64,000 bases of DNA from Halococcus sediminicola (GTDB lineage Archaea > Halobacteriota > Halobacteria > Halobacteriales > Halococcaceae), in contig NZ_BBMP01000022.1 of assembly GCF_000755245.1 (NCBI RefSeq), forward strand, positions 868,001-932,000, read 5' to 3'. Numbering within the stretch: the first letter of the stretch is position 1; each line of letters begins with the position of its first letter. Both the position numbers and the translations under genes were made by a program. A model generated the notes under the pieces. That model was not told the DNA's origin and did no database searches. It saw only the letters and a program-made list of their open reading frames with translations. Shown here in pieces: positions 1-64,000 of this stretch.

Positions 1-25
1 AAACGGACGATGAACGCCGGCGATA

Positions 26-436
26 CTACGCGCTTCGCTCTTCGAGTTCGCCACTGATCTCTTCGGCCGCCGACTGGAGCTCCTCGTCGGACATCTCGGT
101 TGGGTCCGGTGAGTTCCCGCTCGATTCCTCGTTCTCGTCGTCGGATTCTTCCTCGGCCGATTCCTCGCCGTCCGCACCGCTGGATTCTTCTTTCATCCGT
201 CGGATCTGTTCGTCGAGTTGCCGGCCGAGCGCCTCGCCGAGCAACCGGCCGACCTGCTCGCCGAGTTCGCGCCCGACGGATTCGAAATCCGCGTCGCCGT
301 CGCCGCCGAGACCGTCGAGCAACCCCTCGCCGAGTCCGCTCCGGAGGCTCTCGACGAACGCCGACGACCCGCTCTCGTCCGACCCTTCGCTCGCCCCATC
401 TCCGTTCTCGGCCGACGCCGATTCTGCGTCACTCAT
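26..436 (-). CDS. Acidic hypothetical protein downstream of gvpM
   Basis: 136 aa, not recognised. The N-terminal third is Ser/Glu/Gly-rich. Residues about 25-80 form a Gly/Leu-rich, probably amphipathic segment with repeated G-x-x-L-G-E/D spacing, ending in EQIRRMKEE. The C-terminal half is a low-complexity acidic tail. There is no signal peptide, cysteine or membrane segment. It follows gvpM by 65 bp on the same strand, so it may be the last gene of the gvpF-M transcription unit. It is not GvpC: the 30-40 residue repeats of that family are absent. A gas-vesicle role is inferred only from position. Confidence 0.6.
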   Translation of the reverse strand: MSDAESASAENGDGASEGSDESGSSAFVESLRSGLGEGLLDGLGGDGDADFESVGRELGEQVGRLLGEALGRQLDEQIRRMKEESSGADGEESAEEESDDENEESSGNSPDPTEMSDEELQSAAEEISGELEERSA

Positions 437-501
437 GGGAGCACGGTTGCGGTCGCGGTACTTATAGGTGCGGCCGGCAAGCGCACCGGGTCATCGACGG
501 G

Positions 502-771
502 TCACCGGCCGCCGTCGCCACTTTCCACTCGGTTCTCGCCGTTCGCCTCGCCCTCGTCGAGTGCGCGCTGGCGCTGGACGCGGTCCCACTCCTCGAAGAT
601 GCCGTACTCGGTCATCGTCGCCATGCCGGCCAGCGCCGCCCGGAGTTTCAGTCCCACCAGTGGAATGTCGGCGACTGAGATGATCGCGTCGGCCTCGATG
701 ACCGCCCCGTCCCGCAGGATGACGTCGATGAGATCGACGATGACGTCGTCATCCGCCCGTCTGGGTTCCAT
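502..771 (-). CDS. gvpM: Gas vesicle protein GvpM
   Basis: 89 aa GvpA-family accessory protein, essential for gas vesicle assembly in haloarchaea. Residues about 8-60 carry the GvpA-like fold, with VDLIDVILRDGAVIEAD then DIPLVGLKLRAALAGM. The family-typical TMTEYGIFEEWD follows. The ATG at 771 gives the usual MEP start; a GTG two codons upstream (777) is the alternative. The start overlaps the end of gvpL by about 23 bp, implying coupled translation in one operon. The short polar C-terminal tail is not conserved. Confidence 0.92.
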   Translation of the reverse strand: MEPRRADDDVIVDLIDVILRDGAVIEADAIISVADIPLVGLKLRAALAGMATMTEYGIFEEWDRVQRQRALDEGEANGENRVESGDGGR

Positions 772-1570
772 CCTCACCCCCGATTTCCGGGACGAACGAG
801 TACGGCGGCCACGGACCCGTAAACCGTATTTCGGTCCCCGCTTCGGCGGCCACCTCGTCGAGCATCTCGCCCATCGCCTCCTCGCGGTCGTCGGGCGCGA
901 GCACGGTGAATCTGGCCTGTGTCGCCATGCCGTCGTCCTCGTTCGATTCGTCGTCGAGCGTCGTGCGCTCGCCGAGTTCGTTCACCTCGCGGGCGAACTC
1001 GGCCAGTCGGTCGCCGAGTGCCGTTGCACGCTCGTTGCGGCGCTCGCGGCGCAGTTCGCGGAGTCGCTGGTCGTACTGCTTTTCGAGCATGAACGCCGTT
1101 CCCGACCCCGCCGCCTCGATCTCCTCGTCGAGTTCGGCGAGCCGGCCGTCGCTGGCTGTGAGGTCCTCCTCCAGGGCGTCCTCGTCGCGCCGGAGTTCGA
1201 CGCGATACTCCCAGTGACCCGAGAGGCTATCGAGGTACTCCGAAAGCGTCTCGTGCTCGTCGTCGACCCACTCGTGCACGCGGTCGTCGCTACCGGTGAG
1301 AACGGTGTCGAACTGGAAGGGAATCGGCGTGTCGAACGCCTCGCCCGCCGCGTCGACGACGCCCTGATGCTGGAGCACCCACCTCCTGAGTTCGTCCATG
1401 TCGGCGGTGTCGTACAGCGATTCGCAGTCGTGGACGACGATACCGATCTCCCCGACCGCGAGCAGCCTGACGGGTTCGTCGTCGACACCCGTCTCCTCGA
1501 AGCTCGATTCCTCGTCGAGGGACACGGCACAGTAGAGATAGCGCCCCTCGTCGAAGTCGGTCTCGGACAT
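749..1570 (-). CDS. gvpL: Gas vesicle protein GvpL
   Basis: 273 aa member of the GvpL/GvpF family, a minor structural or nucleation factor that interacts with several other Gvp proteins. It opens with GRYLYCAVSLDEES and ends with the family hallmark FTGPWPPYSFVPEIGG (about 251-266), which GvpF shares. A charged, probably coiled-coil stretch covers about residues 135-190. Its start touches the gvpK stop (1570), as expected in the gvpFGHIJKLM operon. Length matches haloarchaeal GvpL. Confidence 0.93.
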   Translation of the reverse strand: MSETDFDEGRYLYCAVSLDEESSFEETGVDDEPVRLLAVGEIGIVVHDCESLYDTADMDELRRWVLQHQGVVDAAGEAFDTPIPFQFDTVLTGSDDRVHEWVDDEHETLSEYLDSLSGHWEYRVELRRDEDALEEDLTASDGRLAELDEEIEAAGSGTAFMLEKQYDQRLRELRRERRNERATALGDRLAEFAREVNELGERTTLDDESNEDDGMATQARFTVLAPDDREEAMGEMLDEVAAEAGTEIRFTGPWPPYSFVPEIGGEDGTQTGG

Positions 1571-1887
1571 TACTCGATGACACCTCCCTGGCCTTGCCGG
1601 GGTTCGTCGGCGCGCTCGACGAGATCTCGGACCAATCCATCGAGTTCACCCCGGAGGTCGTCGACCGAACTCTCGATGCCTTCGTCCCGTTTGATGCCCT
1701 CGATCTCCTCTTCGAGCGCGGCGAGCTGCGAGCCGAGGCGTTCGATCTCCGCGTCGGTGAGTTCGCCCGACTCCATCCGCCGGATGGCCTCGCGCTCCAT
1801 CGCGTCCACCAGCAGTTCGACGACGGTGACGACGAGCGTCATCAGCCCGTCGCGCGCCTCGTCGCCGTCGACGTCAATCGTCGTCAT
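1570..1887 (-). CDS. gvpK: Gas vesicle protein GvpK
   Basis: 105 aa. It contains the GvpK core: GLMTLVVTVVELLVDAME (about 14-31), then REAIRRMESGELTDAEIERLG, then a Glu-rich helix. GvpK is an essential accessory protein of haloarchaeal gas vesicles and is thought to act early in assembly. The gene overlaps gvpJ (ends 1874) by 14 bp and gvpL by 1 bp, so translation is probably coupled. Confidence 0.93.
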   Translation of the reverse strand: MTTIDVDGDEARDGLMTLVVTVVELLVDAMEREAIRRMESGELTDAEIERLGSQLAALEEEIEGIKRDEGIESSVDDLRGELDGLVRDLVERADEPRQGQGGVIE

Positions 1888-2338
1888 CGTCCTCCGACTC
1901 CGCGTCGGCGTCCTCGCTATCCTGTTCGTCCTCGTCCGAATCGTCGGCGGTTCCGGTGTGTCCCGCACGCGCGCCGGCGTTCGGTCGCGCGCCGATTTCG
2001 GGGGCTGACTGGCGGTCGGTGTCCGACTGTTCGCCGTCGTCGAGTTCCTCCTCGCTCTCTTCGTTCCCCCCTTCGACGGTGACCGTGTCGTCGTCTTCGA
2101 GTTCGCTCCGGTCCGAGGCCTGCTCGACGCGGCGCATGTCGGTCCCCTCGGGGAATTCGAGTCCATATTCGGCGGCCGTCTCGAAGGAGGCGATTGCCGC
2201 CCGAAGTTGCACGCCGAGGAGTTCGGTATCGCCGATCGAGACCACGATGTCGGCGTTGATGACGACCCCTTTGTCGAGCAGCATCTCGACGACGTCCGCG
2301 AGACTGTCGGACTGTCTGGTCGGGCCACCGCTACTCAT
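1874..2338 (-). CDS. gvpJ: Gas vesicle protein GvpJ, with long acidic tail
   Basis: 154 aa. Residues about 10-62 are a GvpA-type domain (DVVEMLLDKGVVINADIVVS, then DTELLGVQLRAAIASFETA, then YGLEFPEGTDM), typical of GvpJ, a minor wall or tip protein related to GvpA. The rest is an Asp/Glu-rich low-complexity tail ending in a run of aspartates, which makes it longer than the roughly 110-residue GvpJ of Halobacterium. It overlaps gvpI by 8 bp at its start and gvpK by 14 bp at its end. Confidence 0.92.
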   Translation of the reverse strand: MSSGGPTRQSDSLADVVEMLLDKGVVINADIVVSIGDTELLGVQLRAAIASFETAAEYGLEFPEGTDMRRVEQASDRSELEDDDTVTVEGGNEESEEELDDGEQSDTDRQSAPEIGARPNAGARAGHTGTADDSDEDEQDSEDADAESEDDDDD

Positions 2339-3281
2339 CGCTCTCACCTCCATTCTCGTCCTTTCGCTCGTCGAAGCGCCGTCCGTAGATGCGGAAATGG
2401 CCCGGCGCGCTCGAATGTTGCGTGCTCTGAGGTACCGTCGAGAAGTTCGCCGACGACCAGCCACCCGAGTTCCAGCCCGACACCATCGTCGAGTAGGCCG
2501 TCGGGCTTCGCGAGGAGGGCTGGCCGGTCCCGCCGCCGGTCTTCTCCTCGACTTTCTCCTGTGCCGTATCGCGCGCTTCCTTCAGTTGGTCGCGGGCGTC
2601 GAGGGCGCTCTCGCGGAACTCCTCGACCGCATCGCTGAGCTGGGACTGGATGGCGGCCTGTTTGGCCTCCCCCTGTTCGAGGAGCGTCTCGCCGATTGAG
2701 TCGTCGCTCTCCGAGTCGTCATCCGACGACCCGAACAGATCGGATTCGTTGCCGTCGGTGTCCTCCTCGTCGGTCACGTCGTCGGTGGCGTTTTCGAGTT
2801 CGTCCTTGTTCTGCATGAACGCCCGCACGTCGACGGCGTCCCAGAGTTCGCTGAACTCGACGAGCGACGCCAGCCGCGTGAGGTCTACCGCCCGCTCCGG
2901 GTCGGCGTTCGCGATCGCCTCGGGGACGTCCTCGCCCTCGATGGCGCTCGGCAGTTCGCTCAGATCGACCGCATCGGGCAGTTCCGACACCTCGATGGTC
3001 CCGAGCAACTCCTCGGTCTCCTCGATGACGTCGACGAGGTCGTCGACGTCCTCTTTGACCTCCTCGTAGCTCTCCTCGCCACTCAACACGCCGAGCAGCG
3101 ATTCGATGTCGGCTTCGGCGCGACCGAGCAACCCCGCCAGATCGGCGTCGCCCGTCTCCTCGCTTCCCCCGTCCTCGCCACCGCTTTCCGCTTCGGTCTC
3201 GGATTCACCACTCGAACCTTCGAGCGCCGAATCGAGCTTTTCGGCGGCCTCGGCCATCCGTTCGCTATCGTCGTCGCTCAT
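2331..3281 (-). CDS. gvpI: Gas vesicle protein GvpI (long form)
   Basis: 316 aa, called GvpI from its place between gvpH and gvpJ and from its C-terminal 45 residues (STVPQSTQHSSAPGHFRIYGRRF), which resemble the conserved end of GvpI. GvpI is dispensable for vesicle formation in Halobacterium and affects length. Family members are usually about 140-150 aa, so the first roughly 170 residues are extra. That part is acidic, with alternating DAVDLSELP / EGEDVPEAI motifs and a LVEFSELWDAVDVRAFMQNK segment. Residues about 205-245 form a predicted coiled coil. The start overlaps the gvpH stop by 4 bp. Confidence 0.75.
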   Translation of the reverse strand: MSDDDSERMAEAAEKLDSALEGSSGESETEAESGGEDGGSEETGDADLAGLLGRAEADIESLLGVLSGEESYEEVKEDVDDLVDVIEETEELLGTIEVSELPDAVDLSELPSAIEGEDVPEAIANADPERAVDLTRLASLVEFSELWDAVDVRAFMQNKDELENATDDVTDEEDTDGNESDLFGSSDDDSESDDSIGETLLEQGEAKQAAIQSQLSDAVEEFRESALDARDQLKEARDTAQEKVEEKTGGGTGQPSSRSPTAYSTMVSGWNSGGWSSANFSTVPQSTQHSSAPGHFRIYGRRFDERKDENGGESDE

Positions 3282-3724
3282 CGCCGCTCCCCGCGCAGGC
3301 GCACGTCCAGAACCCCGTTGTTGAACGATGCGTCCTCGACCGCGAGACCCTCGTGAGGCAGCGACACGCGCTCGATGACGCCCTCGTCGTCGGCGACCAC
3401 GAGTCTCTCGCCGTCGACGCCCGCCGAGAGTTCGCGCGGGTCGACGTCGGGCAGGTCGACGGTGACGGTACAGCCCGCCTCGGTGGGATTGACCGTCGTT
3501 GCGTGGTCGGTGTCGGCCGCCGGCGAGCGCTCGTCGGTGGTCGTGGTCTCGGCCTGCGGGCCGATGCCGACGCTGAGACCGTAATCGAAGCGCGTGTCGC
3601 CGCTTTGTGCGCTCGCGCTCTTCGACCGGCGTGACTGATCGCGCTCGTCCATCTCGGCGAGGGTCTCGAACAGTCCCGTGAGCACCGTGCGAACGAATCC
3701 GCTGTCCTTTTGATCGTCTGTCAT
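3278..3724 (-). CDS. gvpH: Gas vesicle protein GvpH, Hsp20-like
   Basis: 148 aa. The second half (about 80-148) is a small-heat-shock (alpha-crystallin) beta-sandwich with VTVDLPDVDPRELSAGVDGE, ERVSLP and NNGVLDVRL strands. The N-terminal half is polar and probably disordered. GvpH is a chaperone-like, non-essential Gvp protein. The start overlaps the gvpG stop by 4 bp (ATGA) and the end overlaps gvpI by 4 bp. Confidence 0.9.
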   Translation of the reverse strand: MTDDQKDSGFVRTVLTGLFETLAEMDERDQSRRSKSASAQSGDTRFDYGLSVGIGPQAETTTTDERSPAADTDHATTVNPTEAGCTVTVDLPDVDPRELSAGVDGERLVVADDEGVIERVSLPHEGLAVEDASFNNGVLDVRLRGERR

Positions 3725-3975
3725 TGTCCTTTGACCTCCACTCTGTTGTCGAGCGTCTCGCGCGCCTCGCGTGCCACGTCGAGTTGGGTCTCCAACTCCT
3801 CCCGGCGGCGCTCGTATTCCTCGGCCGAGCGGTCGCCGATCTCGTACAGTAGTCGATTCTCCTTGATCTCGTCGCGGATCCCCTCGACGTCGTACAGCTC
3901 CTCGATGGCCATCGAGTGGATGACGTTGCCGATGGTGATGATCGGCCGCAGCAGGATGTCGTCGACGAGGAACAT
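3721..3975 (-). CDS. gvpG: Gas vesicle protein GvpG
   Basis: 84 aa, the usual GvpG length. The hydrophobic start MFLVDDILLRPI (ending near residue 22) is followed by MAIEELYDVEGIRDEIKE and a long charged helix with coiled-coil character (about 38-78). GvpG is one of the essential accessory proteins. Its start codon overlaps the gvpF stop by 1 bp and its stop overlaps gvpH by 4 bp. Confidence 0.92.
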   Translation of the reverse strand: MFLVDDILLRPIITIGNVIHSMAIEELYDVEGIRDEIKENRLLYEIGDRSAEEYERRREELETQLDVAREARETLDNRVEVKGQ

Positions 3976-4604
3976 TACTGTTGGGTCCCGATCTCGATGT
4001 CCACGAAGTTGTAGGGCGGCCACGGCCCGGTGTACTGGACCGTGAGGACATCGCCGTAGTCGTCGGTGATGGCGTCGATCGCCTCGTCGAATCTCGTTCT
4101 CTCGTCGCGGTCGACGAGATACGAGTGGTTCATCACGAGTCGGTCGCTGAACAGGTCGTTTTCCTCCTCGCCGACGCTCGCCGCCGCGAGGTGCTCGCTC
4201 GCCGCCGCCCGGATCTCCGCTGCGTCCACCGTGGCGTCCTCGTCGGCGACGAGTTTGACGCCGAACTCGGCGAGATCGTCGACCTCGCGCAGCGACTTCG
4301 TGAACGCGCGCCGCCCACCCCGAAGAACGTTCTTCAGGGTGCGGGCGTTCTTGAACACCGAGCCGAATTGCATCGGGACGACCGTGCGCCCCCCGCCGTC
4401 GAGCAACACCGTTTGCAACACGTCGTCGTGTGCGCGGGCGTTCTCGTCCGAGAGGTCCGGGTCCATCGTGTCGATGTCGCTGACGACCGCCGCGAGCGGC
4501 CCGTGGCTCACGGTGTAGACCCGTTCGGCCCCGGCGACGCCATCGACGTCGAGTTCGAACTCGTCGTTCTCGACGACACCGTAGGCGTAGAGGTTCTCGC
4601 TCAT
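3975..4604 (-). CDS. gvpF: Gas vesicle protein GvpF, first gene of the FGHIJKLM operon
   Basis: 209 aa member of the GvpF/GvpL family. It starts MSENLYAYGVVENDEFELD, as haloarchaeal GvpF does. VVPMQFGSVFKN lies near residue 80, and YTGPWPPYNFVDIEIG near 191-206. GvpF binds GvpA and is essential for vesicle formation. ATG 4604 is chosen because longer in-frame starts lack family similarity and lie in the promoter region. Unlike Halobacterium or Haloferax mediterranei, no gvpD or gvpE precedes it. Confidence 0.93.
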   Translation of the reverse strand: MSENLYAYGVVENDEFELDVDGVAGAERVYTVSHGPLAAVVSDIDTMDPDLSDENARAHDDVLQTVLLDGGGRTVVPMQFGSVFKNARTLKNVLRGGRRAFTKSLREVDDLAEFGVKLVADEDATVDAAEIRAAASEHLAAASVGEEENDLFSDRLVMNHSYLVDRDERTRFDEAIDAITDDYGDVLTVQYTGPWPPYNFVDIEIGTQQ

Positions 4605-4747
4605 GATGAGAGTGTGTGCGTACCGCGCACCATGCGCCCGGTTCGACGGTCGCGCTAATAGGCGTGTCGCCGGCACGTGCAAGACCACCGATGCCTGCCT
4701 CTGCTGGCCCAAAGGATATTATAGTGGCCGGGGTTTGAGAAATCACG
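4605..4747. promoter_or_regulatory. Divergent gvpF / gvpA promoter region
   Basis: 143 bp between oppositely oriented gvpF and gvpA. Toward gvpA, an A/T-rich GGATATTATAG (4714-4724) preceded by a purine-rich BRE-like CCAAA lies about 28 bp before the gvpA ATG, so the transcript should be leaderless or nearly so. Toward gvpF, CTATTAG (about 4652-4658, read on the minus strand) is a weaker TATA-like element about 50 bp from the gvpF start. The classical paired GvpE activator half-sites were not recognised. Confidence 0.6.
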
Positions 4748-5062
4748 ATGAGTGCACGACCATCGAGCGACAGTCTGGCGGAAGTGCTCGACCGTATCCT
4801 CGACAAGGGAATCGTCATCGACATCTGGGCGCGGGTGTCGGTCGTCGGTATCGAGATCCTCACCGTGGAGGCCCGCATCGTCGTCGCCTCGGTCGATACG
4901 TTCCTCCACTACGGCAAGGAGATATCGAAGTTGGAGATGGCGTCCGAATCGGGCGACCTCCAGGAACTGAAGGACCTCGATCTGGGCACCTCGCCGATGA
5001 CCCAGCCCGAACCCGACGAGCCGGAAGTCCGCATCGAAGAGGAACAAGAGGCCGAGCAGTAA
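4748..5062 (+). CDS. gvpA: Major gas vesicle structural protein GvpA
   Basis: 104 aa. Residues about 7-65 are near-canonical Gvp[20 protein letters not shown], then [19 protein letters not shown], then [15 protein letters not shown]. GvpA forms the hydrophobic ribbed wall of the vesicle. Haloarchaeal GvpA is usually about 76-80 aa. Here an extra acidic tail of about 30 residues ends EEEQEAEQ. It is transcribed away from gvpF, 61 bp before gvpO; gvpC and gvpN are absent from their usual place between them. Confidence 0.95.
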
Positions 5063-5090
5063 GACGCCGCGGCGGGGCACCGGGCGGCAA

Positions 5091-5099
5091 TTTATATAT
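5091..5099 (+). promoter_or_regulatory. TATA box of gvpO
   Basis: TTTATATAT lies about 28 bp before the gvpO ATG (5124), in the 61-bp gap after gvpA. The spacing predicts a leaderless gvpO mRNA separate from gvpA read-through. Confidence 0.6.
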
Positions 5100-5123
5100 C
5101 GAACCCGAAACAAGTAGTACACG

Positions 5124-5666
5124 ATGGACCTCGACCCGAGCGAGCACACGATAGACGAACTGCGCGACGAACTCGACGGAATGGACGACCCCGAGGCGCT
5201 CGAAGCGCTGCGCGAGGCCGAAGCCGACGGCGAGAACAGGGAAGGAGCGAAGGAGGCCATCGACGAGCGTCTCGAAAGCGTCTCGGACGACGGAGACGAG
5301 GGCGATGGAAACGAAAGCAGCGAGAGCGGAGACGGCGAGAGTAGCGAGACCGAGGGCCGCGAGGACGCGCCCGAAAGCGACGGCACGGGCGTCGGCATCA
5401 TCGAGATCCGCAATCACGTCCGCAACGCCGCCAGCGACCTCATCGGCCGCCCGCTCGACGGCATCGTCGAGATCGAGCGCGACGATGAAGGCTGGCGCGC
5501 GCTCACCGAGATCGTCGAGCGCAGTTCGGTGCCCGACACCCAGGACATCATCGGGCGCTACGCGCTCGATATCGACGACGACGGCCGGATAACGGGCTAT
5601 CGCCGGCTCGACCGCTACCGCCGCGGCGACACCAGACGCGACGAGGAGCCACAGGTTCCGCGCTGA
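5124..5666 (+). CDS. gvpO: Gas vesicle protein GvpO
   Basis: 180 aa. The C-terminal half (about 88-170) is the GvpO domain: IIEIRNHVRNAASDLIGRPL, then GWRALTEIVERSSVPDTQDI, then YALDIDDDGRITGYRRLDRY. The N-terminal 85 residues are an acidic, Ser/Glu-rich, probably disordered region that begins with a short DPSEHTIDELRDELDGMDD helix. GvpO is essential for vesicle formation in haloarchaea. Adjacency to gvpA without gvpC or gvpN is atypical. Confidence 0.92.
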   Translation: MDLDPSEHTIDELRDELDGMDDPEALEALREAEADGENREGAKEAIDERLESVSDDGDEGDGNESSESGDGESSETEGREDAPESDGTGVGIIEIRNHVRNAASDLIGRPLDGIVEIERDDEGWRALTEIVERSSVPDTQDIIGRYALDIDDDGRITGYRRLDRYRRGDTRRDEEPQVPR

Positions 5667-5670
5667 CGGC

Positions 5671-5677
5671 CTTTTTC
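5671..5677 (+). terminator. T-rich stop signal after gvpO
   Basis: A five-T run (5672-5676) sits 6 bp after the gvpO stop, consistent with archaeal U-tract termination. There is no convincing hairpin. Confidence 0.35.
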
Positions 5678-5759
5678 CGCTTCCATTCGCAAAATTCTAC
5701 CCGGAGAGCGACCCGTAGCGGTCGTTCGACATCTGGGAGCCCGAGTTCGACGTGGATGC

Positions 5760-6932
5760 TCAGTCCTCGGTGGCAGCGTCATCGCCGTTCTCGACGTCGC
5801 GTACGGACTGCGGGTTGGTTCCGACGTCCTCGCCGAGTGATACTGATTGTGTGAGTGGCTCGCCCCGGACGAGTTCCGGAATCGGAATGCGGAGCGCTTC
5901 GAGCATCACGACGAACACGATTGGCAGGAGGAAGAATCCATACCAGCCAAAGAGGGTCGGACCGAGGATGTAGGCGAACATGAGTACCAGCATGTCGAGC
6001 TGTCTTCCAGTGATATACGGCTGGATGAACGTCTGGGGCAGGATGTCGAGAAGGAGGAAATACACCGCCAACGCCCCGCCGACGAACGGGAGACCGCTCC
6101 CCGCCTGCATCGCCTGAAAGCCGAGATACGCGACGACCGGGAGGTAGACGACCTTGCCAACGACGAGCGGGATGAGACTGGCGACACCAGTGAGAACGGC
6201 CAGCACGAGCGCCATCGGAACCGCCAGTCCCTGGGGCGCAAGGAGATTCGTCGCCCAGTAGGCGAGCGCCGCGATGGCGGACATGACGGCGACGAACAGG
6301 AGATTGCCGAAAAATACCGATTCGAGGTCGGTATCGACCGCCGCGACGTAGGCGTGCGCGGTGGTGTCCCGGCCGCCGACCAGTTCCCGGAACCCCTCGG
6401 CGATGGCGTCGTCGCTTCGCAACAGGAAATACGAGAGCGTAATCGAGAGCGCCACCATGACGAGCGTCCCGAAGACGGCTCCGAGTATCTGTCCACCCAC
6501 ACTGAGAGCGGTCTGTAGCGTTTGCTGGGGCTGGTCGACGAACTGGCCCGGATTCTGGATGAGGGTCGTCAGCGTGTTGCGCTGTGCGGCCGGAAGCGAA
6601 CTGAGGTCGAGGGGGCCGAACGCGACCGCGGAGCCGCCGCCGACTGCCTGTTGAACCTGCTGGAAGAGGTGAAAGCCAACGTAGCCCACGAGTAGGAGAA
6701 TCGGAACGACGACCACCAGCACGGTGATGCCCGCCACGAGTCCATCACGGTCGACGTGATGGGCCAGTCGCCGGTAGATGGGACGGGTGGCGTAGTAGCC
6801 GAAGATCCCGAGAACCAGTATCTCGACGAACGAGTAGGCGAGAAACGCTGCGGCGAGAGCGAGCACCAACACGAACGCCCACCAGCCGACGCGCGCGCGG
6901 TCGGTCGGCGGACCGAAACCTACATCAGACAT
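5760..6932 (-). CDS. AI-2E family membrane transporter
   Basis: 390 aa integral membrane protein of the AI-2E exporter family (PF01594). About eight hydrophobic segments occur in the usual pattern: a pair near 18-45, one near 65-90, one near 150-180, and a C-terminal bundle from about 215 to 350. The re-entrant-loop region [19 protein letters not shown] (about 290-312) is typical of the family. Substrate is unknown; family members include sodium-proton antiporters as well as proposed autoinducer exporters, and haloarchaea are not known to make AI-2. The tail is acidic. It is divergent from dcd. Confidence 0.85.
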
Positions 6933-7027
6933 ATCATCGACCGGGGCGGCCGGCGGGAAACGGTTGTGCTTGTGACCGCCAGCCCCAGACGGAAAGCGTT
7001 AGGCCGCTCCCGGCATCCTCTCGCTGT

Positions 7028-7669
7028 ATGATACTCTCCGATGGGGACATCCGCCGGCGGCTCGACGAGGGCGACCTCCTCATTGAGCCACTCGCCGACC
7101 CCGATCTCCAGATCCAGCCCGCGAGCGTCGATCTCAGGTTGGGCCGCGAATTCCTCGAATTCCAGCGGACGAACATTCCGTGTATTCACCCCGATTCCGA
7201 AAACGAGGTCGACGAGTACGTTACTGAAACCGTGGTCGATGAGGGCGGGGAGTTCATCCTCCATCCCGGTGATTTCGTGCTCGGGACGACCGTCGAACGG
7301 GTCGACGTGCCCGACGACCTCATCGCGCGTGTCGAGGGCCGCTCCTCGCTCGGACGGCTGGCGGTCGTCATCCACGCCACTGCGGGCATCGTTGATCCCG
7401 GCTATCGCGGGCAGGTCACCCTCGAACTCTCGAATCTCGGCACTGCGCCCGTCGCCCTCTCTCCAGGAATGAGGATCTCACAGGTCATCTTCACCGAACT
7501 CAAAAACGCCGCCGAAGTGTCCTACGGAACCGAGCGCGGCTCGAAGTATCAGGATCAGCGCGGACCGCAAGCCTCGAAGATCGGCAGCGACGACGAGTTC
7601 GGGGGGAGTCAGCGACCCGATAGGAAGAGCAACGACCGGCGAGCGAGCGGTGAGGACGACGAGCGATGA
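7028..7669 (+). CDS. dcd: dCTP deaminase
   Basis: 213 aa. It converts dCTP to dUTP and ammonia in thymidylate synthesis. The trimeric dUTPase-like fold shows [20 protein letters not shown] (102-121), [12 protein letters not shown] (catalytic Glu about 133) and a C-terminal loop with [11 protein letters not shown] (174-184). The last roughly 28 residues are an extra polar, Arg/Ser/Asp-rich tail. It lacks the FMN/dUTPase features that mark bifunctional enzymes, but the mono- versus bifunctional state cannot be proved here. Its stop overlaps the next start (ATGA at 7666-7669). Confidence 0.92.
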
Positions 7670-8553
7670 AGTTCGTCGAGGAGATCGTCGTCGACGAGTT
7701 CCTGCCCACCTTCCGCTCGCTGCTGGCCGAGCGCCTGCGCGAGCACGACCTCACCCAGAGCGAGGTCGCGGATATCCTCGGGATCAGCCAGTCGGCGGTC
7801 TCCAAATACGCCCACGGCGAGGTCGCGCGCAACGACAGAGTGCTCGGCGACGAGCGCGTCGCCGGTCTCGCCGAAGACCTCGCTGAGGGCCTCGCCAACG
7901 ACGAACTCACGAGCGTCGGCGCGCTCGTCGAGATCGAGATCCTGATCCGTCGGCTCGAACGCGACGACCTGCTCGCCGAGTTGCACGCCGCGGCGGTGCC
8001 CGGACTCACGGAGTACGAGGGCTTCGACGTCCACGACCCCGACAGCAGCCTCCGGGCGGCCGAACGCGCCCGCTCGTCGGTTCGGCGGGGTGTCGGCACG
8101 CTCGAAACCACGAGCGGCTTTGTGGGACTTATCCCGAACGTCGGCTCGAATCTCGTCGAGTGCGTGCCCGGCCCGGCGGGAATCGACGACGTGGCGGGCG
8201 TACCCGGTCGCATCTTCGACGTGAAGGGTCGTACTACCGTGCCGGGCGACCCCGAATTCGGCGTGTCGGGCCACGTCGCGGGCGTGTTGCTCGCCGCGCG
8301 CGAAGCCGGCAGCGACGCCCGCGCCGCGCTCAACCTCCGCTACGACCCCGCGCTCGTCGAACGCCTCGAAGAAATCGGATTTCATACTGTGGAGTTCGAC
8401 GGCGAACGCGACCCTGCCGACGCCATCGCCGCCGTCGACGCCGCCGGGGCGGACGCGCTCTACCACACCGGGGGATTCGGCGTCGAGGCCAACGTCTATC
8501 TGCTCGCGTCGAGCGCCGCCGACGCCGCCGCCCGCGTGCGCGACCTCGTATGA
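7666..8553 (+). CDS. thiR: HTH-ThiN regulator of thiamine genes (ThiR-like)
   Basis: 295 aa. An N-terminal helix-turn-helix ([20 protein letters not shown], 29-48) precedes a C-terminal ThiN-type thiamine-phosphate synthase domain (about 125-293) with [32 protein letters not shown] and [18 protein letters not shown]. In archaea HTH-ThiN proteins without ThiD are repressors of thiamine genes that sense thiamine phosphate (ThiR). A catalytic ThiE-replacing role is the alternative, less likely because the ThiD part is absent. The gene overlaps dcd and the following methyltransferase by 4 bp each, so the three genes are co-transcribed. Confidence 0.8.
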
Positions 8554-9224
8554 CCGATTCAGGAGCGAGCGAGGCACAGGCGTTCTACGGCCGCTGGGTA
8601 CGCCTCTACGACGCTATCGCCACCCTTCCCGGAGTCGGGTCGTGGCGCGAACGCGCCGTCGGCAGTCTAGACCTCTCGCCCGGGGACCGGGTGGTGGAGA
8701 TGGGCTGTGGCACGGGCGCGAACCTGCCCTACCTGCGCGAGGCGGTCGGTGCGGAGGGAACGGTCGTCGGCGTCGATTTCACGCGCGGGATGCTCGATCG
8801 CGCTCGTGAGCGCGTGGCGGCCGAGGGCTGGGAGAACGTCCATCTCGTTCACGGCGACGCTACTGCACCGCCGGTCGAGCGCGTCGACGCACTCTTCGCC
8901 AGTTTCGTCGTCGGCATGCTCGAAACACCTGCAATCGTCGTCGAGGATTGGCTCGCGCTCGTCCGTTCCGGTGGACGAATCGCGCTGCTCGACGCCGCCC
9001 GCAGCACCCGTGCGAGCGCGAAACCGCTCGACGCCGCCTTCCGATTGTTCGTCGCTGCGAGCGCGCCGCCGACCACGCAGTTGCGGTACTCGAATCCGCC
9101 GTGGCGATCGCTCGACAGGCGCGTCGCTGCCGCGCGCCGCCCGCTCGAAGCCCATACGACCGAGTACGGTACCGAAGAGTTCGCGCTCGGGTTCGTCCGG
9201 CTCGCGAGCGGGCGCGTACCCTGA
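8550..9224 (+). CDS. Class I SAM-dependent methyltransferase
   Basis: 224 aa. SAM-binding motif I is VVEMGCGTGANLPYL (48-62); GVDFTRGMLDRARE follows as motif II; HGDATAPP is the adenine-binding loop. The YGRWVRLYDAI N-terminus resembles UbiE/phospholipid-methyltransferase-like enzymes. Substrate unknown. ATG 8550 overlaps the preceding stop (ATGA), which fixes the start over much longer upstream readings. It ends 14 bp before the convergent VanZ-like gene. Confidence 0.85.
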   Translation: MTDSGASEAQAFYGRWVRLYDAIATLPGVGSWRERAVGSLDLSPGDRVVEMGCGTGANLPYLREAVGAEGTVVGVDFTRGMLDRARERVAAEGWENVHLVHGDATAPPVERVDALFASFVVGMLETPAIVVEDWLALVRSGGRIALLDAARSTRASAKPLDAAFRLFVAASAPPTTQLRYSNPPWRSLDRRVAAARRPLEAHTTEYGTEEFALGFVRLASGRVP

Positions 9225-9238
9225 CGACCACGGCGCGC

Positions 9239-9658
9239 TCACCGTACTGAGTCGGGCTCGTCGACCGGGACGAACCGAACGAACCGGGCGAGCCAGCACC
9301 AACAGAGCGCGAGGAGGCAGGCACCGACCGCATCCGCGAGTGCGTCGGCGACGCTCGCCGTCCGATACGAAAGCGGCCACTGGAGGAGTTCGACGGCGAT
9401 GCCGAAGCCGATGGCCACACCCACCGCGAGCGCCAGCCGGCTGCGACCGTCTTCGATCGAGGCGTACGCGAGTGCCGCCGTCAGTGCCGCGTAGGCGACC
9501 GCGTGGGTCCACTTGTCCGCTCCGACGAGACCGAACGGGCCGAGAGTACGCGCCCCGCCGCCCGTCTCGACGACCGAGGCGACGAGCACGACGCCGGCGA
9601 CCAGTACCGCGAGCGCGTAGCGCACACGACGGGCGGCGAGCGGGACGCCGGGTTCCAT
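9239..9658 (-). CDS. VanZ-like membrane protein
   Basis: 139 aa. Four hydrophobic segments and the VanZ-family layout: ADKWTHAVAYAALTAALA (loop and TM2), AIGFGIAVELLQW with a conserved E-x-x-Q, and SVADALADAVGACLLALCWC. The function of archaeal VanZ-like proteins is unknown; the name comes from a teicoplanin-resistance gene and does not imply resistance here. ATG 9658 begins MEPGVPLAARRVRYAL directly before TM1; longer starts add an unlikely polar leader. Confidence 0.75.
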   Translation of the reverse strand: MEPGVPLAARRVRYALAVLVAGVVLVASVVETGGGARTLGPFGLVGADKWTHAVAYAALTAALAYASIEDGRSRLALAVGVAIGFGIAVELLQWPLSYRTASVADALADAVGACLLALCWCWLARFVRFVPVDEPDSVR

Positions 9659-9773
9659 GTTCCCGATGTCTGCGAGCGCGCGGAAAAGCGGTGCGGTAGA
9701 CGGGGCGGCGCTGCGGGTCGCCGGCGAGCGCAATCCAAAGGCGTATAACGGATCTACCCACAGAAATCAACGG

Positions 9774-12080
9774 ATGGAGTACGGTCTCGTCGCGCTGTGG
9801 TGGCTGGCGTTCGTCGGTCTCGCGCTGTTCGGCCTGCCGGTCGCCGCGCGGCTGTTCGCCTCGCTGCCGGGTCGCGGTGCGGGCTTTTCGTTCGCCCTTT
9901 CGTTGGCGGTCGTGACGCTCGTCGCCTTCTGGGTCGGCTTCCTCGCGCTCGGCTGGGTCGCCCTCTTCGCCGGGCTGGCGGCGCTCGCGATCTGTGCGGT
10001 GCTCGCGGTCCGCTCGGGCGTCGCCATCGACCGCCGGGCGGCCGTCGAGGCCACGGTAGTGTTCACGTTCGTTTATTTGTTCGTGGTCGCGCTGCGCGCG
10101 GTCGAACCGGGCATCACGCCGGGCGGCGAGAAATTCCTCGATTTCGGGCTGGTGGCGTCGCTGTACCGGGCGGGGAGCCTCCCGCCGGAGGACTTCTGGT
10201 TCGCTGGCGAATCGATCATCTACTACTATGGAGGACACCTCACGGTCGCGCTGCTGGCACGTCTCACCGACACCGTGCCGTGGACGGCGTTCAACCTCGG
10301 GATGGCCGGTCTCTACGGCACGCTCGCCGCCGGCGCGTACGAACTCGCTGGCGCGGTCGCGGTCGGCCGACGGAAACTCCGCGCGACCCACGAGGGCCAC
10401 ACGCGAACGCTCGCGGGCGCGACGGCGGTCTTTTTCACTATGTTTGCGAGCAACCCCTCGACGGCGATTCGACTGCTCGTCAGACGCCTCCCGACAGTGG
10501 TGCGCGACGAGGCCGCCGATGCGTTCGCGGCCTCACACTCCCAGTTACCCGACTATCAGGTGCTCAGGCCGATTCCCGAGGGCTATCAGTACAAGGTCGC
10601 CGGCCGCATCATCCCGAAGACCTACGACCCGTTCCCCCTGTTCGGGGCCATCAGGGGGGACATCCGGCCGTATTTTCTGAGTACGCCCTTCCTGCTCTGT
10701 GCGGTCGGGCTGTGCTACGCCTACTACCGCACACCCGCCGAATCGATCCGTCGCCGCCGTGCGCTCGTCTTCGGTGCCGTTCCAGTCGTCGGCGGGTTCA
10801 TGGCGCTGGTCAACACGTGGAGCCTGGCCATCGTCCTCGGGGTGGCGTGGCTCACGCTGACGTTCGCTCCCACCAGTCTGCGATCGCTCGTTCCCGCTCG
10901 GCTCGCCACCCCCATCGAGAACGCGGTGGGCCGCCCCGCGACCGACACGCCGCGAGGGGCACTCGCCCGCGTGGCCGGTGCGGCCGGTCTCGCCGGCGTC
11001 GTTGGCGTGCTCGCGGCGCTCGTCGCGCTGCCGTTCGTTCTCGGGCCGGTGCGTGCAGGGCCGAGCACACCGTTGATCGTCCTCGACGCCGCCGCGCGCA
11101 GTTCGGTCGGCTCGCTGCTACTGATTCACGGGGCCTTTCTCGCCGTCTTCGTCGCCCTCCTCCTCGGCCGTGTTCGCCGCCGCTGGTCGGCGGCCGTCGC
11201 CGTCGCCGGCGCGCTCTGGTTCGTCGCGGTCGTCGCGTTCACCCCCGCTGCGCTCGCGCCGCTCGCGCTGTTCGTGATCCCGCTCGCGCTCGGCTGGTAT
11301 CTCCTCGCTACCGACCGCGCGGGCTTCGGCACCCTCCTCGTCGTCGCGGGCTTCGGACTGCTGACGCTCGCCGAACTCGTCTATCTCGCCGAAGGTGGCG
11401 AGGGGCGGTTCAACACGGTGGTGAAGACCTACATGCCGACGTGGATCCTGTGGGCGAGCGCTGCGGGCGTGTTCCTCCCGGCGCTCGTTCGCGGCCGGAG
11501 TCCGTGGACGTGGACGCGCCGCCAGCAGGTCGGGAGCGTGCTCGCCGCGCTCCTCGTGCTCTCGACGGCCGCCTTCGGCGGCGTCGCCGTCCAACGCCAC
11601 TTCGCCCACCCCGGCGTCGAGGAACCGACGCTTGATGGACTGGCAGCCGCCGAGGAGAACGTTCCGGGGCAGGTCGCGGGCATCCGCTGGCTCGACGCCC
11701 GTCCGGGCCGGCCGACCATCGTCTCCGCACCCGGTCGGTACGTCTATCGGTGGAGCGCGAGTCCGGCCGCCAGCCTCACCGGCGTTCCGACGGTGGCTGG
11801 CGTCTCCCACGAAGCGCAGTATCGCGGTCAGGGGACGTATCTCGACCGGGTGTACGCCGTGAACACCATCTATCTCGGCGGGGCCGAGCGCCGTGCCGCG
11901 CTGCTCGAAACGTACGGCGTCGAGTACGTCTACGTGGGACCGACCGAGCGCCTCCGGTACGGTGATTTCGCGCCGTTTTCCGAACTTCGAGGGGTACGGG
12001 TCGCGTTCCGGGAGGACAACGTGACGATATACGAAATCGACCGAGAACGATTGGGTGCCGTGGAAAACGAAACGGGATGA
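9774..12080 (+). CDS. DUF2298 / Chlor_Arch_YYY membrane protein
   Basis: 768 aa polytopic membrane protein with more than a dozen hydrophobic segments. The family signature ESIIYYYGGHLTVALLARL (146-164, Tyr150-152) supports the YYY-domain assignment, as do the preceding FLDFGLVASLYR segment and PRIIPKTYD-like loop near 285-295. The fold resembles GT-C glycosyltransferases, and a Dol-P-sugar-type transferase role is plausible but unproved. The C-terminal roughly 170 residues after the last TM are extracytoplasmic-like (ARPGRPTIVSAPGRYVYRW, VAGVSHEAQYRGQGTYLDR). ATG 9774 directly precedes TM1. Confidence 0.8.
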   Translation: MEYGLVALWWLAFVGLALFGLPVAARLFASLPGRGAGFSFALSLAVVTLVAFWVGFLALGWVALFAGLAALAICAVLAVRSGVAIDRRAAVEATVVFTFVYLFVVALRAVEPGITPGGEKFLDFGLVASLYRAGSLPPEDFWFAGESIIYYYGGHLTVALLARLTDTVPWTAFNLGMAGLYGTLAAGAYELAGAVAVGRRKLRATHEGHTRTLAGATAVFFTMFASNPSTAIRLLVRRLPTVVRDEAADAFAASHSQLPDYQVLRPIPEGYQYKVAGRIIPKTYDPFPLFGAIRGDIRPYFLSTPFLLCAVGLCYAYYRTPAESIRRRRALVFGAVPVVGGFMALVNTWSLAIVLGVAWLTLTFAPTSLRSLVPARLATPIENAVGRPATDTPRGALARVAGAAGLAGVVGVLAALVALPFVLGPVRAGPSTPLIVLDAAARSSVGSLLLIHGAFLAVFVALLLGRVRRRWSAAVAVAGALWFVAVVAFTPAALAPLALFVIPLALGWYLLATDRAGFGTLLVVAGFGLLTLAELVYLAEGGEGRFNTVVKTYMPTWILWASAAGVFLPALVRGRSPWTWTRRQQVGSVLAALLVLSTAAFGGVAVQRHFAHPGVEEPTLDGLAAAEENVPGQVAGIRWLDARPGRPTIVSAPGRYVYRWSASPAASLTGVPTVAGVSHEAQYRGQGTYLDRVYAVNTIYLGGAERRAALLETYGVEYVYVGPTERLRYGDFAPFSELRGVRVAFREDNVTIYEIDRERLGAVENETG

Positions 12081-12082
12081 CC

Positions 12083-12892
12083 TCAGATCGCGTCGGTCTG
12101 CGTCCACGGCAGCTGTCGCGCGCCGACCCAGCGGACCAGTAGCGACGAGAGGTATCCCAACAGTCCGATGGATATCATGCCGACGATGATGGTCGCGTAG
12201 TCGCCCGCGATGTACGACGACCACGTGAGATAGCCGAGTCCCGACCCGGCGATCATCTCCGCGGCGACGAGGTTGACCCACGCCAGTCCCATCCCGTTGA
12301 TCATCCCCGCGTGAATCGACGGGAGCGCACCCGGATAGACGACGTGTCGAAACGTCTGGAGCCGGGAGGTCCCGAGGCTCTCGGCCGCCCGCGGGTACTC
12401 CTCGTCGATGTCTCGAACGCCCTGGACTGCGTTGAGCAGGATGGGGAAGAAGGCCCCGAGGAAGGTGATGAAGAGGATGCCCGTATCGACCGGATAGTCG
12501 ACGAGACCGACCGAGAGGATCGGGAAGACGAGCGCGACGACCGGGATCCACGCGACCGGCGGAACAGGTCTGAGGGTTTCGAGTGCCGGGAACGTGAAGT
12601 CAGCGAACACGCGATTCGAGCCGATGAGCAGCCCCACCGGAACGGCGAGCACGGCCGCGACGGCGAACGAGACGTAGATGCGGGCGGTGCTCACGAGCGC
12701 CGCCGTCCAAAAGGAGGACTCCGCGAGCGCCTCGGCGAACGTCGCGCCGACGTCGAGCGGCGACGGCAGGTTCGGGATCAACCCGAGGACCGTCGTCGCG
12801 AGCGCCCAGAGCAAGAAGACGACCACGACCGAGACGAATCGTCGTCCCCACTGGGCCGGGTCGAACCCCGAGACGCGCTCTGCGACCGCCAT
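12083..12892 (-). CDS. ABC transporter permease 2 (nitrate/sulfonate type)
   Basis: 269 aa BPD_transp_1 permease with about six TM segments. The ATPase-contacting loop is EYPRAAESLGTSRLQTFRHVVYPGALPSI (EAA-like loop, about 165-193). Close in type to SsuC/TauC/NrtB. It is the last gene of the PBP-permease-ATPase-permease operon; ATG 12892 overlaps the ATPase stop by 1 bp. It differs clearly from the other permease (13793-14644), so the transporter may use a heterodimeric membrane part. Only 2 bp separate it from the convergent YYY-domain gene. Confidence 0.87.
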   Translation of the reverse strand: MAVAERVSGFDPAQWGRRFVSVVVVFLLWALATTVLGLIPNLPSPLDVGATFAEALAESSFWTAALVSTARIYVSFAVAAVLAVPVGLLIGSNRVFADFTFPALETLRPVPPVAWIPVVALVFPILSVGLVDYPVDTGILFITFLGAFFPILLNAVQGVRDIDEEYPRAAESLGTSRLQTFRHVVYPGALPSIHAGMINGMGLAWVNLVAAEMIAGSGLGYLTWSSYIAGDYATIIVGMISIGLLGYLSSLLVRWVGARQLPWTQTDAI

Positions 12893-13782
12893 CACTGGGC
12901 CTCTGCCTGTTCGAGCGCGCGCTCGGCCTCGGCGTGGATGAGGTCGAGCGCACGACGTTTCACGCGCGTGAACTCGTCGGTGGTGACCATGTCGAGCGTG
13001 CGCGGGCGCTCCAGATCGACGTCGAGCACTTCCTTGACCTGGCCGGGGCGAGCGCTCATCACGACGACCCTGTCGGCGAGGAAGATGGCCTCCTCGACGT
13101 CGTGGGTGATGAAGAGGACTGTTCTGTCCTCGTCGCCCCAGACGTCGAGCAGGTTCTCCTGCATCAACTCCTTGGTCATCGCGTCCAGCCCACTGAACGG
13201 CTCGTCCATCAGCATGATGTCCGGGTCGTTCGCCAGTAGGCGGGCGAGTTCGGCGCGCTGTTGCATCCCGCCGGATAGCTCGTGGGGATAGGAGTTTTCG
13301 AACCCGTCGAGTCCCATCTCGTCGATGAGCGACGCCACGCGCTCGTCGTCGACGGCGTTTCGCATCTCGGGACCGAAGCGGACGTTCTCGGCGATGGTCT
13401 TCCACGGAAAGAGTCGATTCGACTGGAAGACCACTCCCCGCGAGGGGTCCGGCTCTGTGACGCGCTCGCCGTCGACACGGACCTCACCTTCGGTCGGCTG
13501 GAGATAGCCCGCCACACACTCCATGACGGTGCTCTTCCCACAGCCCGATGGCCCGAGCACGGTGACGAACTCGCCGGCCCCGATGTCGAGGCTCATCTCC
13601 TCGACGGCGACGACGCTGTCGCCGTCCGGGTCGTAGATCTTGGTCAGGTCGTCGATGTCGACCGCGCCGGTGGCCGACCCCGTGCCGGTCGTCGGCTGCT
13701 GGACGTCGGCCGCGCTCCGTTGGGTGGTTTCTGTGCGCTGTGCGCCGCCGTCGGCTTCGATGTCGTCGTTGCTGTCGTTCAT
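12892..13782 (-). CDS. ABC transporter ATP-binding protein (nitrate/sulfonate type)
   Basis: 296 aa. Walker A GPSGCGKST (77-85), Q-loop near VVFQSNRLFPW (117-127), signature LSGGMQQRAELARLL (169-183), Walker B IMLMDEP (189-195), switch His in FITHDVEEAIFLADR. It matches SsuB/TauB/NrtD ATPases that energise oxyanion or sulfonate uptake. The first 40 residues are an extra polar Thr/Gln-rich leader. It lies 10 bp after one permease and overlaps the next. Confidence 0.9.
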   Translation of the reverse strand: MNDSNDDIEADGGAQRTETTQRSAADVQQPTTGTGSATGAVDIDDLTKIYDPDGDSVVAVEEMSLDIGAGEFVTVLGPSGCGKSTVMECVAGYLQPTEGEVRVDGERVTEPDPSRGVVFQSNRLFPWKTIAENVRFGPEMRNAVDDERVASLIDEMGLDGFENSYPHELSGGMQQRAELARLLANDPDIMLMDEPFSGLDAMTKELMQENLLDVWGDEDRTVLFITHDVEEAIFLADRVVVMSARPGQVKEVLDVDLERPRTLDMVTTDEFTRVKRRALDLIHAEAERALEQAEAQ

Positions 13783-13792
13783 GGGTATCTGG

Positions 13793-14644
13793 TCAGTTGG
13801 TTTCGCGTCGGTTCCACGCCGTTGCCCGGTTGCCGAGTCGCGTGACGAGCGCCGAGGAGGCGTACCCCAGAATGCCGATGGCGATCATCCCGACGAGCAC
13901 GTCGTCGGTCGCGAGCAGTCGGTAGGCCTGATAGATGGAGTAGCCAAGCCCGAAGTTGCCGGCGATGATCTCGGCGGCGACGACCGTGATCCAGCCCAGC
14001 CCGATGCCGAGCGAGACGCCGGTGAGGATCGACGGTAGCGTCGCCGGGAAGATGACCTCGCGGAACACCTGCCTGCCTTCGGCACCGAGACTTTTCGCCG
14101 CGCGGACGTACTCGGTCTCGACGGTGTTGACGCCCTCGATGGTGTTGACGAGGATCGGGAAGAACGCGCCGATGAACACGACGAACACCACGGCGAAGCT
14201 GAGCTGGATGCTCAGAATCGTCACCGAGGGCAACAGCAGGATGCTGATGGGCACCCACGCGACCGGCGGAATCGGACGAAAGAGTTCGAGCGCCGGGAAG
14301 GTGAACTCCCTGAACCGCTGGCTCGTCCCGATGGCGAGGCCGAGCGGGATGGCGAGTGCGGTCGCCACGCCGACGCCGACGGCCACCCGGAAGGTGGAGT
14401 AGGCGGCGTGGAGGTAGATGGTGCCGCCGCTGGCGATCGGCTCGCCGGCGAGATACGTGGCGAACAGCGCCAGCGTCTCGACCGGTCCCGAGAGGAACTC
14501 GAAGCCGAGCACGCCGAAATTGACGAGCGCCCACCACACCAGCAGAAAGCCCACCATCGAGGCGGCCTGTCGCACCCGCCGGGGAATCCGGTCGAGACCG
14601 ACGAGTCCGTCCTCGAAGCGCTCGGCGACCGTTCGCGTGCTCAT
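13793..14644 (-). CDS. ABC transporter permease 1 (nitrate/sulfonate type)
   Basis: 283 aa, six-TM BPD_transp_1 permease. The cytoplasmic coupling loop is EYVRAAKSLGAEGRQVFREVIFPATLPSI (about 179-207), and the C-terminal TM segment is VGMIAIGILGYASSALV. ATG 14644 overlaps the stop of the binding-protein gene by 4 bp (ATGA). Sequence and length differ from permease 2, although both keep the REFTFPALE / ADFTFPALE-type loop and the PVAWxP motif, showing descent from a common ancestor. Confidence 0.88.
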   Translation of the reverse strand: MSTRTVAERFEDGLVGLDRIPRRVRQAASMVGFLLVWWALVNFGVLGFEFLSGPVETLALFATYLAGEPIASGGTIYLHAAYSTFRVAVGVGVATALAIPLGLAIGTSQRFREFTFPALELFRPIPPVAWVPISILLLPSVTILSIQLSFAVVFVVFIGAFFPILVNTIEGVNTVETEYVRAAKSLGAEGRQVFREVIFPATLPSILTGVSLGIGLGWITVVAAEIIAGNFGLGYSIYQAYRLLATDDVLVGMIAIGILGYASSALVTRLGNRATAWNRRETN

Positions 14645-15792
14645 CCCCAGCCTCCCACGCGGGCGCTCGCGTTGCTGGCGTTCCCGCCGCCGAAGCGCTT
14701 GGGACCGGTTTCGACACCGAGTTCATCGGCGGCCTGTTTCGTGAGGGCGGCCTTGTATCGGTCCTTGGACGGAATCGCGCCGATCGCGCCCTGCTCTTTG
14801 AGGAACTGCGGGCCGGTTCGTTTCAGCAGCTGATTGGCCTGCTTCACCGTCGTGAAGTCGGTGACCAGTTCGAGCCGGTTCACGCCGTTGCCGAGCTTGA
14901 GGGTGCGATAGAGCGAGGCTCTGAGCGTCGCACGGTCGTACGTGCTCAGGTCGCCCTCTTGGGCCACGAGGTCGAGCGTTCGCTCGGGCTGGGTGGCCAT
15001 GATGCGTTTGGCTTCGAGTTCGGCCTTCAGCCAGCCGACGGCGGCCGCGCGGTCGTTTTCGATGAGCGAGTCGGGCATGATGATGCCAGCCGCATCCACC
15101 GTATCGAACTCCGCACCGGTGACGAGATAGCGCGCCTCGTCCTCCTGGAAGACCGCGCGCGCCATGTTCGGTTCCCAGCCGAAGCCGACCGGAAGGGAGC
15201 CCTGCCGGATCTCGGCGAGGATGTTCCCGATACCGTTGTCGACCAGTCGCGGGCTGACGCCCGTCTGTTCGACGACGTTCAAGTAGAAGCGATGGGTGCA
15301 ACTACCCGTCGTGACCGCGACGTCCTTGCCGCCCATCCCTGCCGCTTTCGTGATGGGCGAGTTCTTCGGGACGACGGCGAGGTTACACTGCTGGCCCTCC
15401 GAGAAGCCGGCCGTGGCGACCGCACTCACTGGCGTCTTGTCGTTCGCTATCGCGGTGATCGTCGGCATGTCGCCGGTGTAGCCCACCTGATTCTTGCCGG
15501 CGATGAGCCGCGTTCCCACGATGGAACCCTGTAGCGCCGAATCCCACTGCTTGACCGAGTAGCCTTTCGGGAGATGCTTCTCGGCCAATCCGCCGTTCTT
15601 GATGACCAGCGCCGACCACGCCTCCGCGTAGTAGGGCTGGTAGCCGATGGTCAGTTCGCGGCCCGCGGAAGCTGCACTGCCGAGACAGCCCGCAAGTAGC
15701 CCCGTCGTCCCGATGGCCGCTCCCTGAAGGAACCGCCGACGAGAACTGGCCGTCGATGCCTCTGCCGGTCGTCGATAGTGTTGTTCGTTCAT
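14641..15792 (-). CDS. Tat lipoprotein substrate-binding protein, nitrate/sulfonate type
   Basis: 383 aa. A twin-arginine motif SRRRFLQG (17-24) and lipobox LLAGC (32-36) mark it as a Tat-exported lipoprotein anchored at Cys36. The mature part is an NMT1/SsuA-like periplasmic-binding fold: LTIGYQPYYAEAWSALVIKN, SIVGTRLIAGKNQVGYTGD, DVAVTTGSCTHRFYLNVVEQ. The ligand may be an alkanesulfonate, taurine, nitrate or a pyrimidine precursor; sequence alone does not decide. ATG 15792 is preferred; in-frame GTG 15867 and ATG 15825 would lengthen the n-region. First gene of the operon. Confidence 0.87.
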   Translation of the reverse strand: MNEQHYRRPAEASTASSRRRFLQGAAIGTTGLLAGCLGSAASAGRELTIGYQPYYAEAWSALVIKNGGLAEKHLPKGYSVKQWDSALQGSIVGTRLIAGKNQVGYTGDMPTITAIANDKTPVSAVATAGFSEGQQCNLAVVPKNSPITKAAGMGGKDVAVTTGSCTHRFYLNVVEQTGVSPRLVDNGIGNILAEIRQGSLPVGFGWEPNMARAVFQEDEARYLVTGAEFDTVDAAGIIMPDSLIENDRAAAVGWLKAELEAKRIMATQPERTLDLVAQEGDLSTYDRATLRASLYRTLKLGNGVNRLELVTDFTTVKQANQLLKRTGPQFLKEQGAIGAIPSKDRYKAALTKQAADELGVETGPKRFGGGNASNASARVGGWG

Positions 15793-15856
15793 GTGTTGAT
15801 CGGTGCCGTTCACGCCCCAATACATCGCCAACGGTATGCTGGCTCGCTTTTGACCG

Positions 15857-15877
15857 GGAACCGCCACATCCGGTTTC
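15857..15877. repeat. Imperfect inverted repeat upstream of the ABC importer operon
   Basis: GGAACCG-N7-CGGTTTC, six of seven arm positions pair. It lies 65 bp before the binding-protein ATG and next to TATA-like A/T tracts at 15894-15899 and 15909-15917 (read on the minus strand). It could be an operator or lie within a 5' leader. Confidence 0.35.
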
Positions 15878-15964
15878 TAAGTTACCTGTGAGATATTATT
15901 GGGATGGGTTTAAATAACATTGTTGCTTTCGTCCGCAAGCGACAACAGCCGCGACGGCCGCGAT

Positions 15965-16711
15965 TCAGTCCAGCTCGCCCGTCCGAATCGTCTGTTCCGC
16001 CGCTTCGAGCGCTTCCTCACGGTCGAACTCGTCGATGGCTCGCTCGCGGTCGGCGGCCGAACGGTCGGCCAACGCGCGGGCGTGGGCGGCGATGTTCGGG
16101 ATCGCACGGACGAGGTTGTCGACGACGGGCACGGCGGCGACCTGCGGCGAGCGCGAGAGCGGGTTGAGGTCGACGACCACTTCCACTTTCCCCATCTCGT
16201 CGAGCGCTTCGGCACGGTCGCCGTCCTCCAGGGGGACGAGCACGACGTCGGCGGCATGAATACCGTCGGCAGCGACTTTCGCGCGCTCGCTTGCGAGACC
16301 GGGAATCCGTGCGTCCGCATGCTCTCCTTCGACCTCCGTAGCCCCGTGTGCGCGGAGGTGGTCGGCGATGGCGGCGACGCGCTCGTCGGTGCGATTGAAG
16401 AGGTTCACCTCGATGGTCGCCCCCGTCGCGTCGGCGAGGGCGACGATCCCGTCGGGCACCAGCGCCGCGGCGTTGCCGTTGACCGAGATGACGGGTTGTT
16501 CCGCACGAAGGAGATGGGCGGCGGCGGCGCGCTCGGCGCGCTCGGCGCTCGGGATGGTTCGCTCGCCGAGCAGGTAGTCGAAGGCCTCGCCGCGCCCCTC
16601 GGCGATGAGTCCCTGCTTGTGAGTGAGGCCGGCATCGACACCGGCTTCGATGCGATGGCGGGTGCGGAGCGAGTCGCTGCGGGGATGCTCGTCGGGCACC
16701 TCGGTCGTCAT
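15965..16711 (-). CDS. 4-phosphopantoate--beta-alanine ligase (archaeal phosphopantothenate synthetase)
   Basis: 248 aa. Joins 4-phosphopantoate and beta-alanine with ATP in the archaeal CoA route that replaces PanC/CoaA. Family features: EVPDEHPRSDSLRTRHRIE start, THKQGLIAEGRGEAFDYLLG (30-49), ISVNGNAAALVPD (75-87), LFNRTDERV, and the C-terminal LNPLSRSPQVAAVPVVDNLVRA. It lies 31 bp after the pantoate kinase gene, its partner enzyme. ATG 16711 gives the conserved N-terminus. Confidence 0.9.
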   Translation of the reverse strand: MTTEVPDEHPRSDSLRTRHRIEAGVDAGLTHKQGLIAEGRGEAFDYLLGERTIPSAERAERAAAAHLLRAEQPVISVNGNAAALVPDGIVALADATGATIEVNLFNRTDERVAAIADHLRAHGATEVEGEHADARIPGLASERAKVAADGIHAADVVLVPLEDGDRAEALDEMGKVEVVVDLNPLSRSPQVAAVPVVDNLVRAIPNIAAHARALADRSAADRERAIDEFDREEALEAAEQTIRTGELD

Positions 16712-16742
16712 GGCCACACTGCGCGGCCGCTCGGCAAAAGCC

Positions 16743-17600
16743 TTACACCAGTCGTGCGCCCGCACGATCGATGTCGCAGACCGCCGGGTCGTAGCCCGCG
16801 TCGGTCAATCCGTCGCCGAGGGCGACCACCGTCTCGCCGAGCATCGCCATCGCCGCCTCGCCATCGACGTCGAGAACCGCGTCGATGGCGCGCTCCACCG
16901 GCGGGGTGAGCAGATCCGCTCCCTCGGCGAACGCCCGCGAACACGCGAACAGTCGAGGAAGGGTCGGCTCGTCGAGCAGATCCGTGAGCGCCCGCTCGCC
17001 GGCCCGTGTGAGTTCGTCGACGTCGCCGCCGATGATCTCGCCCGTCGAGCGCCCGCCGAAGGAGACGTACTCGATTCGTGTGGGTGGGGCGGTAATCCCG
17101 TCGAGGGTACCGTGTCCGGATGCGCCCGGTTCGCGCCTGAGGGGGACCCCGCCGCGGGCCTGTGCGACCACGTCCCCGAGACCGGTGCCCGCTGCGACCT
17201 CCGCCGCGTGGGCAGTCGTGACGAGTTCGTTTTCCGTCCGGCCGAGGCCGAACGCCTGATTCGCGGCGAGCGCCGCGCCGAGCGCCGCCCCGCCCGAGAC
17301 GCCGAAGCCGGCGCTCACCGGCAGTTCGGACTCGATTTCGACCGCCGCGTGCACGCCGAGTTCGTCGAGTGTGCGCGCCACCGCGTCCATCGCGACCGTC
17401 TCGCCGTCGAGGACGACCGTCGTCTCGGGGGCAGCCGCGAGGTCGACGGTCACACCATCCGAGAGCGCGATACCCGCACCCCGTGATCCAGCCTTTCGAG
17501 GGTTTTCGGCCGGATGGACGCTGAACAGCCCCGTGACGTGACCGGGAACGAACGCCCGTGGCTGGGTGTCCCCGCTCCGTCGGTGTGTTGGGGCCGCCAT
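16743..17600 (-). CDS. Pantoate kinase (GHMP family)
   Basis: 285 aa. Phosphorylates pantoate to 4-phosphopantoate, the first step of the archaeal-specific CoA branch. GHMP features: AFVPGHVTGLFSVHPAENP (16-34), GSRGAGIAL, the ATP loop PVSAGFGVSGGAALGAALA (94-112), and AGTGLGDVVAQARGGVPLR. ATG 17600 places the conserved FVPGHVTGLF near residue 17, as usual. The gene directly precedes phosphopantothenate synthetase and is divergent from the FNT gene. Confidence 0.9.
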   Translation of the reverse strand: MAAPTHRRSGDTQPRAFVPGHVTGLFSVHPAENPRKAGSRGAGIALSDGVTVDLAAAPETTVVLDGETVAMDAVARTLDELGVHAAVEIESELPVSAGFGVSGGAALGAALAANQAFGLGRTENELVTTAHAAEVAAGTGLGDVVAQARGGVPLRREPGASGHGTLDGITAPPTRIEYVSFGGRSTGEIIGGDVDELTRAGERALTDLLDEPTLPRLFACSRAFAEGADLLTPPVERAIDAVLDVDGEAAMAMLGETVVALGDGLTDAGYDPAVCDIDRAGARLV

Positions 17601-17706
17601 ATCGGGGGTCTGGGCGACCGGCGGCATAAACCCGTCAGATTCCGACGCCGGCGACTGCCTGCGACAGGGTTTTGCCCCGGTCGCTGCCATCCTCGCATCC
17701 ATTCGT

Positions 17707-18651
17707 ATGAGTGACGACACGCCCGACGAGGCAGTGATACGCGAATCGACCGGCCACGCCGAATCGGGTGCACCCACGGCCGGCTGGGCGACCGGCGATC
17801 GATTCTCCTCCGAGGAGGTCTTCCAGCGCATCGTCGCCAGCGCCGACGAGGAAGTCTCCACTGGAACCCGCGAACTGCTGTTCAGCGGGCTGGCGGCCGG
17901 CTTCGCCATCGTGCTCACCTTCCTCGCTCACGCCGTCGTGAGCGCCGCATTCCCGAACAACGCACTGGTCGGCTCGCTGCTCTATCCCATCGGCTTCATG
18001 TACATCATCCTCGGGCGCTATCAGCTCTACACCGAGAACACCCTGCCGCCCGTAGCGCTCCTGTTGACACGGCTCGCGAGCTTGCCGCTGGTGGCCCGCG
18101 TCTGGACGGTCGTCCTCGTCGGCAACGTCCTCGGGGCGGCCCTCGGCGCGTTCGTCCTCGCCAACACGCACGTGCTCTCGCCGGCGGCGATGGCTGCGGG
18201 GGTGGAGTTCACGAAATCGGGTCTCGACACCGCGTGGTGGGACGTCTTCTACAAGGCGCTGTTCGCTGGGTGGCTCGTCGCTGGCGTCGTCTGGCTCGAC
18301 CACGCGGTTCGGGATTCGGTCACGCGCCTGCTGCTCATCTACGTCGTCTTCTACACCATCTCGGTGACCGAACTCTACCACGTCGTCACGAGCGCCGCCG
18401 ACGCGCTCTTTTACGTGTTCGTCGGCGAGGGTGCGCTCCTCGCCGTGGCCTACGAGTTCTGGCTCCCGGTACTGCTCGGTAACACCATCGGTGGCGTCGT
18501 GCTGGTCGCGCTCGTCAACTACGGACAGGCCGAACGCCAACGCTTCCCCGAGATCCGCGAGCTATCGACCCGGGAGTGGCTGTTCAGCTGGCGCGGCGGC
18601 CGCGAGCGCGCCCCGATCGACGTCGAGGATACCGGATCGGAGGGCAGCTGA
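17707..18651 (+). CDS. Formate/nitrite transporter family protein, YfdC-like
   Basis: 314 aa. After a 30-residue acidic N-terminus, about six TM helices cover residues 55-285 in the FNT pentamer-channel pattern. LGRYQLYTENTLPPVALLL (about 102-120) matches the YfdC branch better than FocA or NirC. The second helix-loop repeat has LLGNTIGGVVLVALVNYGQ. Substrate is unknown; small anions are likely. It starts 106 bp from the divergent pantoate kinase gene and ends 4 bp before the convergent PiT gene. Confidence 0.82.
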   Translation: MSDDTPDEAVIRESTGHAESGAPTAGWATGDRFSSEEVFQRIVASADEEVSTGTRELLFSGLAAGFAIVLTFLAHAVVSAAFPNNALVGSLLYPIGFMYIILGRYQLYTENTLPPVALLLTRLASLPLVARVWTVVLVGNVLGAALGAFVLANTHVLSPAAMAAGVEFTKSGLDTAWWDVFYKALFAGWLVAGVVWLDHAVRDSVTRLLLIYVVFYTISVTELYHVVTSAADALFYVFVGEGALLAVAYEFWLPVLLGNTIGGVVLVALVNYGQAERQRFPEIRELSTREWLFSWRGGRERAPIDVEDTGSEGS

Positions 18652-18655
18652 GGCT

Positions 18656-19843
18656 TCAGAGCAACTCGACGACGGTTATCACGGCATACCCGGCACCGAG
18701 CGCGAGCGCGAGCGACCCGATCCACGCGAGCACCGTGTTGAGCATCTTACGCTTGCTGACGCCCGCCCCACCGGCCGCGAAACCGCTGCCGACCACCGCG
18801 CTGACGATAATCTCGTTGAAGGATACGGGAATGCCGAACACCACGGCGACCTGCGCGATGGCGAACGAGGGGATGAGTGCGGCGATCGACCGCCGCGGGC
18901 CGAGCGAGGAGTAGTCCTGCGCGATGGCCTTGATCATCCGTGGCGCGCCCATCCACGACCCTGCGAGCAGGCCGAATCCACCGAACGCGAGCAGCGCGAA
19001 CAGCGATATCGTGATCGGCAGCGAGGTCCCGTTGACCGCCGCGAGCAGCGGTCCCACGGCCAAGCCGACCTGACTCCCGCCGGCCGAAAACGCTACCAGC
19101 GCGCCGAGTGCGAGCAGGAAGTGTTGCTCGGCACCTTCGACGCCCGATCCGAGGTCCCAGACGAGCGCGCCCGCGACCAGCAAAGCGATCGCGAGCGAGA
19201 CGACGATCTGCCCGATCGTCGGCGAGACCGGGAGGCCCGCCGTTGTGGCCACGGCGATGGACGCACCCGATCCCGAACCGAGCAGCGTGAAAGGGATGTT
19301 GGCGACGATGAGGCCGACGAGCGCCCCGAGGACCGGGATGGTGTAGCGCTCGGGAACCGCCTCGTGACGGAGCACGCGCGCGGTGACGTAGGCGATGCCG
19401 CCGCCGACGAACGGCGTGAGCACCCACAGCGTGCCGATCTCGGTGTATTTCGCCCACACCGGACTGCCGCCGAGTCCGAGCCCGACGCCGACGACCGCGC
19501 CCGTCACGGTGAACGCCGTCGCGATCGGATACCCAGTAAAAATACCGACCGCGACCAACCCGGCCGCGAGCAGCAGTAACACCGTCGCGGCGGTCGGCGA
19601 GAGCGTGAGACCGCCCACCAATCCCGTCCCCACAGCGTCGGCGACGTTCGCGCCTTGGAGGATCGCTCCGAGGAGTCCGAGGATCCCAACGAGAAAGCCT
19701 GCGCGCATCACCGAGATGGCCCGCGCGCCCACCGCGGGTGCGAAGGGGGTCGACCCCGACGAGCCAGCGCCGATGGTCCACGCCATGAACAGGCTGGCGA
19801 ACACCGCCACGGCGAGTATTACCACTGTGCCGAGTGCCGCCAT
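18656..19843 (-). CDS. PiT-family inorganic anion permease
   Basis: 395 aa membrane protein of the PiT family with about ten TM segments in two inverted repeats. The usual phosphate-transport motif (GANDVANA) is altered in both halves: GAGSSGST at 25-32 and GGSQVGLAVGPL at 255-266. SFNEIIVSAVVGSGFAAG lies near 350. The Asn-Asp pairs are thus absent; related proteins are annotated both as phosphate and sulfate permeases. No DUF47/PhoU partner gene is adjacent. ATG 19843 precedes TM1 directly. Confidence 0.82.
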   Translation of the reverse strand: MAALGTVVILAVAVFASLFMAWTIGAGSSGSTPFAPAVGARAISVMRAGFLVGILGLLGAILQGANVADAVGTGLVGGLTLSPTAATVLLLLAAGLVAVGIFTGYPIATAFTVTGAVVGVGLGLGGSPVWAKYTEIGTLWVLTPFVGGGIAYVTARVLRHEAVPERYTIPVLGALVGLIVANIPFTLLGSGSGASIAVATTAGLPVSPTIGQIVVSLAIALLVAGALVWDLGSGVEGAEQHFLLALGALVAFSAGGSQVGLAVGPLLAAVNGTSLPITISLFALLAFGGFGLLAGSWMGAPRMIKAIAQDYSSLGPRRSIAALIPSFAIAQVAVVFGIPVSFNEIIVSAVVGSGFAAGGAGVSKRKMLNTVLAWIGSLALALGAGYAVITVVELL

Positions 19844-20003
19844 CAGTCGGCTCCTCGACCGCGCCGGGAACCATCCATACCGACCGCGCGCCGTTCGGTT
19901 GTATCGGTCATCGACAACGGCAACGACCGCCGCGGACAAACGTCCGTGGCCGGCGACCGCATGGTGTCGTCGTGTTCGCCGTCGAGGCTCACGAGAGCGC
20001 TCA

Positions 20004-21305
20004 CTACGGACTCAGTCGCTGACGATCACGCGGGAACAACACTGCCTCGCGGATGTTCGGGAGGTCGAGCATCGTCATCACGAGGCGCTCGCCGCCGATG
20101 GCCCAGCCGGCGTGCGGTGGCATCCCGTATCGGAACATCTTCGTGTAGTACTCGAAGGCCTCGGGGTCCAGTCCCTGGGCCTCGAACCCCTCGACGAGGT
20201 GGTCGTATCGGTGTTCACGCTGACCCCCCGAGACGAGTTCCATGTCGGGGGCCATCAGGTCGAATCCCGTCGAAAGCTCCGCATCGTCGTCGTAGTCCTT
20301 GATGTAGAACGGCTTGATCTCGCTCGGCCAGTCGGTGACGAAGTAGTGGCCGCCCACGTCGTTTCCAAGAGCTTTCTCGCCTTCGGTGGGCAAATCGTCG
20401 CCCCACACCAGTTGCGTATCGAGTTCGCCGGTGGCGTTGATGCGCTCGATAGCTTCTTCGTACGTGAGCCGCGGGAACGATTCCTCGGGAACGTCGAAAT
20501 CCTCGTAGCCCAGAGTTTCCAACGCCTCGGCGCAGTTTGCGGCGACGCCCTCGTAGGCCGCTTTGACGACCTGCTCGCAGGCGTCCATCGCCTCCTCGTG
20601 GTCGATGAACGCGCTCTCGAAGTCGATCGAGGTCGCCTCGTTCAGGTGCCGGGGCGTGTTGTGCTCCTCGGCGCGGAAGATCGGACCGACCTCGAAGACG
20701 CGTTCGAGCCCGCTGCCGACCATCAGCTGCTTGAAGAGCTGTGGCGACTGGTTCATGAACGCCTCCCGGCCGAAGTAGGTGATCGGGAACAATTCAGTCC
20801 CGCCCTCGGTGCCCGTGGCGACGATCTTCGGCGTCGTGATCTCCGTACAGTCCAACCCGCGGAACGCCTCGCGCGCGCTCCGGAGGACCTCGGCACGGAT
20901 CTCGAAGACCGCCTTGGCTTCCTCGCGGCGCAAATCGAGCGTGCGGTTGTCGAGTCTCGTGGGCAGTTCGGCGTCGACCTTCCCCGAGGGGTCGAGCGGG
21001 AGTTCGGGGTCAGCGGGCGCGAGCACCTCCACAGTATCGGGCACGATTTCGACACCGGTTGGCGCGCGCTCCTCCTCTTCGACCGCACCGGTGACCGATA
21101 CGACGCTCTCGCGCGGCACTTCGGTGCCGGTTTCGACGAGGTCGTCGTCCATCGCGTCCTTCTCGAATTTGACCTGAATCTTCCCAGTCCTGTCGCGGAC
21201 GATGAGGAAGGCGATGCCACCCAGATCGCGGATCTCGTGTGCCCAGCCGGCGACCCGAACCTCTTCGCCCGGCTCGGCTCTCGCAGTAGTCGTTCGGTCG
21301 TTCAT
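20004..21305 (-). CDS. aspS: Aspartyl-tRNA synthetase, archaeal type
   Basis: 433 aa, the usual archaeal length. N-terminal OB-fold anticodon domain (about 15-105, [21 protein letters not shown]). Class II core has motif 2 [17 protein letters not shown] with catalytic Arg, and motif 3 near the C-terminus [20 protein letters not shown]. Archaeal enzymes of this type are often non-discriminating and charge tRNA-Asn with Asp for GatCAB amidation; gatB lies 5 kb away. Starts [20 protein letters not shown]. Confidence 0.93.
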
Positions 21306-21352
21306 GTACGGGGATGCGCAGCGGCGGTCTTAAACGCCGTCGTTTCTCCCGC

Positions 21353-21628
21353 TCAGTCGATGGTGAGCGGTCCGTCCCCGCCACCGTCCGCGCCCTCGTC
21401 CCATTCGAGTTCGAACTCGACGCTCATCTCGGTGCTCCCATTAGTTTCGCGTTCGGCCTTGACCTCGAAAGTCGGTCGTGCGGGCGGGGCGAGCGTCACG
21501 CGCTGGTCGCCGGCTTCGAGCGCGATCTCCTCGCCGGCGTCGAGTCTGTCCGCCACCGTCCGCAGGTAGGCCGCAACGTCGGCGCGGTCCATCGATCGCT
21601 CGGTCTCGAAGAGTACCTCCTCGGGCAT
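21353..21628 (-). CDS. Amphi-Trp domain protein
   Basis: 91 aa. MPEEVLFETERSMDRADVAAYLRTVADRLD (start of the domain), then AGDQRVTLAPPARPTFEVKAE and SVEFELEWD match the short amphi-Trp domain common in haloarchaea and some bacteria, of unknown function. Acidic Gly/Asp-rich end. It lies between aspS and GGGP synthase on the same strand. Confidence 0.75.
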   Translation of the reverse strand: MPEEVLFETERSMDRADVAAYLRTVADRLDAGEEIALEAGDQRVTLAPPARPTFEVKAERETNGSTEMSVEFELEWDEGADGGGDGPLTID

Positions 21629-21698
21629 GGCATCAGTATCGCGCCGCGCGTATAGAAAGGGTTCGCATCCGCCGGACGTATCGCCTCGCTTCCAATTT

Positions 21699-22403
21699 CT
21701 ACGGGGCGTCCGTCGCGCCGCGAACGGTCTCCCGCACGGCATCGACGCCAACATCGTGAACGAGATCGCCGACGACGATCGTATCGGCGTGTGCGCCCAT
21801 TTCGCGTGCGGAGTCGTAGTCGTGGATGCCACCACCATAAAAGAGGGTCGCGTCGTCGAGCGCATCGCCCGCCGCGGCCACGATGTCCGGGTCGCCGAAC
21901 GTGCCGGAGTATTCGATGTAGACGATGTCTTGCCCGAACATCCGCTCGGCGATTTCGGCGTAGGCCGCGACGTCCGTGGCATCGAGGTCGCAGTCTGCTT
22001 GGGTGTATTCGGCCACCGAGGAGTCGGGGTTGAGAACGATGTACGCCTCGGTGTGGGTGCGTGCCCAGTCGATGTCGTGGTCCGAGCGAACCCACTCCTT
22101 GTGCGCACCGGTCATCCACGCGATGTCGCCGGCGTTGAACACGATGGGCACGAGATAGCCGTCGAGGCTGGCGGCGTGGACCACGGTCCCGGGGTGGCTT
22201 GGTTCGATGTACAGCGGGACGTCCTCTTTCGCACAGGCGTCGACGACCGCCTGCATCTTCTCCTCGGTCATCCCGGTCGTCCCGCCGACCTCGATGGCGT
22301 CCGTTCCCGTGCGACAGACGTCCTCGTAGCTCTCGCCATCGACGAGTGACTTGTCGGGGTCGATCTTCACGATGTGGTCCCACTCGGTCCACGGCGCACT
22401 CAT
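21699..22403 (-). CDS. Geranylgeranylglyceryl phosphate synthase
   Basis: 234 aa. Makes the first ether bond of archaeal membrane lipids from sn-glycerol-1-phosphate and GGPP. TIM-barrel features: [10 protein letters not shown] (11-20), [20 protein letters not shown] (36-55), [35 protein letters not shown] with the catalytic Tyr/Glu region, and [15 protein letters not shown], which binds phosphate. Start and end fit haloarchaeal group I enzymes. Confidence 0.93.
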
Positions 22404-22457
22404 AGGATTGCAGACCCGAGCGCCGCCTAAACGTCTTCCGTAATCGGTCGGTTCCCG

Positions 22458-24941
22458 TCAGTCGGCCTTCGCTTGCCACGTCCGGACGTTCTCGGCGCTC
22501 ACACCTTGTACGGCGTCGGCCACCGAATCGGCCTCGCTCTCCCGGAGGTCGTCGAGGCTCTCGATGCCGACCGCCGCCAGTTTCTCGACGGTCTTCTCGC
22601 CGACCCCATCGAGATCCACGAGATCGCCGACCGACTGGCGAGCCTGGTACTCGTGGTAGTTGCAGATCGGACAGCCGAGCTCCCAGGGCTCGTCGCCGTT
22701 CTGTACTACCAGTTCGGGCAGGTCGTGCTCGTCGCAGAACTCGTCGGTGACCTCGATCTCACCGCGCCGCGGGAGGGGGAGCGAATACTCGCAGTCGGGA
22801 TAGCGCGTGCAGCCGACGAGCCGCGAGCCGGTCCTGAGGGTTTTGATGGCGAGTTCGCCGTCGTGCTCCGAACCGCATTCGGGACATTCCCCAATAATTC
22901 GGTCGGCCTCGGCGTCGGCCTCCTCGGCGGCACAGAGCGGACAGCCATGAACGAACGTGCTCCGGCCGTCGAGCATCTTCACTTTCCGGAGATCGTGTTC
23001 GTCGCAGGTCTCGTCGAGGATCAGCGGCTCGCCCGCCGAGGGAAGGGGGAGCGTGAACTCGCAGTCGGGATAGCCGTCACAGCCAACAAAAGAAGACCCG
23101 TGACGGCTCTTTCGCACGAGCAGGTCCGCGCCGCAGTCGGGACACGGTCCGAGGGTTTTGTCGGCCTTGAGTGATTTGCGGAGATGTTCGCCGACCGCCT
23201 CGCGTGAGTCGTGGAGCGCGTCGAACACAGTCGAGAGCATCTCCCGCGATTCCTGGGTAACGTCCTCCAGGCCTGTCTCGCCGTCGGCGATGGCGGCCAT
23301 GTCGGTTTCGAGCTGGCTCGTCATCTCCTCGCTCACCACGCGGTCGGCGTACTGCTCGGCCGCCTCGACGACCGCTTCGGCGAGCTTCGTGGGGCGGGGC
23401 GGGTCGCTCTCGATGTAGCCCCGGTCGTAGAGCTTTTCGATGGTGTTGTGTCGAGTGGCTTTCGTGCCGATGCCCATCTGCTCCATGCGCTCGATGAGTC
23501 TGGATTGGCCGCGCCGGCGCGGTGGCTGGGTCTCCTTCTCCTCCGAACGCACGTCCTGGATGGGCAACTCCTCACCTTCTTCGAGCTCCGGCACGTGGTT
23601 CTCGGAGGTGTTGAAATACGGATAGACGGCGTGATAGCCCGGTTCGACGAGTCGCTTGCCGTTGGCCTTCAGGTGGTGCTCGCCGACGGTGGCCGTTACC
23701 TTGAGATGCTCCCACTCGGCGGGGTCGGCGACGGTGGCGAAGAAGCGCCTGACGACCAGTTCGTAGATCTCGCGTTCGTCGTCGCCGAGTTCGGACGCCG
23801 ACGGGAGTTCGCCCGTGGGGTGGATCGGCGGGTGGTCGGTCGTCTCCTCGTCGCCCTCGGTGGGGACGATCTCCTCGATGTCCAGCAGAGCCTCCGCATC
23901 GTCGCCGAACTCGCGGTGGCTCGTGAGCTCTTTCAGCAGTTCCTCGATGTCGAGGTCGTCGGGGTACACAGTATTATCGGTTCGCGGATAGGTGACGTAG
24001 CCCGCGGTGTAGAGTTCCTCGGCGAGGCTCATCGCCCGCTGAGCCGAGTAGCCGAGCGAACTCGCCGCGCGGATGTACTGGGTGGTGTTGAACGGATGGG
24101 GTGGGTCGTCGGTCCGGGTGCGACGACTGACGTCTTGGACCGTCGCCGCGCTCGCCGCGCCGAGGGCGTCGTACACCCGTTCTGCGACTGATTCGTCCCA
24201 GAGACGGTCGGTGCCGCGCCCTTCCTCGCGGTCGAAATACTGGACCTCGAAGGCGGTCTCGTCCTTGAGGAGGTCGCAGAACAGCTCCCAGTACGTCTCG
24301 GGATCGAATTTCTGGATCTTCCGCTCGCGGTCGACGATGAGTTTGAGGGTCGGCGACTGGACACGGCCGACGCTGATGAAGTCGTTGCCGCGCTGTTTGG
24401 CCGTCAGCGAGAGGAATCGTGTCAGCGCCGCGCCCCACACGAGGTCGATCTCCTGTCTGGCCTCGCCGGCCGCCGCGAGATCGTAATCGAGGTCGTCGAG
24501 ATTATTGAACGCCTCGCGCACCTCGCGCTCGGCGAACGAGGAAAACCGTGCGCGCTTGATCGGTGCGTCGGAGACCTCGCGGACGATGTCGGCGGCCTCC
24601 TTACCGATCAGTTCACCCTCGCGGTCGTAGTCGGTGGCGATGATGACGCCGTCGGCATCCCTCGCGAGCAGCCTGAGCGTGCGGACGATGTTCTCGCGGC
24701 TCTCGTGGGGTTCGACCACGACGTCGGCGTCGAGCAGTTCGACGGGTTCGACGTCGCGCCAGTTCGCGTATTCGGGCGGGAAGTCGTTCTCGACGACGTG
24801 GCCCGAGAGGCCGACGCAGCGCCGCCCGCCCCACTTGTAGACGTTGACACCGTTGCGTCGCTCGACGTCGGCGCTGCCCTCGCTCAGGATTGCGGCGATG
24901 TTGCTCGCGGCGGTCTCCTTTTCGGTTATCAGTAGTTCCAT
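22458..24941 (-). CDS. topA: DNA topoisomerase I (type IA)
   Basis: 827 aa. Toprim domain at the N-terminus with TEKETAASNIA and the acidic triad ATDYDREGE (102-110); active-site Tyr about 318 in GYVTYPRTDN. Cys4 zinc-ribbon repeats follow (about 600-720: CPDCGADLLV...CDGYPDC, CPECGSEHDGE...CTRYPDC, plus a degenerate one). The last roughly 55 residues form helix-hairpin-helix motifs (LVDLDGVGEKTVEKLAAVGI). It relaxes negative supercoils during replication and transcription. Confidence 0.95.
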   Translation of the reverse strand: MELLITEKETAASNIAAILSEGSADVERRNGVNVYKWGGRRCVGLSGHVVENDFPPEYANWRDVEPVELLDADVVVEPHESRENIVRTLRLLARDADGVIIATDYDREGELIGKEAADIVREVSDAPIKRARFSSFAEREVREAFNNLDDLDYDLAAAGEARQEIDLVWGAALTRFLSLTAKQRGNDFISVGRVQSPTLKLIVDRERKIQKFDPETYWELFCDLLKDETAFEVQYFDREEGRGTDRLWDESVAERVYDALGAASAATVQDVSRRTRTDDPPHPFNTTQYIRAASSLGYSAQRAMSLAEELYTAGYVTYPRTDNTVYPDDLDIEELLKELTSHREFGDDAEALLDIEEIVPTEGDEETTDHPPIHPTGELPSASELGDDEREIYELVVRRFFATVADPAEWEHLKVTATVGEHHLKANGKRLVEPGYHAVYPYFNTSENHVPELEEGEELPIQDVRSEEKETQPPRRRGQSRLIERMEQMGIGTKATRHNTIEKLYDRGYIESDPPRPTKLAEAVVEAAEQYADRVVSEEMTSQLETDMAAIADGETGLEDVTQESREMLSTVFDALHDSREAVGEHLRKSLKADKTLGPCPDCGADLLVRKSRHGSSFVGCDGYPDCEFTLPLPSAGEPLILDETCDEHDLRKVKMLDGRSTFVHGCPLCAAEEADAEADRIIGECPECGSEHDGELAIKTLRTGSRLVGCTRYPDCEYSLPLPRRGEIEVTDEFCDEHDLPELVVQNGDEPWELGCPICNYHEYQARQSVGDLVDLDGVGEKTVEKLAAVGIESLDDLRESEADSVADAVQGVSAENVRTWQAKAD

Positions 24942-25009
24942 CGGACACCACCCATCATTGGCGGCGATACGCCGATACGGCTTCTAAACCTTTCGCAGAC
25001 GCGAGCGGT

Positions 25010-26176
<1,167 letters not shown>

Positions 26177-26241
26177 CGTATCTCGACAGTACACAGTAGC
26201 GCACAAATGTGTACCGGCCTTCGGCGGCCGCCACTCGACCG

Positions 26242-27735
26242 TCAGCCGTCGAGTTCCACTCGAAGTGTCTGGTTCACCGTGCCGGGGTCGGCGCTCCCAC
26301 CCGTGGACTGCATGACCTGCCCTACCAAGAAATTGAGTGCGCCGTCCTCGCCGGCGTGATAGTCCTCGACCGCTTCGGGGTTCTCCTCGATGGCCGCCGC
26401 GACGGCGCTCTCGATTTCGTCCTCATCCGTGGTTCCGAGTCCCTCGCGCTCGACCACTTCGTCCGGCGACAGCCCCTCGTCGAGCATCGCCCGCAACACG
26501 ACCTCCTCCGCGTTCTTCTCGGTGATCTCGTCAGTCTCGGCGAGTTCGATGAGATGGTGGAATTCGTCGCGTCGCCCCTCGACGTCGGCGATAGCCATGT
26601 CGCGGTAGTTGAGTTCACCCAGTAAGGTGTCGGCGACCCACGACGCCGCCACGTCGGGATCGAAGCGGTCGGCCACCTGCTCGTAGAAGTCCGCGACCTC
26701 GCGGGTGGAGGTGAGTTTTCGGGCCGCGGCGGGTGTGAGGCTGTACTCCTCGGCGAAGCGCTCGCGGCGGGCGTCGGGGAGTTCGGGGATTTCCACCTCT
26801 TCGGCCCAGTCGCTGACACGGAGCACGGGGAGGTCGGCCTCGGCGAAATATCGGTAATCCTTCTCGTCCTCCTTCGAGCGCATCGAGACGGTCACACCCC
26901 GGGATTCGTCCCAGTGGCGAGTCTCCTGTTCGATGGTCCTCTCGCGCTGGAGGGCGTTTTTCTGTCGCGTCACCTCGTAGGCGAGCGCCTGCTCGGCCCC
27001 CTTGTGACTGGAGATGTTCTTCACTTCGGTGCGGTTGGCCGCCGCGAGCGCGTCCGGCCCGATCGCGCCGTCGGCGTCGACTTCCGACTCGGGGACGAGC
27101 GAGATGTTCGCGTCGATGCGCAGTGACCCATCCCGACTGCTGTCGAAGATGCCGAGGTAGTCGAGTACCTCCTCCAGTTTGGCGAGGAAGGCACGGACCT
27201 CGTCGGGACTCCTGAAGTCGGGTTCGGTGACGATCTCCATCAGCGGGACGCCCGCGCGGTTGTAGTCGACTCTGGTGTATTCGGCGCTGTCGATGCCGCC
27301 ACCCCCGCCAGCGTGCTGGAGGCTGCCGGGGTCCTCCTCCAAATGTGCGCGCTCGATGGCGATGGTGCGTTCGTCGTTTTCGACCGTGACCGTGAGTTCG
27401 CCGTCCTGACAGAGCGGCGAGTCGTACTGGGTGATCTGAAAGTTTTTCGGGAGATCGGGATAGTAGTAGTTCTTCCGGTGGAAGTGGCTTTCCTCGGGCA
27501 CGTCGGCGTCGATGGCTGCCGCGAGTTTGAGCGCGCCCTCGACGGCCGCCTCGTTCAGGGTGGGGAGCGCGCCCGGCAGGCCGAGACAGGTCGGACACGT
27601 ATGAGAATTCGGTTCACTGTCCTCGAAATCCGTGCTACAGCTACAGAACACCTTGGTCTCGGTCTCGAGCTGGACGTGGACCTCCAGCCCGATGACGACG
27701 CTGTGTTCGCTGGCACTGGCGGCGTGGGTGCTCAT
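26242..27735 (-). CDS. gatB: Asp/Glu-tRNA amidotransferase subunit B
   Basis: 497 aa. Kinase-like GatB domain: VIGLEVHVQLETETKVFCSC (14-33), zinc cysteines in FCSCSTDFED...CPTCLGLPG, KNYYYPDLPKNFQITQYDSP, AHLEEDPGS, DYNRAGVPLMEIVTEPD. The C-terminal YqeY/tail domain (about 350-497) binds the tRNA elbow. It forms GatCAB, which amidates mischarged Asp-tRNA-Asn or Glu-tRNA-Gln. gatA and gatC are not in the window. Confidence 0.94.
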   Translation of the reverse strand: MSTHAASASEHSVVIGLEVHVQLETETKVFCSCSTDFEDSEPNSHTCPTCLGLPGALPTLNEAAVEGALKLAAAIDADVPEESHFHRKNYYYPDLPKNFQITQYDSPLCQDGELTVTVENDERTIAIERAHLEEDPGSLQHAGGGGGIDSAEYTRVDYNRAGVPLMEIVTEPDFRSPDEVRAFLAKLEEVLDYLGIFDSSRDGSLRIDANISLVPESEVDADGAIGPDALAAANRTEVKNISSHKGAEQALAYEVTRQKNALQRERTIEQETRHWDESRGVTVSMRSKEDEKDYRYFAEADLPVLRVSDWAEEVEIPELPDARRERFAEEYSLTPAAARKLTSTREVADFYEQVADRFDPDVAASWVADTLLGELNYRDMAIADVEGRRDEFHHLIELAETDEITEKNAEEVVLRAMLDEGLSPDEVVEREGLGTTDEDEIESAVAAAIEENPEAVEDYHAGEDGALNFLVGQVMQSTGGSADPGTVNQTLRVELDG

Positions 27736-27815
27736 TGTCGCCTCTATCCGGCCGCGCCCGCTAAAACATGACGCCATCGCCGCCCGCGAAACCCCATCCC
27801 ATAAACATCAATTTG

Positions 27816-27823
27816 TATATATT
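27816..27823 (+). promoter_or_regulatory. TATA box upstream of the coiled-coil/smc/scpA cluster
   Basis: TATATATT in a short A/T-rich island lies about 46 bp before ATG 27866 and about 20 bp before ATG 27840, which opens a nine-codon reading frame whose TGA overlaps ATG 27866. Confidence 0.5.
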
Positions 27824-27865
27824 TGTCTGACGCACGTTTATGCCCACGGAACGCCGCCATCGGCC

Positions 27866-28132
27866 ATGAGCGGCAACCGCGTCGAGCAACTCGAATCGCG
27901 CGTCGAAGAACTCGAAGCCTCCATCTCCGGCCTCACTGACGAACTGATGCAGACGAAATCACGCCTCGCCGACCTCGAAGACGAGGCAGGCGACGAGTAC
28001 ATTGAGGCCGGCGTCGGCTCCGTCACCGAGAACGGGAACGACGAATCGACCGCAAACGAAGAAGCTAACCCCGCCGAGGACGATTCTGTGGACAACGATT
28101 CATCGGAGGCCGACGACATCATCGTCGCGTAG
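27866..28132 (+). CDS. Small coiled-coil protein upstream of smc
   Basis: 88 aa. Residues 3-40 form a clear heptad coiled coil (VEQLESRVEELEASISGLTD and onward to LADLED). The rest is an acidic Asn/Glu/Asp-rich tail ending DDIIVA. No known catalytic motif. The gene ends 18 bp before smc on the same strand, an arrangement that suggests co-expression with the condensin genes; a role as condensin accessory is inference. Confidence 0.7.
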   Translation: MSGNRVEQLESRVEELEASISGLTDELMQTKSRLADLEDEAGDEYIEAGVGSVTENGNDESTANEEANPAEDDSVDNDSSEADDIIVA

Positions 28133-28150
28133 GCCGCCCACGAGCACCCC

Positions 28151-31100
28151 ATGCACATCAAAACGCTCGTCCTAGAGAACTTCAAGAGTTTCGGCCGGAA
28201 GACACGAATCCCGTTCTACGAGGATTTCACCACTGTGAGCGGGCCGAACGGCTCCGGCAAGTCGAACATCATCGACGCCGTACTCTTCTGTCTGGGTCTC
28301 GCCCGCACCCGCGGGATTCGTGCCAGAAAACTCACCGACCTCATCTACAACCCCGGCCACGAGGAGGGTGGGGAGTCGGGTGGCGGCGTTCGGGAAGCGA
28401 GCGTCGAGGTGGTGCTCGACAACGCCGAACGGACGCTCGCACGCGCGGAGGTCGAGAGCGCCGCCGGCTCCGAGGACGTCGGTGACGTCGACGAGATCAC
28501 CATCAAGCGCCGCGTCAAACAGACCGAGGACAACTACTACTCGTACTACTATCTGAACGGTCGCTCGGTCAATCTCTCGGACATCCAGGATCTGCTCGCA
28601 CAGGCCGGCGTCACGCCCGAGGGGTACAACGTCGTGATGCAGGGCGACGTCACGGGGATCATCAACATGACCGCCGGCGAGCGCCGGGAGATCATCGACG
28701 AGATCGCCGGCGTGGCGGCCTTCGACGCGAAAAAAGAGGACGCCTTCGAGGAGTTGGCAGTCGTCGAGGAGCGCATCGACGAGGCCGAACTTCGCATCGG
28801 GGAGAAAGAGGAACGCTTGGAGCAGTTGGCGGACGAACGCGAGACGGCACTCGAATACCAGTCGCTGCGCGAGGACAAGGAGGAGTACGAGACCTATCGG
28901 AAAGCCGCCGAACTGGAGAAAAAACGGGCCAGCCTCGACTCGACGGATGAGAAAATCGACGAGCGCGAAGGCGAGCTCGAAGACCTCCAGCGCGAACTCG
29001 ACGAACGGCAGGGCAAGGTATCGCGGCTCGAACAGGAGCTAGAGGAACTCAACGACGAAATCGAGCGCAAGGGCGAGGACGAACAGCTCGCCATCAAGCG
29101 CGAGATCGAGGAGATAAAGGGCGAGAAAAGCAGGCTCGAAGATCGAATCGAGAGCACCGAAGAGCGCATCGGGAACGCCGAAAGCGAGCGTCGGCAGGCG
29201 TTCGTCGAACTCGACAAGAAACAGGAGGAGGTCGACGACCTCGAAGGCGAGATCCGGAGCGTGAAAGTCGAGAAGTCCTCCATTACGGCCGACATCGAGG
29301 ACAAGGAGAGCGAGTTAGCAGACGTCGAGACGGAAATCGAGGAGAGCGACACCGCCTACGACGAGGTGAAAGCCGACCTCGCGGAGCGCCGCGAGGCGCT
29401 CGAAGCCGAAAAGAGCGCGAAAAACGAAAAACAGCGCGAGCAGGACAGACTGTTGGACGCGGCCCGGCGGCGCTCGACCGAACAGGACGAAAAGGAAGGT
29501 GACCTCGACGACACTCGCGAGCGAATCCCCGAGATCGAGGCCGGAATCGACGATCTGGAAGACGAGTTGAGGAAAGCCGAACAGAACGAGGCGAACATCG
29601 AGGGCGTCGTCTCGGATCTCACCGACGAAAAACGGGAGCGAGGTGAGGACCTCGACGAGATCGAGGAGGAACTCCGTGCCGCCAAGGACGAGTACGCAAG
29701 TCTCGAAGCCAAGACCGACGACAGCGGTTCCTCCTATGGAAGAGCGGTCTCCACGGTTCTCAACGCCGACCTCGATGGCATTCACGGCACGATCGCGCAG
29801 TTGGGTGGCGTCCCGAACGAGTACGCGACGGCGTGTGAGACGGCCGCCGGCGGGCGGCTCGCCCACGTCGTGGTCTCGGACGACGGCGTGGGCCAGCAGG
29901 CCATCGAGTACCTGAAATCCAGGAACGCGGGTCGGGCGACCTTCCTGCCGATGACGAAGATGCAGCGGCGGTCGGTACCGAGCCGACCCAACAAGCCGGG
30001 AGTCGTGGATTTCGCGTACAACCTCGTGGACTTTCCCGACGAGTACGCGGGCGTCTTCTCCTACGTGCTCGGCAGTACCTTAGTCGTCGAGGACATGGAG
30101 ACCGCCCGCGAGTTGATGGGCGACTACCGACTCGTGACGCTCGACGGCGAACTCGTCGAGAAGAGCGGCGCCATGACCGGTGGGTCGCGTAGCGGGTCGC
30201 GCTACTCATTCGAGTCGAGCGCGGGCCAGCTAGAGCGCGTCGCCGACCGCATCACCGACCTCGAAGAGCGCCGCCGCGACGTTCAAGAAGAGGTTCGGGA
30301 CGTCGAGAGCCGGCTTGACGACGCGCGCGAGCGCCGGTCGGCGGCCGCAGAGCAGGTCCGCGACATCGAAAACGACATCGAACAGAAAGAACGCGAGCGC
30401 GAAGCGGTCGAATCGCGTATCGACGACTTCGAAGACGACATCGAGGAAATCGAGGCGGCCCGCGAGGAGGTCGACGCGGAGATGCAGAGTCTGGAGGCCG
30501 ATATCGCCGACCACGACGAGGCAATCGCGGCCATCGAAGGCGACATCGAGGAGTTGGAGTCCGAACTCGAAGACTCGGACATTCCGGAACTCACGAGCGA
30601 AGCCGACGAAATCGAGGGGACAATCGACGATCTCGAAGACCGCCTCGACGACCTCGATGGCCAGTTGAACGAACTGCAACTGCAAAAGCAGTACGCCGAG
30701 GAGTCGATCGACGACCTCCACGAGAAGATCGAAAGCGCCCAGAACCGCAAGGCCGAGGGCGAAGAGCGCATCGACGACCTCGAAGGGAAGATCGACGAAC
30801 AGGACGACGAACTCGCCGAGAAGGAAGCCGCCGTCGCCGACCTCGAAGACGAACTCGCCGAACTGAAAGACGAGCGTGCGGAGTTGAAGGGCGAGCTCGC
30901 CGACGCGAAGGAAGCCCGCGACGCACAGCGCGAGTCGGTCAACGAAGTCGAGAGCAAACTGGAGAACCTCCGCGAACGCCGCGAGCGACTGGACTGGGAG
31001 ATCGACGAACTCGAATCGGTCGTCGGCGAGTACGACCCCGACGAGATTCCCGACCACGAGGAGGTTGAGCGGGAGATCTCGCGCCTGGAGGAGGAGATGG

Positions 31101-31717
31101 CGGAGTTGGAGCCGGTCAACATGCTCGCCATCGAGGAGTACGACACCGTCGAGGCGGACCTCGACGACCTCACCGACAAGAAAGCCACCCTCACCGACGA
31201 GCGCGACGGCATCGAGGAGCGCATCGACTCCTACGAGGCCCAGAAGAGGGAGACGTTCATGGATTCATATGAGGCCATCAACGAGCAGTTCGAGGACATC
31301 TTCGAGCGGCTCTCGGCGGGGTCGGGGACCCTGCATTTGAAAGACGAAGACGATCCCTTCGAGGGCGGGCTGACGATGAAGGCCCAGCCGGGCGACAAGC
31401 CGATCCAACGGCTCGACGCGATGAGCGGTGGCGAGAAGTCGCTGACGGCGCTCGCCTTTATCTTCGCCATCCAGCGCCACAACCCCGCACCGTTTTATGC
31501 GCTCGACGAGGTCGACGCCTTTCTGGATGCAGCGAACGCCGAGCGGGTTGGCGAGTTGGTCGACGAACTCGCCAGCGAGGCACAGTTCATCGTCGTCTCG
31601 CACCGCTCGGCGATGCTCGAACGCTCCGAGCGCGCCATCGGCGTGACGATGCAGGGCGACAACGTCTCGGCAGTGACTGGTATCGACCTCGCACAGGAGA
31701 TGCCCGCCGATGACTGA
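28151..31717 (+). CDS. smc: Chromosome segregation ATPase Smc
   Basis: 1188 aa. Head parts: Walker A GPNGSGKSNIID (31-42) at the N-terminus; signature MSGGEKS (1091-1097) and Walker B ALDEVDAFLD (1117-1126) at the C-terminus. Two long coiled-coil arms (about 170-520 and 680-1040) flank a hinge (about 540-660, HGTIAQLGGVPNEYATACE, GRATFLPM). It compacts and separates chromosomes with the ScpA kleisin. Its last 8 bp overlap scpA. Confidence 0.97.
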   Translation: MHIKTLVLENFKSFGRKTRIPFYEDFTTVSGPNGSGKSNIIDAVLFCLGLARTRGIRARKLTDLIYNPGHEEGGESGGGVREASVEVVLDNAERTLARAEVESAAGSEDVGDVDEITIKRRVKQTEDNYYSYYYLNGRSVNLSDIQDLLAQAGVTPEGYNVVMQGDVTGIINMTAGERREIIDEIAGVAAFDAKKEDAFEELAVVEERIDEAELRIGEKEERLEQLADERETALEYQSLREDKEEYETYRKAAELEKKRASLDSTDEKIDEREGELEDLQRELDERQGKVSRLEQELEELNDEIERKGEDEQLAIKREIEEIKGEKSRLEDRIESTEERIGNAESERRQAFVELDKKQEEVDDLEGEIRSVKVEKSSITADIEDKESELADVETEIEESDTAYDEVKADLAERREALEAEKSAKNEKQREQDRLLDAARRRSTEQDEKEGDLDDTRERIPEIEAGIDDLEDELRKAEQNEANIEGVVSDLTDEKRERGEDLDEIEEELRAAKDEYASLEAKTDDSGSSYGRAVSTVLNADLDGIHGTIAQLGGVPNEYATACETAAGGRLAHVVVSDDGVGQQAIEYLKSRNAGRATFLPMTKMQRRSVPSRPNKPGVVDFAYNLVDFPDEYAGVFSYVLGSTLVVEDMETARELMGDYRLVTLDGELVEKSGAMTGGSRSGSRYSFESSAGQLERVADRITDLEERRRDVQEEVRDVESRLDDARERRSAAAEQVRDIENDIEQKEREREAVESRIDDFEDDIEEIEAAREEVDAEMQSLEADIADHDEAIAAIEGDIEELESELEDSDIPELTSEADEIEGTIDDLEDRLDDLDGQLNELQLQKQYAEESIDDLHEKIESAQNRKAEGEERIDDLEGKIDEQDDELAEKEAAVADLEDELAELKDERAELKGELADAKEARDAQRESVNEVESKLENLRERRERLDWEIDELESVVGEYDPDEIPDHEEVEREISRLEEEMAELEPVNMLAIEEYDTVEADLDDLTDKKATLTDERDGIEERIDSYEAQKRETFMDSYEAINEQFEDIFERLSAGSGTLHLKDEDDPFEGGLTMKAQPGDKPIQRLDAMSGGEKSLTALAFIFAIQRHNPAPFYALDEVDAFLDAANAERVGELVDELASEAQFIVVSHRSAMLERSERAIGVTMQGDNVSAVTGIDLAQEMPADD

Positions 31718-32528
31718 GGCGGCGGGCGGCGCTGTGGAGGGTGAAGACGAAGAGGTCGAGCCGGTCGAATTACTCGTGAGGCTCGCCGAGGAGGGCGAGA
31801 TCGAGCCGTGGGACATCGACGTCGTCGAGGTCACGGATGCCTTCCTCGAACGCCTTGACGCCGCCGATCTCCGCACCTCGGGCCGGGCGCTCTTCTATGC
31901 GAGCGTGCTCCTCAGGATGAAGAGCGAAGCGCTGCTCGAACCCGCGGAGGAGCCCGAACCCGAAATCAAACCGTGGGAAGGGGGTTACGAACAACCGCCC
32001 GAGGAGTTCGGGCCGGATCCGGTGGCCGCGCTCGAAGACGAGATGGATCGCCGGCTCGATCGGAAGGGCGCGCGCGGCACGCCGGAGACGTTGGACGAAC
32101 TCGTGCGCGAACTCCGTGAGGCCGAGCGCGACTCGTGGTGGAAGGAATCCAGAACCTACGACACCAGCGGCTCACCGAAGGGATTCCAGCGCGGCACCCA
32201 GACCCTCGACTACCGCTCGGGCGACGACGTCCGGGTGGACGACGAACCCACCGAGGCCGACGTGACGGGGACTGCGCACGGCGAGGACATCGAAACGACC
32301 ATCGCCGACGTCCAGCGCGTGCTCCGCAAGCAGTACGACGCCGGGCGCGAGGAAGTGCTCTACGCCGAGATCGACACGGCGGGCGGGTCGCGCGTCGAGA
32401 CGTTTCTCGCCATCCTCTTCCTCTCACACCGGGGCCACGTCCGCCTCCAGCAGGACGAACTGTTCGATGACCTCTGGGTGCAGAACCCGAGCGCCGACTC
32501 CGGCTCGACCGAGGCGATCGCGGACTGA
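31710..32528 (+). CDS. scpA: Segregation and condensation protein A (kleisin)
   Basis: 272 aa. N-terminal VELLVRLAEEGEIEPWDIDV (18-37) and FYASVLLRMKSEALLE (about 64-79) match ScpA. The middle is a charged linker. A C-terminal winged helix (about 185-265, DVQRVLRKQYDAGREEVLYA, FLAILFLSHRGHVRLQQDEL) binds the Smc head. Start overlaps smc by 8 bp. No scpB follows; many haloarchaea have it elsewhere or lack it. Confidence 0.92.
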   Translation: MTEAAGGAVEGEDEEVEPVELLVRLAEEGEIEPWDIDVVEVTDAFLERLDAADLRTSGRALFYASVLLRMKSEALLEPAEEPEPEIKPWEGGYEQPPEEFGPDPVAALEDEMDRRLDRKGARGTPETLDELVRELREAERDSWWKESRTYDTSGSPKGFQRGTQTLDYRSGDDVRVDDEPTEADVTGTAHGEDIETTIADVQRVLRKQYDAGREEVLYAEIDTAGGSRVETFLAILFLSHRGHVRLQQDELFDDLWVQNPSADSGSTEAIAD

Positions 32529-32597
32529 GTGCGGCGTACTCGTCGTCCAACCCACTATGTGCTGCTCGAATCCCCACACACTACCGGCAAAAGACTC

Positions 32598-32614
32598 ATG
32601 TCACTTCGTGACAT
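32598..32614. promoter_or_regulatory. Perfect palindrome before the 35-codon ORF, candidate operator
   Basis: ATGTCAC-TTC-GTGACAT, two perfect 7-bp arms. It lies 16 bp before ATG 32630 and just after a TATA-like CAAAAGA (32588-32594), that is, where a repressor would block transcription start. Confidence 0.5.
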
Positions 32615-32629
32615 ACGTTGACGTGGATC

Positions 32630-32737
32630 ATGACACCCGAACGCATCAGGGAGCGACTCGACGAGACCGACGGCCGAGTCGATATCGAGGCGTTCGTCCG
32701 GGCGCTCGAATACGTCCGCGACGACGGCCGACGGTGA
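32630..32737 (+). CDS. Small hypothetical protein (35 aa)
   Basis: 35-residue reading frame, MTPERIRERLDETDGRVDIE to a DDGRR end. It is rich in Arg/Asp/Glu with regularly spaced Ile/Leu/Val, so it likely forms an amphipathic helix. It is the only plausible gene in the 306-bp stretch between scpA and the PfpI gene. A palindrome and TATA-like element lie right upstream, and codon third positions are G/C-rich as in neighbouring genes. Function unknown; it may be spurious. Confidence 0.42.
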   Translation: MTPERIRERLDETDGRVDIEAFVRALEYVRDDGRR

Positions 32738-32834
32738 GACGATAGCCCGCGGCATCCGCAGGGAGTTAACCGTGAGTCGGCGTCGGTACTGGCGGGTTCG
32801 TGAGCCGTGTGAAAAATTCGGTTCGTGATCCGGT

Positions 32835-33413
32835 TCAGACGTCGTCGGTCTCGCGGTCGTCGTGGGGACCCTCCTCGATCTCCTCGACGACCTTGTCACA
32901 GAACGCATCGAGGTCGTCGGGGTTGCGACTGGTCACCAGTCCCTCGTCGACGACGACCTCCTCGTCGACCCACTCGCCGCCCGCGTTGCGGACGTCGGTT
33001 TCGAGACTGTGGTAGGAGGTCACTTTCCGGCCGTCGACGACGTCGGCCTCGACCAGTGTCCACGGGCCGTGACAGATGACACAGAGCGGTTTCTCGGTGG
33101 CGAAGAAATCGTGGATGAACTCGACCGCATCGTCGTTCCCTCGGAGGGTGTCCGCGCCGACGGTCCCACCAGGAATCACCAAGCCATCGTAGTCCTCGAC
33201 GGAGACCTCCGAAAACGACTTCTCGACCTCGTAGCTTTCGGCCGGTTCGAGGTCGTCGTTCACCGTCTGGACCTCGCCGGTCTCGGTGCCGATGACCTCG
33301 ACGCTGGCCCCGGCCTCGGCCACGGCGTCGCGTGGTTCGGTGAACTCGGCTTCCTCGCTGCCGCGCGGTGCGAGGACGATACCGACCGTCTTGCCGTCGA
33401 GTGCGTCGCTCAT
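32835..33413 (-). CDS. DJ-1/PfpI family protein
   Basis: 192 aa. Class I glutamine-amidotransferase-like fold: GKTVGIVLAPRGSEEAEFTE (Glu of the triad near 22), DGLVIPGGTVGADTLR, and the nucleophile elbow VICHGPWTLVEA with Cys about 113 and the following His. Members include deglycases, chaperones and intracellular proteases; the precise activity is not predictable. It lies downstream of MTAP on the same strand with a 55-bp gap. Confidence 0.87.
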   Translation of the reverse strand: MSDALDGKTVGIVLAPRGSEEAEFTEPRDAVAEAGASVEVIGTETGEVQTVNDDLEPAESYEVEKSFSEVSVEDYDGLVIPGGTVGADTLRGNDDAVEFIHDFFATEKPLCVICHGPWTLVEADVVDGRKVTSYHSLETDVRNAGGEWVDEEVVVDEGLVTSRNPDDLDAFCDKVVEEIEEGPHDDRETDDV

Positions 33414-33468
33414 CGTCGGAAGAACGGTCGCCGTCTCCCTATGCTATGGGCTTGCGCTCGCAACGCAC

Positions 33469-34344
33469 TCAGTCGAGATACTCACCCGCGAGCAGCGCGA
33501 CGCGCTCTCTGGTCTCCGCGGGAATCGTCTCACTCGCGGTGTTGATGGTCCCTTCGAGTGCGTGTGCGCAGTCACAGTCGCGCTCTTCGGGCATCGACTC
33601 GATGGCGTTTTCGATGCTCGCGTTGATGCGTTCCTCGTTCGCGGCGGCGTTGTCGAGCACTTCCTCCAGACTCACCTCGCTGTCTTCCTTCCAGACGTCG
33701 TAGTCGGTGACGCCGGCGACGGTCGCATAACACAGTTCGGCCTCACGGGCGAGCTTCGCCTCCGGGACGGTGGTCATCCCGACGACGTCCCAGCCCTGTG
33801 CGCGGTAGAACTCGCTTTCGGCTCGGGTGGAGTACTGAGGGCCCTCGATGCAGACGTAGGTTCCGCCCCGCTCGACGCCCGCGCCCGCTTGCGCCGTTCC
33901 GGAAATTTCGCCGGTCTCCTCGGCTGCTACGGCGAGGTGGTCGGTCATGTGCGGACAGTACGGCTCGGCGAAGCCCATGTGGACGACCATCCCGTCGCCG
34001 AAAAAGGTGTACTCGCGGTGGCGCGTCCGGTCGAACAGCCGGTCGGGGATCACGAGCGTCCGCGGCGGGAGGTCCTCGCGGAGGCTCCCCACGGCGTTGG
34101 TCGCGAGGATGCGCTCGACGCCGAGGTCCTTCAGGGCGTAGATGTTCGCCCGGTAGGGCACGTCGGTCGGCGAGTGCTCGTGATTCGGGCCGTGTCGCGG
34201 GAGGAAGGCGACTTCTCGTCCGTCGACTTCGCCGACCGTGATGGGACCGCTCGGCGTGCCGAAGGGCGTCCCGACCTCCTTTTCGTCCTCCCCGTCGAGG
34301 TCGAGTGCCTCGTAGATGCCACTGCCGCCGATGAGACCGATCAT
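33469..34344 (-). CDS. S-methyl-5'-thioadenosine phosphorylase
   Basis: 291 aa. Cleaves methylthioadenosine to adenine and methylthioribose-1-phosphate. MIGLIGGSGIYEAL start; FLPRHGPNHEHSPTDVPYRA (48-67); NAVGSLREDLPP; CIEGPQYSTRAESEFYRAQG; VVGMTTVPEAKLAREAELCY (substrate Met and Thr). The last third ends with a CDCAH cluster, usual in archaeal MTAP. It overlaps the phosphoribosyltransferase gene by 4 bp, so freed purine base could be salvaged by its partner. Confidence 0.9.
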   Translation of the reverse strand: MIGLIGGSGIYEALDLDGEDEKEVGTPFGTPSGPITVGEVDGREVAFLPRHGPNHEHSPTDVPYRANIYALKDLGVERILATNAVGSLREDLPPRTLVIPDRLFDRTRHREYTFFGDGMVVHMGFAEPYCPHMTDHLAVAAEETGEISGTAQAGAGVERGGTYVCIEGPQYSTRAESEFYRAQGWDVVGMTTVPEAKLAREAELCYATVAGVTDYDVWKEDSEVSLEEVLDNAAANEERINASIENAIESMPEERDCDCAHALEGTINTASETIPAETRERVALLAGEYLD

Positions 34345-35039
34345 CGCTCGTCTCCCGTTTCCAGCAGCCGCCACTCCTCGCCCTCGCGCGCGACGATACC
34401 GCGGCGCTCCATTTCGGCGAGCACCTCGGTCATTCTGTTGGGTTGGGCGATCTCCATCTCGATGCGGTCGATGCCGTGGTGTTCGGCGAGCCGGTGGCGG
34501 ATCTCGTCGATATCCACGCTTGTATCGGGTTCCAGGACGCCGCTCACGAGGTCGGTCATGTCCTCGATGAAGTTCCACGGGTAGACCACCCACGTCCAGC
34601 TGTCGAGGTGTTCTCCCACATAATCGGGTTCGAACTCGCTGGTGCCCAACAACTGGACGGTCGCGGTGCGGACGTCGCTCGGGTCGCGGTCGGTCACGTA
34701 CTCGTGGGCGCGCTCGATGGATCCTCCAGTATCGGCGATGTCGTCGATGATGAGAACGTCCTTGCCCGCGACCGACCCCTCGGGCATCGGATAACGGATC
34801 TCGGGCTCGCCGCTTTTGGCAGCGGTTCCCACGTAGTGTTCCATCTTCAGGCTGGTGAGGTCGTCGAGTCCCAGAAAGTCACAGAGACAGCGCCCGGCGA
34901 ACCAGCCGCCGCGCGCGAGCGCGACGACGACCTCGGGTTCGAAATCAGTAGTCCTGACCTGATCGGCGACCGCCCGGCAGCGGCCGTAGATGTACTCCCA
35001 GTTGGTGACGGTGCAGGTGAAGTCCTCGCGCTCTGGCAT
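34341..35039 (-). CDS. Purine phosphoribosyltransferase with C-terminal winged-helix-like tail
   Basis: 232 aa. Type I PRTase core: VVVALARGGWFAGRCLCDFL (37-56), PRPP loop VLIIDDIADTGGS (95-107), WVVYPWNFIEDM (150-161). It resembles archaeal xanthine/hypoxanthine PRTases of about 180 aa. Residues 176-232 are additional: a helix, then NRMTEVLAEMERRGIVAREG and EEWRLL, which read as a winged-helix recognition helix and wing. Regulator or dual function is possible. The stop overlaps the MTAP start. Confidence 0.82.
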   Translation of the reverse strand: MPEREDFTCTVTNWEYIYGRCRAVADQVRTTDFEPEVVVALARGGWFAGRCLCDFLGLDDLTSLKMEHYVGTAAKSGEPEIRYPMPEGSVAGKDVLIIDDIADTGGSIERAHEYVTDRDPSDVRTATVQLLGTSEFEPDYVGEHLDSWTWVVYPWNFIEDMTDLVSGVLEPDTSVDIDEIRHRLAEHHGIDRIEMEIAQPNRMTEVLAEMERRGIVAREGEEWRLLETGDER

Positions 35040-35165
35040 GGCTCGATTGGAAGACGGGGCCACCCATTAAGTCGTTGTGCTCTGCGTTCGCGGTCCGTGT
35101 TAGCACCTGTCGCCATCCTTGGCGGTTCGGAACCTTCTTTATCGACGTTCGTGATTGTGCACCCA

Positions 35166-37433
35166 ATGGCTGTACTCTGGCTGGACGAGGTCGGCAAGGA
35201 CGACATCGACGCCGTCGGCGGCAAGGGGGCGTCGCTGGGCGAACTCGCCGGTGCTGGCCTGCCAGTCCCGCCGGCGTTCGTCGTCACCGCCGGTACCTAC
35301 CGCTCGTTCATCGAGGAGACCGGCATCGACGAGGCGCTGTTCGAGGCCGTCGACGTCGATGCCGACGATTCGAGCGCGCTCGCCGCCGCCGAGGCCGAGG
35401 CCGAAGACCTCATTCTGGGGACGGAGATGCCCACAGAACTGCGCGAGGAGATCCTCGAAACCTACGGAAACCTCGACGACGGCGAGGCGTTCGTCGCGGT
35501 GCGCTCGTCGGCGACCGCCGAAGACCTGCCCGACGCCTCCTTTGCGGGCCAACAGGAGACCTTTCTGAATATCACAGGAGAGAACCTCGTCCAGCGCGTC
35601 AAGGAGTGCTGGGCCTCGCTGTTCACCCAGCGAGCGATCTACTACCGCGAACAGCAGGGCTTCGCCCACCGGGACGTCGATATCGCGGTCGTCGTCCAGC
35701 GGATGGTCGACGCCGAGAAATCGGGCGTGATGTTCACCTCCCATCCCTCGACTGGCGCGCCCGAACTCATCGTCGAGGCCGCGTGGGGACTCGGCGAGGC
35801 CGTCGTCGCGGGCGAGGTCTCGCCCGACAACTACGTCGTCGACCGCGAAGACCGCGACCTCGATTCCGTTACCGTCGCCGACAAGAAGACGATGTGCGTC
35901 AAGGACCCCGAGACGGGCGAGACGACGATGGTCGACGTCCCGAGCGAGAAACGCGAGGCGCAGGTGCTCGACGAGGACGAACTCGGGAGTTTGGTCGACA
36001 TCGGCGAGCAAGTCGAGAGCCACTACGGCGAGCCCCAGGACGTGGAATGGGCGATCATCGACGGCGAGGTCTACATGCTCCAGTCGCGACCCATCACGAC
36101 CATCGCCGACGACGAGTCGGCGGAGGCGAGTGTCGCCAACGGCGGCGACGCATCCGGATCGAGCGACGACGTGCTGCTCACGGGCCTCGGCGCGAGTCCG
36201 GGCATCGCCAGCGGCGCGGTGGCCGTCGTCGACCAGTTGGATCAGTTGGACAAAGTCGGTGAGGGCGACATCATCGTGACCGAGATGACCACGCCCGACA
36301 TGGTACCGGCGATGAAGCGCGCGAGCGGCATCGTCACTGACGAGGGTGGGATGACCTCCCACGCGGCCATCGTCTCCCGCGAACTCGGCGTCCCGGCCGT
36401 GGTCGGCTCCCAGAGCGCGACGAGCACGCTCTCCGACGGGCGGCGCATCACCATCGACGGCGATAAAGGGACGATCCGCGAGGGCGAGGTGGGCGACGGC
36501 GAGCGCGACGCCGTCGAGGAAGTCCGCCCGCAATCCCCGGTGAAGCCGATGACCGCGACCGAGGTGAAGGTCAACGTCTCGATTCCGGAGGCCGCAGAGC
36601 GGGCCGCCGCGACCGGCGCGGACGGCGTGGGTCTGCTCCGGATGGAGCACATGATCCTCTCGACGAACAAGACCCCTGAAAAATATATCGACGACCACGG
36701 CGAGGAGGCCTATATCGAGGAGATCGTCGAGGGGATTCGAGGGGTCGCCGAGGAGTTCTACCCCCGACCGGTGCGCGTGCGCACGCTCGACGCCCCCACC
36801 GACGAATTTCGCCAGTTGGAGGGTGGGGAGAGCGAACCCGACGAGCACAACCCCATGTTGGGCTATCGCGGCATCCGGCGCAGCCTCGACAGACCGGACG
36901 TCTTCGTCCACGAACTCGAAGCCTTCCGCCAGCTCTACGGGATGGGTTACGACAACGTCGAAGTCATGTTCCCGCTCGTCAACGACGTCGAGGACGTGAT
37001 TCAGGCACGGAATCTCATGGAGGAGGCCGGTATTGACCCCGACAAGCGCTCGTGGGGCGTGATGATCGAGACGCCCGCCTCGGCGCTCTGTATCGAGGCG
37101 ATGGCCGATGCGGGCATCGACTTCGCTTCGTTTGGGACGAACGACCTCACCCAGTACACCCTCGCCGTGGACAGAAACAACGGACAGGTCGCCGACCGCT
37201 TCGACGAACTCCATCCCGCAATCCTCGAACTCATCGGCCAGACGATCCAGACCTGCCGCGAGAACGACGTCGCGACCAGCATCTGCGGGCAGGCCGGCTC
37301 GAAACCACAGATGGTGCAGTTCCTCGTCAACGAGGGCGTCTCCTCGATCTCGGCGAACATCGACGCCGTCCGCGACGTTCAACACGAGGTCAAGCGCGTC
37401 GAGCAGAAACTCGTCCTCGACACCGTTCGGTAA
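35166..37433 (+). CDS. ppsA: Phosphoenolpyruvate synthase
   Basis: 755 aa. Pyruvate + ATP to PEP for gluconeogenesis. ATP-grasp N-terminal domain (VGGKGASLGELAGAGLPVPP at 17-36; AVRSSATAEDLPDASFAGQQ near 112-131), swivelling phosphohistidine domain with His399 in GGMTSHAAIVSREL, and C-terminal PEP-binding barrel (MLGYRGIRR, EVMFPLVNDVEDV, FGTNDLTQYTL, CGQAG). A TATA-like TTCTTTAT about 30 bp upstream supports ATG 35166 with a leaderless mRNA. Confidence 0.95.
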   Translation: MAVLWLDEVGKDDIDAVGGKGASLGELAGAGLPVPPAFVVTAGTYRSFIEETGIDEALFEAVDVDADDSSALAAAEAEAEDLILGTEMPTELREEILETYGNLDDGEAFVAVRSSATAEDLPDASFAGQQETFLNITGENLVQRVKECWASLFTQRAIYYREQQGFAHRDVDIAVVVQRMVDAEKSGVMFTSHPSTGAPELIVEAAWGLGEAVVAGEVSPDNYVVDREDRDLDSVTVADKKTMCVKDPETGETTMVDVPSEKREAQVLDEDELGSLVDIGEQVESHYGEPQDVEWAIIDGEVYMLQSRPITTIADDESAEASVANGGDASGSSDDVLLTGLGASPGIASGAVAVVDQLDQLDKVGEGDIIVTEMTTPDMVPAMKRASGIVTDEGGMTSHAAIVSRELGVPAVVGSQSATSTLSDGRRITIDGDKGTIREGEVGDGERDAVEEVRPQSPVKPMTATEVKVNVSIPEAAERAAATGADGVGLLRMEHMILSTNKTPEKYIDDHGEEAYIEEIVEGIRGVAEEFYPRPVRVRTLDAPTDEFRQLEGGESEPDEHNPMLGYRGIRRSLDRPDVFVHELEAFRQLYGMGYDNVEVMFPLVNDVEDVIQARNLMEEAGIDPDKRSWGVMIETPASALCIEAMADAGIDFASFGTNDLTQYTLAVDRNNGQVADRFDELHPAILELIGQTIQTCRENDVATSICGQAGSKPQMVQFLVNEGVSSISANIDAVRDVQHEVKRVEQKLVLDTVR

Positions 37434-37459
37434 CACTCGGTTTCCATCGTTCGCTCTCA

Positions 37460-37476
37460 CGCTCGCGTTGCGAGCG
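37460..37476. terminator. Short hairpin after ppsA
   Basis: CGCTCGC-GTT-GCGAGCG, 7-bp perfect stem in the 83-bp gap between ppsA and mfnA. No T-run follows, so termination is uncertain. Confidence 0.3.
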
Positions 37477-37516
37477 GATACACAACGGCTAAACCCGTGA
37501 GTTTCCAGCAGCAAGT

Positions 37517-38575
37517 ATGCAGCGGGCCACCCCGCAGGATTTCTCCCGTGTCCTCTCCTCGATGTGTACGGAGCCACATCCCGTGGCGCGTACGGCCGCC
37601 GAACGCTTTCTGGCGACCAATCCCGGCGACCCCGCCACCTACGAGACGGTCGCCGACATCGAGCGCGAGGTCGTCGCAACCCTCGGCGAACTCGTCGACC
37701 TGTCGGAACCGGCAGGCTACGTCACCAGCGGCGGCAGCGAGGCGAACATCCAGGCGCTGCGCATCGCGCGCAACCGCGCCGACACGAGCGAACCGAACGT
37801 GGTCGCGCCCGCAAGCGTCCACTTCAGTTTCCGGAAGGCCGCCGGCGTGCTCGGTCTCGAACTCCGCACCGCGCCGCTCGACGATCACCGGGCCAATACG
37901 ACGGCGATGGCCGAACTGATCGACGACGATACTATCGCCGTGGTCGGCGTCGCCGGCAGTACCGAATATGGGAGGGTGGACCCGATCCCGACGATCGCGG
38001 CGCTGGCCGACGAGGCGGGAGCGCTCTGTCACGTCGATGCGGCGTGGGGCGGCTTTCAACTGCCTTTCACCGACCACGAGTGGAACTTCGCCGACGCGCG
38101 GGTCGACACGATGACTATCGACCCGCACAAACTGGGGCGGGCAGTCGTGCCGGCTGGCGGGTTGCTCGCCCGATCCGACGAACTGCTCGACGCGCTCGCC
38201 GTCGCAACCCCGTATCTCGAATCGCGCTCGCAGGCGACGCTGACGGGCACACGCAGCGGGGCGGGCGTGGCCGGCGCTCGCGCGGCACTCGATGCCCTGT
38301 GGCCCGATGGCTATCGCGAACAGGCCGCCTCGATCCAGGCGAACGCCGACTGGCTCGCCGCCGAACTCAAAGCGCGTGGCTATCCCGTGGTCGACCCCGA
38401 ACTGCCGTTGGTTGCCGCCGAAATTCCTGAAGAGACGTTCGAGGCACTCAGAGGGATTGGCTGGCGGATTTCACGCACGGCGAGCGACGAACTCCGCGTG
38501 GTCTGCATGCCCCACGTCACCCGCGAAACCCTCGCATCGTTCCTCGCCGATCTCGACGAGTACGATAACACTTAG
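37517..38575 (+). CDS. mfnA: Aspartate/tyrosine decarboxylase MfnA
   Basis: 352 aa group II PLP decarboxylase. [18 protein letters not shown] (68-85), [16 protein letters not shown] (101-116, base-stacking His), [12 protein letters not shown], and PLP lysine 205 in [15 protein letters not shown]. In haloarchaea, which make no methanofuran, MfnA works as aspartate decarboxylase giving beta-alanine for CoA, matching the pantoate kinase and phosphopantothenate synthetase genes in this window. ATG 37517 gives the conserved N-terminus. Confidence 0.9.
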
Positions 38576-38600
38576 AAGGCGGACGCGCGCACGGGCGGTA

Positions 38601-39182
38601 GTGACGCTTCTCCCGACGGCTGCGTCGGTCCCGACCGGCGGTATCGTGGCCCTCCCGCTCCAGTTCGGTGGTCTCGAAGCCGCCGTCGAGACCGCAACCG
38701 GTCCCCTCGGACTCCTCATCATCGCGGCGTACTCGTTTCTCATCGCCATCGTGCTCCCGCTGCCGAGCGAGATCGTCCTCGCCGCGCCGCTGAACCTCGG
38801 GTTGCCCGAAATCGGCGACCTCGCGCTTATCGTGCTCGTCAGCGGGGTCGGGAAAGCCGCCGGGAGCGTCGTCGCCTTCCGACTCGGCCACGAGGCCAAA
38901 CGCCAGTCGGGGCCCGTCCTCGACCGGCTTCGGGATTCGCGCTTCGACATCGTCGAGTGGTCCGAGAGACGAACCGTGCAACTCGCCCGGGAGTACGGCT
39001 ACATCGGGCTTGCGATCGCGTTGACGGTGCCGTTTTTCCCCGATACGCTCTCCATCTATGCGTTCACCGTTCTCGAAGAGAACTACACGAAGTTCGCCGC
39101 CGCCACTTTCGTCGGCAGTGCCGGTCGATTGATACTCGTCGCTGGCGTGCTCGCGCCGTTTTTCGCCGGAGTCGGTCTCTGA
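38601..39182 (+). CDS. VTT/SNARE-associated (DedA-like) membrane protein
   Basis: 193 aa. Hydrophobic segments near 38-60, 75-95, 130-150 and 165-190. The VTT core includes SFLIAIVLPLPSEIVLAAPL, a Gly-rich GVGKAAGSVVAFRLGHEAK, and a re-entrant IALTVPFFPDTLSIYAF. DedA-family proteins act in lipid scrambling or envelope stress; the substrate here is unknown. GTG 38601 is the best start, 25 bp after mfnA. Confidence 0.78.
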   Translation: MTLLPTAASVPTGGIVALPLQFGGLEAAVETATGPLGLLIIAAYSFLIAIVLPLPSEIVLAAPLNLGLPEIGDLALIVLVSGVGKAAGSVVAFRLGHEAKRQSGPVLDRLRDSRFDIVEWSERRTVQLAREYGYIGLAIALTVPFFPDTLSIYAFTVLEENYTKFAAATFVGSAGRLILVAGVLAPFFAGVGL

Positions 39183-39247
39183 GTGCACCACAACCGCTAT
39201 CGACGCGAAAGCGGCGGGCTTTAGGGTTCCATGCCGATAGCGAGCAT

Positions 39248-41296
39248 ATGAGCCACGAGGAGTTCCCCACCGAGAACCCGGCGGTCGTCACCTGCGGGCT
39301 GCCGTACGCCAACGGCGACCTACACGTGGGCCACCTCCGGACCTACGTCGGCGGCGACGCCTTCACGCGCGCGCTTCGCAAACTCGGCCAGCGGACGGCG
39401 TTCGTCTCGGGATCGGACATGCACGGCACGCCCGTCGCGGTCAATGCGTGGGAGGAGGGCGTCACGCCCGAAGAGTTCGCGCTGCGCCATCACGAGAAGT
39501 ACGAGGAGACGTTCCCGAAGTTCGACATCGAGTTCGACCACTACGGCCACACGGCCGAGGATACCAATGTGGAACTCACCCAGCGGTTCGTCCGCGAACT
39601 CGACGAGAAGGGGTACGTCTACGAGCGCGAGATCGAGGTCGCGTGGGACCCCGAGGAGGGCCAAGCGCTGCCCGACAGATACGTCGAGGGGACCTGTCCG
39701 TACTGCGGCGAGCACGCCCGCGGCGACGAGTGTGACGAGGGCTGTGGCCGCCACCTCGAACCGGGCGAGATCGAGGACCCGACCAGCGTGATCACGGGCA
39801 ACCCCGCCGAGTACCGCACCCGCGAACACAAGTTCCTGCGCCTCTCGGAGTTTCAGGACTACTTGGGCGAGTTCATCGACCGGATGGAGGGGACCGCGAA
39901 CGCGAAGAACCAGCCCCGCGAGTGGATCGAGGGCGAACTCCAGGACTGGTGTATCACGCGGGACATGGACTGGGGCATCGACTATCCCGGCGCGGAGGAC
40001 CTCGTGCTCTACGTGTGGGTCGACGCACCCATCGAGTACGTATCGAGCACGAAACAGTACACAGAGCGCGTCGGGAGTGAGACGTTCGATTGGGAGCAAG
40101 CGTGGCAGGAGTCGGGTGAACTCGTCCACGTCATCGGGCGGGACATCATCCAGCATCATACCGTGTTCTGGCCCGCAATGCTCCGGGGGGTCGAGTATCA
40201 GGAACCCCGGTCGGTGATGGCAAGCGGGTTCGTCAACCTCGACGGCAAGGGTTTCTCGACCAGTCGCAATCGCGCCGTCTGGGTCGACGACTATCTCGAC
40301 GAGGGCTTCGACCCGGACCTCTATCGCTACTACATCACGACTGGCACGGGCTTCCAGCAGGACATCGACTTCTCGTGGGAGAAGTTCGCCGAGCGGGTCA
40401 ACGGCGAACTCGTCGGCACTCTGGGGAACTTCCTCTATCGCTCGCTGCTCTTTGCCCACCGCAACTACGGGGGAACGCCCGAGGGCGAGGTGAGCGAGGA
40501 GGTCCGCGAGCGCATCGAAGGAGCGATGGACGAGTTTCGGGAGGGTGTCAACGACTACTCCGTGCGGGCGGTCGGGCAGTCGGCAGTGAAACTCGCGGGG
40601 TTCGGCAACGAGTACATCCAGCGTCACGAACCGTGGAACGCCGAGGACCCCGAGCGCGCGGCGGTCATCCGCGACTGTGTGCAGCTCTCGAAGGCCGTCG
40701 CGGTGCTCGCAGAACCCATCATGCCGGGCATGGCCGAACGACTCTGGGACCAACTCGACGAGAAGGGATCGGTCCACGAGACCGCACTCGACGGGGCGCT
40801 CGATGCCCCACCCACGGAATTCGACGCGCCCGACGAACCGTTCGAGCACATTGACGAGGAGCGCGTCGCGGAACTGAACGAGAAACTGGAGGCGCAGATC
40901 GCCGCCGCTGGCGAGAGTGAAGCGACCGATGCGGACGGCTCCGAGGATGCCCGGACCGATTCCGAAGCGCTCGCCGACGAGCGCATCGGTTTCGAAGCGT
41001 TTCAGGACCTCGACGTCCGGGTCGGCGAGGTCGTCTCTGCGGAGGGCATCGACGGCGCGGACGACCTCGCGCGACTAGAGGTCGATCTCGGGCTGGAGAC
41101 GCGCCAGATCGTCGCCGGCATCAAACAGCTCCACGACCTCGACGGCCTGGCGGGCGAGCGGGTGGTCGTGTTGGCGAACATCGAGCGGACAGAATTATTC
41201 GGCGTCGAAAGTAATGGTATGGTGCTCGCGGCCGGCGACGAGGCCGACCTGTTGACCACTCACAGCGACAGTCCGCCGGGAACGAAGATCCGCTGA
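39248..41296 (+). CDS. metG: Methionyl-tRNA synthetase with C-terminal tRNA-binding domain
   Basis: 682 aa. Class I catalytic core with HVGH (26-29) and the KMSKS equivalent KGFSTS (334-339). The zinc knuckle CPYCGEHARGDECDEGC lies between them. Anticodon-binding helices cover about 400-560. An acidic Ser/Glu/Asp-rich linker then leads to a C-terminal EMAP/Trbp111 OB-fold (about 580-682: DLDVRVGEVVSAEGIDGADD, RQIVAGIKQLHD, VVLANI, MVLAAGD). ATG 39248 fixed by conserved FPTENPAVVTCGLPYANGD. Confidence 0.95.
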   Translation: MSHEEFPTENPAVVTCGLPYANGDLHVGHLRTYVGGDAFTRALRKLGQRTAFVSGSDMHGTPVAVNAWEEGVTPEEFALRHHEKYEETFPKFDIEFDHYGHTAEDTNVELTQRFVRELDEKGYVYEREIEVAWDPEEGQALPDRYVEGTCPYCGEHARGDECDEGCGRHLEPGEIEDPTSVITGNPAEYRTREHKFLRLSEFQDYLGEFIDRMEGTANAKNQPREWIEGELQDWCITRDMDWGIDYPGAEDLVLYVWVDAPIEYVSSTKQYTERVGSETFDWEQAWQESGELVHVIGRDIIQHHTVFWPAMLRGVEYQEPRSVMASGFVNLDGKGFSTSRNRAVWVDDYLDEGFDPDLYRYYITTGTGFQQDIDFSWEKFAERVNGELVGTLGNFLYRSLLFAHRNYGGTPEGEVSEEVRERIEGAMDEFREGVNDYSVRAVGQSAVKLAGFGNEYIQRHEPWNAEDPERAAVIRDCVQLSKAVAVLAEPIMPGMAERLWDQLDEKGSVHETALDGALDAPPTEFDAPDEPFEHIDEERVAELNEKLEAQIAAAGESEATDADGSEDARTDSEALADERIGFEAFQDLDVRVGEVVSAEGIDGADDLARLEVDLGLETRQIVAGIKQLHDLDGLAGERVVVLANIERTELFGVESNGMVLAAGDEADLLTTHSDSPPGTKIR

Positions 41297-41337
41297 GCGG
41301 GCGGCAGCCATTTCAGGCTGGATGCCCGTGAGAGGGT

Positions 41338-41529
41338 ATGGCGGACGAATGGAAGTACGCCGTCGAGGACTTCGAAGACGACGGTGACGACGCAAGCGAG
41401 GGGCGTGCGACGGACGTCTTCGGCGAGGGTGGTCCGGGCGACCTCGAACCCGGATCGCCCTCGTTCGAGAACACGCTGTTCGTGCTGGTCGGCGTCGCCA
41501 TCGCACTGTTCGTCCTCCTCGGCGTCTGA
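41338..41529 (+). CDS. Small single-pass membrane protein
   Basis: 63 aa. Acidic N-terminal domain (MADEWKYAVEDFEDDGDD, then a Gly/Glu-rich stretch) and one C-terminal TM helix, TLFVLVGVAIALFVLLGV (46-63), with no residues after it. It starts 41 bp after metG and lies before the NfeD/SPFH pair on the same strand. Homologs of this kind are common in haloarchaea; function unknown. Confidence 0.7.
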   Translation: MADEWKYAVEDFEDDGDDASEGRATDVFGEGGPGDLEPGSPSFENTLFVLVGVAIALFVLLGV

Positions 41530-41572
41530 CATACACCCAACAGTTAATCCCGTCCCGCGCTAACGAACGACC

Positions 41573-42175
41573 ATGACGCTGGCACTCGGCGGTTCGCCGC
41601 TGATCATCTCGCTCCCGGTCCTCCAGATGGCCGACATCCTCCTGGAGCAGCTGCCGCTGGTGCTCGTGATCGCCGGTCTCGGATTGATGGGCGCCGAGGC
41701 GCTCGCGCCCGGTGCACACTTCGTCGTCTTGGGGGTTGCGCTGCTGTTCGCCGGGTTGGTCGGACTGGCGCTCGGGGCCTTCCTCGGCCCGGTCGTGCTC
41801 GCGGTCGTGCTCGCGGTGCTCGTCCTCGCCAGCGGCGCGGGGGCCTTTTACGGCTATCGTGAACTCGATCTCTATGGGGGGAAGGGAGCCGGCAAGACGA
41901 GCGATTCGGCCGCACTCCGTGGCAAGACGGGCCACACAACCGAGCGTGTGACTCGCACGGGTGGGGAGGTAAAACTCGACGAGGGGGGATTCAACCCCTA
42001 CTACGCCGCCCGTGCGCTCGATGGCGAAATCCCCGCGGGCGAACCCGTGATGGTGACCGACCCCGGCGGGGGCAACGTCGTCACCGTCGAAGCGCTTTCG
42101 ACCGTGGAAGACGACATCGACCGCGCGCTCGCTCGCGGGCGCGATGTCGACGACCCGGAGCGCGAAACCGCCTGA
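41573..42175 (+). CDS. NfeD-like membrane protein
   Basis: 200 aa. Three or four TM segments in the first 100 residues (PLVLVIAGLGLMGAEALAPG, VLGVALLFAGLVGLALGAFL, VVLAVVLAVLVLASGAGAF). A soluble C-terminal NfeD OB-fold domain (about 115-185: LRGKTGHTTERVTRTGGEVK, EIPAGEPVMVTDPGGGNVVT) follows. NfeD proteins partner SPFH proteins in membrane microdomains, and the SPFH gene follows 51 bp later. An internal ATG at 41627 is an alternative start. Confidence 0.85.
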   Translation: MTLALGGSPLIISLPVLQMADILLEQLPLVLVIAGLGLMGAEALAPGAHFVVLGVALLFAGLVGLALGAFLGPVVLAVVLAVLVLASGAGAFYGYRELDLYGGKGAGKTSDSAALRGKTGHTTERVTRTGGEVKLDEGGFNPYYAARALDGEIPAGEPVMVTDPGGGNVVTVEALSTVEDDIDRALARGRDVDDPERETA

Positions 42176-42226
42176 CGAAACCGCTCGACCGAACCCTTAT
42201 GTTCCCAACCTCCTAAGTCAAAATAG

Positions 42227-43414
42227 ATGACACTCGTTCCGCTACAGGTGTTCACGCTCGCCCCGGCCATCGTGGTGTTGTTGGTGTTGGCGCTCGCCAT
42301 CATCACCGTCTATAGCGCCATCGAGATCGTCAACGCCTACGAGAAGCGTGCGCTCACCGTGTTGGGTGACTACCGGAAGTTGCTCGAACCCGGCATCAAC
42401 TTCGTGCCGCCGTTCGTCAACAAGACGTATCCGTTCGACATGCGCACCCAGACCCTCGACGTCCCCCGTCAGGAGGCCATCACGCGGGACAACTCGCCCG
42501 TGACCGCCGACGCGGTGGTCTACATTAAGGTGATGGACGCGAAGAAGGCCTTCCTCGAAGTGGACGACTACAAGCGTGCGGTCTCGAACCTCGCTCAGAC
42601 CACTCTCCGGGCAGTCTTGGGCGACATGGACCTCGACGACACGCTGAGCAAGCGCTCGGAGATCAACGGCCGCATCCGCAAGGAACTCGACGAACCCACC
42701 GACGAGTGGGGCGTCCGCGTCGAATCGGTCGAGGTGCGCGAGGTGAACCCGTCACCCGACGTCCAGCAGGCGATGGAACAGCAGACCTCCGCCGAGCGCC
42801 GCCGGCGTGCGATGATCCTCGAAGCGCAGGGTGAACGCCGGAGCGCCGTCGAGAGCGCCGAGGGTGAGAAACAGTCGAACATCATCCGCGCACAGGGTGA
42901 AAAGCAGAGCCAGATCCTCGAAGCGCAGGGTGATTCGGTCTCCACAGTCCTCAGAGCGAAATCCGCCGAATCGATGGGTGAGCGCGCGGTCATCGAGCGC
43001 GGGATGGAGACCCTCCAGTCGATGGGCGAGAGCGAGTCCACGACGTTCGTGTTGCCCCAAGAGCTCACCTCGATGCTCGGGCGCTACGGGAAACATCTCA
43101 CCGGGAGCGACGTCACCGAGAGCAACGACGACCTCCAGAGCCTCGACTTCGACGCCGAGACCCGCGAACTCATCGGTCTCGACAACATCGACGAGATCCT
43201 CGGCAACATCGACGAGGAGGCCGAACTCGACGTCGAGGAGATGGAACAGGAGGCCGAAGCCATCAAGACCGGTCAGGCCACCGGCGATATCCAGGACCCG
43301 GACGACGTCATCGCCGAGATGGACGACTCCGACGAGACGGAGGGCGACAAATCGATGGAGGGACCGTCGGTCACTGACGACGAAGAAGGCGAACTCGAAC
43401 CCGAGACGAACTGA
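42227..43414 (+). CDS. SPFH/Band 7 (stomatin-like) protein
   Basis: 395 aa. N-terminal TM helix (about 9-32), SPFH domain (about 33-215: VNAYEKRALTVLGDYRKLLE, GINFVPPFV, RTQTLDVPRQEAITRDNSPV, AVSNLAQTTLRAVLGDMDLD), then an EAQGE/EGEKQ-repeat coiled coil (about 200-250), and an acidic tail. Scaffolds membrane domains and interacts with NfeD and proteases. It forms a pair with the upstream NfeD gene. Confidence 0.92.
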   Translation: MTLVPLQVFTLAPAIVVLLVLALAIITVYSAIEIVNAYEKRALTVLGDYRKLLEPGINFVPPFVNKTYPFDMRTQTLDVPRQEAITRDNSPVTADAVVYIKVMDAKKAFLEVDDYKRAVSNLAQTTLRAVLGDMDLDDTLSKRSEINGRIRKELDEPTDEWGVRVESVEVREVNPSPDVQQAMEQQTSAERRRRAMILEAQGERRSAVESAEGEKQSNIIRAQGEKQSQILEAQGDSVSTVLRAKSAESMGERAVIERGMETLQSMGESESTTFVLPQELTSMLGRYGKHLTGSDVTESNDDLQSLDFDAETRELIGLDNIDEILGNIDEEAELDVEEMEQEAEAIKTGQATGDIQDPDDVIAEMDDSDETEGDKSMEGPSVTDDEEGELEPETN

Positions 43415-43461
43415 ACGGCGGGCCGAAGGGGTTTTACCTGCGTTTCTCTCACGTGGTGGCA

Positions 43462-44058
43462 ATGGCCGACCGTGAGGTCGACGAGGGGAAACGGGCGACG
43501 CTCCGGCGAGTCGCCGCGCTCGGAGCGGTCGGGCCGTTCACCCGCCTCGCCGAGGACGACAACGACGCCCGCGGGACCATCGCGGGCTATCTCGCGGCGA
43601 CGCCGGGTGCACACTTCTCGAAGATCCGTGACGATCTCGACCTCGCCACCGGTGAAACCCAACACCACCTCAAGCGACTCGAACGGGGCGGCACGGTCGA
43701 GAGCCACCGCGACGGCGACTATCGACGCTACTTCCCGGCCCGCGAGTTCGACGGGTTCGAACGCCGTGCGCTCGGCTTCCTCCGCCGCGAGACGCCCCGC
43801 GGAATGGTCATCGCACTCCTCCGGGACGGCGACGCGACAGCGAGCGACCTCGCCGCCGAGTTGGGGGTGGCGCGGCCGACGGTGAGCAAACACGCCGCCG
43901 ACCTCGACGCGGCGGGCCTGCTCTCCCGCGAGGACGGATACGCGCTCGTGCGGCCCGAACGACTGTTGACACTGCTGGTGGGCTATGCCGATTCCTTCGA
44001 CGCCGCCACCGTCGAATTCGCCCGCGAGGCCGACCGGTTCATCAGTATCGAGTCGTGA
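43462..44058 (+). CDS. Double winged-helix transcriptional regulator
   Basis: 198 aa. Two HTH parts: residues about 36-90 (GTIAGYLAATPGAHFSKIRD, QHHLKRLERGGTVESHRDGD, YRRYF wing) and about 112-160 (MVIALLRDGDATASDLAAEL, then PTVSKHAADLDAAGLLSRED). Such tandem wHTH proteins are frequent haloarchaeal regulators of unknown target. ATG 43462 is preferred over two GTGs 6 and 9 bp upstream. It ends next to a convergent HTH gene. Confidence 0.75.
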   Translation: MADREVDEGKRATLRRVAALGAVGPFTRLAEDDNDARGTIAGYLAATPGAHFSKIRDDLDLATGETQHHLKRLERGGTVESHRDGDYRRYFPAREFDGFERRALGFLRRETPRGMVIALLRDGDATASDLAAELGVARPTVSKHAADLDAAGLLSREDGYALVRPERLLTLLVGYADSFDAATVEFAREADRFISIES

Positions 44059-44298
44059 CTACCGGGTGACTTTCCACGTCGTGCTGGAGGAGTAGCCCCA
44101 CTTCTCGACCGAGAGCGCCCCCTCGGAGTCCTGAATCGCGTTCATGTTCGTGCCGACTTCCTTCGGCGACAACCCGAGCGCCTCGCCGATGAGTCGTGAT
44201 TTGAAGTACGTCTGTGTGCTGGCGTGCTCGTGGAGGTAGTCGAGGATGCGGTGCTGTTTGTCGCTGAGTGCGGGCATCGATGCGGTGCGTGCGGCCAT
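44059..44298 (-). CDS. Small winged-helix protein (DUF7123-like)
   Basis: 79 aa. SDKQHRILDYLHEHASTQTY (12-31), then KSRLIGEALGLSPKEVGTNM and the C-terminal VEKWGYSSSTTWKVTR form a compact HTH very common in haloarchaea, of unknown function. Starts: ATG 44298 or ATG 44277 (MPALSD); family comparison does not decide. It is convergent with, and immediately adjacent to, the double-HTH gene. Confidence 0.78.
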   Translation of the reverse strand: MAARTASMPALSDKQHRILDYLHEHASTQTYFKSRLIGEALGLSPKEVGTNMNAIQDSEGALSVEKWGYSSSTTWKVTR

Positions 44299-44504
44299 AT
44301 ACGATCCAACAGGAGCGCCACACATAGCGGGTTTGGTGCGATGGGGTAATTCGGGCACTGTCGGTCGGTTTTGCGCGCGCTCACGATCGTCAGCCGTCCG
44401 CAGCCGTCGGGCAGCGCCGGTTCGCATCGGCGAGTAGTACGGATGGGTACGCCGCGCCGGAAGCGGGCGGTAGGTCTTTATTTCTCGACCACAGTAACCG
44501 GGAT

Positions 44505-44510
44505 GGAGGA
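44505..44510 (+). promoter_or_regulatory. Shine-Dalgarno site for the TRAM protein
   Basis: GGAGGA lies 7 bp before ATG 44518, with TATA-like TCTTTATTT about 40 bp upstream. A strong SD is unusual here because most genes in the window look leaderless, and it favours ATG 44518 over ATG 44503. Confidence 0.6.
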
Positions 44511-44517
44511 CTACGCG

Positions 44518-44916
44518 ATGGAAATCTCTGATAAACTGCTGTGTCTGTTCAACGCCGAAGTCACCGAATCCGAGGACACCTACACCGTCGAGGTGCCGCG
44601 TCGCGAGATCGAGACCGGTTCGATCGAGGCCGGCGAGACCTACCGCGTGGCGCTCGTCTCGCGCGAACCGACCGAGGAATCGAGTGACTCGCGCTCGTCG
44701 CGGCCGAGCACGCCCTCCTCGGAACCCCAACCCCCGGTGGACATCGGCGAGATGCGCTACGTCGAGGTCGAGGACATCGGCAAGCAGGGCGACGGCATCG
44801 CCCGCGTCGAGCGCGGCTACGTCATCATCGTGCCCGGCGCGGAGATCGGCGAGCGCGTCAAGGTCGAAGTCACCGAAGTGAAATCGAACTTCGCGGTCGG
44901 CGAAATCATCGATTGA
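44518..44916 (+). CDS. TRAM domain protein
   Basis: 132 aa. N-terminal MEISDKLLCLFNAEVTESED module, a Ser/Pro/Glu linker, and a C-terminal TRAM RNA-binding beta-barrel (about 75-132: EVEDIGKQGDGIARVERGYV, IVPGAEIGERVKVEVTEVKS, FAVGEII). Single TRAM proteins are archaeal RNA chaperones or cold-shock-like factors. SD spacing supports ATG 44518. Confidence 0.88.
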   Translation: MEISDKLLCLFNAEVTESEDTYTVEVPRREIETGSIEAGETYRVALVSREPTEESSDSRSSRPSTPSSEPQPPVDIGEMRYVEVEDIGKQGDGIARVERGYVIIVPGAEIGERVKVEVTEVKSNFAVGEIID

Positions 44917-44917
44917 A

Positions 44918-44941
44918 CCCCCACGTTTTTACTGCGGGGGG
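44918..44941 (+). terminator. Hairpin with loop T-run after the TRAM gene
   Basis: CCCCC (44918-44922) and GGGGGG (44936-44941) can pair around ACGTTTTTACTGC, 1 bp after the stop codon. A U-run termination signal is plausible. Confidence 0.4.
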
Positions 44942-45188
44942 TCGCGCTCGCTCCGCTCGCTTGACTCCCGCTTGCAAAAACCTGGACTAAAAACACCTGC
45001 TCGTAAACCGCGCGAGCAGTGAACCGTGCTCACTCCGTTCGCACGGATGCCGCACTTGCCGCAACCGTCCCGCCATCGCACAGCACCGCAGAAGCCCTCG
45101 CGCCTTCGGCGCTCGCCCTTCATCCTCCAAGGAGCAGCACCGCCACAGCGACCGCACTGCCACCGCCCCGCCGCTGGCGCGCCGGCAG
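44942..45188. repeat. Non-coding G+C-rich stretch resembling haloarchaeal dispersed intergenic sequence
   Basis: About 250 bp without a convincing gene. It holds several short imperfect palindromes (CGCTCGCTCCGCTCGC; CTCGCGCCTTCGGCGCTCG) and CACCGC/CAGCACCGC-type runs, all features of repeated intergenic sequence found in many haloarchaeal genomes. A 64-codon open frame on the minus strand with many Arg/Cys/Gly is not credible as a protein. Confidence 0.4.
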
Positions 45189-45854
45189 CTACTCGTCAAT
45201 TGGCGTTCCGTCCGGTCGCTTCGCGCCCTCGGAATCGTGGACGACGACCTCGCCAGCCTCGAAATTCGCCGGTTCGTAGCGTTCGCCGACGGCGATGGCC
45301 TCTTCGAGCTCCCGGATCGCGCGCTCCTTGAGCGCGCCGGCCAGTTCTTCGGCGTGCTCGCGGTCGATGTCGCGCCCGAGACCTTCGCACTCGTGGGCGC
45401 GCACGTCACCCACCCGGTCGACCGCCGCGCCCATCGGCTGGCTCGACCCGTCGAGCGCGACGCTGAACGGGTAGGTGCGACAGATGAGCGGCCGGTCCTC
45501 GTGGACGGTACACGCCCCAGTCCCATCCTCTTCGGCGTAGAAGGTGCAGTCGCCACAGCCATCCGTTTCGAGCGCCCACTCGAAGGTCTCACCCTCCACC
45601 CCATCCTCTCCCTCGCTCAATCCATAGGGCATCGGCCGGGCGACGTCTCGCCAGTCGTACTCGCTCCCAGCCTGTAACTCGCGCACTTCGTCGGGAAACA
45701 CCGTCGCGGTGTGTTCTTCGGTCCCTTCCGCACCCTCTGCCGCCTTGCAGCAGGCTCCACAGCGCGTACACTCGAAGCCGATTGCCTCGATGGCGTCGGC
45801 CAACTCGCCGGTGTCGAGATCGCGCGCACGGGCGAGTTCGTCCTCGAAGCTCAC
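45189..45854 (-). CDS. YkgJ-type cysteine-cluster protein
   Basis: 221 aa. Metal-binding cysteines in FECTRCGACCK (28-38), CGDCTFY (about 99-105), ACTVHEDRPLICRTYPF and HECEGLG match the YkgJ/CxxCxxCC family, likely binding Zn or an Fe-S cluster. Exact role unknown. The start codon is GTG (45854). Acidic stretches fit the halophile proteome. It is in line with the MBL gene but 36 bp downstream. Confidence 0.82.
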   Translation of the reverse strand: MSFEDELARARDLDTGELADAIEAIGFECTRCGACCKAAEGAEGTEEHTATVFPDEVRELQAGSEYDWRDVARPMPYGLSEGEDGVEGETFEWALETDGCGDCTFYAEEDGTGACTVHEDRPLICRTYPFSVALDGSSQPMGAAVDRVGDVRAHECEGLGRDIDREHAEELAGALKERAIRELEEAIAVGERYEPANFEAGEVVVHDSEGAKRPDGTPIDE

Positions 45855-45890
45855 ACCCCTCGTCCGTGCTCGCCGCGCAAAAGACCGTCG

Positions 45891-46652
45891 TCAGCTGCTC
45901 GCGCGCTCGCCGTCCCACTCGATCCGCCCCTCGACGGCGAGCTTGTCGAGATGCGCCTCGACGGTGCGCTCGGCCAACTCACGAACCCCCGAGAGGTCCT
46001 TCCCGTAGGCCGCGTCGGTCACCGCCGCGACCGTCCGCGCACCCTCGTTCACCGCCTGCACCACCGCCCGCTCGCGGCGCAGTCGGTGGGCGATCAACCG
46101 TTCGAGCACCGCGCATGGTTCCTCGATGACGGGTCCATGCCCCGGATACAGTCGGCTCGGGTTACGGGCGTGGAGTCGCCGGAGCGCGGTGAGATAGCCG
46201 CGCATGTCACCATCTCGACCGCCGACGACGACGCTACCCGCTGCGACCGCGAGGTCGCCGACCAGCAACTCGTTGTCGAGGGCGAGCGCGACGTGGTCGG
46301 GCGCGTGGCCCGGCGTCGTGAGCACTTCGACGAGTCCGGCGTCGGTTTCGATGCGGGTACCCGGACCGAATACCCGGTCGGGAGAGACACCCGTCGTCCG
46401 CTCGAAGCGCTCCTCGTAGCCGGCGCGCGCCCAGACGGTCGCGCGGTCGGCATACGCTTCGACGCCGCCCACGTGGTCGGGATGGGTGTGGGTCACGAGC
46501 AAGTGCTCGACGCCGTCGCATGCCTCGTCGAGTGCAGCCGTTTCGGCCGCCGGGTCGACGAGCAGCGCGCGCTCGCTACCGAGGACGTAACAGTTGGTCT
46601 CGCCACCGGGGGCGGCCGTCTCGACGGGAATAGGGATGCGCGTCGGGTTCAC
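45891..46652 (-). CDS. Metallo-beta-lactamase fold hydrolase
   Basis: 253 aa. Zinc-binding HTHPDHVGG (54-62), a second His in TTPGHAPDHVAL, Asp in ELLVGDLAV and His in LYPGHGPVI. The C-terminal roughly 60 residues (RRERAVVQAVNEGARTVAAV, DLSGVRELAERTVEAHLDKL) form the winged-helix tail of LACTB2-like enzymes, which are RNases or thioesterase-like hydrolases. Substrate not predictable. Start codon GTG 46652. Confidence 0.85.
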   Translation of the reverse strand: MNPTRIPIPVETAAPGGETNCYVLGSERALLVDPAAETAALDEACDGVEHLLVTHTHPDHVGGVEAYADRATVWARAGYEERFERTTGVSPDRVFGPGTRIETDAGLVEVLTTPGHAPDHVALALDNELLVGDLAVAAGSVVVGGRDGDMRGYLTALRRLHARNPSRLYPGHGPVIEEPCAVLERLIAHRLRRERAVVQAVNEGARTVAAVTDAAYGKDLSGVRELAERTVEAHLDKLAVEGRIEWDGERASS

Positions 46653-46686
46653 GGCCAGCGAACGTGCTCGCGGGCCAAAAGTGGAG

Positions 46687-46959
46687 TTACTGGTTCAGGA
46701 AGTAGACCTGCTTTCTGGCGTCGCGGAAGCTGTAGCGCGACCCCACGAGGTCGTCCTCCTCCAATCTGTTGAGCGCGTAGCGCACAGTTCTATCTGGCAG
46801 TAGCGACTCGTCGGCAAGCTGACCCTGCGAGAGCGGTGTCTCCGATTCGAGCACCTTGGCGACGAGCTTCGCGCTCGGGGGGAGTTCGCGCAGGCGGTCG
46901 CGGAACTCGGTCTCGGTGAGCGGGTCGTCGGGCTGTGAGCGGTCCGTGGTGGCACTCAT
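46687..46959 (-). CDS. Winged-helix transcriptional regulator
   Basis: 90 aa. One wHTH: LPPSAKLVAKVLESETPLSQ, then GQLADESLLPDRTVRYALNR (recognition helix, about 46-65) and wing GSRYSFRDARKQVYF. Resembles MarR/TrmB-type DNA-binding domains, with no ligand domain. Divergent from the FMN/F420 oxidoreductase gene; a TATA-like GTTTTACC about 25 bp upstream suggests a leaderless mRNA. Confidence 0.8.
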   Translation of the reverse strand: MSATTDRSQPDDPLTETEFRDRLRELPPSAKLVAKVLESETPLSQGQLADESLLPDRTVRYALNRLEEDDLVGSRYSFRDARKQVYFLNQ

Positions 46960-47003
46960 GCCCACTGCTGGTCGGTACGCCGTGGTAAAACTTGCCCATG
47001 TAT

Positions 47004-47034
47004 GTGAATGAATACTATTGCCGCATAAGTGAAT
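47004..47034. promoter_or_regulatory. GTGAAT direct repeats in the divergent promoter region
   Basis: GTGAAT occurs at 47004-47009 and 47029-47034, spaced 25 bp apart (about 2.4 helical turns), each followed nearby by AATAC, inside a markedly A/T-rich island. A related inverted ATTCAG lies at about 47048-47053. The site sits between the wHTH gene and the oxidoreductase gene and may be the regulator's target. Confidence 0.4.
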
Positions 47035-47093
47035 ACCCTGTTCCTTATATTCAGTGGCACAACTGCTTTCCCGTGGCCGGTCGAACGTGCCAC

Positions 47094-47501
47094 ATGGATT
47101 CGATACCCGAACAGTTCCACGACCTCTTCGAACGCGAGACGTTCGCCCACTTCGCCACGATGATGCCCGACGGTACGCCACAGGTGACGCCGGTCTGGGT
47201 CGACTACGATGTCGAGGCGAATCGCGTGCTCGTCAACACCGCTCGCGGCCGACGAAAGGAGAAGAACGTCGGTCGGAACCCGAAGGTGAGTCTCTCGATG
47301 GTCGATCCCGACGATCCCTATCGGTTCGTCTCGGTTCGTGGTGAGGTCGACGAACTCACCGAGGAGGGCGCAGTCGAGCACATCAACGAACTCGCCCGCC
47401 GATACATGGGCGTCGAGGAGTATCCCGGTCTCGACGACGAAGAGGGTGCACGGGTCCAGATCTGTATCCGGCCCGAGGCGGTCGCCACCGGGCAGGGGTA
47501 G
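47094..47501 (+). CDS. Pyridoxamine-5'-phosphate-oxidase-like, PPOX/F420-type oxidoreductase
   Basis: 135 aa split beta-barrel protein. FAHFATMMPDGTPQVTPVWV (17-36), NTARGRRKEKNVGRNPKVSL (cofactor-phosphate binding, about 48-67), PYRFVSVRGEVDELTE and a short tail match the PPOX-class F420-dependent family (TIGR03618 type). Haloarchaea make F420, so F420 is plausible, FMN possible. Substrate unknown. Confidence 0.85.
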   Translation: MDSIPEQFHDLFERETFAHFATMMPDGTPQVTPVWVDYDVEANRVLVNTARGRRKEKNVGRNPKVSLSMVDPDDPYRFVSVRGEVDELTEEGAVEHINELARRYMGVEEYPGLDDEEGARVQICIRPEAVATGQG

Positions 47502-47550
47502 CACCCGATATCCGTACGGTTTTATTCCTCGGCGGAAAACGACCGGTAGC

Positions 47551-48261
47551 GTGAAGGGACAGGAGTGGTATCAGACCGCCGAAGTCGCAGAGGACTACGA
47601 CTCGAAGCGGTTCTCCGATGGCGGGCGGCTCATCGACGACCGCGAGAAAGAGGCCGTGCTCTCGGCAGTCGGTCCCGTCGAGGGCAAACACGTCCTCGAA
47701 ATCGCCTGCGGCACGGGGAGGTTCACCACGATGCTCGCCCAGCGCGGCGCGGACATCGTGGGACTGGACATCTCGCCGGCAATGCTTCAGGAGGGTCGAA
47801 AGAAGGCCCACGCGGCGGGCGTCGCCGACCATCTGGAGTTCATGCGCGGCGACGCCGCCCGCCTGCCCTTCCCCGACGACCACTTCGAAACGGTAATCGC
47901 GATGCGGTTTTTCCATCTCGCGGATACGCCGGCCTCGTTTCTCGCCGAGATGCGCCGCGTCGCGCGCGATCAAGTGATCTTCGACACGTTCCGACGGTTC
48001 AGCACCCGCAGCATCTACAACTGGCTGCTCCCGATGGGGTCGCGGCTGTACGCCCGTGTCGAGGTCGAACAACTGCTCGACGGCGCTGGGCTTCGGCTGG
48101 CCGGCGAGGAACACGACTTCTTCTTCCCGTACGGACTCTACCGCCAACTGCCCGACGCGATGGCCAACCGCGTGCGCGAACTCGACGAGGCCGTCATGGC
48201 GTCGCCGGTCGGCGAACACGTGGCGTCGGTGTCGTACTGGAACACGCAGCTCAAGCGCTGA
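47551..48261 (+). CDS. Class I SAM-dependent methyltransferase
   Basis: 236 aa. Motif I VLEIACGTGRFTTML (49-63), motif II GLDISPAMLQEGRKK, post-motif HLEFMRGDAARLPFPDD, and AMRFFHLADTPASFLAEMRR. UbiE/Coq5-like; the C-terminal half has FFFPYGLYRQLPDAMANR. A TATA-like GTTTTATT about 30 bp upstream supports the GTG start at 47551 with a leaderless transcript. Substrate unknown. Confidence 0.85.
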   Translation: MKGQEWYQTAEVAEDYDSKRFSDGGRLIDDREKEAVLSAVGPVEGKHVLEIACGTGRFTTMLAQRGADIVGLDISPAMLQEGRKKAHAAGVADHLEFMRGDAARLPFPDDHFETVIAMRFFHLADTPASFLAEMRRVARDQVIFDTFRRFSTRSIYNWLLPMGSRLYARVEVEQLLDGAGLRLAGEEHDFFFPYGLYRQLPDAMANRVRELDEAVMASPVGEHVASVSYWNTQLKR

Positions 48262-48308
48262 ACCGCTCGCACAGCCGCCCGAAGCGGGGCGCGCCGACGA
48301 AGCGGGTG

Positions 48309-48316
48309 TTTTTATA
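48309..48316 (+). promoter_or_regulatory. TATA box of the glycosyltransferase gene
   Basis: TTTTTATA lies 24-31 bp before ATG 48340, predicting a leaderless mRNA. Confidence 0.5.
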
Positions 48317-48339
48317 CCGCGCCGCTGTACCAATCCGAT

Positions 48340-49320
48340 ATGCAGCTCTCGGTGGTCGTGCCGACACTCAACGGCCGCACCCAACTCGCGGCGTGTCTCG
48401 ACGCGCTCGCGGCGGCCCCCGAGAGCGAGGTCGTGGTGGTGAACGGTCCCTCTGCGGACGGCACCACGGGGATGGTCGGCGAGCGCACGGACGTCGACGT
48501 GCTCGTCGAGGTCGCCGACCGCAACCTCAACGTGGCGCGCAACGCCGGTATCGAGCACGCGAGCGGCGAGCACGTCGCGTTCGTCGGCTACGATCGAACC
48601 ATCGAACCGGGCTGGACGGACGCGCTCGCGGCGGGGTTCGACGCCGGTGGCGTCGGTGGTCGCGCACACACCATCGCCGAGGGACATCCGCCGCGCGAGG
48701 GCCAGAACGTGGGAGCCGTCACCGGGCCGACGCGCCGGGGCGAGGTGGCGAGCACGCCTGAATCCCGGACCATCGCCGGGCACGAAGTGACGTACTTCGA
48801 CGGCTCGAACGTGGCGTTCACTCGCGCGGCGCTCACCGAGGCCGACGGGTTCGACGAGTACCTCCAGACCGGCGGTGCGCGCGATCTCGCCCATCGTCTC
48901 GCGGCCCGCGAGTACGGCGTCCACTGGGCCGATGGAATGGCCGTCGGCGACGCGCTCGAAGCCGAGACGGAACCGTCGGCCCCGCGAGCGCTCTCCGATG
49001 GGGGACGGGCCGAACGCGACTGGTACTGGAAGTACCGTGCGCTCGCCTACCGCCTCGTCAAGAACTACGGCGTCCGACCGACGACCGCTCGCCGACTGCT
49101 CTCGCACGCGAGTCGGGACGCGCTCTCGGGGTTCACGGGCGTCGTCCGCGGCGAGGCGACCCCCACGAACTGGGTCGGGAACGGGCGGGACGTGTTTTTG
49201 GGTACCGTTCGTGGCAACGGGTCGGGACTGACCGCACGGTGGCGCTCGCGCGGACGCCGGAACCCGAACGGGCTCTCCTCGCGATCGGACCGTGCGGTCG
49301 CGGTCTACGACTGGCGATAA
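48340..49320 (+). CDS. Family 2 glycosyltransferase (GT-A)
   Basis: 326 aa. GT-A start LSVVVPTLNGRTQLAACLDA (3-22), EVVVVNGPSADGTTGMV, RNLNVARNAGIEHASGEHVA, then GSNVAFTRAALTEADGFDEY acceptor region. Where the DxD metal site is expected there is VAFVGYDRTIEPGW with one Asp only. No TM segment, so it is probably cytoplasmic. It may act in exopolysaccharide or protein glycan synthesis; no other glycan genes are adjacent. Confidence 0.82.
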   Translation: MQLSVVVPTLNGRTQLAACLDALAAAPESEVVVVNGPSADGTTGMVGERTDVDVLVEVADRNLNVARNAGIEHASGEHVAFVGYDRTIEPGWTDALAAGFDAGGVGGRAHTIAEGHPPREGQNVGAVTGPTRRGEVASTPESRTIAGHEVTYFDGSNVAFTRAALTEADGFDEYLQTGGARDLAHRLAAREYGVHWADGMAVGDALEAETEPSAPRALSDGGRAERDWYWKYRALAYRLVKNYGVRPTTARRLLSHASRDALSGFTGVVRGEATPTNWVGNGRDVFLGTVRGNGSGLTARWRSRGRRNPNGLSSRSDRAVAVYDWR

Positions 49321-49405
49321 CTCGGTTCTCAAAAACGTCCGACGCCCGCCGTCGTGTGTCACACTCCCCGTTCGCGTCCGGCGCTTTCTCGTCCCCGAGT
49401 AGCAA

Positions 49406-49415
49406 TTTTTATATA
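49406..49415 (+). promoter_or_regulatory. Strong TATA box of the thermosome gene
   Basis: TTTTTATATA lies about 40 bp before ATG 49452, in an otherwise G+C-rich region, consistent with a short leader. GATGAGG lies 10 bp before the ATG as a possible SD. Confidence 0.6.
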
Positions 49416-49451
49416 GAACCGCAAACGACCCACTGATGAGGATTTCAAATC

Positions 49452-51029
49452 ATGGCACAGCGACAGCGCATGGGTGGACAGCCGATGTTCATCCTCAGCG
49501 ATGACTCCGAGCGCACGCGCGGACAGGACGCACAGAGTTCAAACATCACGGCCGGCAAGGCGGTATCGGAGGCCGTCCGGACGACCCTCGGCCCGCGAGG
49601 GATGGACAAGATGCTCGTCTCGGATGCCGGCGACGTCGTCATCACCAACGACGGCGCGACCATCCTCGGCGAAATGGACATCGAGCATCCCGCCGCTCAG
49701 ATGATCGTCGAGGTCGCCGAGACACAGGAGGACGAGGTCGGCGACGGCACGACCACGGCCGCGGTACTGGCCGGCCAGCTGCTCGCCAAGGCCGAAAGCC
49801 TCCTCGACGACGATGTCCATCCGACGACCATCGTCGAGGGCTATCACGAGGCCGCGCAACTGGCCCACGAGGCCGTCGACGGACTCGTGCTCGACGACGA
49901 CGTCGACGACGAACTGCTCCGCGGCGTCGCCAAAACCTCGATGACCGGCAAGGGTACCGGCGACGTCGGTGCCGAAGCGCTCGCCGACACTGTCGTACAG
50001 GGAATTCGACAGGTCGAGGGCGACGGCGTGGCACGCGAGGACATCACCGTCCGAACGCAGACGGGCGCGAGTTCGAGCGCCACCGAACTCGTCGAGGGTG
50101 TCATCAGCGAGGAGGAACCGGTCCGCGAGGATATGCCCAATAGTGTCGAGGACGCCTCGATCGCGGTGCTCGACGTCGAGTTCGACATCCGCGAGTCGAA
50201 CGTCGACGCCGAGTACGACGTCCAGAGCGTCGATCAGCTGAACGCCGCCATCGACGCCGAGGAGAACCAGTTCAAGCAGTACGCCGAGCAACTCGCCGAC
50301 CTCGACGTGGACGTGGCGTTCGTCACCGAGAGCATCGACGACCGCGCGGCCGCCTACCTCGCCGAGGAGGGAATTCTGGCCTTCGAGAGCGTCGACGACG
50401 ACGAAGCGAAAGCCATCACGCAGGCCACCGGTGCAAGTCGCGTCGGGGCCATCGCCGACCTCGAAGACGGCGACCTGGGTAGCGCCGAGCGCGTCAGCGT
50501 CGAGTCCTTCGCCGACGACGATCTGGTCTTCGTCGAGGGCGGCGCGGCCGCCGAATCCGTGACGGTGTTCGCCCGCGGCGGCACCGAGCACGTCACCGAC
50601 GAACTCGAACGCGCGCTCCACGACGGACTCGACGTCGTGACCGCCGCGCTCGACGCCGGCGGAGTGGTCCCCGGCGGCGGTGCGAGCGAGATCGCCATCG
50701 CCGCGCACATCCGCGACCGGGCGGCGAGCATCGAGGGCCGCCGTCAGTTGGCGGTCGAGGCCTTCGCCGACGCCATCGACGTGCTCCCGCGCACGCTCGC
50801 CGAGAACACCGGCATGGACTCGATCGACGCTCTCGTCGAACTGCGGAGCCGCCACGACAGCGATGGGCGGGCCGGCATCATCAGCGAGGGTCAGACCGGG
50901 ACTGTTTCCGACCCCGTCGAGGCCGGCGTGTTCGATCCTGTTGCTGTGAAACACGAGGCCATCGAGAGCGCCACCGAGGCCGCGACGATGATCGCCCGCA
51001 TCGACGACGTCATCTCCGCGGACAACTGA
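49452..51029 (+). CDS. cct: Thermosome subunit (group II chaperonin)
   Basis: 525 aa. ATP-binding motifs [12 protein letters not shown] (44-55), NDGATIL (66-72), GDGTTTAA (97-104) and [10 protein letters not shown] (about 400). The apical helical-protrusion region ([20 protein letters not shown]) is present. It lacks the Gly/Met-rich C-terminal GGM tail of the main haloarchaeal subunits and ends [10 protein letters not shown]. In Haloferax volcanii a short third subunit of similar length (Cct3) exists; that link is likely but unproved. Confidence 0.93.
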
Positions 51030-51041
51030 TCCGATCCACCG

Positions 51042-51047
51042 TTTTTT
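51042..51047 (+). terminator. T6 run after the thermosome gene
   Basis: Six Ts 13 bp after the stop codon, followed by GCTCC. Fits archaeal U-tract termination. Confidence 0.5.
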
Positions 51048-51093
51048 GCTCCAAGCGACGATCAGCGCGTCGCACGTCCGTCGCCGGTCGTTC

Positions 51094-51702
51094 TCAGATC
51101 GTCGGCAGTCGCCAGTCGTATCGCAGCGCCAGCAGGCGAAGGCCGAGCACGGCGACCGCACAGCCGAGCGCCGCCCGACCGGACGCGACGCCCGCCCGCA
51201 CCGCGAGCCAGAACATGGCCCCGCCGAGCACCGCCGGCGTCGCGTAGAAGTCCTCGTGGAGCACGCTCGGCACCCGTCCGAGCAGCACGTCGGCGATGCT
51301 GCCGCCGCCGACGCCGGTGAGCGTCGCGAGGACCACGACGCCGAATGGCGAGAGCCCTGCTTGAACGCCGACGAGCGCGCCGGTGGCCGCGAACGCCGCG
51401 AGACCGACGGCATCGGGGAGCTGGACCGCCGCGTGATTCTTGAGGCGTCCGCCGAGCAGCCATGCGAGTACGAGTGCGAGCGCGACACCGGCAAGGGCGA
51501 TGGCGACGTCGCCGGTCGTCCGCAGCGCGACCGGGACGCGACCGACGAGCGTGTCGCGGAGAATACCGCCGCCGAGCGCCGTGAGCACCCCGAGAACGGC
51601 GATGCCGAACAAGTCGAGGTCGGCGTCGGCACCCTTGAGCGAACCGGCGACCGCGAACGCCACGAGGCCGATCGCGTTCATCGCGCCGAAGGCGTCGACC
51701 AT
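51094..51702 (-). CDS. TRIC-type (UPF0126) trimeric cation channel
   Basis: 202 aa, about six to seven TM helices in two similar halves. Each half has a Gly-rich pore motif: ALGGGILRDTLVGRVPVAL (43-61) and GVGGGSIADVLLGRVPSVL (about 130-148). Prokaryotic TRIC channels conduct monovalent cations. Its start overlaps the SAM-hydrolase stop by 1 bp. Confidence 0.87.
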   Translation of the reverse strand: MVDAFGAMNAIGLVAFAVAGSLKGADADLDLFGIAVLGVLTALGGGILRDTLVGRVPVALRTTGDVAIALAGVALALVLAWLLGGRLKNHAAVQLPDAVGLAAFAATGALVGVQAGLSPFGVVVLATLTGVGGGSIADVLLGRVPSVLHEDFYATPAVLGGAMFWLAVRAGVASGRAALGCAVAVLGLRLLALRYDWRLPTI

Positions 51703-52466
51703 CAGACGTCCGTCAGCACGACCGGGTCGCCCACCCCGACGCCGAACGCCCGCTCGCCACGGCCACGATTCACGGCGAGTTCGACGTTCTCGTGGCTCCC
51801 GACGGTGACGAGCCGTTCTTCCGGTTCGGCGTGGGCGTACGAGCGTTCGACCGGCACCCGTTCGTCGTTTATCGCTATCGAGTCGCCGAAGGAGCCGTCG
51901 AGCACCTCGCCGGGAACGTTCGTGATGACGTTGCCGAACCCGTCGACGACGAGCACCTCGCCAGCGGTCTCGTCTTCTCGGTAATCGGGGTCGGGAAAAC
52001 GAAGCTCTTCGATGGCCTCGATTGGTGTACAGCGGTCGAGGTCCTCGATATGTTCACTGTCAGCCTCGTGGACGGCCGCGGCCGCCGGCGCGAATACATC
52101 CCGTCCGTGAAAGGTCGAACTCGCGGCATCACCATCGTCGATTTCGAACACCTCGATGTCGTCGCCGTCGGCGAGTTGGCGGGCAACGGGCACGAGCACG
52201 CCGTTGTCCGGCCCGACGAGGGCGTGCTCACCAGCGCGCACGACGATCGCCGCGCGGTCGGTGCCGACGCCGGGGTCGACCACGACGAGGTGGACGGCGG
52301 GCGGGAAATAGGGGAGGAGTTCTCGCAGCCAGAACGCCGCCGTGCGGACGTCCTGTCGGGGAAAGTCGTGGCTGACGTCGACCAGTCGGGCATCCGTGTT
52401 CGAGAGGAGCACTCCCTTCATCGCCGCCGGGTAGGGCGCACCGAAGTCTGAACTCAGCGTGAGCAT
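51702..52466 (-). CDS. SAM hydroxide adenosyltransferase (DUF62)
   Basis: 254 aa. MLTLSSDFGAPYPAAMKGVL start; LVDVSHDFPRQDVRTAAFWL; VHLVVVDPGVGTDRAAIVVR; LVGPDNGVLVPVA match the DUF62/SAM hydrolase family that cleaves SAM to adenosine and methionine. The C-terminal barrel has VLVVDGFGNVITNVPGEVL. It sits between nadM and the TRIC gene with 1-2 bp overlap or gap. Confidence 0.9.
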   Translation of the reverse strand: MLTLSSDFGAPYPAAMKGVLLSNTDARLVDVSHDFPRQDVRTAAFWLRELLPYFPPAVHLVVVDPGVGTDRAAIVVRAGEHALVGPDNGVLVPVARQLADGDDIEVFEIDDGDAASSTFHGRDVFAPAAAAVHEADSEHIEDLDRCTPIEAIEELRFPDPDYREDETAGEVLVVDGFGNVITNVPGEVLDGSFGDSIAINDERVPVERSYAHAEPEERLVTVGSHENVELAVNRGRGERAFGVGVGDPVVLTDV

Positions 52467-52467
52467 G

Positions 52468-53022
52468 CTATTCGGGGTCGGCGGTATCGGAGCGGTGTGG
52501 ACGGTCGTCGGCCGCCCCATCGGTATCGCTCACCCGCTGGAGGCGCTCGATGCCGTTGATTTCTTCGACGATCTCGACGACGGCACTCGGGAGGAGTTCC
52601 TCCCAGCCTTCGTCGGCGATCATTCGTTCTCTGATCTCGGTTCCTTCGAGCTTTTCGCGTTCGAACATCGGCGACTGGCGCACTTCGACGCCAGCCTCCG
52701 AAAACAGCTGAATCACGAGGGGGTTGTTCGAGTAGGCGATGTCGAACGCCGGCGACATGCTGCGGACGTGGGAGACCCAGACGGCGTTCCTGTCGAGGTC
52801 TTCGATGGGAACGGGATAGATGACCAGTTCGGCGTCTTCGAGCGCCTTGGTGATCATCATGATGCGCTCGCCGGCGGTGAACGGGTTGTGGCGGGTGTGT
52901 GAGTCGTCGGCGCTGCCGATGCCGAGGACGAGTTCGTCGACTTCGCCGACGATGCGTTCAACCATGTGGTGGTGGCCGTCGTGGTAGGGCTGGAAGCGAC
53001 CGATGTAAAACCCCCGCGTCAT
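52468..53022 (-). CDS. nadM: Nicotinamide-nucleotide adenylyltransferase, archaeal NadM type
   Basis: 184 aa. Nucleotidyltransferase motif GRFQPYHDGHHHMVERI (8-24, HxGH variant HDGH) and C-terminal MFEREKLEGTEIRERMI (119-135, ISTxxxR equivalent). It makes NAD from NMN and ATP. The last 20 residues are a polar, acidic extension. ATG 53022 lies about 20 bp after the TATA box at 53041-53050. Confidence 0.92.
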   Translation of the reverse strand: MTRGFYIGRFQPYHDGHHHMVERIVGEVDELVLGIGSADDSHTRHNPFTAGERIMMITKALEDAELVIYPVPIEDLDRNAVWVSHVRSMSPAFDIAYSNNPLVIQLFSEAGVEVRQSPMFEREKLEGTEIRERMIADEGWEELLPSAVVEIVEEINGIERLQRVSDTDGAADDRPHRSDTADPE

Positions 53023-53040
53023 GTCCTCACTCCCGCCCCG

Positions 53041-53050
53041 CACATATATA
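53041..53050 (-). promoter_or_regulatory. TATA box of nadM operon
   Basis: On the minus strand TATATATGTG follows TTT (53041-53053), centred about 25 bp before ATG 53022, so the nadM transcript should be leaderless. Confidence 0.55.
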
Positions 53051-53143
53051 AAACCGGCCGGTCGGACACGAACGACTGATCGCAGCGCAGGAGGTCTCGT
53101 ACGGCCGATTTCGATGCCATGTGGCCGACGTGGGAGGGGAGAA

Positions 53144-53152
53144 AGTATATCA
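53144..53152 (+). promoter_or_regulatory. TATA-like element of lonB
   Basis: AGTATATCA lies about 40-47 bp before ATG 53191, giving a predicted leader of about 15-20 nt. Confidence 0.45.
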
Positions 53153-53190
53153 GTGGACGTGCCCTTCTCTCTACTGTTAGAGACAGTCAT

Positions 53191-55227
53191 ATGAGCAACG
53201 ACACCGACACCGACGACGCGTTCCCAACCGAGTCCGGCGTCGACTCGGACTCGGAACCGGGAGCCGAGACGAACGTGCCGTCTGGGGAGACACTCGGCAG
53301 CGACGTCGCCGAAGAGACCATCATCGAAGGGGAGGAAGACGACCTGCTCGGGGGACTCGACATCGAATCGACCGACGACATCGAGATCCCCGACCGACTC
53401 GTCGATCAGGTCATCGGGCAGGACCACGCCCGCGACGTGGTGATGAAGGCGGCCAAGCAGCGTCGCCACGTCATGATGATCGGCACACCAGGAACCGGGA
53501 AGTCGATGCTGGCCAAGGCGATGAGCCAGTTGCTTCCCAAAGAAGACCTCCAAGACGTGTTGGTCTATCACAACCCCGACGACGGCAACGCGCCGAAGGT
53601 CCGCACCGTCCCGGGGGGAAAGGGTAAACAGATCATCGAGGCCCACAAGGAGGAGGCCCAAAAGCGCAACCAGATGCGCCAGTTCCTGATGTGGATCATC
53701 ATCGCCATCGTGCTCGGCTACTCGCTGCTGATCGCCGGGCAGGTACTACTCGGCATTCTGGCTGCGGGGGTCATCTACATCGCGTTCAAATACAGCTCGC
53801 GCAGCACGGACGCGATGATCCCGAACCTCCTCATCGACTCCTCAGACACCCAGACCGCCCCGTTCAAGGACGCGACGGGTGCCCACGCCGGCGCACTGCT
53901 CGGCGACGTCCGCCACGACCCGTTCCAGTCGGGTGGGATGGAGACACCGAGCCACGACCGCGTCGAGTCGGGGGCGATCCACGAGGCGAACAAGGGCGTG
54001 CTGTTCCTCGACGAGATCAACACCCTCGACGTGCGCTCCCAGCAGAAACTGATGACCGCGATTCAGGAAGGGGAGTTCTCCATCACCGGTCAGTCCGAGC
54101 GTTCGTCCGGTGCGATGGTCCAGACCGAACCCGTGCCCACCGACTTCATCATGATCGCGGCCGGGAATCTGGATGCGATGGAGAACATGCACCCGGCACT
54201 CCGCTCGCGCATCAAAGGCTACGGCTACGAGGTGTACATGGACGACACCATCGAGGACGAACCGGAGATGCGCCGCAAATACGCCCGCTTCGTCGCCCAG
54301 GAAGTCGACAAGGACGGTCGGCTGCCCCACTTCACACGGGACGCCGTCAAGGAGGTCATGCTCGAAGCCCAGCGCCGTGCCGGACGGAAGGGCCACCTCA
54401 CCCTCAAAATGCGTGACCTCGGGGGACTCGTCCGCGTGGCGGGCGACATCGCCCGCGCCGAGGACGCCGAGTTCACCACCCGCGACCACGTCCTGCAGGC
54501 CAAGCGCCGCTCGCGCTCGATCGAACAGCAGCTCGCCGATACGTTCATCGAGCGCCGCAAGGACTACGAGATGACCGTCGCGCAGGGCGACGTCGTCGGC
54601 CGCATCAACGGACTCGCCGTGATGGGCGAGGACTCGGGGATCGTTCTCCCTGTGATGGCTGAGGTCACGCCCTCGCAGGGTCCCGGTGGCGTGATCGCCA
54701 CCGGCCAACTCAAGGAGATGGCCGAGGAGGCCGTCCAGAACGTGTCGGCGATCATCAAGAAGTTCTCCGACGAGAACATCTCCGAGAAGGACATCCACAT
54801 CCAGTTCGTCCAAACCGGCCAGAGCGGTGTCGACGGCGACTCGGCCTCCATCACGGTGGCCGCCGCCGTCATCAGCGCGCTGGAGGACGTTCCCGTGGAC
54901 CAGAACCTCGCGATGACCGGCTCGCTGTCGGTCCGGGGTGACGTGCTGCCCGTGGGTGGCGTGACCCACAAGATCGAGGCCGCAGCCAAAGCCGGTCTCG
55001 AACGGGTCATCATCCCGGCAGCCAACGAACAGGACGTGATGATCGAAGACGAGTACAAAGACCAGATCAAGGTCATCCCCGTTTCCCACATCAGCGAGGT
55101 GCTCGAAGTCGCCCTTGCCGGCGAGGGCGAGAAGGACGGGCTGGTCGACCGCCTGAAATCCATCACCGGGCAGGCACTCGACCGACAGGTCGGCCAGCAG
55201 GGCACCGGCAGTCCGAGTCCCCAATAG
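53191..55227 (+). CDS. lonB: Membrane-bound ATP-dependent protease LonB
   Basis: 678 aa archaeal Lon. AAA+ domain with Walker A GTPGTGKS (98-105) and Walker B VLFLDEINTL; two membrane helices inserted at about 167-200 anchor it to the cytoplasmic membrane. The C-terminal protease domain has catalytic Ser553 in GDSASIT and Lys594 in THKIEAA. LonB is the main energy-dependent protease of haloarchaea and is essential in Haloferax volcanii, where it affects lipid composition. Acidic N-terminal 60 residues. Confidence 0.95.
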   Translation: MSNDTDTDDAFPTESGVDSDSEPGAETNVPSGETLGSDVAEETIIEGEEDDLLGGLDIESTDDIEIPDRLVDQVIGQDHARDVVMKAAKQRRHVMMIGTPGTGKSMLAKAMSQLLPKEDLQDVLVYHNPDDGNAPKVRTVPGGKGKQIIEAHKEEAQKRNQMRQFLMWIIIAIVLGYSLLIAGQVLLGILAAGVIYIAFKYSSRSTDAMIPNLLIDSSDTQTAPFKDATGAHAGALLGDVRHDPFQSGGMETPSHDRVESGAIHEANKGVLFLDEINTLDVRSQQKLMTAIQEGEFSITGQSERSSGAMVQTEPVPTDFIMIAAGNLDAMENMHPALRSRIKGYGYEVYMDDTIEDEPEMRRKYARFVAQEVDKDGRLPHFTRDAVKEVMLEAQRRAGRKGHLTLKMRDLGGLVRVAGDIARAEDAEFTTRDHVLQAKRRSRSIEQQLADTFIERRKDYEMTVAQGDVVGRINGLAVMGEDSGIVLPVMAEVTPSQGPGGVIATGQLKEMAEEAVQNVSAIIKKFSDENISEKDIHIQFVQTGQSGVDGDSASITVAAAVISALEDVPVDQNLAMTGSLSVRGDVLPVGGVTHKIEAAAKAGLERVIIPAANEQDVMIEDEYKDQIKVIPVSHISEVLEVALAGEGEKDGLVDRLKSITGQALDRQVGQQGTGSPSPQ

Positions 55228-55997
55228 TGGCCCGATGGGCGGTCTTCGCGGGGTTGACCGCCCTCGTGCTCACACTCTTGCTCGCGCTCGCGCGCCTCTC
55301 ACAATCGACCGTGAGCGACGGTGCGGTCCCGGGGGACGACACCCGAAGCGAAGCGCCCACCGCCGACCCACCACGCCCGGACCGCACCGCGACCGAACCG
55401 TCGGACTCGGCGTCGCTTTCCACGGGGCTATTGCTCGCAAACGTCGCGCTCTCACAGGGGCTGTTCTTACTGATTCTTCTCGGCGGCGCGTGGTACGCTC
55501 GGGTCCCGCTCGCGGCGCTCGGCGCGCCGCCGGCGACCAATCGAATAGAGGAACTCGCAATCGGCGTCGCGCTCGGCACCGGCCTGTATCTCGTCAACGA
55601 GTTCGGCTCGCGTGCCGTCGAGGCGGTCGGCATCGAGACGCCCACCGCGCTGCGCGAATCGCTCGCGCCCGACTCGACGGCGGGCTGGGTGGTGCTGTTG
55701 GCGCTGGTGCTCCCGATCATCGCCGTCTTCGAGGAGTTCCTCTTCCGGGCGGCGCTCGTGGGCGCGTTCTCGGCGGGGTTTTCGTTCTCGCCGTGGCTGC
55801 TCGCAGTTCTCTCCTCGATAGCCTTCGCGCTCGGGCACGGTGCGCAGGGTGCGCTCGGCATGGTCGTTACTGGCGGTTTGGGCTTCGTGCTCGCGGGCGC
55901 GTTCGTCGTGACGGGGAGCCTGCTCGTCGTGGTGGTCGCCCACTACCTCGTCAACGCGCTCGAATTCGCCGTCAACGAAGGTTCGATGGCCGATTAG
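55227..55997 (+). CDS. CPBP family intramembrane metalloprotease
   Basis: 256 aa. About seven TM segments; CPBP motifs EEFLFRAAL (169-177), FALGHGAQG (about 206-214) and HYLVNALEF. The family includes Rce1-like prenyl-protein proteases. The GTG start (55227) overlaps the last base of the lonB stop, so the two are co-transcribed; the stop overlaps that of the convergent CoA-transferase gene by 4 bp. Confidence 0.85.
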   Translation: MARWAVFAGLTALVLTLLLALARLSQSTVSDGAVPGDDTRSEAPTADPPRPDRTATEPSDSASLSTGLLLANVALSQGLFLLILLGGAWYARVPLAALGAPPATNRIEELAIGVALGTGLYLVNEFGSRAVEAVGIETPTALRESLAPDSTAGWVVLLALVLPIIAVFEEFLFRAALVGAFSAGFSFSPWLLAVLSSIAFALGHGAQGALGMVVTGGLGFVLAGAFVVTGSLLVVVVAHYLVNALEFAVNEGSMAD

Positions 55998-57235
55998 CCC
56001 TCGAACGGCGCGACGACATCGGCGTCGATCAACTCACGAATCGCGTCCTCGTCGTAGCCCGCCTCGCGGAGTAGGTCGCGGGTGTGTTCGCCAAGGCGGG
56101 GCGGATGCTGGCGGATCGTCGTCGGCGTGTTCGAGAAATGCATCGGACTGCCGGGCATCGAGACGGTGCCGGCGGTCGGGTGGTCGATTTCGCGACGCAT
56201 TCCGCGCGCCGCGACCTGCTCGTCGGCGAAGACGTCGGCCATGTTGTGGACGTCGCTCGCGGGTACGTCGTGCTCGTCGAAGAGGGCGAGCAACTCGTCG
56301 GTTCCGTATTCCGCGAGTTCGTCGGCCAGTAACGTGTCGAGCGCCTCGCGGTTGGCCACTCGATCTTCGTTGGTCGCGAAGCGCGCGTCGTCGGTGAGGT
56401 CCTCGCGGTCGAGCGCCGTACAGAAGTTCGGCCAGAGGTTCTCGGAGGCGACTGCGATCACGATATATCCGTCGCGCGTCTCGAAGGCCTGATACGGCGC
56501 TATCGTCGGGTGTTTGCTGCCCATTCGCGTGGGCGGGTCGCCGGTGGCGAAGTAGTTCGAGGCCATGTACGTCATCCAGGCCACCTGCCCGTCGAACAGG
56601 CTAATGTCGATTTTTTGTCCATTCGTCCCACTCAGTTCGCGTTCGAGCAGCGCCGCCAGAATTCCCTGTGTGGCGTACATCCCCGCACCGATGTCGGCGA
56701 TGGCGACGCCGACCCGAACGGGGGTTCTTCCTTCCTCGCCAGTGATGCTCATCAACCCGCCCTCGGCCTGCATGATGATGTCGTAGGCCGGGCGATGGCT
56801 GTCGGGCCCCCACTCGCCGTAGCCCGAGATCGAACAGTAGACCAGTTCCGGGTTCTCTTCGCGGAGGTCGTCGTAGCCGAGGTTCCACTCTTCCATCTTC
56901 CCGACCCGAAAGTTCTCGACGAGCACGTCGGCCTCGCGGGCGAGTTCGCGGAACACCTCGCGGCCTTCCTCCGAGGCGAGGTTCAGCGCGATCGAGCGCT
57001 TGTTCCGGTTGATGCTCATGTAGTAGGCGCTTTCCTCGGAATCGCCGTAGCTCGGGGGTTTCCAGCCACGGGTCTGATCGCCGGTGCTGGGGCGCTCGAT
57101 TTTGATGATCTCCGCGCCGAGGTCGCCCAACTGCATCGTACAGAACGGACCGGCGAGCACGCGCGAGGCGTCCAAAACTGTGAGACCGTCGAGCGGCCCG
57201 CGCTCACCGTCGGCCGTGCGCGCTTCGCCGGTCAT
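55994..57235 (-). CDS. CaiB/BaiF (family III) CoA-transferase
   Basis: 413 aa. GLTVLDASRVLAGPFCTMQL (17-36), AEIIKIERPSTGDQTRGWKP (41-60), SINRNKRSIALNL (74-86) and catalytic Asp152 in RPAYDIIMQAEGGLMSITGE. C-terminal small domain FDEHDVPASDVHNMADVFAD. It moves CoA between carboxylates. Its start overlaps the ThDP enzyme stop by 4 bp, so the two act in one pathway; oxalate, 2-hydroxyacyl or other dicarboxylate substrates are possible. Confidence 0.9.
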   Translation of the reverse strand: MTGEARTADGERGPLDGLTVLDASRVLAGPFCTMQLGDLGAEIIKIERPSTGDQTRGWKPPSYGDSEESAYYMSINRNKRSIALNLASEEGREVFRELAREADVLVENFRVGKMEEWNLGYDDLREENPELVYCSISGYGEWGPDSHRPAYDIIMQAEGGLMSITGEEGRTPVRVGVAIADIGAGMYATQGILAALLERELSGTNGQKIDISLFDGQVAWMTYMASNYFATGDPPTRMGSKHPTIAPYQAFETRDGYIVIAVASENLWPNFCTALDREDLTDDARFATNEDRVANREALDTLLADELAEYGTDELLALFDEHDVPASDVHNMADVFADEQVAARGMRREIDHPTAGTVSMPGSPMHFSNTPTTIRQHPPRLGEHTRDLLREAGYDEDAIRELIDADVVAPFEG

Positions 57236-58872
57236 CGGCCCTCCATGAACGCGCTCGCCTGTGGCTCGTCGGGGTCGGTGCGCACCTCGACCAACACCGG
57301 TTCGTCGCGCTTGACGGCCTCGGCCACACGCTCTTCGAGCTCCACGACGCCGTCGGCTCGGAGCGCGGTCATGCCCATCCCCTCGGCGATCGTCAGGAAG
57401 TCGAGCGCAGCCGACGGCCAGCCGTAGGCCCCTGATTCGAGCCCGTAGCTGCGCTCGGCCTCCTCGCTGATGATGGCGTAGTCGTCGTTGTTGAACACGA
57501 CCGTCGTGACGGGGAGATCGTCGGCGACGGCGGTGTGGAGTTCGTGAACCGCCATCATCAGGCCGCCATCACCGCAGAGCGCCAGCACCGGTTTCTCGGG
57601 ATTGGCCAACTGCGCGCCGATGGCGGCGGGCAATCCGGTTCCCATCGTCGCCCACGAGCCCGGATTCACGTATCGGCGCGGGCCGTAGGCGTCGAAGACG
57701 TTGAGCGCCCACACCCGGAAGCCGCCCGCGTCGGCGCTCACGACCGTCTCGTCGGGAATCGCGCGGCGAACCGCCCGGAGACAGGCCACGGAGGTCGGCG
57801 GCTCGCGCTCGGCATCGAGCAGGCCGGCGATGCGCTCGTCGTAGGCGTCCCTGACCGCCGCGACTTCCGCAGCGCCGTCCCAGCCATCGCCCGCGGCGTC
57901 GCCGAGCCGCCCCTCCAACTCGTCGAGCGTCGCGCGCGCGTCGGCGACGATGCCCACGGTGGGCGTGTAGCCGGTGCCGATGTCGTTCGCGTCGAGCGTG
58001 ACGTGGACGAGTTCGTCGGGCAGCGGTGCCGAGAAGTGGCTCGTGGCGACCGCGTCGAGGTCCGAGCCGACGACGAGCGCGGCGTCCGCAGCAGCTAGCG
58101 TGTCTTCGAGTTCCGGACTGGCGCTTCCCGAGAGCGTCCCGAGCCAGAGCGGGTGCTCACCGCCGATGACGCCCTTTCCCTTGTAGGTCGTCACGACCGG
58201 CGCGCGCAGGCGCTCGGCGATCGATTCGAGCTCCGCGGCGGCTCCCGAGGCCCTGACGCCGCCGCCGGCGACGATGACCGGTTTGCTCGCCCCGTCGAGC
58301 ACGTCCGCTGCGCCGGCGACGCCGTCGGGCCGTTCGGTCGAGGGTGTTTCGACGTTGGCCGGCGACGCGACCGCTACGTCCTGTGCGAGGAAATTTTTGG
58401 GGATGCCGATTCGCACCGGCCCTTTCGGCGGGGTCGTGGCGATCGTGAGCGCGCGGTCGAGTTCGGCGGCGGTCGCCTCGGGCGTCTCGACCAGGATGTT
58501 CTCCTTGACGACGGTGTCGTAGGTATCGGGCGGCGTCTCGTGGATGGCGTCGCCGCCGCGGAGGTCGGGTTCGGTCTCGATGGCGATGTGCAGGAGGGGC
58601 GTGCAGTCGTTTTTCGCGTTCTTCAGCCCGTTCATCGCGTTCATGTCGCCCGGACCGGGAACGACGATGGTCGCCGCTGGCCGGCCGCTCGTCTCGGCGT
58701 AGCCCCACGCCTCCTGACTGACGGCGGTCTCGTGGCGCGCGACGACGTAGCGGACGTCCTCGGCGCGGTCGATGCCGTCGTTCAGCGGGAGCGACTGCTT
58801 GCCGGGGATGCCGAAGACGGTGTCGATACCGTGCTCGCGCAGGCGCTCGACGACGGCGGTGCTGACGTGCAT
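57232..58872 (-). CDS. Thiamine-diphosphate-dependent enzyme (acetolactate synthase-like)
   Basis: 546 aa. Three-domain ThDP enzyme: PYR domain with catalytic Glu48 in VVARHETAVSQEAWGYAETS; central domain (about 185-320); PP domain with GDGGLMMAVHELHTAVADDL then NNDDYAII (about 432-470) binding Mg-ThDP. No FAD-binding signature of true acetolactate synthases is clear. Placement with a family III CoA-transferase suggests an acyl-CoA lyase or decarboxylase (oxalyl-CoA- or 2-hydroxyacyl-CoA-lyase-like). ATG 58872 lies about 25 bp after a TATA-like element. Confidence 0.85.
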   Translation of the reverse strand: MHVSTAVVERLREHGIDTVFGIPGKQSLPLNDGIDRAEDVRYVVARHETAVSQEAWGYAETSGRPAATIVVPGPGDMNAMNGLKNAKNDCTPLLHIAIETEPDLRGGDAIHETPPDTYDTVVKENILVETPEATAAELDRALTIATTPPKGPVRIGIPKNFLAQDVAVASPANVETPSTERPDGVAGAADVLDGASKPVIVAGGGVRASGAAAELESIAERLRAPVVTTYKGKGVIGGEHPLWLGTLSGSASPELEDTLAAADAALVVGSDLDAVATSHFSAPLPDELVHVTLDANDIGTGYTPTVGIVADARATLDELEGRLGDAAGDGWDGAAEVAAVRDAYDERIAGLLDAEREPPTSVACLRAVRRAIPDETVVSADAGGFRVWALNVFDAYGPRRYVNPGSWATMGTGLPAAIGAQLANPEKPVLALCGDGGLMMAVHELHTAVADDLPVTTVVFNNDDYAIISEEAERSYGLESGAYGWPSAALDFLTIAEGMGMTALRADGVVELEERVAEAVKRDEPVLVEVRTDPDEPQASAFMEGR

Positions 58873-58892
58873 GATAAATCCATCGTGTGTGG

Positions 58893-58901
58893 GGATAAAA
58901 A
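58893..58901 (-). promoter_or_regulatory. TATA-like element of the ThDP/CoA-transferase operon
   Basis: On the minus strand CTTTTTATC, about 25 bp before ATG 58872, in the 36-bp gap after the ABC ATPase gene. It would allow transcription independent of the transporter genes. Confidence 0.5.
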
Positions 58902-58908
58902 GCGTCCC

Positions 58909-59808
58909 TTAGCGAACCGAATCGGATCGATCGCCGTGCACCGCGCGATGAGGCGTAACGTGCGGGCCGTGCTCGCCCGGTTCGACGGTCGCCGCGACGC
59001 CGAAGACGTCCCGGAGAAGTCCTTCGGAGACGACTTTCGACGGTGGTCCGCGGGCGTAGATTTCGCCGTCGTCGAGCGCGAGCATGTGTTCTGCGTGCCG
59101 GGCGGCCTGGTCGATGTCGTGGAGGACGAGCACGACCGTGACCTCATTCTCGACGTTCAGCGTCTCGACGATCTCCATCACTTCGAGTTGGTGGTGGAGA
59201 TCGAGGAAGGTCGTGGGTTCGTCGAGCAGCAGTACCTCCGTGTCCTGGGCGAGCGCCATCGCGATCCACGCGAGCTGTTTCTGACCGCCGCTGAGGCTGC
59301 CGAGGTCGCGGTCGCGGAGGTGGTCGACGCCGGCCAGCGAGAGCGCGCGCTCGACGGCCGCCTCGTCGGCGTCGGTCGGCGATTCGAACGCGCCCCGGTG
59401 GGGATAGCGACCGTGCATAGCGAGGCTTTCGACGGTGAGGCTCGCCGGGAGGTCGCTCTCTTGGGCGAGCAAGCCGAGTTTGCGGGCGAGCTCCTTCGTC
59501 CCGAGCGACTGTATCTCCCGCCCGTCGAGTCTGACGACGCCGGATTCGGGAGCGAGCTGGTTGGCGAGGCCCTGGAGCAGCGTGCTCTTTCCCGACCCGT
59601 TCGGCCCGACGAGCGCCGTCACGCGGTTTTCGGGGATCGACACCGACTCGCCGTCGATTACCGGTCGATCCTCGGAGTAGCCGAGCACGAGTTCTTCGGC
59701 GACGAGAGCACTTGGAGAGTCGTCCCGAACGCCGCCGGGTGGCTCCAACACCGACTCGCTCGTGACGACCGCTCCGCCGTCGGGCGCGACGTCGTCGGTG
59801 TCGACCAT
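58909..59808 (-). CDS. Iron/siderophore-type ABC transporter ATP-binding protein
   Basis: 299 aa FecE/FepC-like ATPase. Walker A GPNGSGKS (68-75), Q-loop LGLLAQESDLPASLTVESLA, MHGRYPHRGAF, signature LSGGQKQ (172-178), Walker B VLLLDEPTTFLDL, switch VLHDIDQAARHA. The first 35 residues are a polar leader. ATG 59808 is preferred over TTG at 59811. It is separated from the permease gene by a 130-bp promoter region with a DtxR-like palindrome. Confidence 0.9.
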   Translation of the reverse strand: MVDTDDVAPDGGAVVTSESVLEPPGGVRDDSPSALVAEELVLGYSEDRPVIDGESVSIPENRVTALVGPNGSGKSTLLQGLANQLAPESGVVRLDGREIQSLGTKELARKLGLLAQESDLPASLTVESLAMHGRYPHRGAFESPTDADEAAVERALSLAGVDHLRDRDLGSLSGGQKQLAWIAMALAQDTEVLLLDEPTTFLDLHHQLEVMEIVETLNVENEVTVVLVLHDIDQAARHAEHMLALDDGEIYARGPPSKVVSEGLLRDVFGVAATVEPGEHGPHVTPHRAVHGDRSDSVR

Positions 59809-59896
59809 CAACCGTCACCACCCGTCGGCAGTCCGTCGTCGGAACCCGTGTGGACCATATTCTCCGACGGCAAGGCACGTCGCTCCCTCATGGCTG

Positions 59897-59912
59897 TTTA
59901 GGTGGGCCTAAA
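59897..59912. promoter_or_regulatory. DtxR-type inverted repeat (candidate iron operator)
   Basis: TTTAGG-TGGG-CCTAAA, perfect 6-bp arms with TTAGG half-sites as in DtxR/IdeR/Idr operators. It lies about 10 bp past a minus-strand TATA-like CGTTTATG (about 59917-59924), the position where a repressor would block transcription of the ABC ATPase gene. Confidence 0.6.
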
Positions 59913-59940
59913 TCACATAAACGTTTCCGTCGCCGGAGGT

Positions 59941-61053
59941 TTAGAGTTCGCCGATGGAGCCTCGCTTGCGCATGAGGTAGAGGAAGTAGGGACCGCCGAC
60001 GAGACCGGTGACGATGCCGACCGGTACCTGGACGGGGCTGAGCGCGAGGCGCGCGCCGACGTCGGCGGCGACGACCAGCGCCGGACCGGCGAACACACAG
60101 CCGACGACGAGTCGTCTGTAGTCACTGCCGACGATGGTGCGGACGATGTGGGGGACGATGAGTCCGACGAAGCCGACGATGCCCGCGACGGCGACGCTCG
60201 CGGCCGCCGCGAGGATGCCGACGCCGGCCAGTGCGAACCGAACCCGCTCGACGCTCATCCCGAGCGCCTTGGCCGTCTGCTCGCCGAGCAACAACACGTT
60301 GAGCTGACGGGCGGCGGCCAGCGCCAGCCCGACCGCAATCACCGTCCACGGGAGGATCACCCTGACCTGTGCCCAGTCGGTACCGGTGAGTGAGCCGGTC
60401 GTCCACGCCAGCGCCTCCTGGACGACGCCGAGGTCGTCGGCGAAGAGGAACAGTCCCTGCTGGAGCGAGCGAAACACCATGTCGACGATGACGCCGGCGA
60501 GCACCAGCCGTACGGGCGAGGTTCCACCCTGCCACGCGATGAGGTAGACGACGAGGAACGCGACCGCACCGCCGACGGCGGCCAGCAGCGGGACGAACGC
60601 GCTGAGTTCCGAGAAGACGACGAGCGTGAGCAGGATGGCGAGACCAGCGCCGGAACTCACGCCCAGAATGAAGGGGCTCGCGAGTTCGTTTCTGGTGATG
60701 GCCTGAAAGATGGCCCCCGAGACCGCGAGGTTCATGCCGACGAACGCGCCGACTAGCACCCGCGGCAGGCGAATGTTCCAGACGACGAGGCTTTTCCTCC
60801 CCATCTCGGGCACCTCGCCGCCGAGCAGGAACGCCGACAGCGCGTTCGGGTCGAAGATCACCGCGGGGTCGAAGACGGCGGCCCACGCCTGCCCGATGGT
60901 CATCGAGTACGACCCGAAGCTCACCTGTACGAGACCGGCGACGACGACGATGGCGACGCTGCCGAGACAGAGCGCGACCAGCGGACCGTCGACCCAGTCG
61001 AGCAGCCGCTCCCGGCGGGATGCGGGAGCGGCGGTCGATGCGTCGTCCGCCAT
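59941..61053 (-). CDS. Iron/siderophore-type ABC transporter permease (FecCD)
   Basis: 370 aa with about nine to ten TM segments. FecCD motifs: RLPRVLVGAFVGMNLAVSGA (about 94-113), FQAITRNELASPFILGVSSG, GEQTAKALGMSVERVRF (coupling loop), and FVGLIVPHIVRTIVGSDYRR. Imports Fe(III)-chelates, haem or corrinoids; the adjacent iron box favours iron. It starts 2 bp after the flavoprotein gene. No second permease is present, so it likely forms a homodimer. Confidence 0.9.
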   Translation of the reverse strand: MADDASTAAPASRRERLLDWVDGPLVALCLGSVAIVVVAGLVQVSFGSYSMTIGQAWAAVFDPAVIFDPNALSAFLLGGEVPEMGRKSLVVWNIRLPRVLVGAFVGMNLAVSGAIFQAITRNELASPFILGVSSGAGLAILLTLVVFSELSAFVPLLAAVGGAVAFLVVYLIAWQGGTSPVRLVLAGVIVDMVFRSLQQGLFLFADDLGVVQEALAWTTGSLTGTDWAQVRVILPWTVIAVGLALAAARQLNVLLLGEQTAKALGMSVERVRFALAGVGILAAAASVAVAGIVGFVGLIVPHIVRTIVGSDYRRLVVGCVFAGPALVVAADVGARLALSPVQVPVGIVTGLVGGPYFLYLMRKRGSIGEL

Positions 61054-61055
61054 CG

Positions 61056-61922
61056 CTACGTCCCCACCCCTGACGACTTCCGCTCGATCTCGCGGGCGCG
61101 TGCGAGGATCCGCTCGTCGTCGATGTGGTCGAGCAGCCGGTCGTGGCCGTCCACGGCGCGCCGCTCGCGCTCGGCCGCCGGGAGGAACTCCGCGAGCCGA
61201 CGGTCGATCGCCGCCTCGCGGCGGGCCGCTCGCCGCTCGCCGCTCCAGTCGTCGGGAGCGTGTTCGTCGAACCACTCGCGCCACCGCTCGCGCTCGCGCC
61301 ACTCGCCGGTGAGTTCGCCCTCCCGGCGCAGCCAGTCGTACTGCTCAGCGAGCGCGTCGGGGTAGTCGCGTTCGCGCCGTGCGTCGGCGATGAGGGCGTG
61401 CGCAGTGCGAGCGCCGCGGCCGGCCGCGATGATGGCCTGTCTGTCCGACGCCACCGACGGCGAGGCGACGTAGAGACCGTTTATGGAGGTTCTGCCGTCC
61501 TCGGTGGCGGACGACCGGTCGAACCGCTCGTTCCCGTCGTCTTCGAACATCGCGTCGTCGAGGGGTGAGAGATACTCGCCACCGTAGCGCGTGGCCGCGA
61601 CGACCCGCTCGGCCGTGACTCGGCGACCGTCCTGCGTTTCGAGCACGAATCCACCGTCCCCGCGTTCGACCGCTTCGACGAGGGTGGGGACGATCCCGCA
61701 ACCGGCACGCGCTGCGTGGTCGTGCAGCAGTTCGTAGAACGTCTCGACGTCGATCCCGGCGGGGAATCCGGGGTAGTTTTCGAGGTGGGCACACCGCCGG
61801 AGCGAGGAGCGCCCGCGGTCGAAGATCACCGTCTCGAAACCGTATCGCGCGGTGAACACGCCGGCCGAACAGCCGGCCGGCCCGCCACCGACGATGGCCA
61901 CGTCGACGTCGGTGCCGGTCAT
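61056..61922 (-). CDS. Truncated thioredoxin-reductase-like flavoprotein
   Basis: 288 aa. Residues 7-120 hold the FAD part of the TrxR fold: IVGGGPAGCSAGVFTARYG (10-28), FDRG (34-37), ENYPGFPAGI (48-57), VVAATRY (107-113). About 35 residues later GLYVASPSVASDRQAIIAAG (149-168) supplies the second FAD segment. The whole NADPH domain and the redox CxxC are absent; only Cys18, Cys44 and Cys75 occur. Residues about 180-288 are a charged, Arg/Glu/Trp-rich helical tail. It overlaps the binding-protein gene by 4 bp and precedes the permease by 2 bp, so it is part of the uptake operon. Confidence 0.82.
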   Translation of the reverse strand: MTGTDVDVAIVGGGPAGCSAGVFTARYGFETVIFDRGRSSLRRCAHLENYPGFPAGIDVETFYELLHDHAARAGCGIVPTLVEAVERGDGGFVLETQDGRRVTAERVVAATRYGGEYLSPLDDAMFEDDGNERFDRSSATEDGRTSINGLYVASPSVASDRQAIIAAGRGARTAHALIADARRERDYPDALAEQYDWLRREGELTGEWRERERWREWFDEHAPDDWSGERRAARREAAIDRRLAEFLPAAERERRAVDGHDRLLDHIDDERILARAREIERKSSGVGT

Positions 61923-63166
61923 CGCCGGAACGACCCGTTGACGACGTCGGCGACGCGCTCCCGGTCGAACAGTTGCTCGTCGGCCGGGAGTTCGGGGTAC
62001 GGTCCCTTCGTGTACCGCGGCCACTCGCCGAACTGGTCGGGATAGAGCTGTTTCGCGGTCATCTCCAACTGGAAGAGGTTCAGTATCGGTCCCTGATAGC
62101 GCGCCCCCTGAGCGTACACGCGGTCGTTCTCGACGGCCGAGAGCCGCTTTCCGACCGGGTCCTCCCGCAACCGCCGGCGAACCCTCCGCATATCGGTTTC
62201 CGGATGCATGCCGCCGAGTCCGAAGAGGACGTCCGGGTCGGCCTCCAGCAGCCCCTCGACGTCGACCGTATCCCCCGACGCGACGTCGCCGCCGAACGCC
62301 TCTGCCGGGCCGAGCGGTCGGGTGTGCGCCGTCAGGAAACCCGGTGTGGTCACCTTGTAGACGTATATCTCGTCGAGGTCGCGCGGCAGCGCCATCGTCG
62401 CCGTCGGTCGTCGGCCGGACGGCGGCAGGCCGTCGGCGATCGTCTCGCGTAGCCGGGTGTGGACGGACGCGAGCGCCTCGTAACGTGCGTTCTCGCCGAA
62501 CACCTGTGCGACCTTCTCGAACATCTCCCACAGCCCGTAGTACCGGTACTCGTCGGCCCACTCGTCGGGCGGCGTCGCGTGTCTGTCGCTGTAGTAGTTC
62601 CCGAACCACGGACCGACGTTCGTCCGGATCTCGTCGAGGTCGTCGGTCGTCCAGCCGTGGAGCGAGGCGACGCCCGCCGGGTCGGCGAGATGCACGTCGT
62701 TGTCGAGTTCGTAGAGCTGTTCCTTGCTCGGGTTCCACGAGGAGTAGAGACCGCTCCAGTCGACCGAGACGCCGTCGAGGCGGGGCGTGAACTGGTTCCA
62801 CAGCGCGTCGTAGTACTCCGGCGAGTGCATCGCCGTCACGTCGGTACCCCGCCCGAGCGCGAACGCCATGCCGGCCAGATGCGTCAGGCGCGTGAAGATG
62901 CGCTTCGGGACGCCATCGAACGTGACCTCGCCCATCGGAGCCATCGACACGCTGTACGAACCACCGGCACCACCGGGTGTCGTGCTGTCGGTCGCCGAAT
63001 CTGTGGCTCGGGTGCCGGAGTCGGTCGAACCGTTCGTCCCGTTCGCGCTCCTGTCGGATCGGCCGGTACAGCCGGCGAGCAACCCACCGAGTACGAGCGC
63101 ACCACCGGCTCCGAGCGACGCCCTGCGCGAAAGCGACAGTCCCTTCGCCTCCGGTCCCTCGGTCAT
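61919..63166 (-). CDS. Tat lipoprotein substrate-binding protein, iron/siderophore type
   Basis: 415 aa. Tat motif SRRASLG (13-19) and lipobox LLAGC (29-33), then a Ser/Thr/Gly linker. The mature part is a two-lobe FecB/TroA-like fold: MGEVTFDGVPKRIFTRLTHL, ALGRGTDVTAMHSPEYYDAL, VSVDWSGLYSSWNPSKEQLY, VEGLLEADPDVLFGLGGMHP, SAVENDRVYAQGARYQGPI. It is clearly related to the next gene upstream in the operon. Stop overlaps the flavoprotein start; start overlaps the stop of that upstream gene by 4 bp. Confidence 0.88.
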   Translation of the reverse strand: MTEGPEAKGLSLSRRASLGAGGALVLGGLLAGCTGRSDRSANGTNGSTDSGTRATDSATDSTTPGGAGGSYSVSMAPMGEVTFDGVPKRIFTRLTHLAGMAFALGRGTDVTAMHSPEYYDALWNQFTPRLDGVSVDWSGLYSSWNPSKEQLYELDNDVHLADPAGVASLHGWTTDDLDEIRTNVGPWFGNYYSDRHATPPDEWADEYRYYGLWEMFEKVAQVFGENARYEALASVHTRLRETIADGLPPSGRRPTATMALPRDLDEIYVYKVTTPGFLTAHTRPLGPAEAFGGDVASGDTVDVEGLLEADPDVLFGLGGMHPETDMRRVRRRLREDPVGKRLSAVENDRVYAQGARYQGPILNLFQLEMTAKQLYPDQFGEWPRYTKGPYPELPADEQLFDRERVADVVNGSFRR

Positions 63167-64000
63167 CGCTGGACCCTCCCGGCGACGACGTCCGCCACTC
63201 GCTGGCGGTCGAACAGTTCCCGCGAAACGCCGTAGAGCTGCTTCGCCGCACGTTCGGCGAGCACGAGGTTCGTGATCGGGCCCTGATACAGCGGGCCGCC
63301 ACGGTAGACGTCGTCGTTCTCGACGGCCGTGAGGCTGCCTGCGACGTCGTGCTCTCTCAGAAATCGAACCACTGTGTTCTGGAACTCTTCTGCGGTCTGG
63401 TCCTCGTGGCCGCGCAGGAGCAACACTTCGGGATCGATTTCGAGCAGCGTCTCGTAATCGAGGTGCGCTCTGGAGCCGTGGAAATCCTCGACGTCGGTTT
63501 CGGCGAGCGCATCTCGGACACCGAGGTCGCGCCACTGCTTGAAGCTGGTTCCCTCGTCGATGAGATACGGACTGAACTGCTCGGGTTGGTTACCTTCGGC
63601 CCAGAGGATGGCGGCCGCCGGACGCTCGCCCTTCGGTGGGGCGACCTCGGAGAGCCGCGACTGGAACCCGTCGTGAAGTTTCGAGAACGCTTCGTAGCGC
63701 TGCTCGCGTTCGAACACTTCCGCGAGTTTTCCGAACGCCTCGTACAGCGAGTAGTACCGATAGTCCTCGTGCCACGCGTAGCCCCGCGAAAAGCCGGTGT
63801 TACCGAGAAACGGCGCGACGTTTTCGGCGATTTCGTCGATATCCGCCCGTTTCCAGCCTTTGGCCCGGTTGAGCAGGAAGTTCGGGTCCTGGATGTGGAC
63901 ATCGCCGTCGAGTTGGTAATACGTCTCCTTGCTCACGCCGCCACCGTCGCCGAACAGGCGAGTCATCCCCGAGGTATCCACCGAGACGCCGGGGATTCCG
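63163..64000 (-). CDS. Second substrate-binding protein, 5' end beyond the window
   Basis: C-terminal about 278 residues; the reading frame continues past base 64000 without a stop, so the start and signal peptide are not visible. It aligns along its length with the neighbouring binding protein (GVSVDTSGM versus GVSVDWSGL; DYRYYSLYEAFGKLAEVFER versus EYRYYGLWEMFEKVAQVFGE; SLTAVENDDVYRGGPLYQGP versus RLSAVENDRVYAQGARYQGP; ELFDRQRVADVVAGRVQR at the end). Tandem duplication with different ligand-pocket sequences. Confidence 0.88.
   Translation of the reverse strand, partial: GIPGVSVDTSGMTRLFGDGGGVSKETYYQLDGDVHIQDPNFLLNRAKGWKRADIDEIAENVAPFLGNTGFSRGYAWHEDYRYYSLYEAFGKLAEVFEREQRYEAFSKLHDGFQSRLSEVAPPKGERPAAAILWAEGNQPEQFSPYLIDEGTSFKQWRDLGVRDALAETDVEDFHGSRAHLDYETLLEIDPEVLLLRGHEDQTAEEFQNTVVRFLREHDVAGSLTAVENDDVYRGGPLYQGPITNLVLAERAAKQLYGVSRELFDRQRVADVVAGRVQR

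Follow-up and report, generated by a model that had tools for sequence, protein, structure and literature searches.

The minus-strand gene at 61056..61922 encodes a thioredoxin reductase (TrxR)-like flavoprotein of 288 aa without NADPH domain, which is probably an iron-regulated cytoplasmic ferric-siderophore reductase served by an outside electron donor such as ferredoxin. It is located in the window, the 64,000-nucleotide stretch of Halococcus sediminicola DNA which was analysed. A role of the protein in iron uptake is well supported. The sequence-only reading knew of no described system with this build, and this holds in part. The core has been solved as PDB 2cvj and short relatives are common, while the C-terminal helical tail, a near-invariant Cys44 and the iron context are new.

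The flavoprotein was identified from its translation, family models, the match to PDB 2cvj, an AlphaFold model, Foldseek and a tree. The ORF starts with ATG, and all the segments described here are on the minus strand. The first FAD-binding segment (residues 5-112, 61587..61910) was delimited by families, PDB alignment, conservation and model. It possesses the GxGxxG FAD-binding domain of thioredoxin reductase and a GGGPAG motif in which G12, G14 and G17 are invariant, and HMMER assigned residues 7-111 to Pyr_redox_2. No NADPH-binding domain was found between the FAD segments; in place of its approximately 125 residues there is a segment of about 30 (113-142, 61497..61586), seen in the PDB alignment, model and Foldseek. 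The second FAD-binding segment (residues 143-185, 61368..61496; PDB alignment, conservation and model) contains the invariant Q162 and G170. It is followed by the C-terminal helical tail (residues 186-288, 61059..61367; model, alignment and conservation), whose 103 aa include 20 Arg, 16 Glu and 5 Trp. Three cysteines are present, at positions 18, 44 and 75, and the sequence has no CxxC. The thioredoxin reductase model TIGR01292 matched with 79 bits (E 3e-22) against a family cut-off of 343, and flavin monooxygenase models matched over the first Rossmann motif only. The top PDB sequence match was 2cvj (E 4e-18), which aligned from end to end with residues 7-187 and spanned both FAD halves, with nothing inserted between them. 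True TrxRs in PDB aligned over the first 110-130 residues only. The AlphaFold model (pLDDT 89, pTM 0.86, 48 aligned sequences) showed an FAD-domain core up to about residue 185 and then solely helices, from about 206 to 285. Foldseek also gave 2cvj as the top match of this model (E 2e-14, TM 0.83 target-normalised, 34% identity). HMMER, the 2cvj alignment and the model therefore bear out the earlier description of a protein which keeps both FAD segments, lacks the CxxC and has a short stretch instead of the NADPH domain; the Arg/Glu/Trp-rich helical tail of that description was likewise recovered. The invariant residues and the homology indicate that the protein probably binds FAD. With an FAD motif from residue 6 onwards and no signal peptide, the flavoprotein is taken to be cytoplasmic.

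The closest known structure belongs to TTHA0370 of Thermus thermophilus (PDB 2cvj and 2ywl; 180 aa), labelled 'thioredoxin reductase related protein'. Both proteins have a single-domain TrxR-like fold, and both are without NADPH domain and CxxC. The 2cvj structure was solved in 2005, hence the NADPH-less core is not a new fold. TTHA0370 lacks the helical tail of about 100 residues and Cys44; proteins of its type have a length of about 180-200 aa with no extension, and the short haloarchaeal relatives are separated from the iron clade in the tree. In the literature searched, the function of TTHA0370 is unreported and the protein received one passing mention. To our knowledge, it has no iron context. 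TrxB (TIGR01292) is homologous in its FAD-binding halves, but its NADPH domain and CxxC are missing in the flavoprotein.

Some flavoprotein relative was found in 357 of 391 haloarchaeal genomes at E 1e-20. Of 116 haloarchaeal genomes, 66 or more had a close homolog at 1e-45; for the window's clade this is a minimum, since with a single query some members score weaker. The clade is thus present in only somewhat over half of haloarchaeal genomes. Three unmixed groups were distinguished in a tree built from 48 proteins. Members of the window's clade have the tail and a length of about 290-330 aa, those of its sister clade have about 250 aa, and the third group is short, at about 190 aa. The short single-domain relatives are common in haloarchaea. 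The same build was observed in 33 loci forming one clade, so neither chance nor a local deletion in one strain accounts for it. No examined locus contained a homolog whose NADPH domain is complete, the outcome which the sequence-only reading had named as the sign of such a deletion. Among the best matches listed from other classes of the phylum, similarity was confined to the N-terminal TrxR part. In phage records, TrxR-like matches were distant and partial only.

Residue conservation distinguished the window's clade from its sister. Residue 44 (codon at 61791..61793), identified by conservation, is Cys in 32 of the 33 members and Asn in all 11 of the sister clade. Tyr113 is present in 33/33 and in none of the sister clade. 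The alignment with TrxR predicts that Cys44 is near the flavin. In the tail, W197, W208, E216, E236, R255 and D268 are conserved in the window's clade, and W208, E216 and E236 are specific to it. The flavin-site residues are invariant across all 48 sequences. Members of the sister clade are mostly located in non-iron, housekeeping neighbourhoods, and the iron context therefore should not be assumed for the entire family. Some genomes do have a sister-clade member within the iron cluster itself, where it follows a second binding protein that has a paired iron box of its own.

The minus-strand gene order around the flavoprotein is three binding lipoproteins, flavoprotein, FecCD permease and ATPase, which together contain all the parts of a FecCD-type siderophore importer (binding lipoprotein, permease and ATPase). 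The adjoining substrate-binding lipoprotein (Peripla_BP_2, 61919..63166) was identified by families and fold. Families identified the second Peripla_BP_2 lipoprotein (63163..64000, extending past the window to 64320), the third binding lipoprotein beyond the window (64387-65559), the FecCD-type permease (59941..61053) and the ABC ATPase of the importer (58909..59808). A Dps/ferritin-like gene (65812-66369) lies to the right of the window, divergent to the operon. Overlapping starts and stops had been proposed to tie the flavoprotein to both a binding protein and a permease. A 4-base ATGA overlap does join its gene with the adjoining binding-protein gene, and another ATGA overlap joins this gene with the second binding-protein gene; the permease starts 2 bases past the flavoprotein stop and has no overlap. 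The adjoining binding protein matched FeuA, IsdE, HtsA, YclQ and FatB in sequence profiles, and CeuE, HtsA, FeuA, FepB and PiaA among PDB folds. It thus resembles a siderophore-type fold. The importer is followed on its strand by CoA-transferase-like and thiamine-diphosphate-enzyme-like genes (55994-58872), as read from the sequence, with no sign of membership in the iron system.

The association with siderophore-type binding proteins was found to be general. Context loci were picked by flavoprotein similarity irrespective of their context, and 48 of 53 haloarchaeal clade members had a binding-protein gene within 3 genes. The first set showed such a gene in 31/33 (immediately upstream in 23/33) and a permease within the same distance in only 13/33; the second, lower-scoring set showed 17/20 and 10/20, respectively. 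The window's genome has 7 Peripla_BP_2 genes in 3.76 Mb, from which we estimate a probability near 1% that one falls by chance within about 3 kb to the left or right. From these counts, the flavoprotein accompanies the binding protein, in many cases with no transporter core nearby. This is the pattern expected if a few permeases serve many binding proteins; H. volcanii has 11 fhuD paralogs and two permeases (PMC11349517). Distances in the flavoprotein tree and in the tree of adjoining binding proteins were compared by a Mantel correlation (r = 0.13, p = 0.10), which gives no support to a chelate-specific pairing of the two.

These neighbourhoods bear on the view that the flavoprotein is a degenerate, non-catalytic flavin binder, acting as a sensor of redox or iron state for the importer or as an assembly factor, with the tail docking on the ATPase or permease. 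The absence of both the NADPH domain and CxxC, the long charged tail and the ATGA coupling to transporter genes would all suit such a protein. It is however rather unlikely, since so many loci have the binding-protein gene without permease or ATPase, the flavin site is invariant in the 48 sequences, and the clade retains both Cys44 and Tyr113. A reductase is preferred over it.

The regulation of the reductase candidate was approached through a palindrome, TTTAGGCnnGCCTAAA, which precedes flavoprotein/importer loci. Among inverted repeats upstream of the operons, TTTAGGC(2)GCCTAAA was the sole outlier. Counted with up to 2 mismatches, the palindrome preceded 18 of 43 operon starts, where shuffles gave 0.02, and occurred at 18 of 20 additional loci, for which 0.1 was expected. 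In the window, one copy, TTTAGGTGGGCCTAAA, with 1 mismatch to TTTAGGCNNGCCTAAA, is located upstream of the ATPase gene (59897..59912); three further copies follow shortly beyond the window's end, at 64325, 64360 and 65603. One palindrome lies between the Dps/ferritin-like gene and the siderophore operon. The window's genome has 11 sites (control 6), including four in the siderophore operon, three at a cluster for an Fbp-like ABC importer and one by a ZIP transporter. Contig C26 of this genome (245000-262000) showed four sites and no flavoprotein; three of these sites flank genes of an Fbp-like ABC importer, a cupredoxin lipoprotein and an RGP-type protein. The sites are often paired, 34-36 bases apart, which suggests a double operator.

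The Haloferax larsenii plasmid pHl5678-2 contains 13 palindrome sites (control 0). One pair is directly upstream of an IucA/IucC siderophore operon, and another is upstream of a hypothetical gene preceding a gene for a metal-dependent (DtxR-type) regulator. Further palindromes are upstream of two siderophore-type binding-protein genes and on both sides of the flavoprotein gene, including upstream of it. The genes which it precedes (the IucA/IucC operon, binding proteins and regulator) mark the palindrome as a putative iron box. The ferR signal carried by the fhu genes of H. volcanii (PMC11349517) fits this assignment. On the same plasmid, at 11500-17100 of the segment, a flavoprotein and binding-protein pair was observed directly upstream of a cupredoxin and nosZ cluster; this adjacency of nosZ (nitrous-oxide reductase) ties iron uptake to denitrification genes.

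Published expression data are available for H. mediterranei. The NAD(P)/FAD-dependent oxidoreductase E6P09_02485 is down under denitrifying conditions (log2 -4.06), and iron permease, ATPase and siderophore genes fall together with it (PMC11218638). Its locus tag is consecutive with those of a FecCD permease and an ATPase (PMC11218638). By annotation and gene order only, it is the probable ortholog of the flavoprotein. From the shared operator and the co-repression of this probable ortholog, the gene in the window is predicted to be iron-repressed together with siderophore genes.

The same genomic and regulatory evidence would also serve an iron-regulated flavin protein of siderophore uptake which alters the ligand chemically, through flavin-dependent oxidation or cleavage of the chelator ring. 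One FAD domain plus a tail would be compatible with an oxidase or with a monooxygenase component. Against this stand the TrxR-like core, with TTHA0370 as best match and flavin monooxygenases restricted to the first Rossmann motif, and the clade loci, where no reductase partner gene recurs beside the flavoprotein. Alteration of the ligand is accordingly quite unlikely, and reduction of the ferric siderophore is favoured.

Haloarchaea make and use siderophores. In H. volcanii, Fe3+ must be reduced to leave the siderophore, and the genes for this step are stated to be unknown (PMC7407949). Two cytoplasmic ferric-siderophore reductase families are described, SIP and FSR/FhuF (PMC11965169). Matches to the SIP family and to FhuF_C were found in 0 of 116 haloarchaeal genomes each; both searches were positive in the control genomes, E. 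coli and C. glutamicum. The family scan of the flavoprotein itself gave no match to SIP (PF08021; FAD_binding_9 and SIP domains) or to FhuF (PF11575, C-terminal 2Fe-2S cysteine motif). The absence of SIP and FhuF from the 116 genomes makes an iron-regulated reductase the best explanation of the flavoprotein. Being made alongside siderophore importers under the same iron-responsive signal, it is a good candidate for reducing the imported iron.

Likeness to the known reductases is in the task rather than in the whole build. SIP proteins (ViuB/YqjH type) have the cytoplasmic, flavin-dependent ferric-siderophore reductase role (PMC11965169) which is proposed for the flavoprotein, but belong to another family (PF08021). 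FhuF-type proteins (FSR), with which the flavoprotein is proposed to share its cellular task, form a 2Fe-2S protein family. IruO of Staphylococcus aureus is a TrxR-like flavoprotein without CxxC which reduces hydroxamate siderophores (PMC10294844). Together with Bacillus FNR1, a TrxR-like FNR, it resembles the flavoprotein in being an iron-regulated TrxR-like FAD protein without CxxC, with a Fur box in the IruO class (PMC10294844). The difference lies in the NAD(P)H domain, which is complete in IruO, whose reductant is NADPH, and absent from the haloarchaeal flavoprotein. Co-regulation with the importer, the gap left by SIP and FhuF, and the precedent of IruO make it the most economical reading that the clade fills this gap. 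More tentatively, and at slightly less than an even chance, the clade may represent a third family of cytoplasmic ferric-siderophore reductases beside SIP and FhuF, and with it the missing reductase of haloarchaeal siderophore uptake. Its members would be one-domain TrxR-like flavoproteins that have a helical tail and obtain electrons from ferredoxin or a different protein donor rather than from NAD(P)H.

In the proposed mechanism, lipoprotein binding proteins would capture the iron chelate extracellularly for import by the FecCD permease and its ATPase. The flavoprotein would most likely hand electrons via FAD to the ferric chelate, by which Fe(II) would be released. Without an NAD(P)H domain, the flavin needs an outside electron donor, most plausibly reduced ferredoxin. 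The helical tail and Cys44 may shape the flavin site or a docking site. The sequence-only reading had made the protein part of an iron-chelate importer which may reduce or release the iron. This reading is supported by the binding-protein neighbours, the iron box shared with the siderophore operon, the fold of the partner, the co-expression of the probable ortholog and the lack of SIP and FhuF in the genomes searched; the reduction itself we infer.

Some observations count against the reductase reading. These are the Mantel result, the presence of the clade in just over half of the genomes, and an importer lacking both flavoprotein and iron box, located on contig C27 in the window's genome. 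The latter served as negative control, and shows that the flavoprotein is dispensable for some importers. Many other Pyr_redox proteins are present in the window's genome, any of which could reduce iron. A function in another thiol or ferredoxin pathway, such as protection against iron-driven oxidative stress, with mere co-regulation by iron, would agree with the TrxR ancestry, the divergent Dps/ferritin-like gene and the mostly non-iron sister clade, but is quite unlikely in view of the missing CxxC and the linkage to importer binding proteins rather than to peroxidases or thioredoxins.

The clade of the proposed reductase is widespread and iron-boxed, and its members are at present annotated generically as FAD protein. 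It offers one concrete gene and one protein for study in the genetically tractable Haloferax. With a reductase function, one branch of the single-domain TrxR-like proteins, uncharacterised so far, would gain its first role.

Apart from the importer genes, a few other families adjoin the flavoprotein in the 33 loci. DUF7552 proteins, whose longer forms are joined to DUF7551, were observed in 9, HEAT-repeat proteins with a C-terminal CxxC-CxxC ribbon in 7, and DUF7260 proteins in 3. They are probably unrecognised members of the iron regulon.
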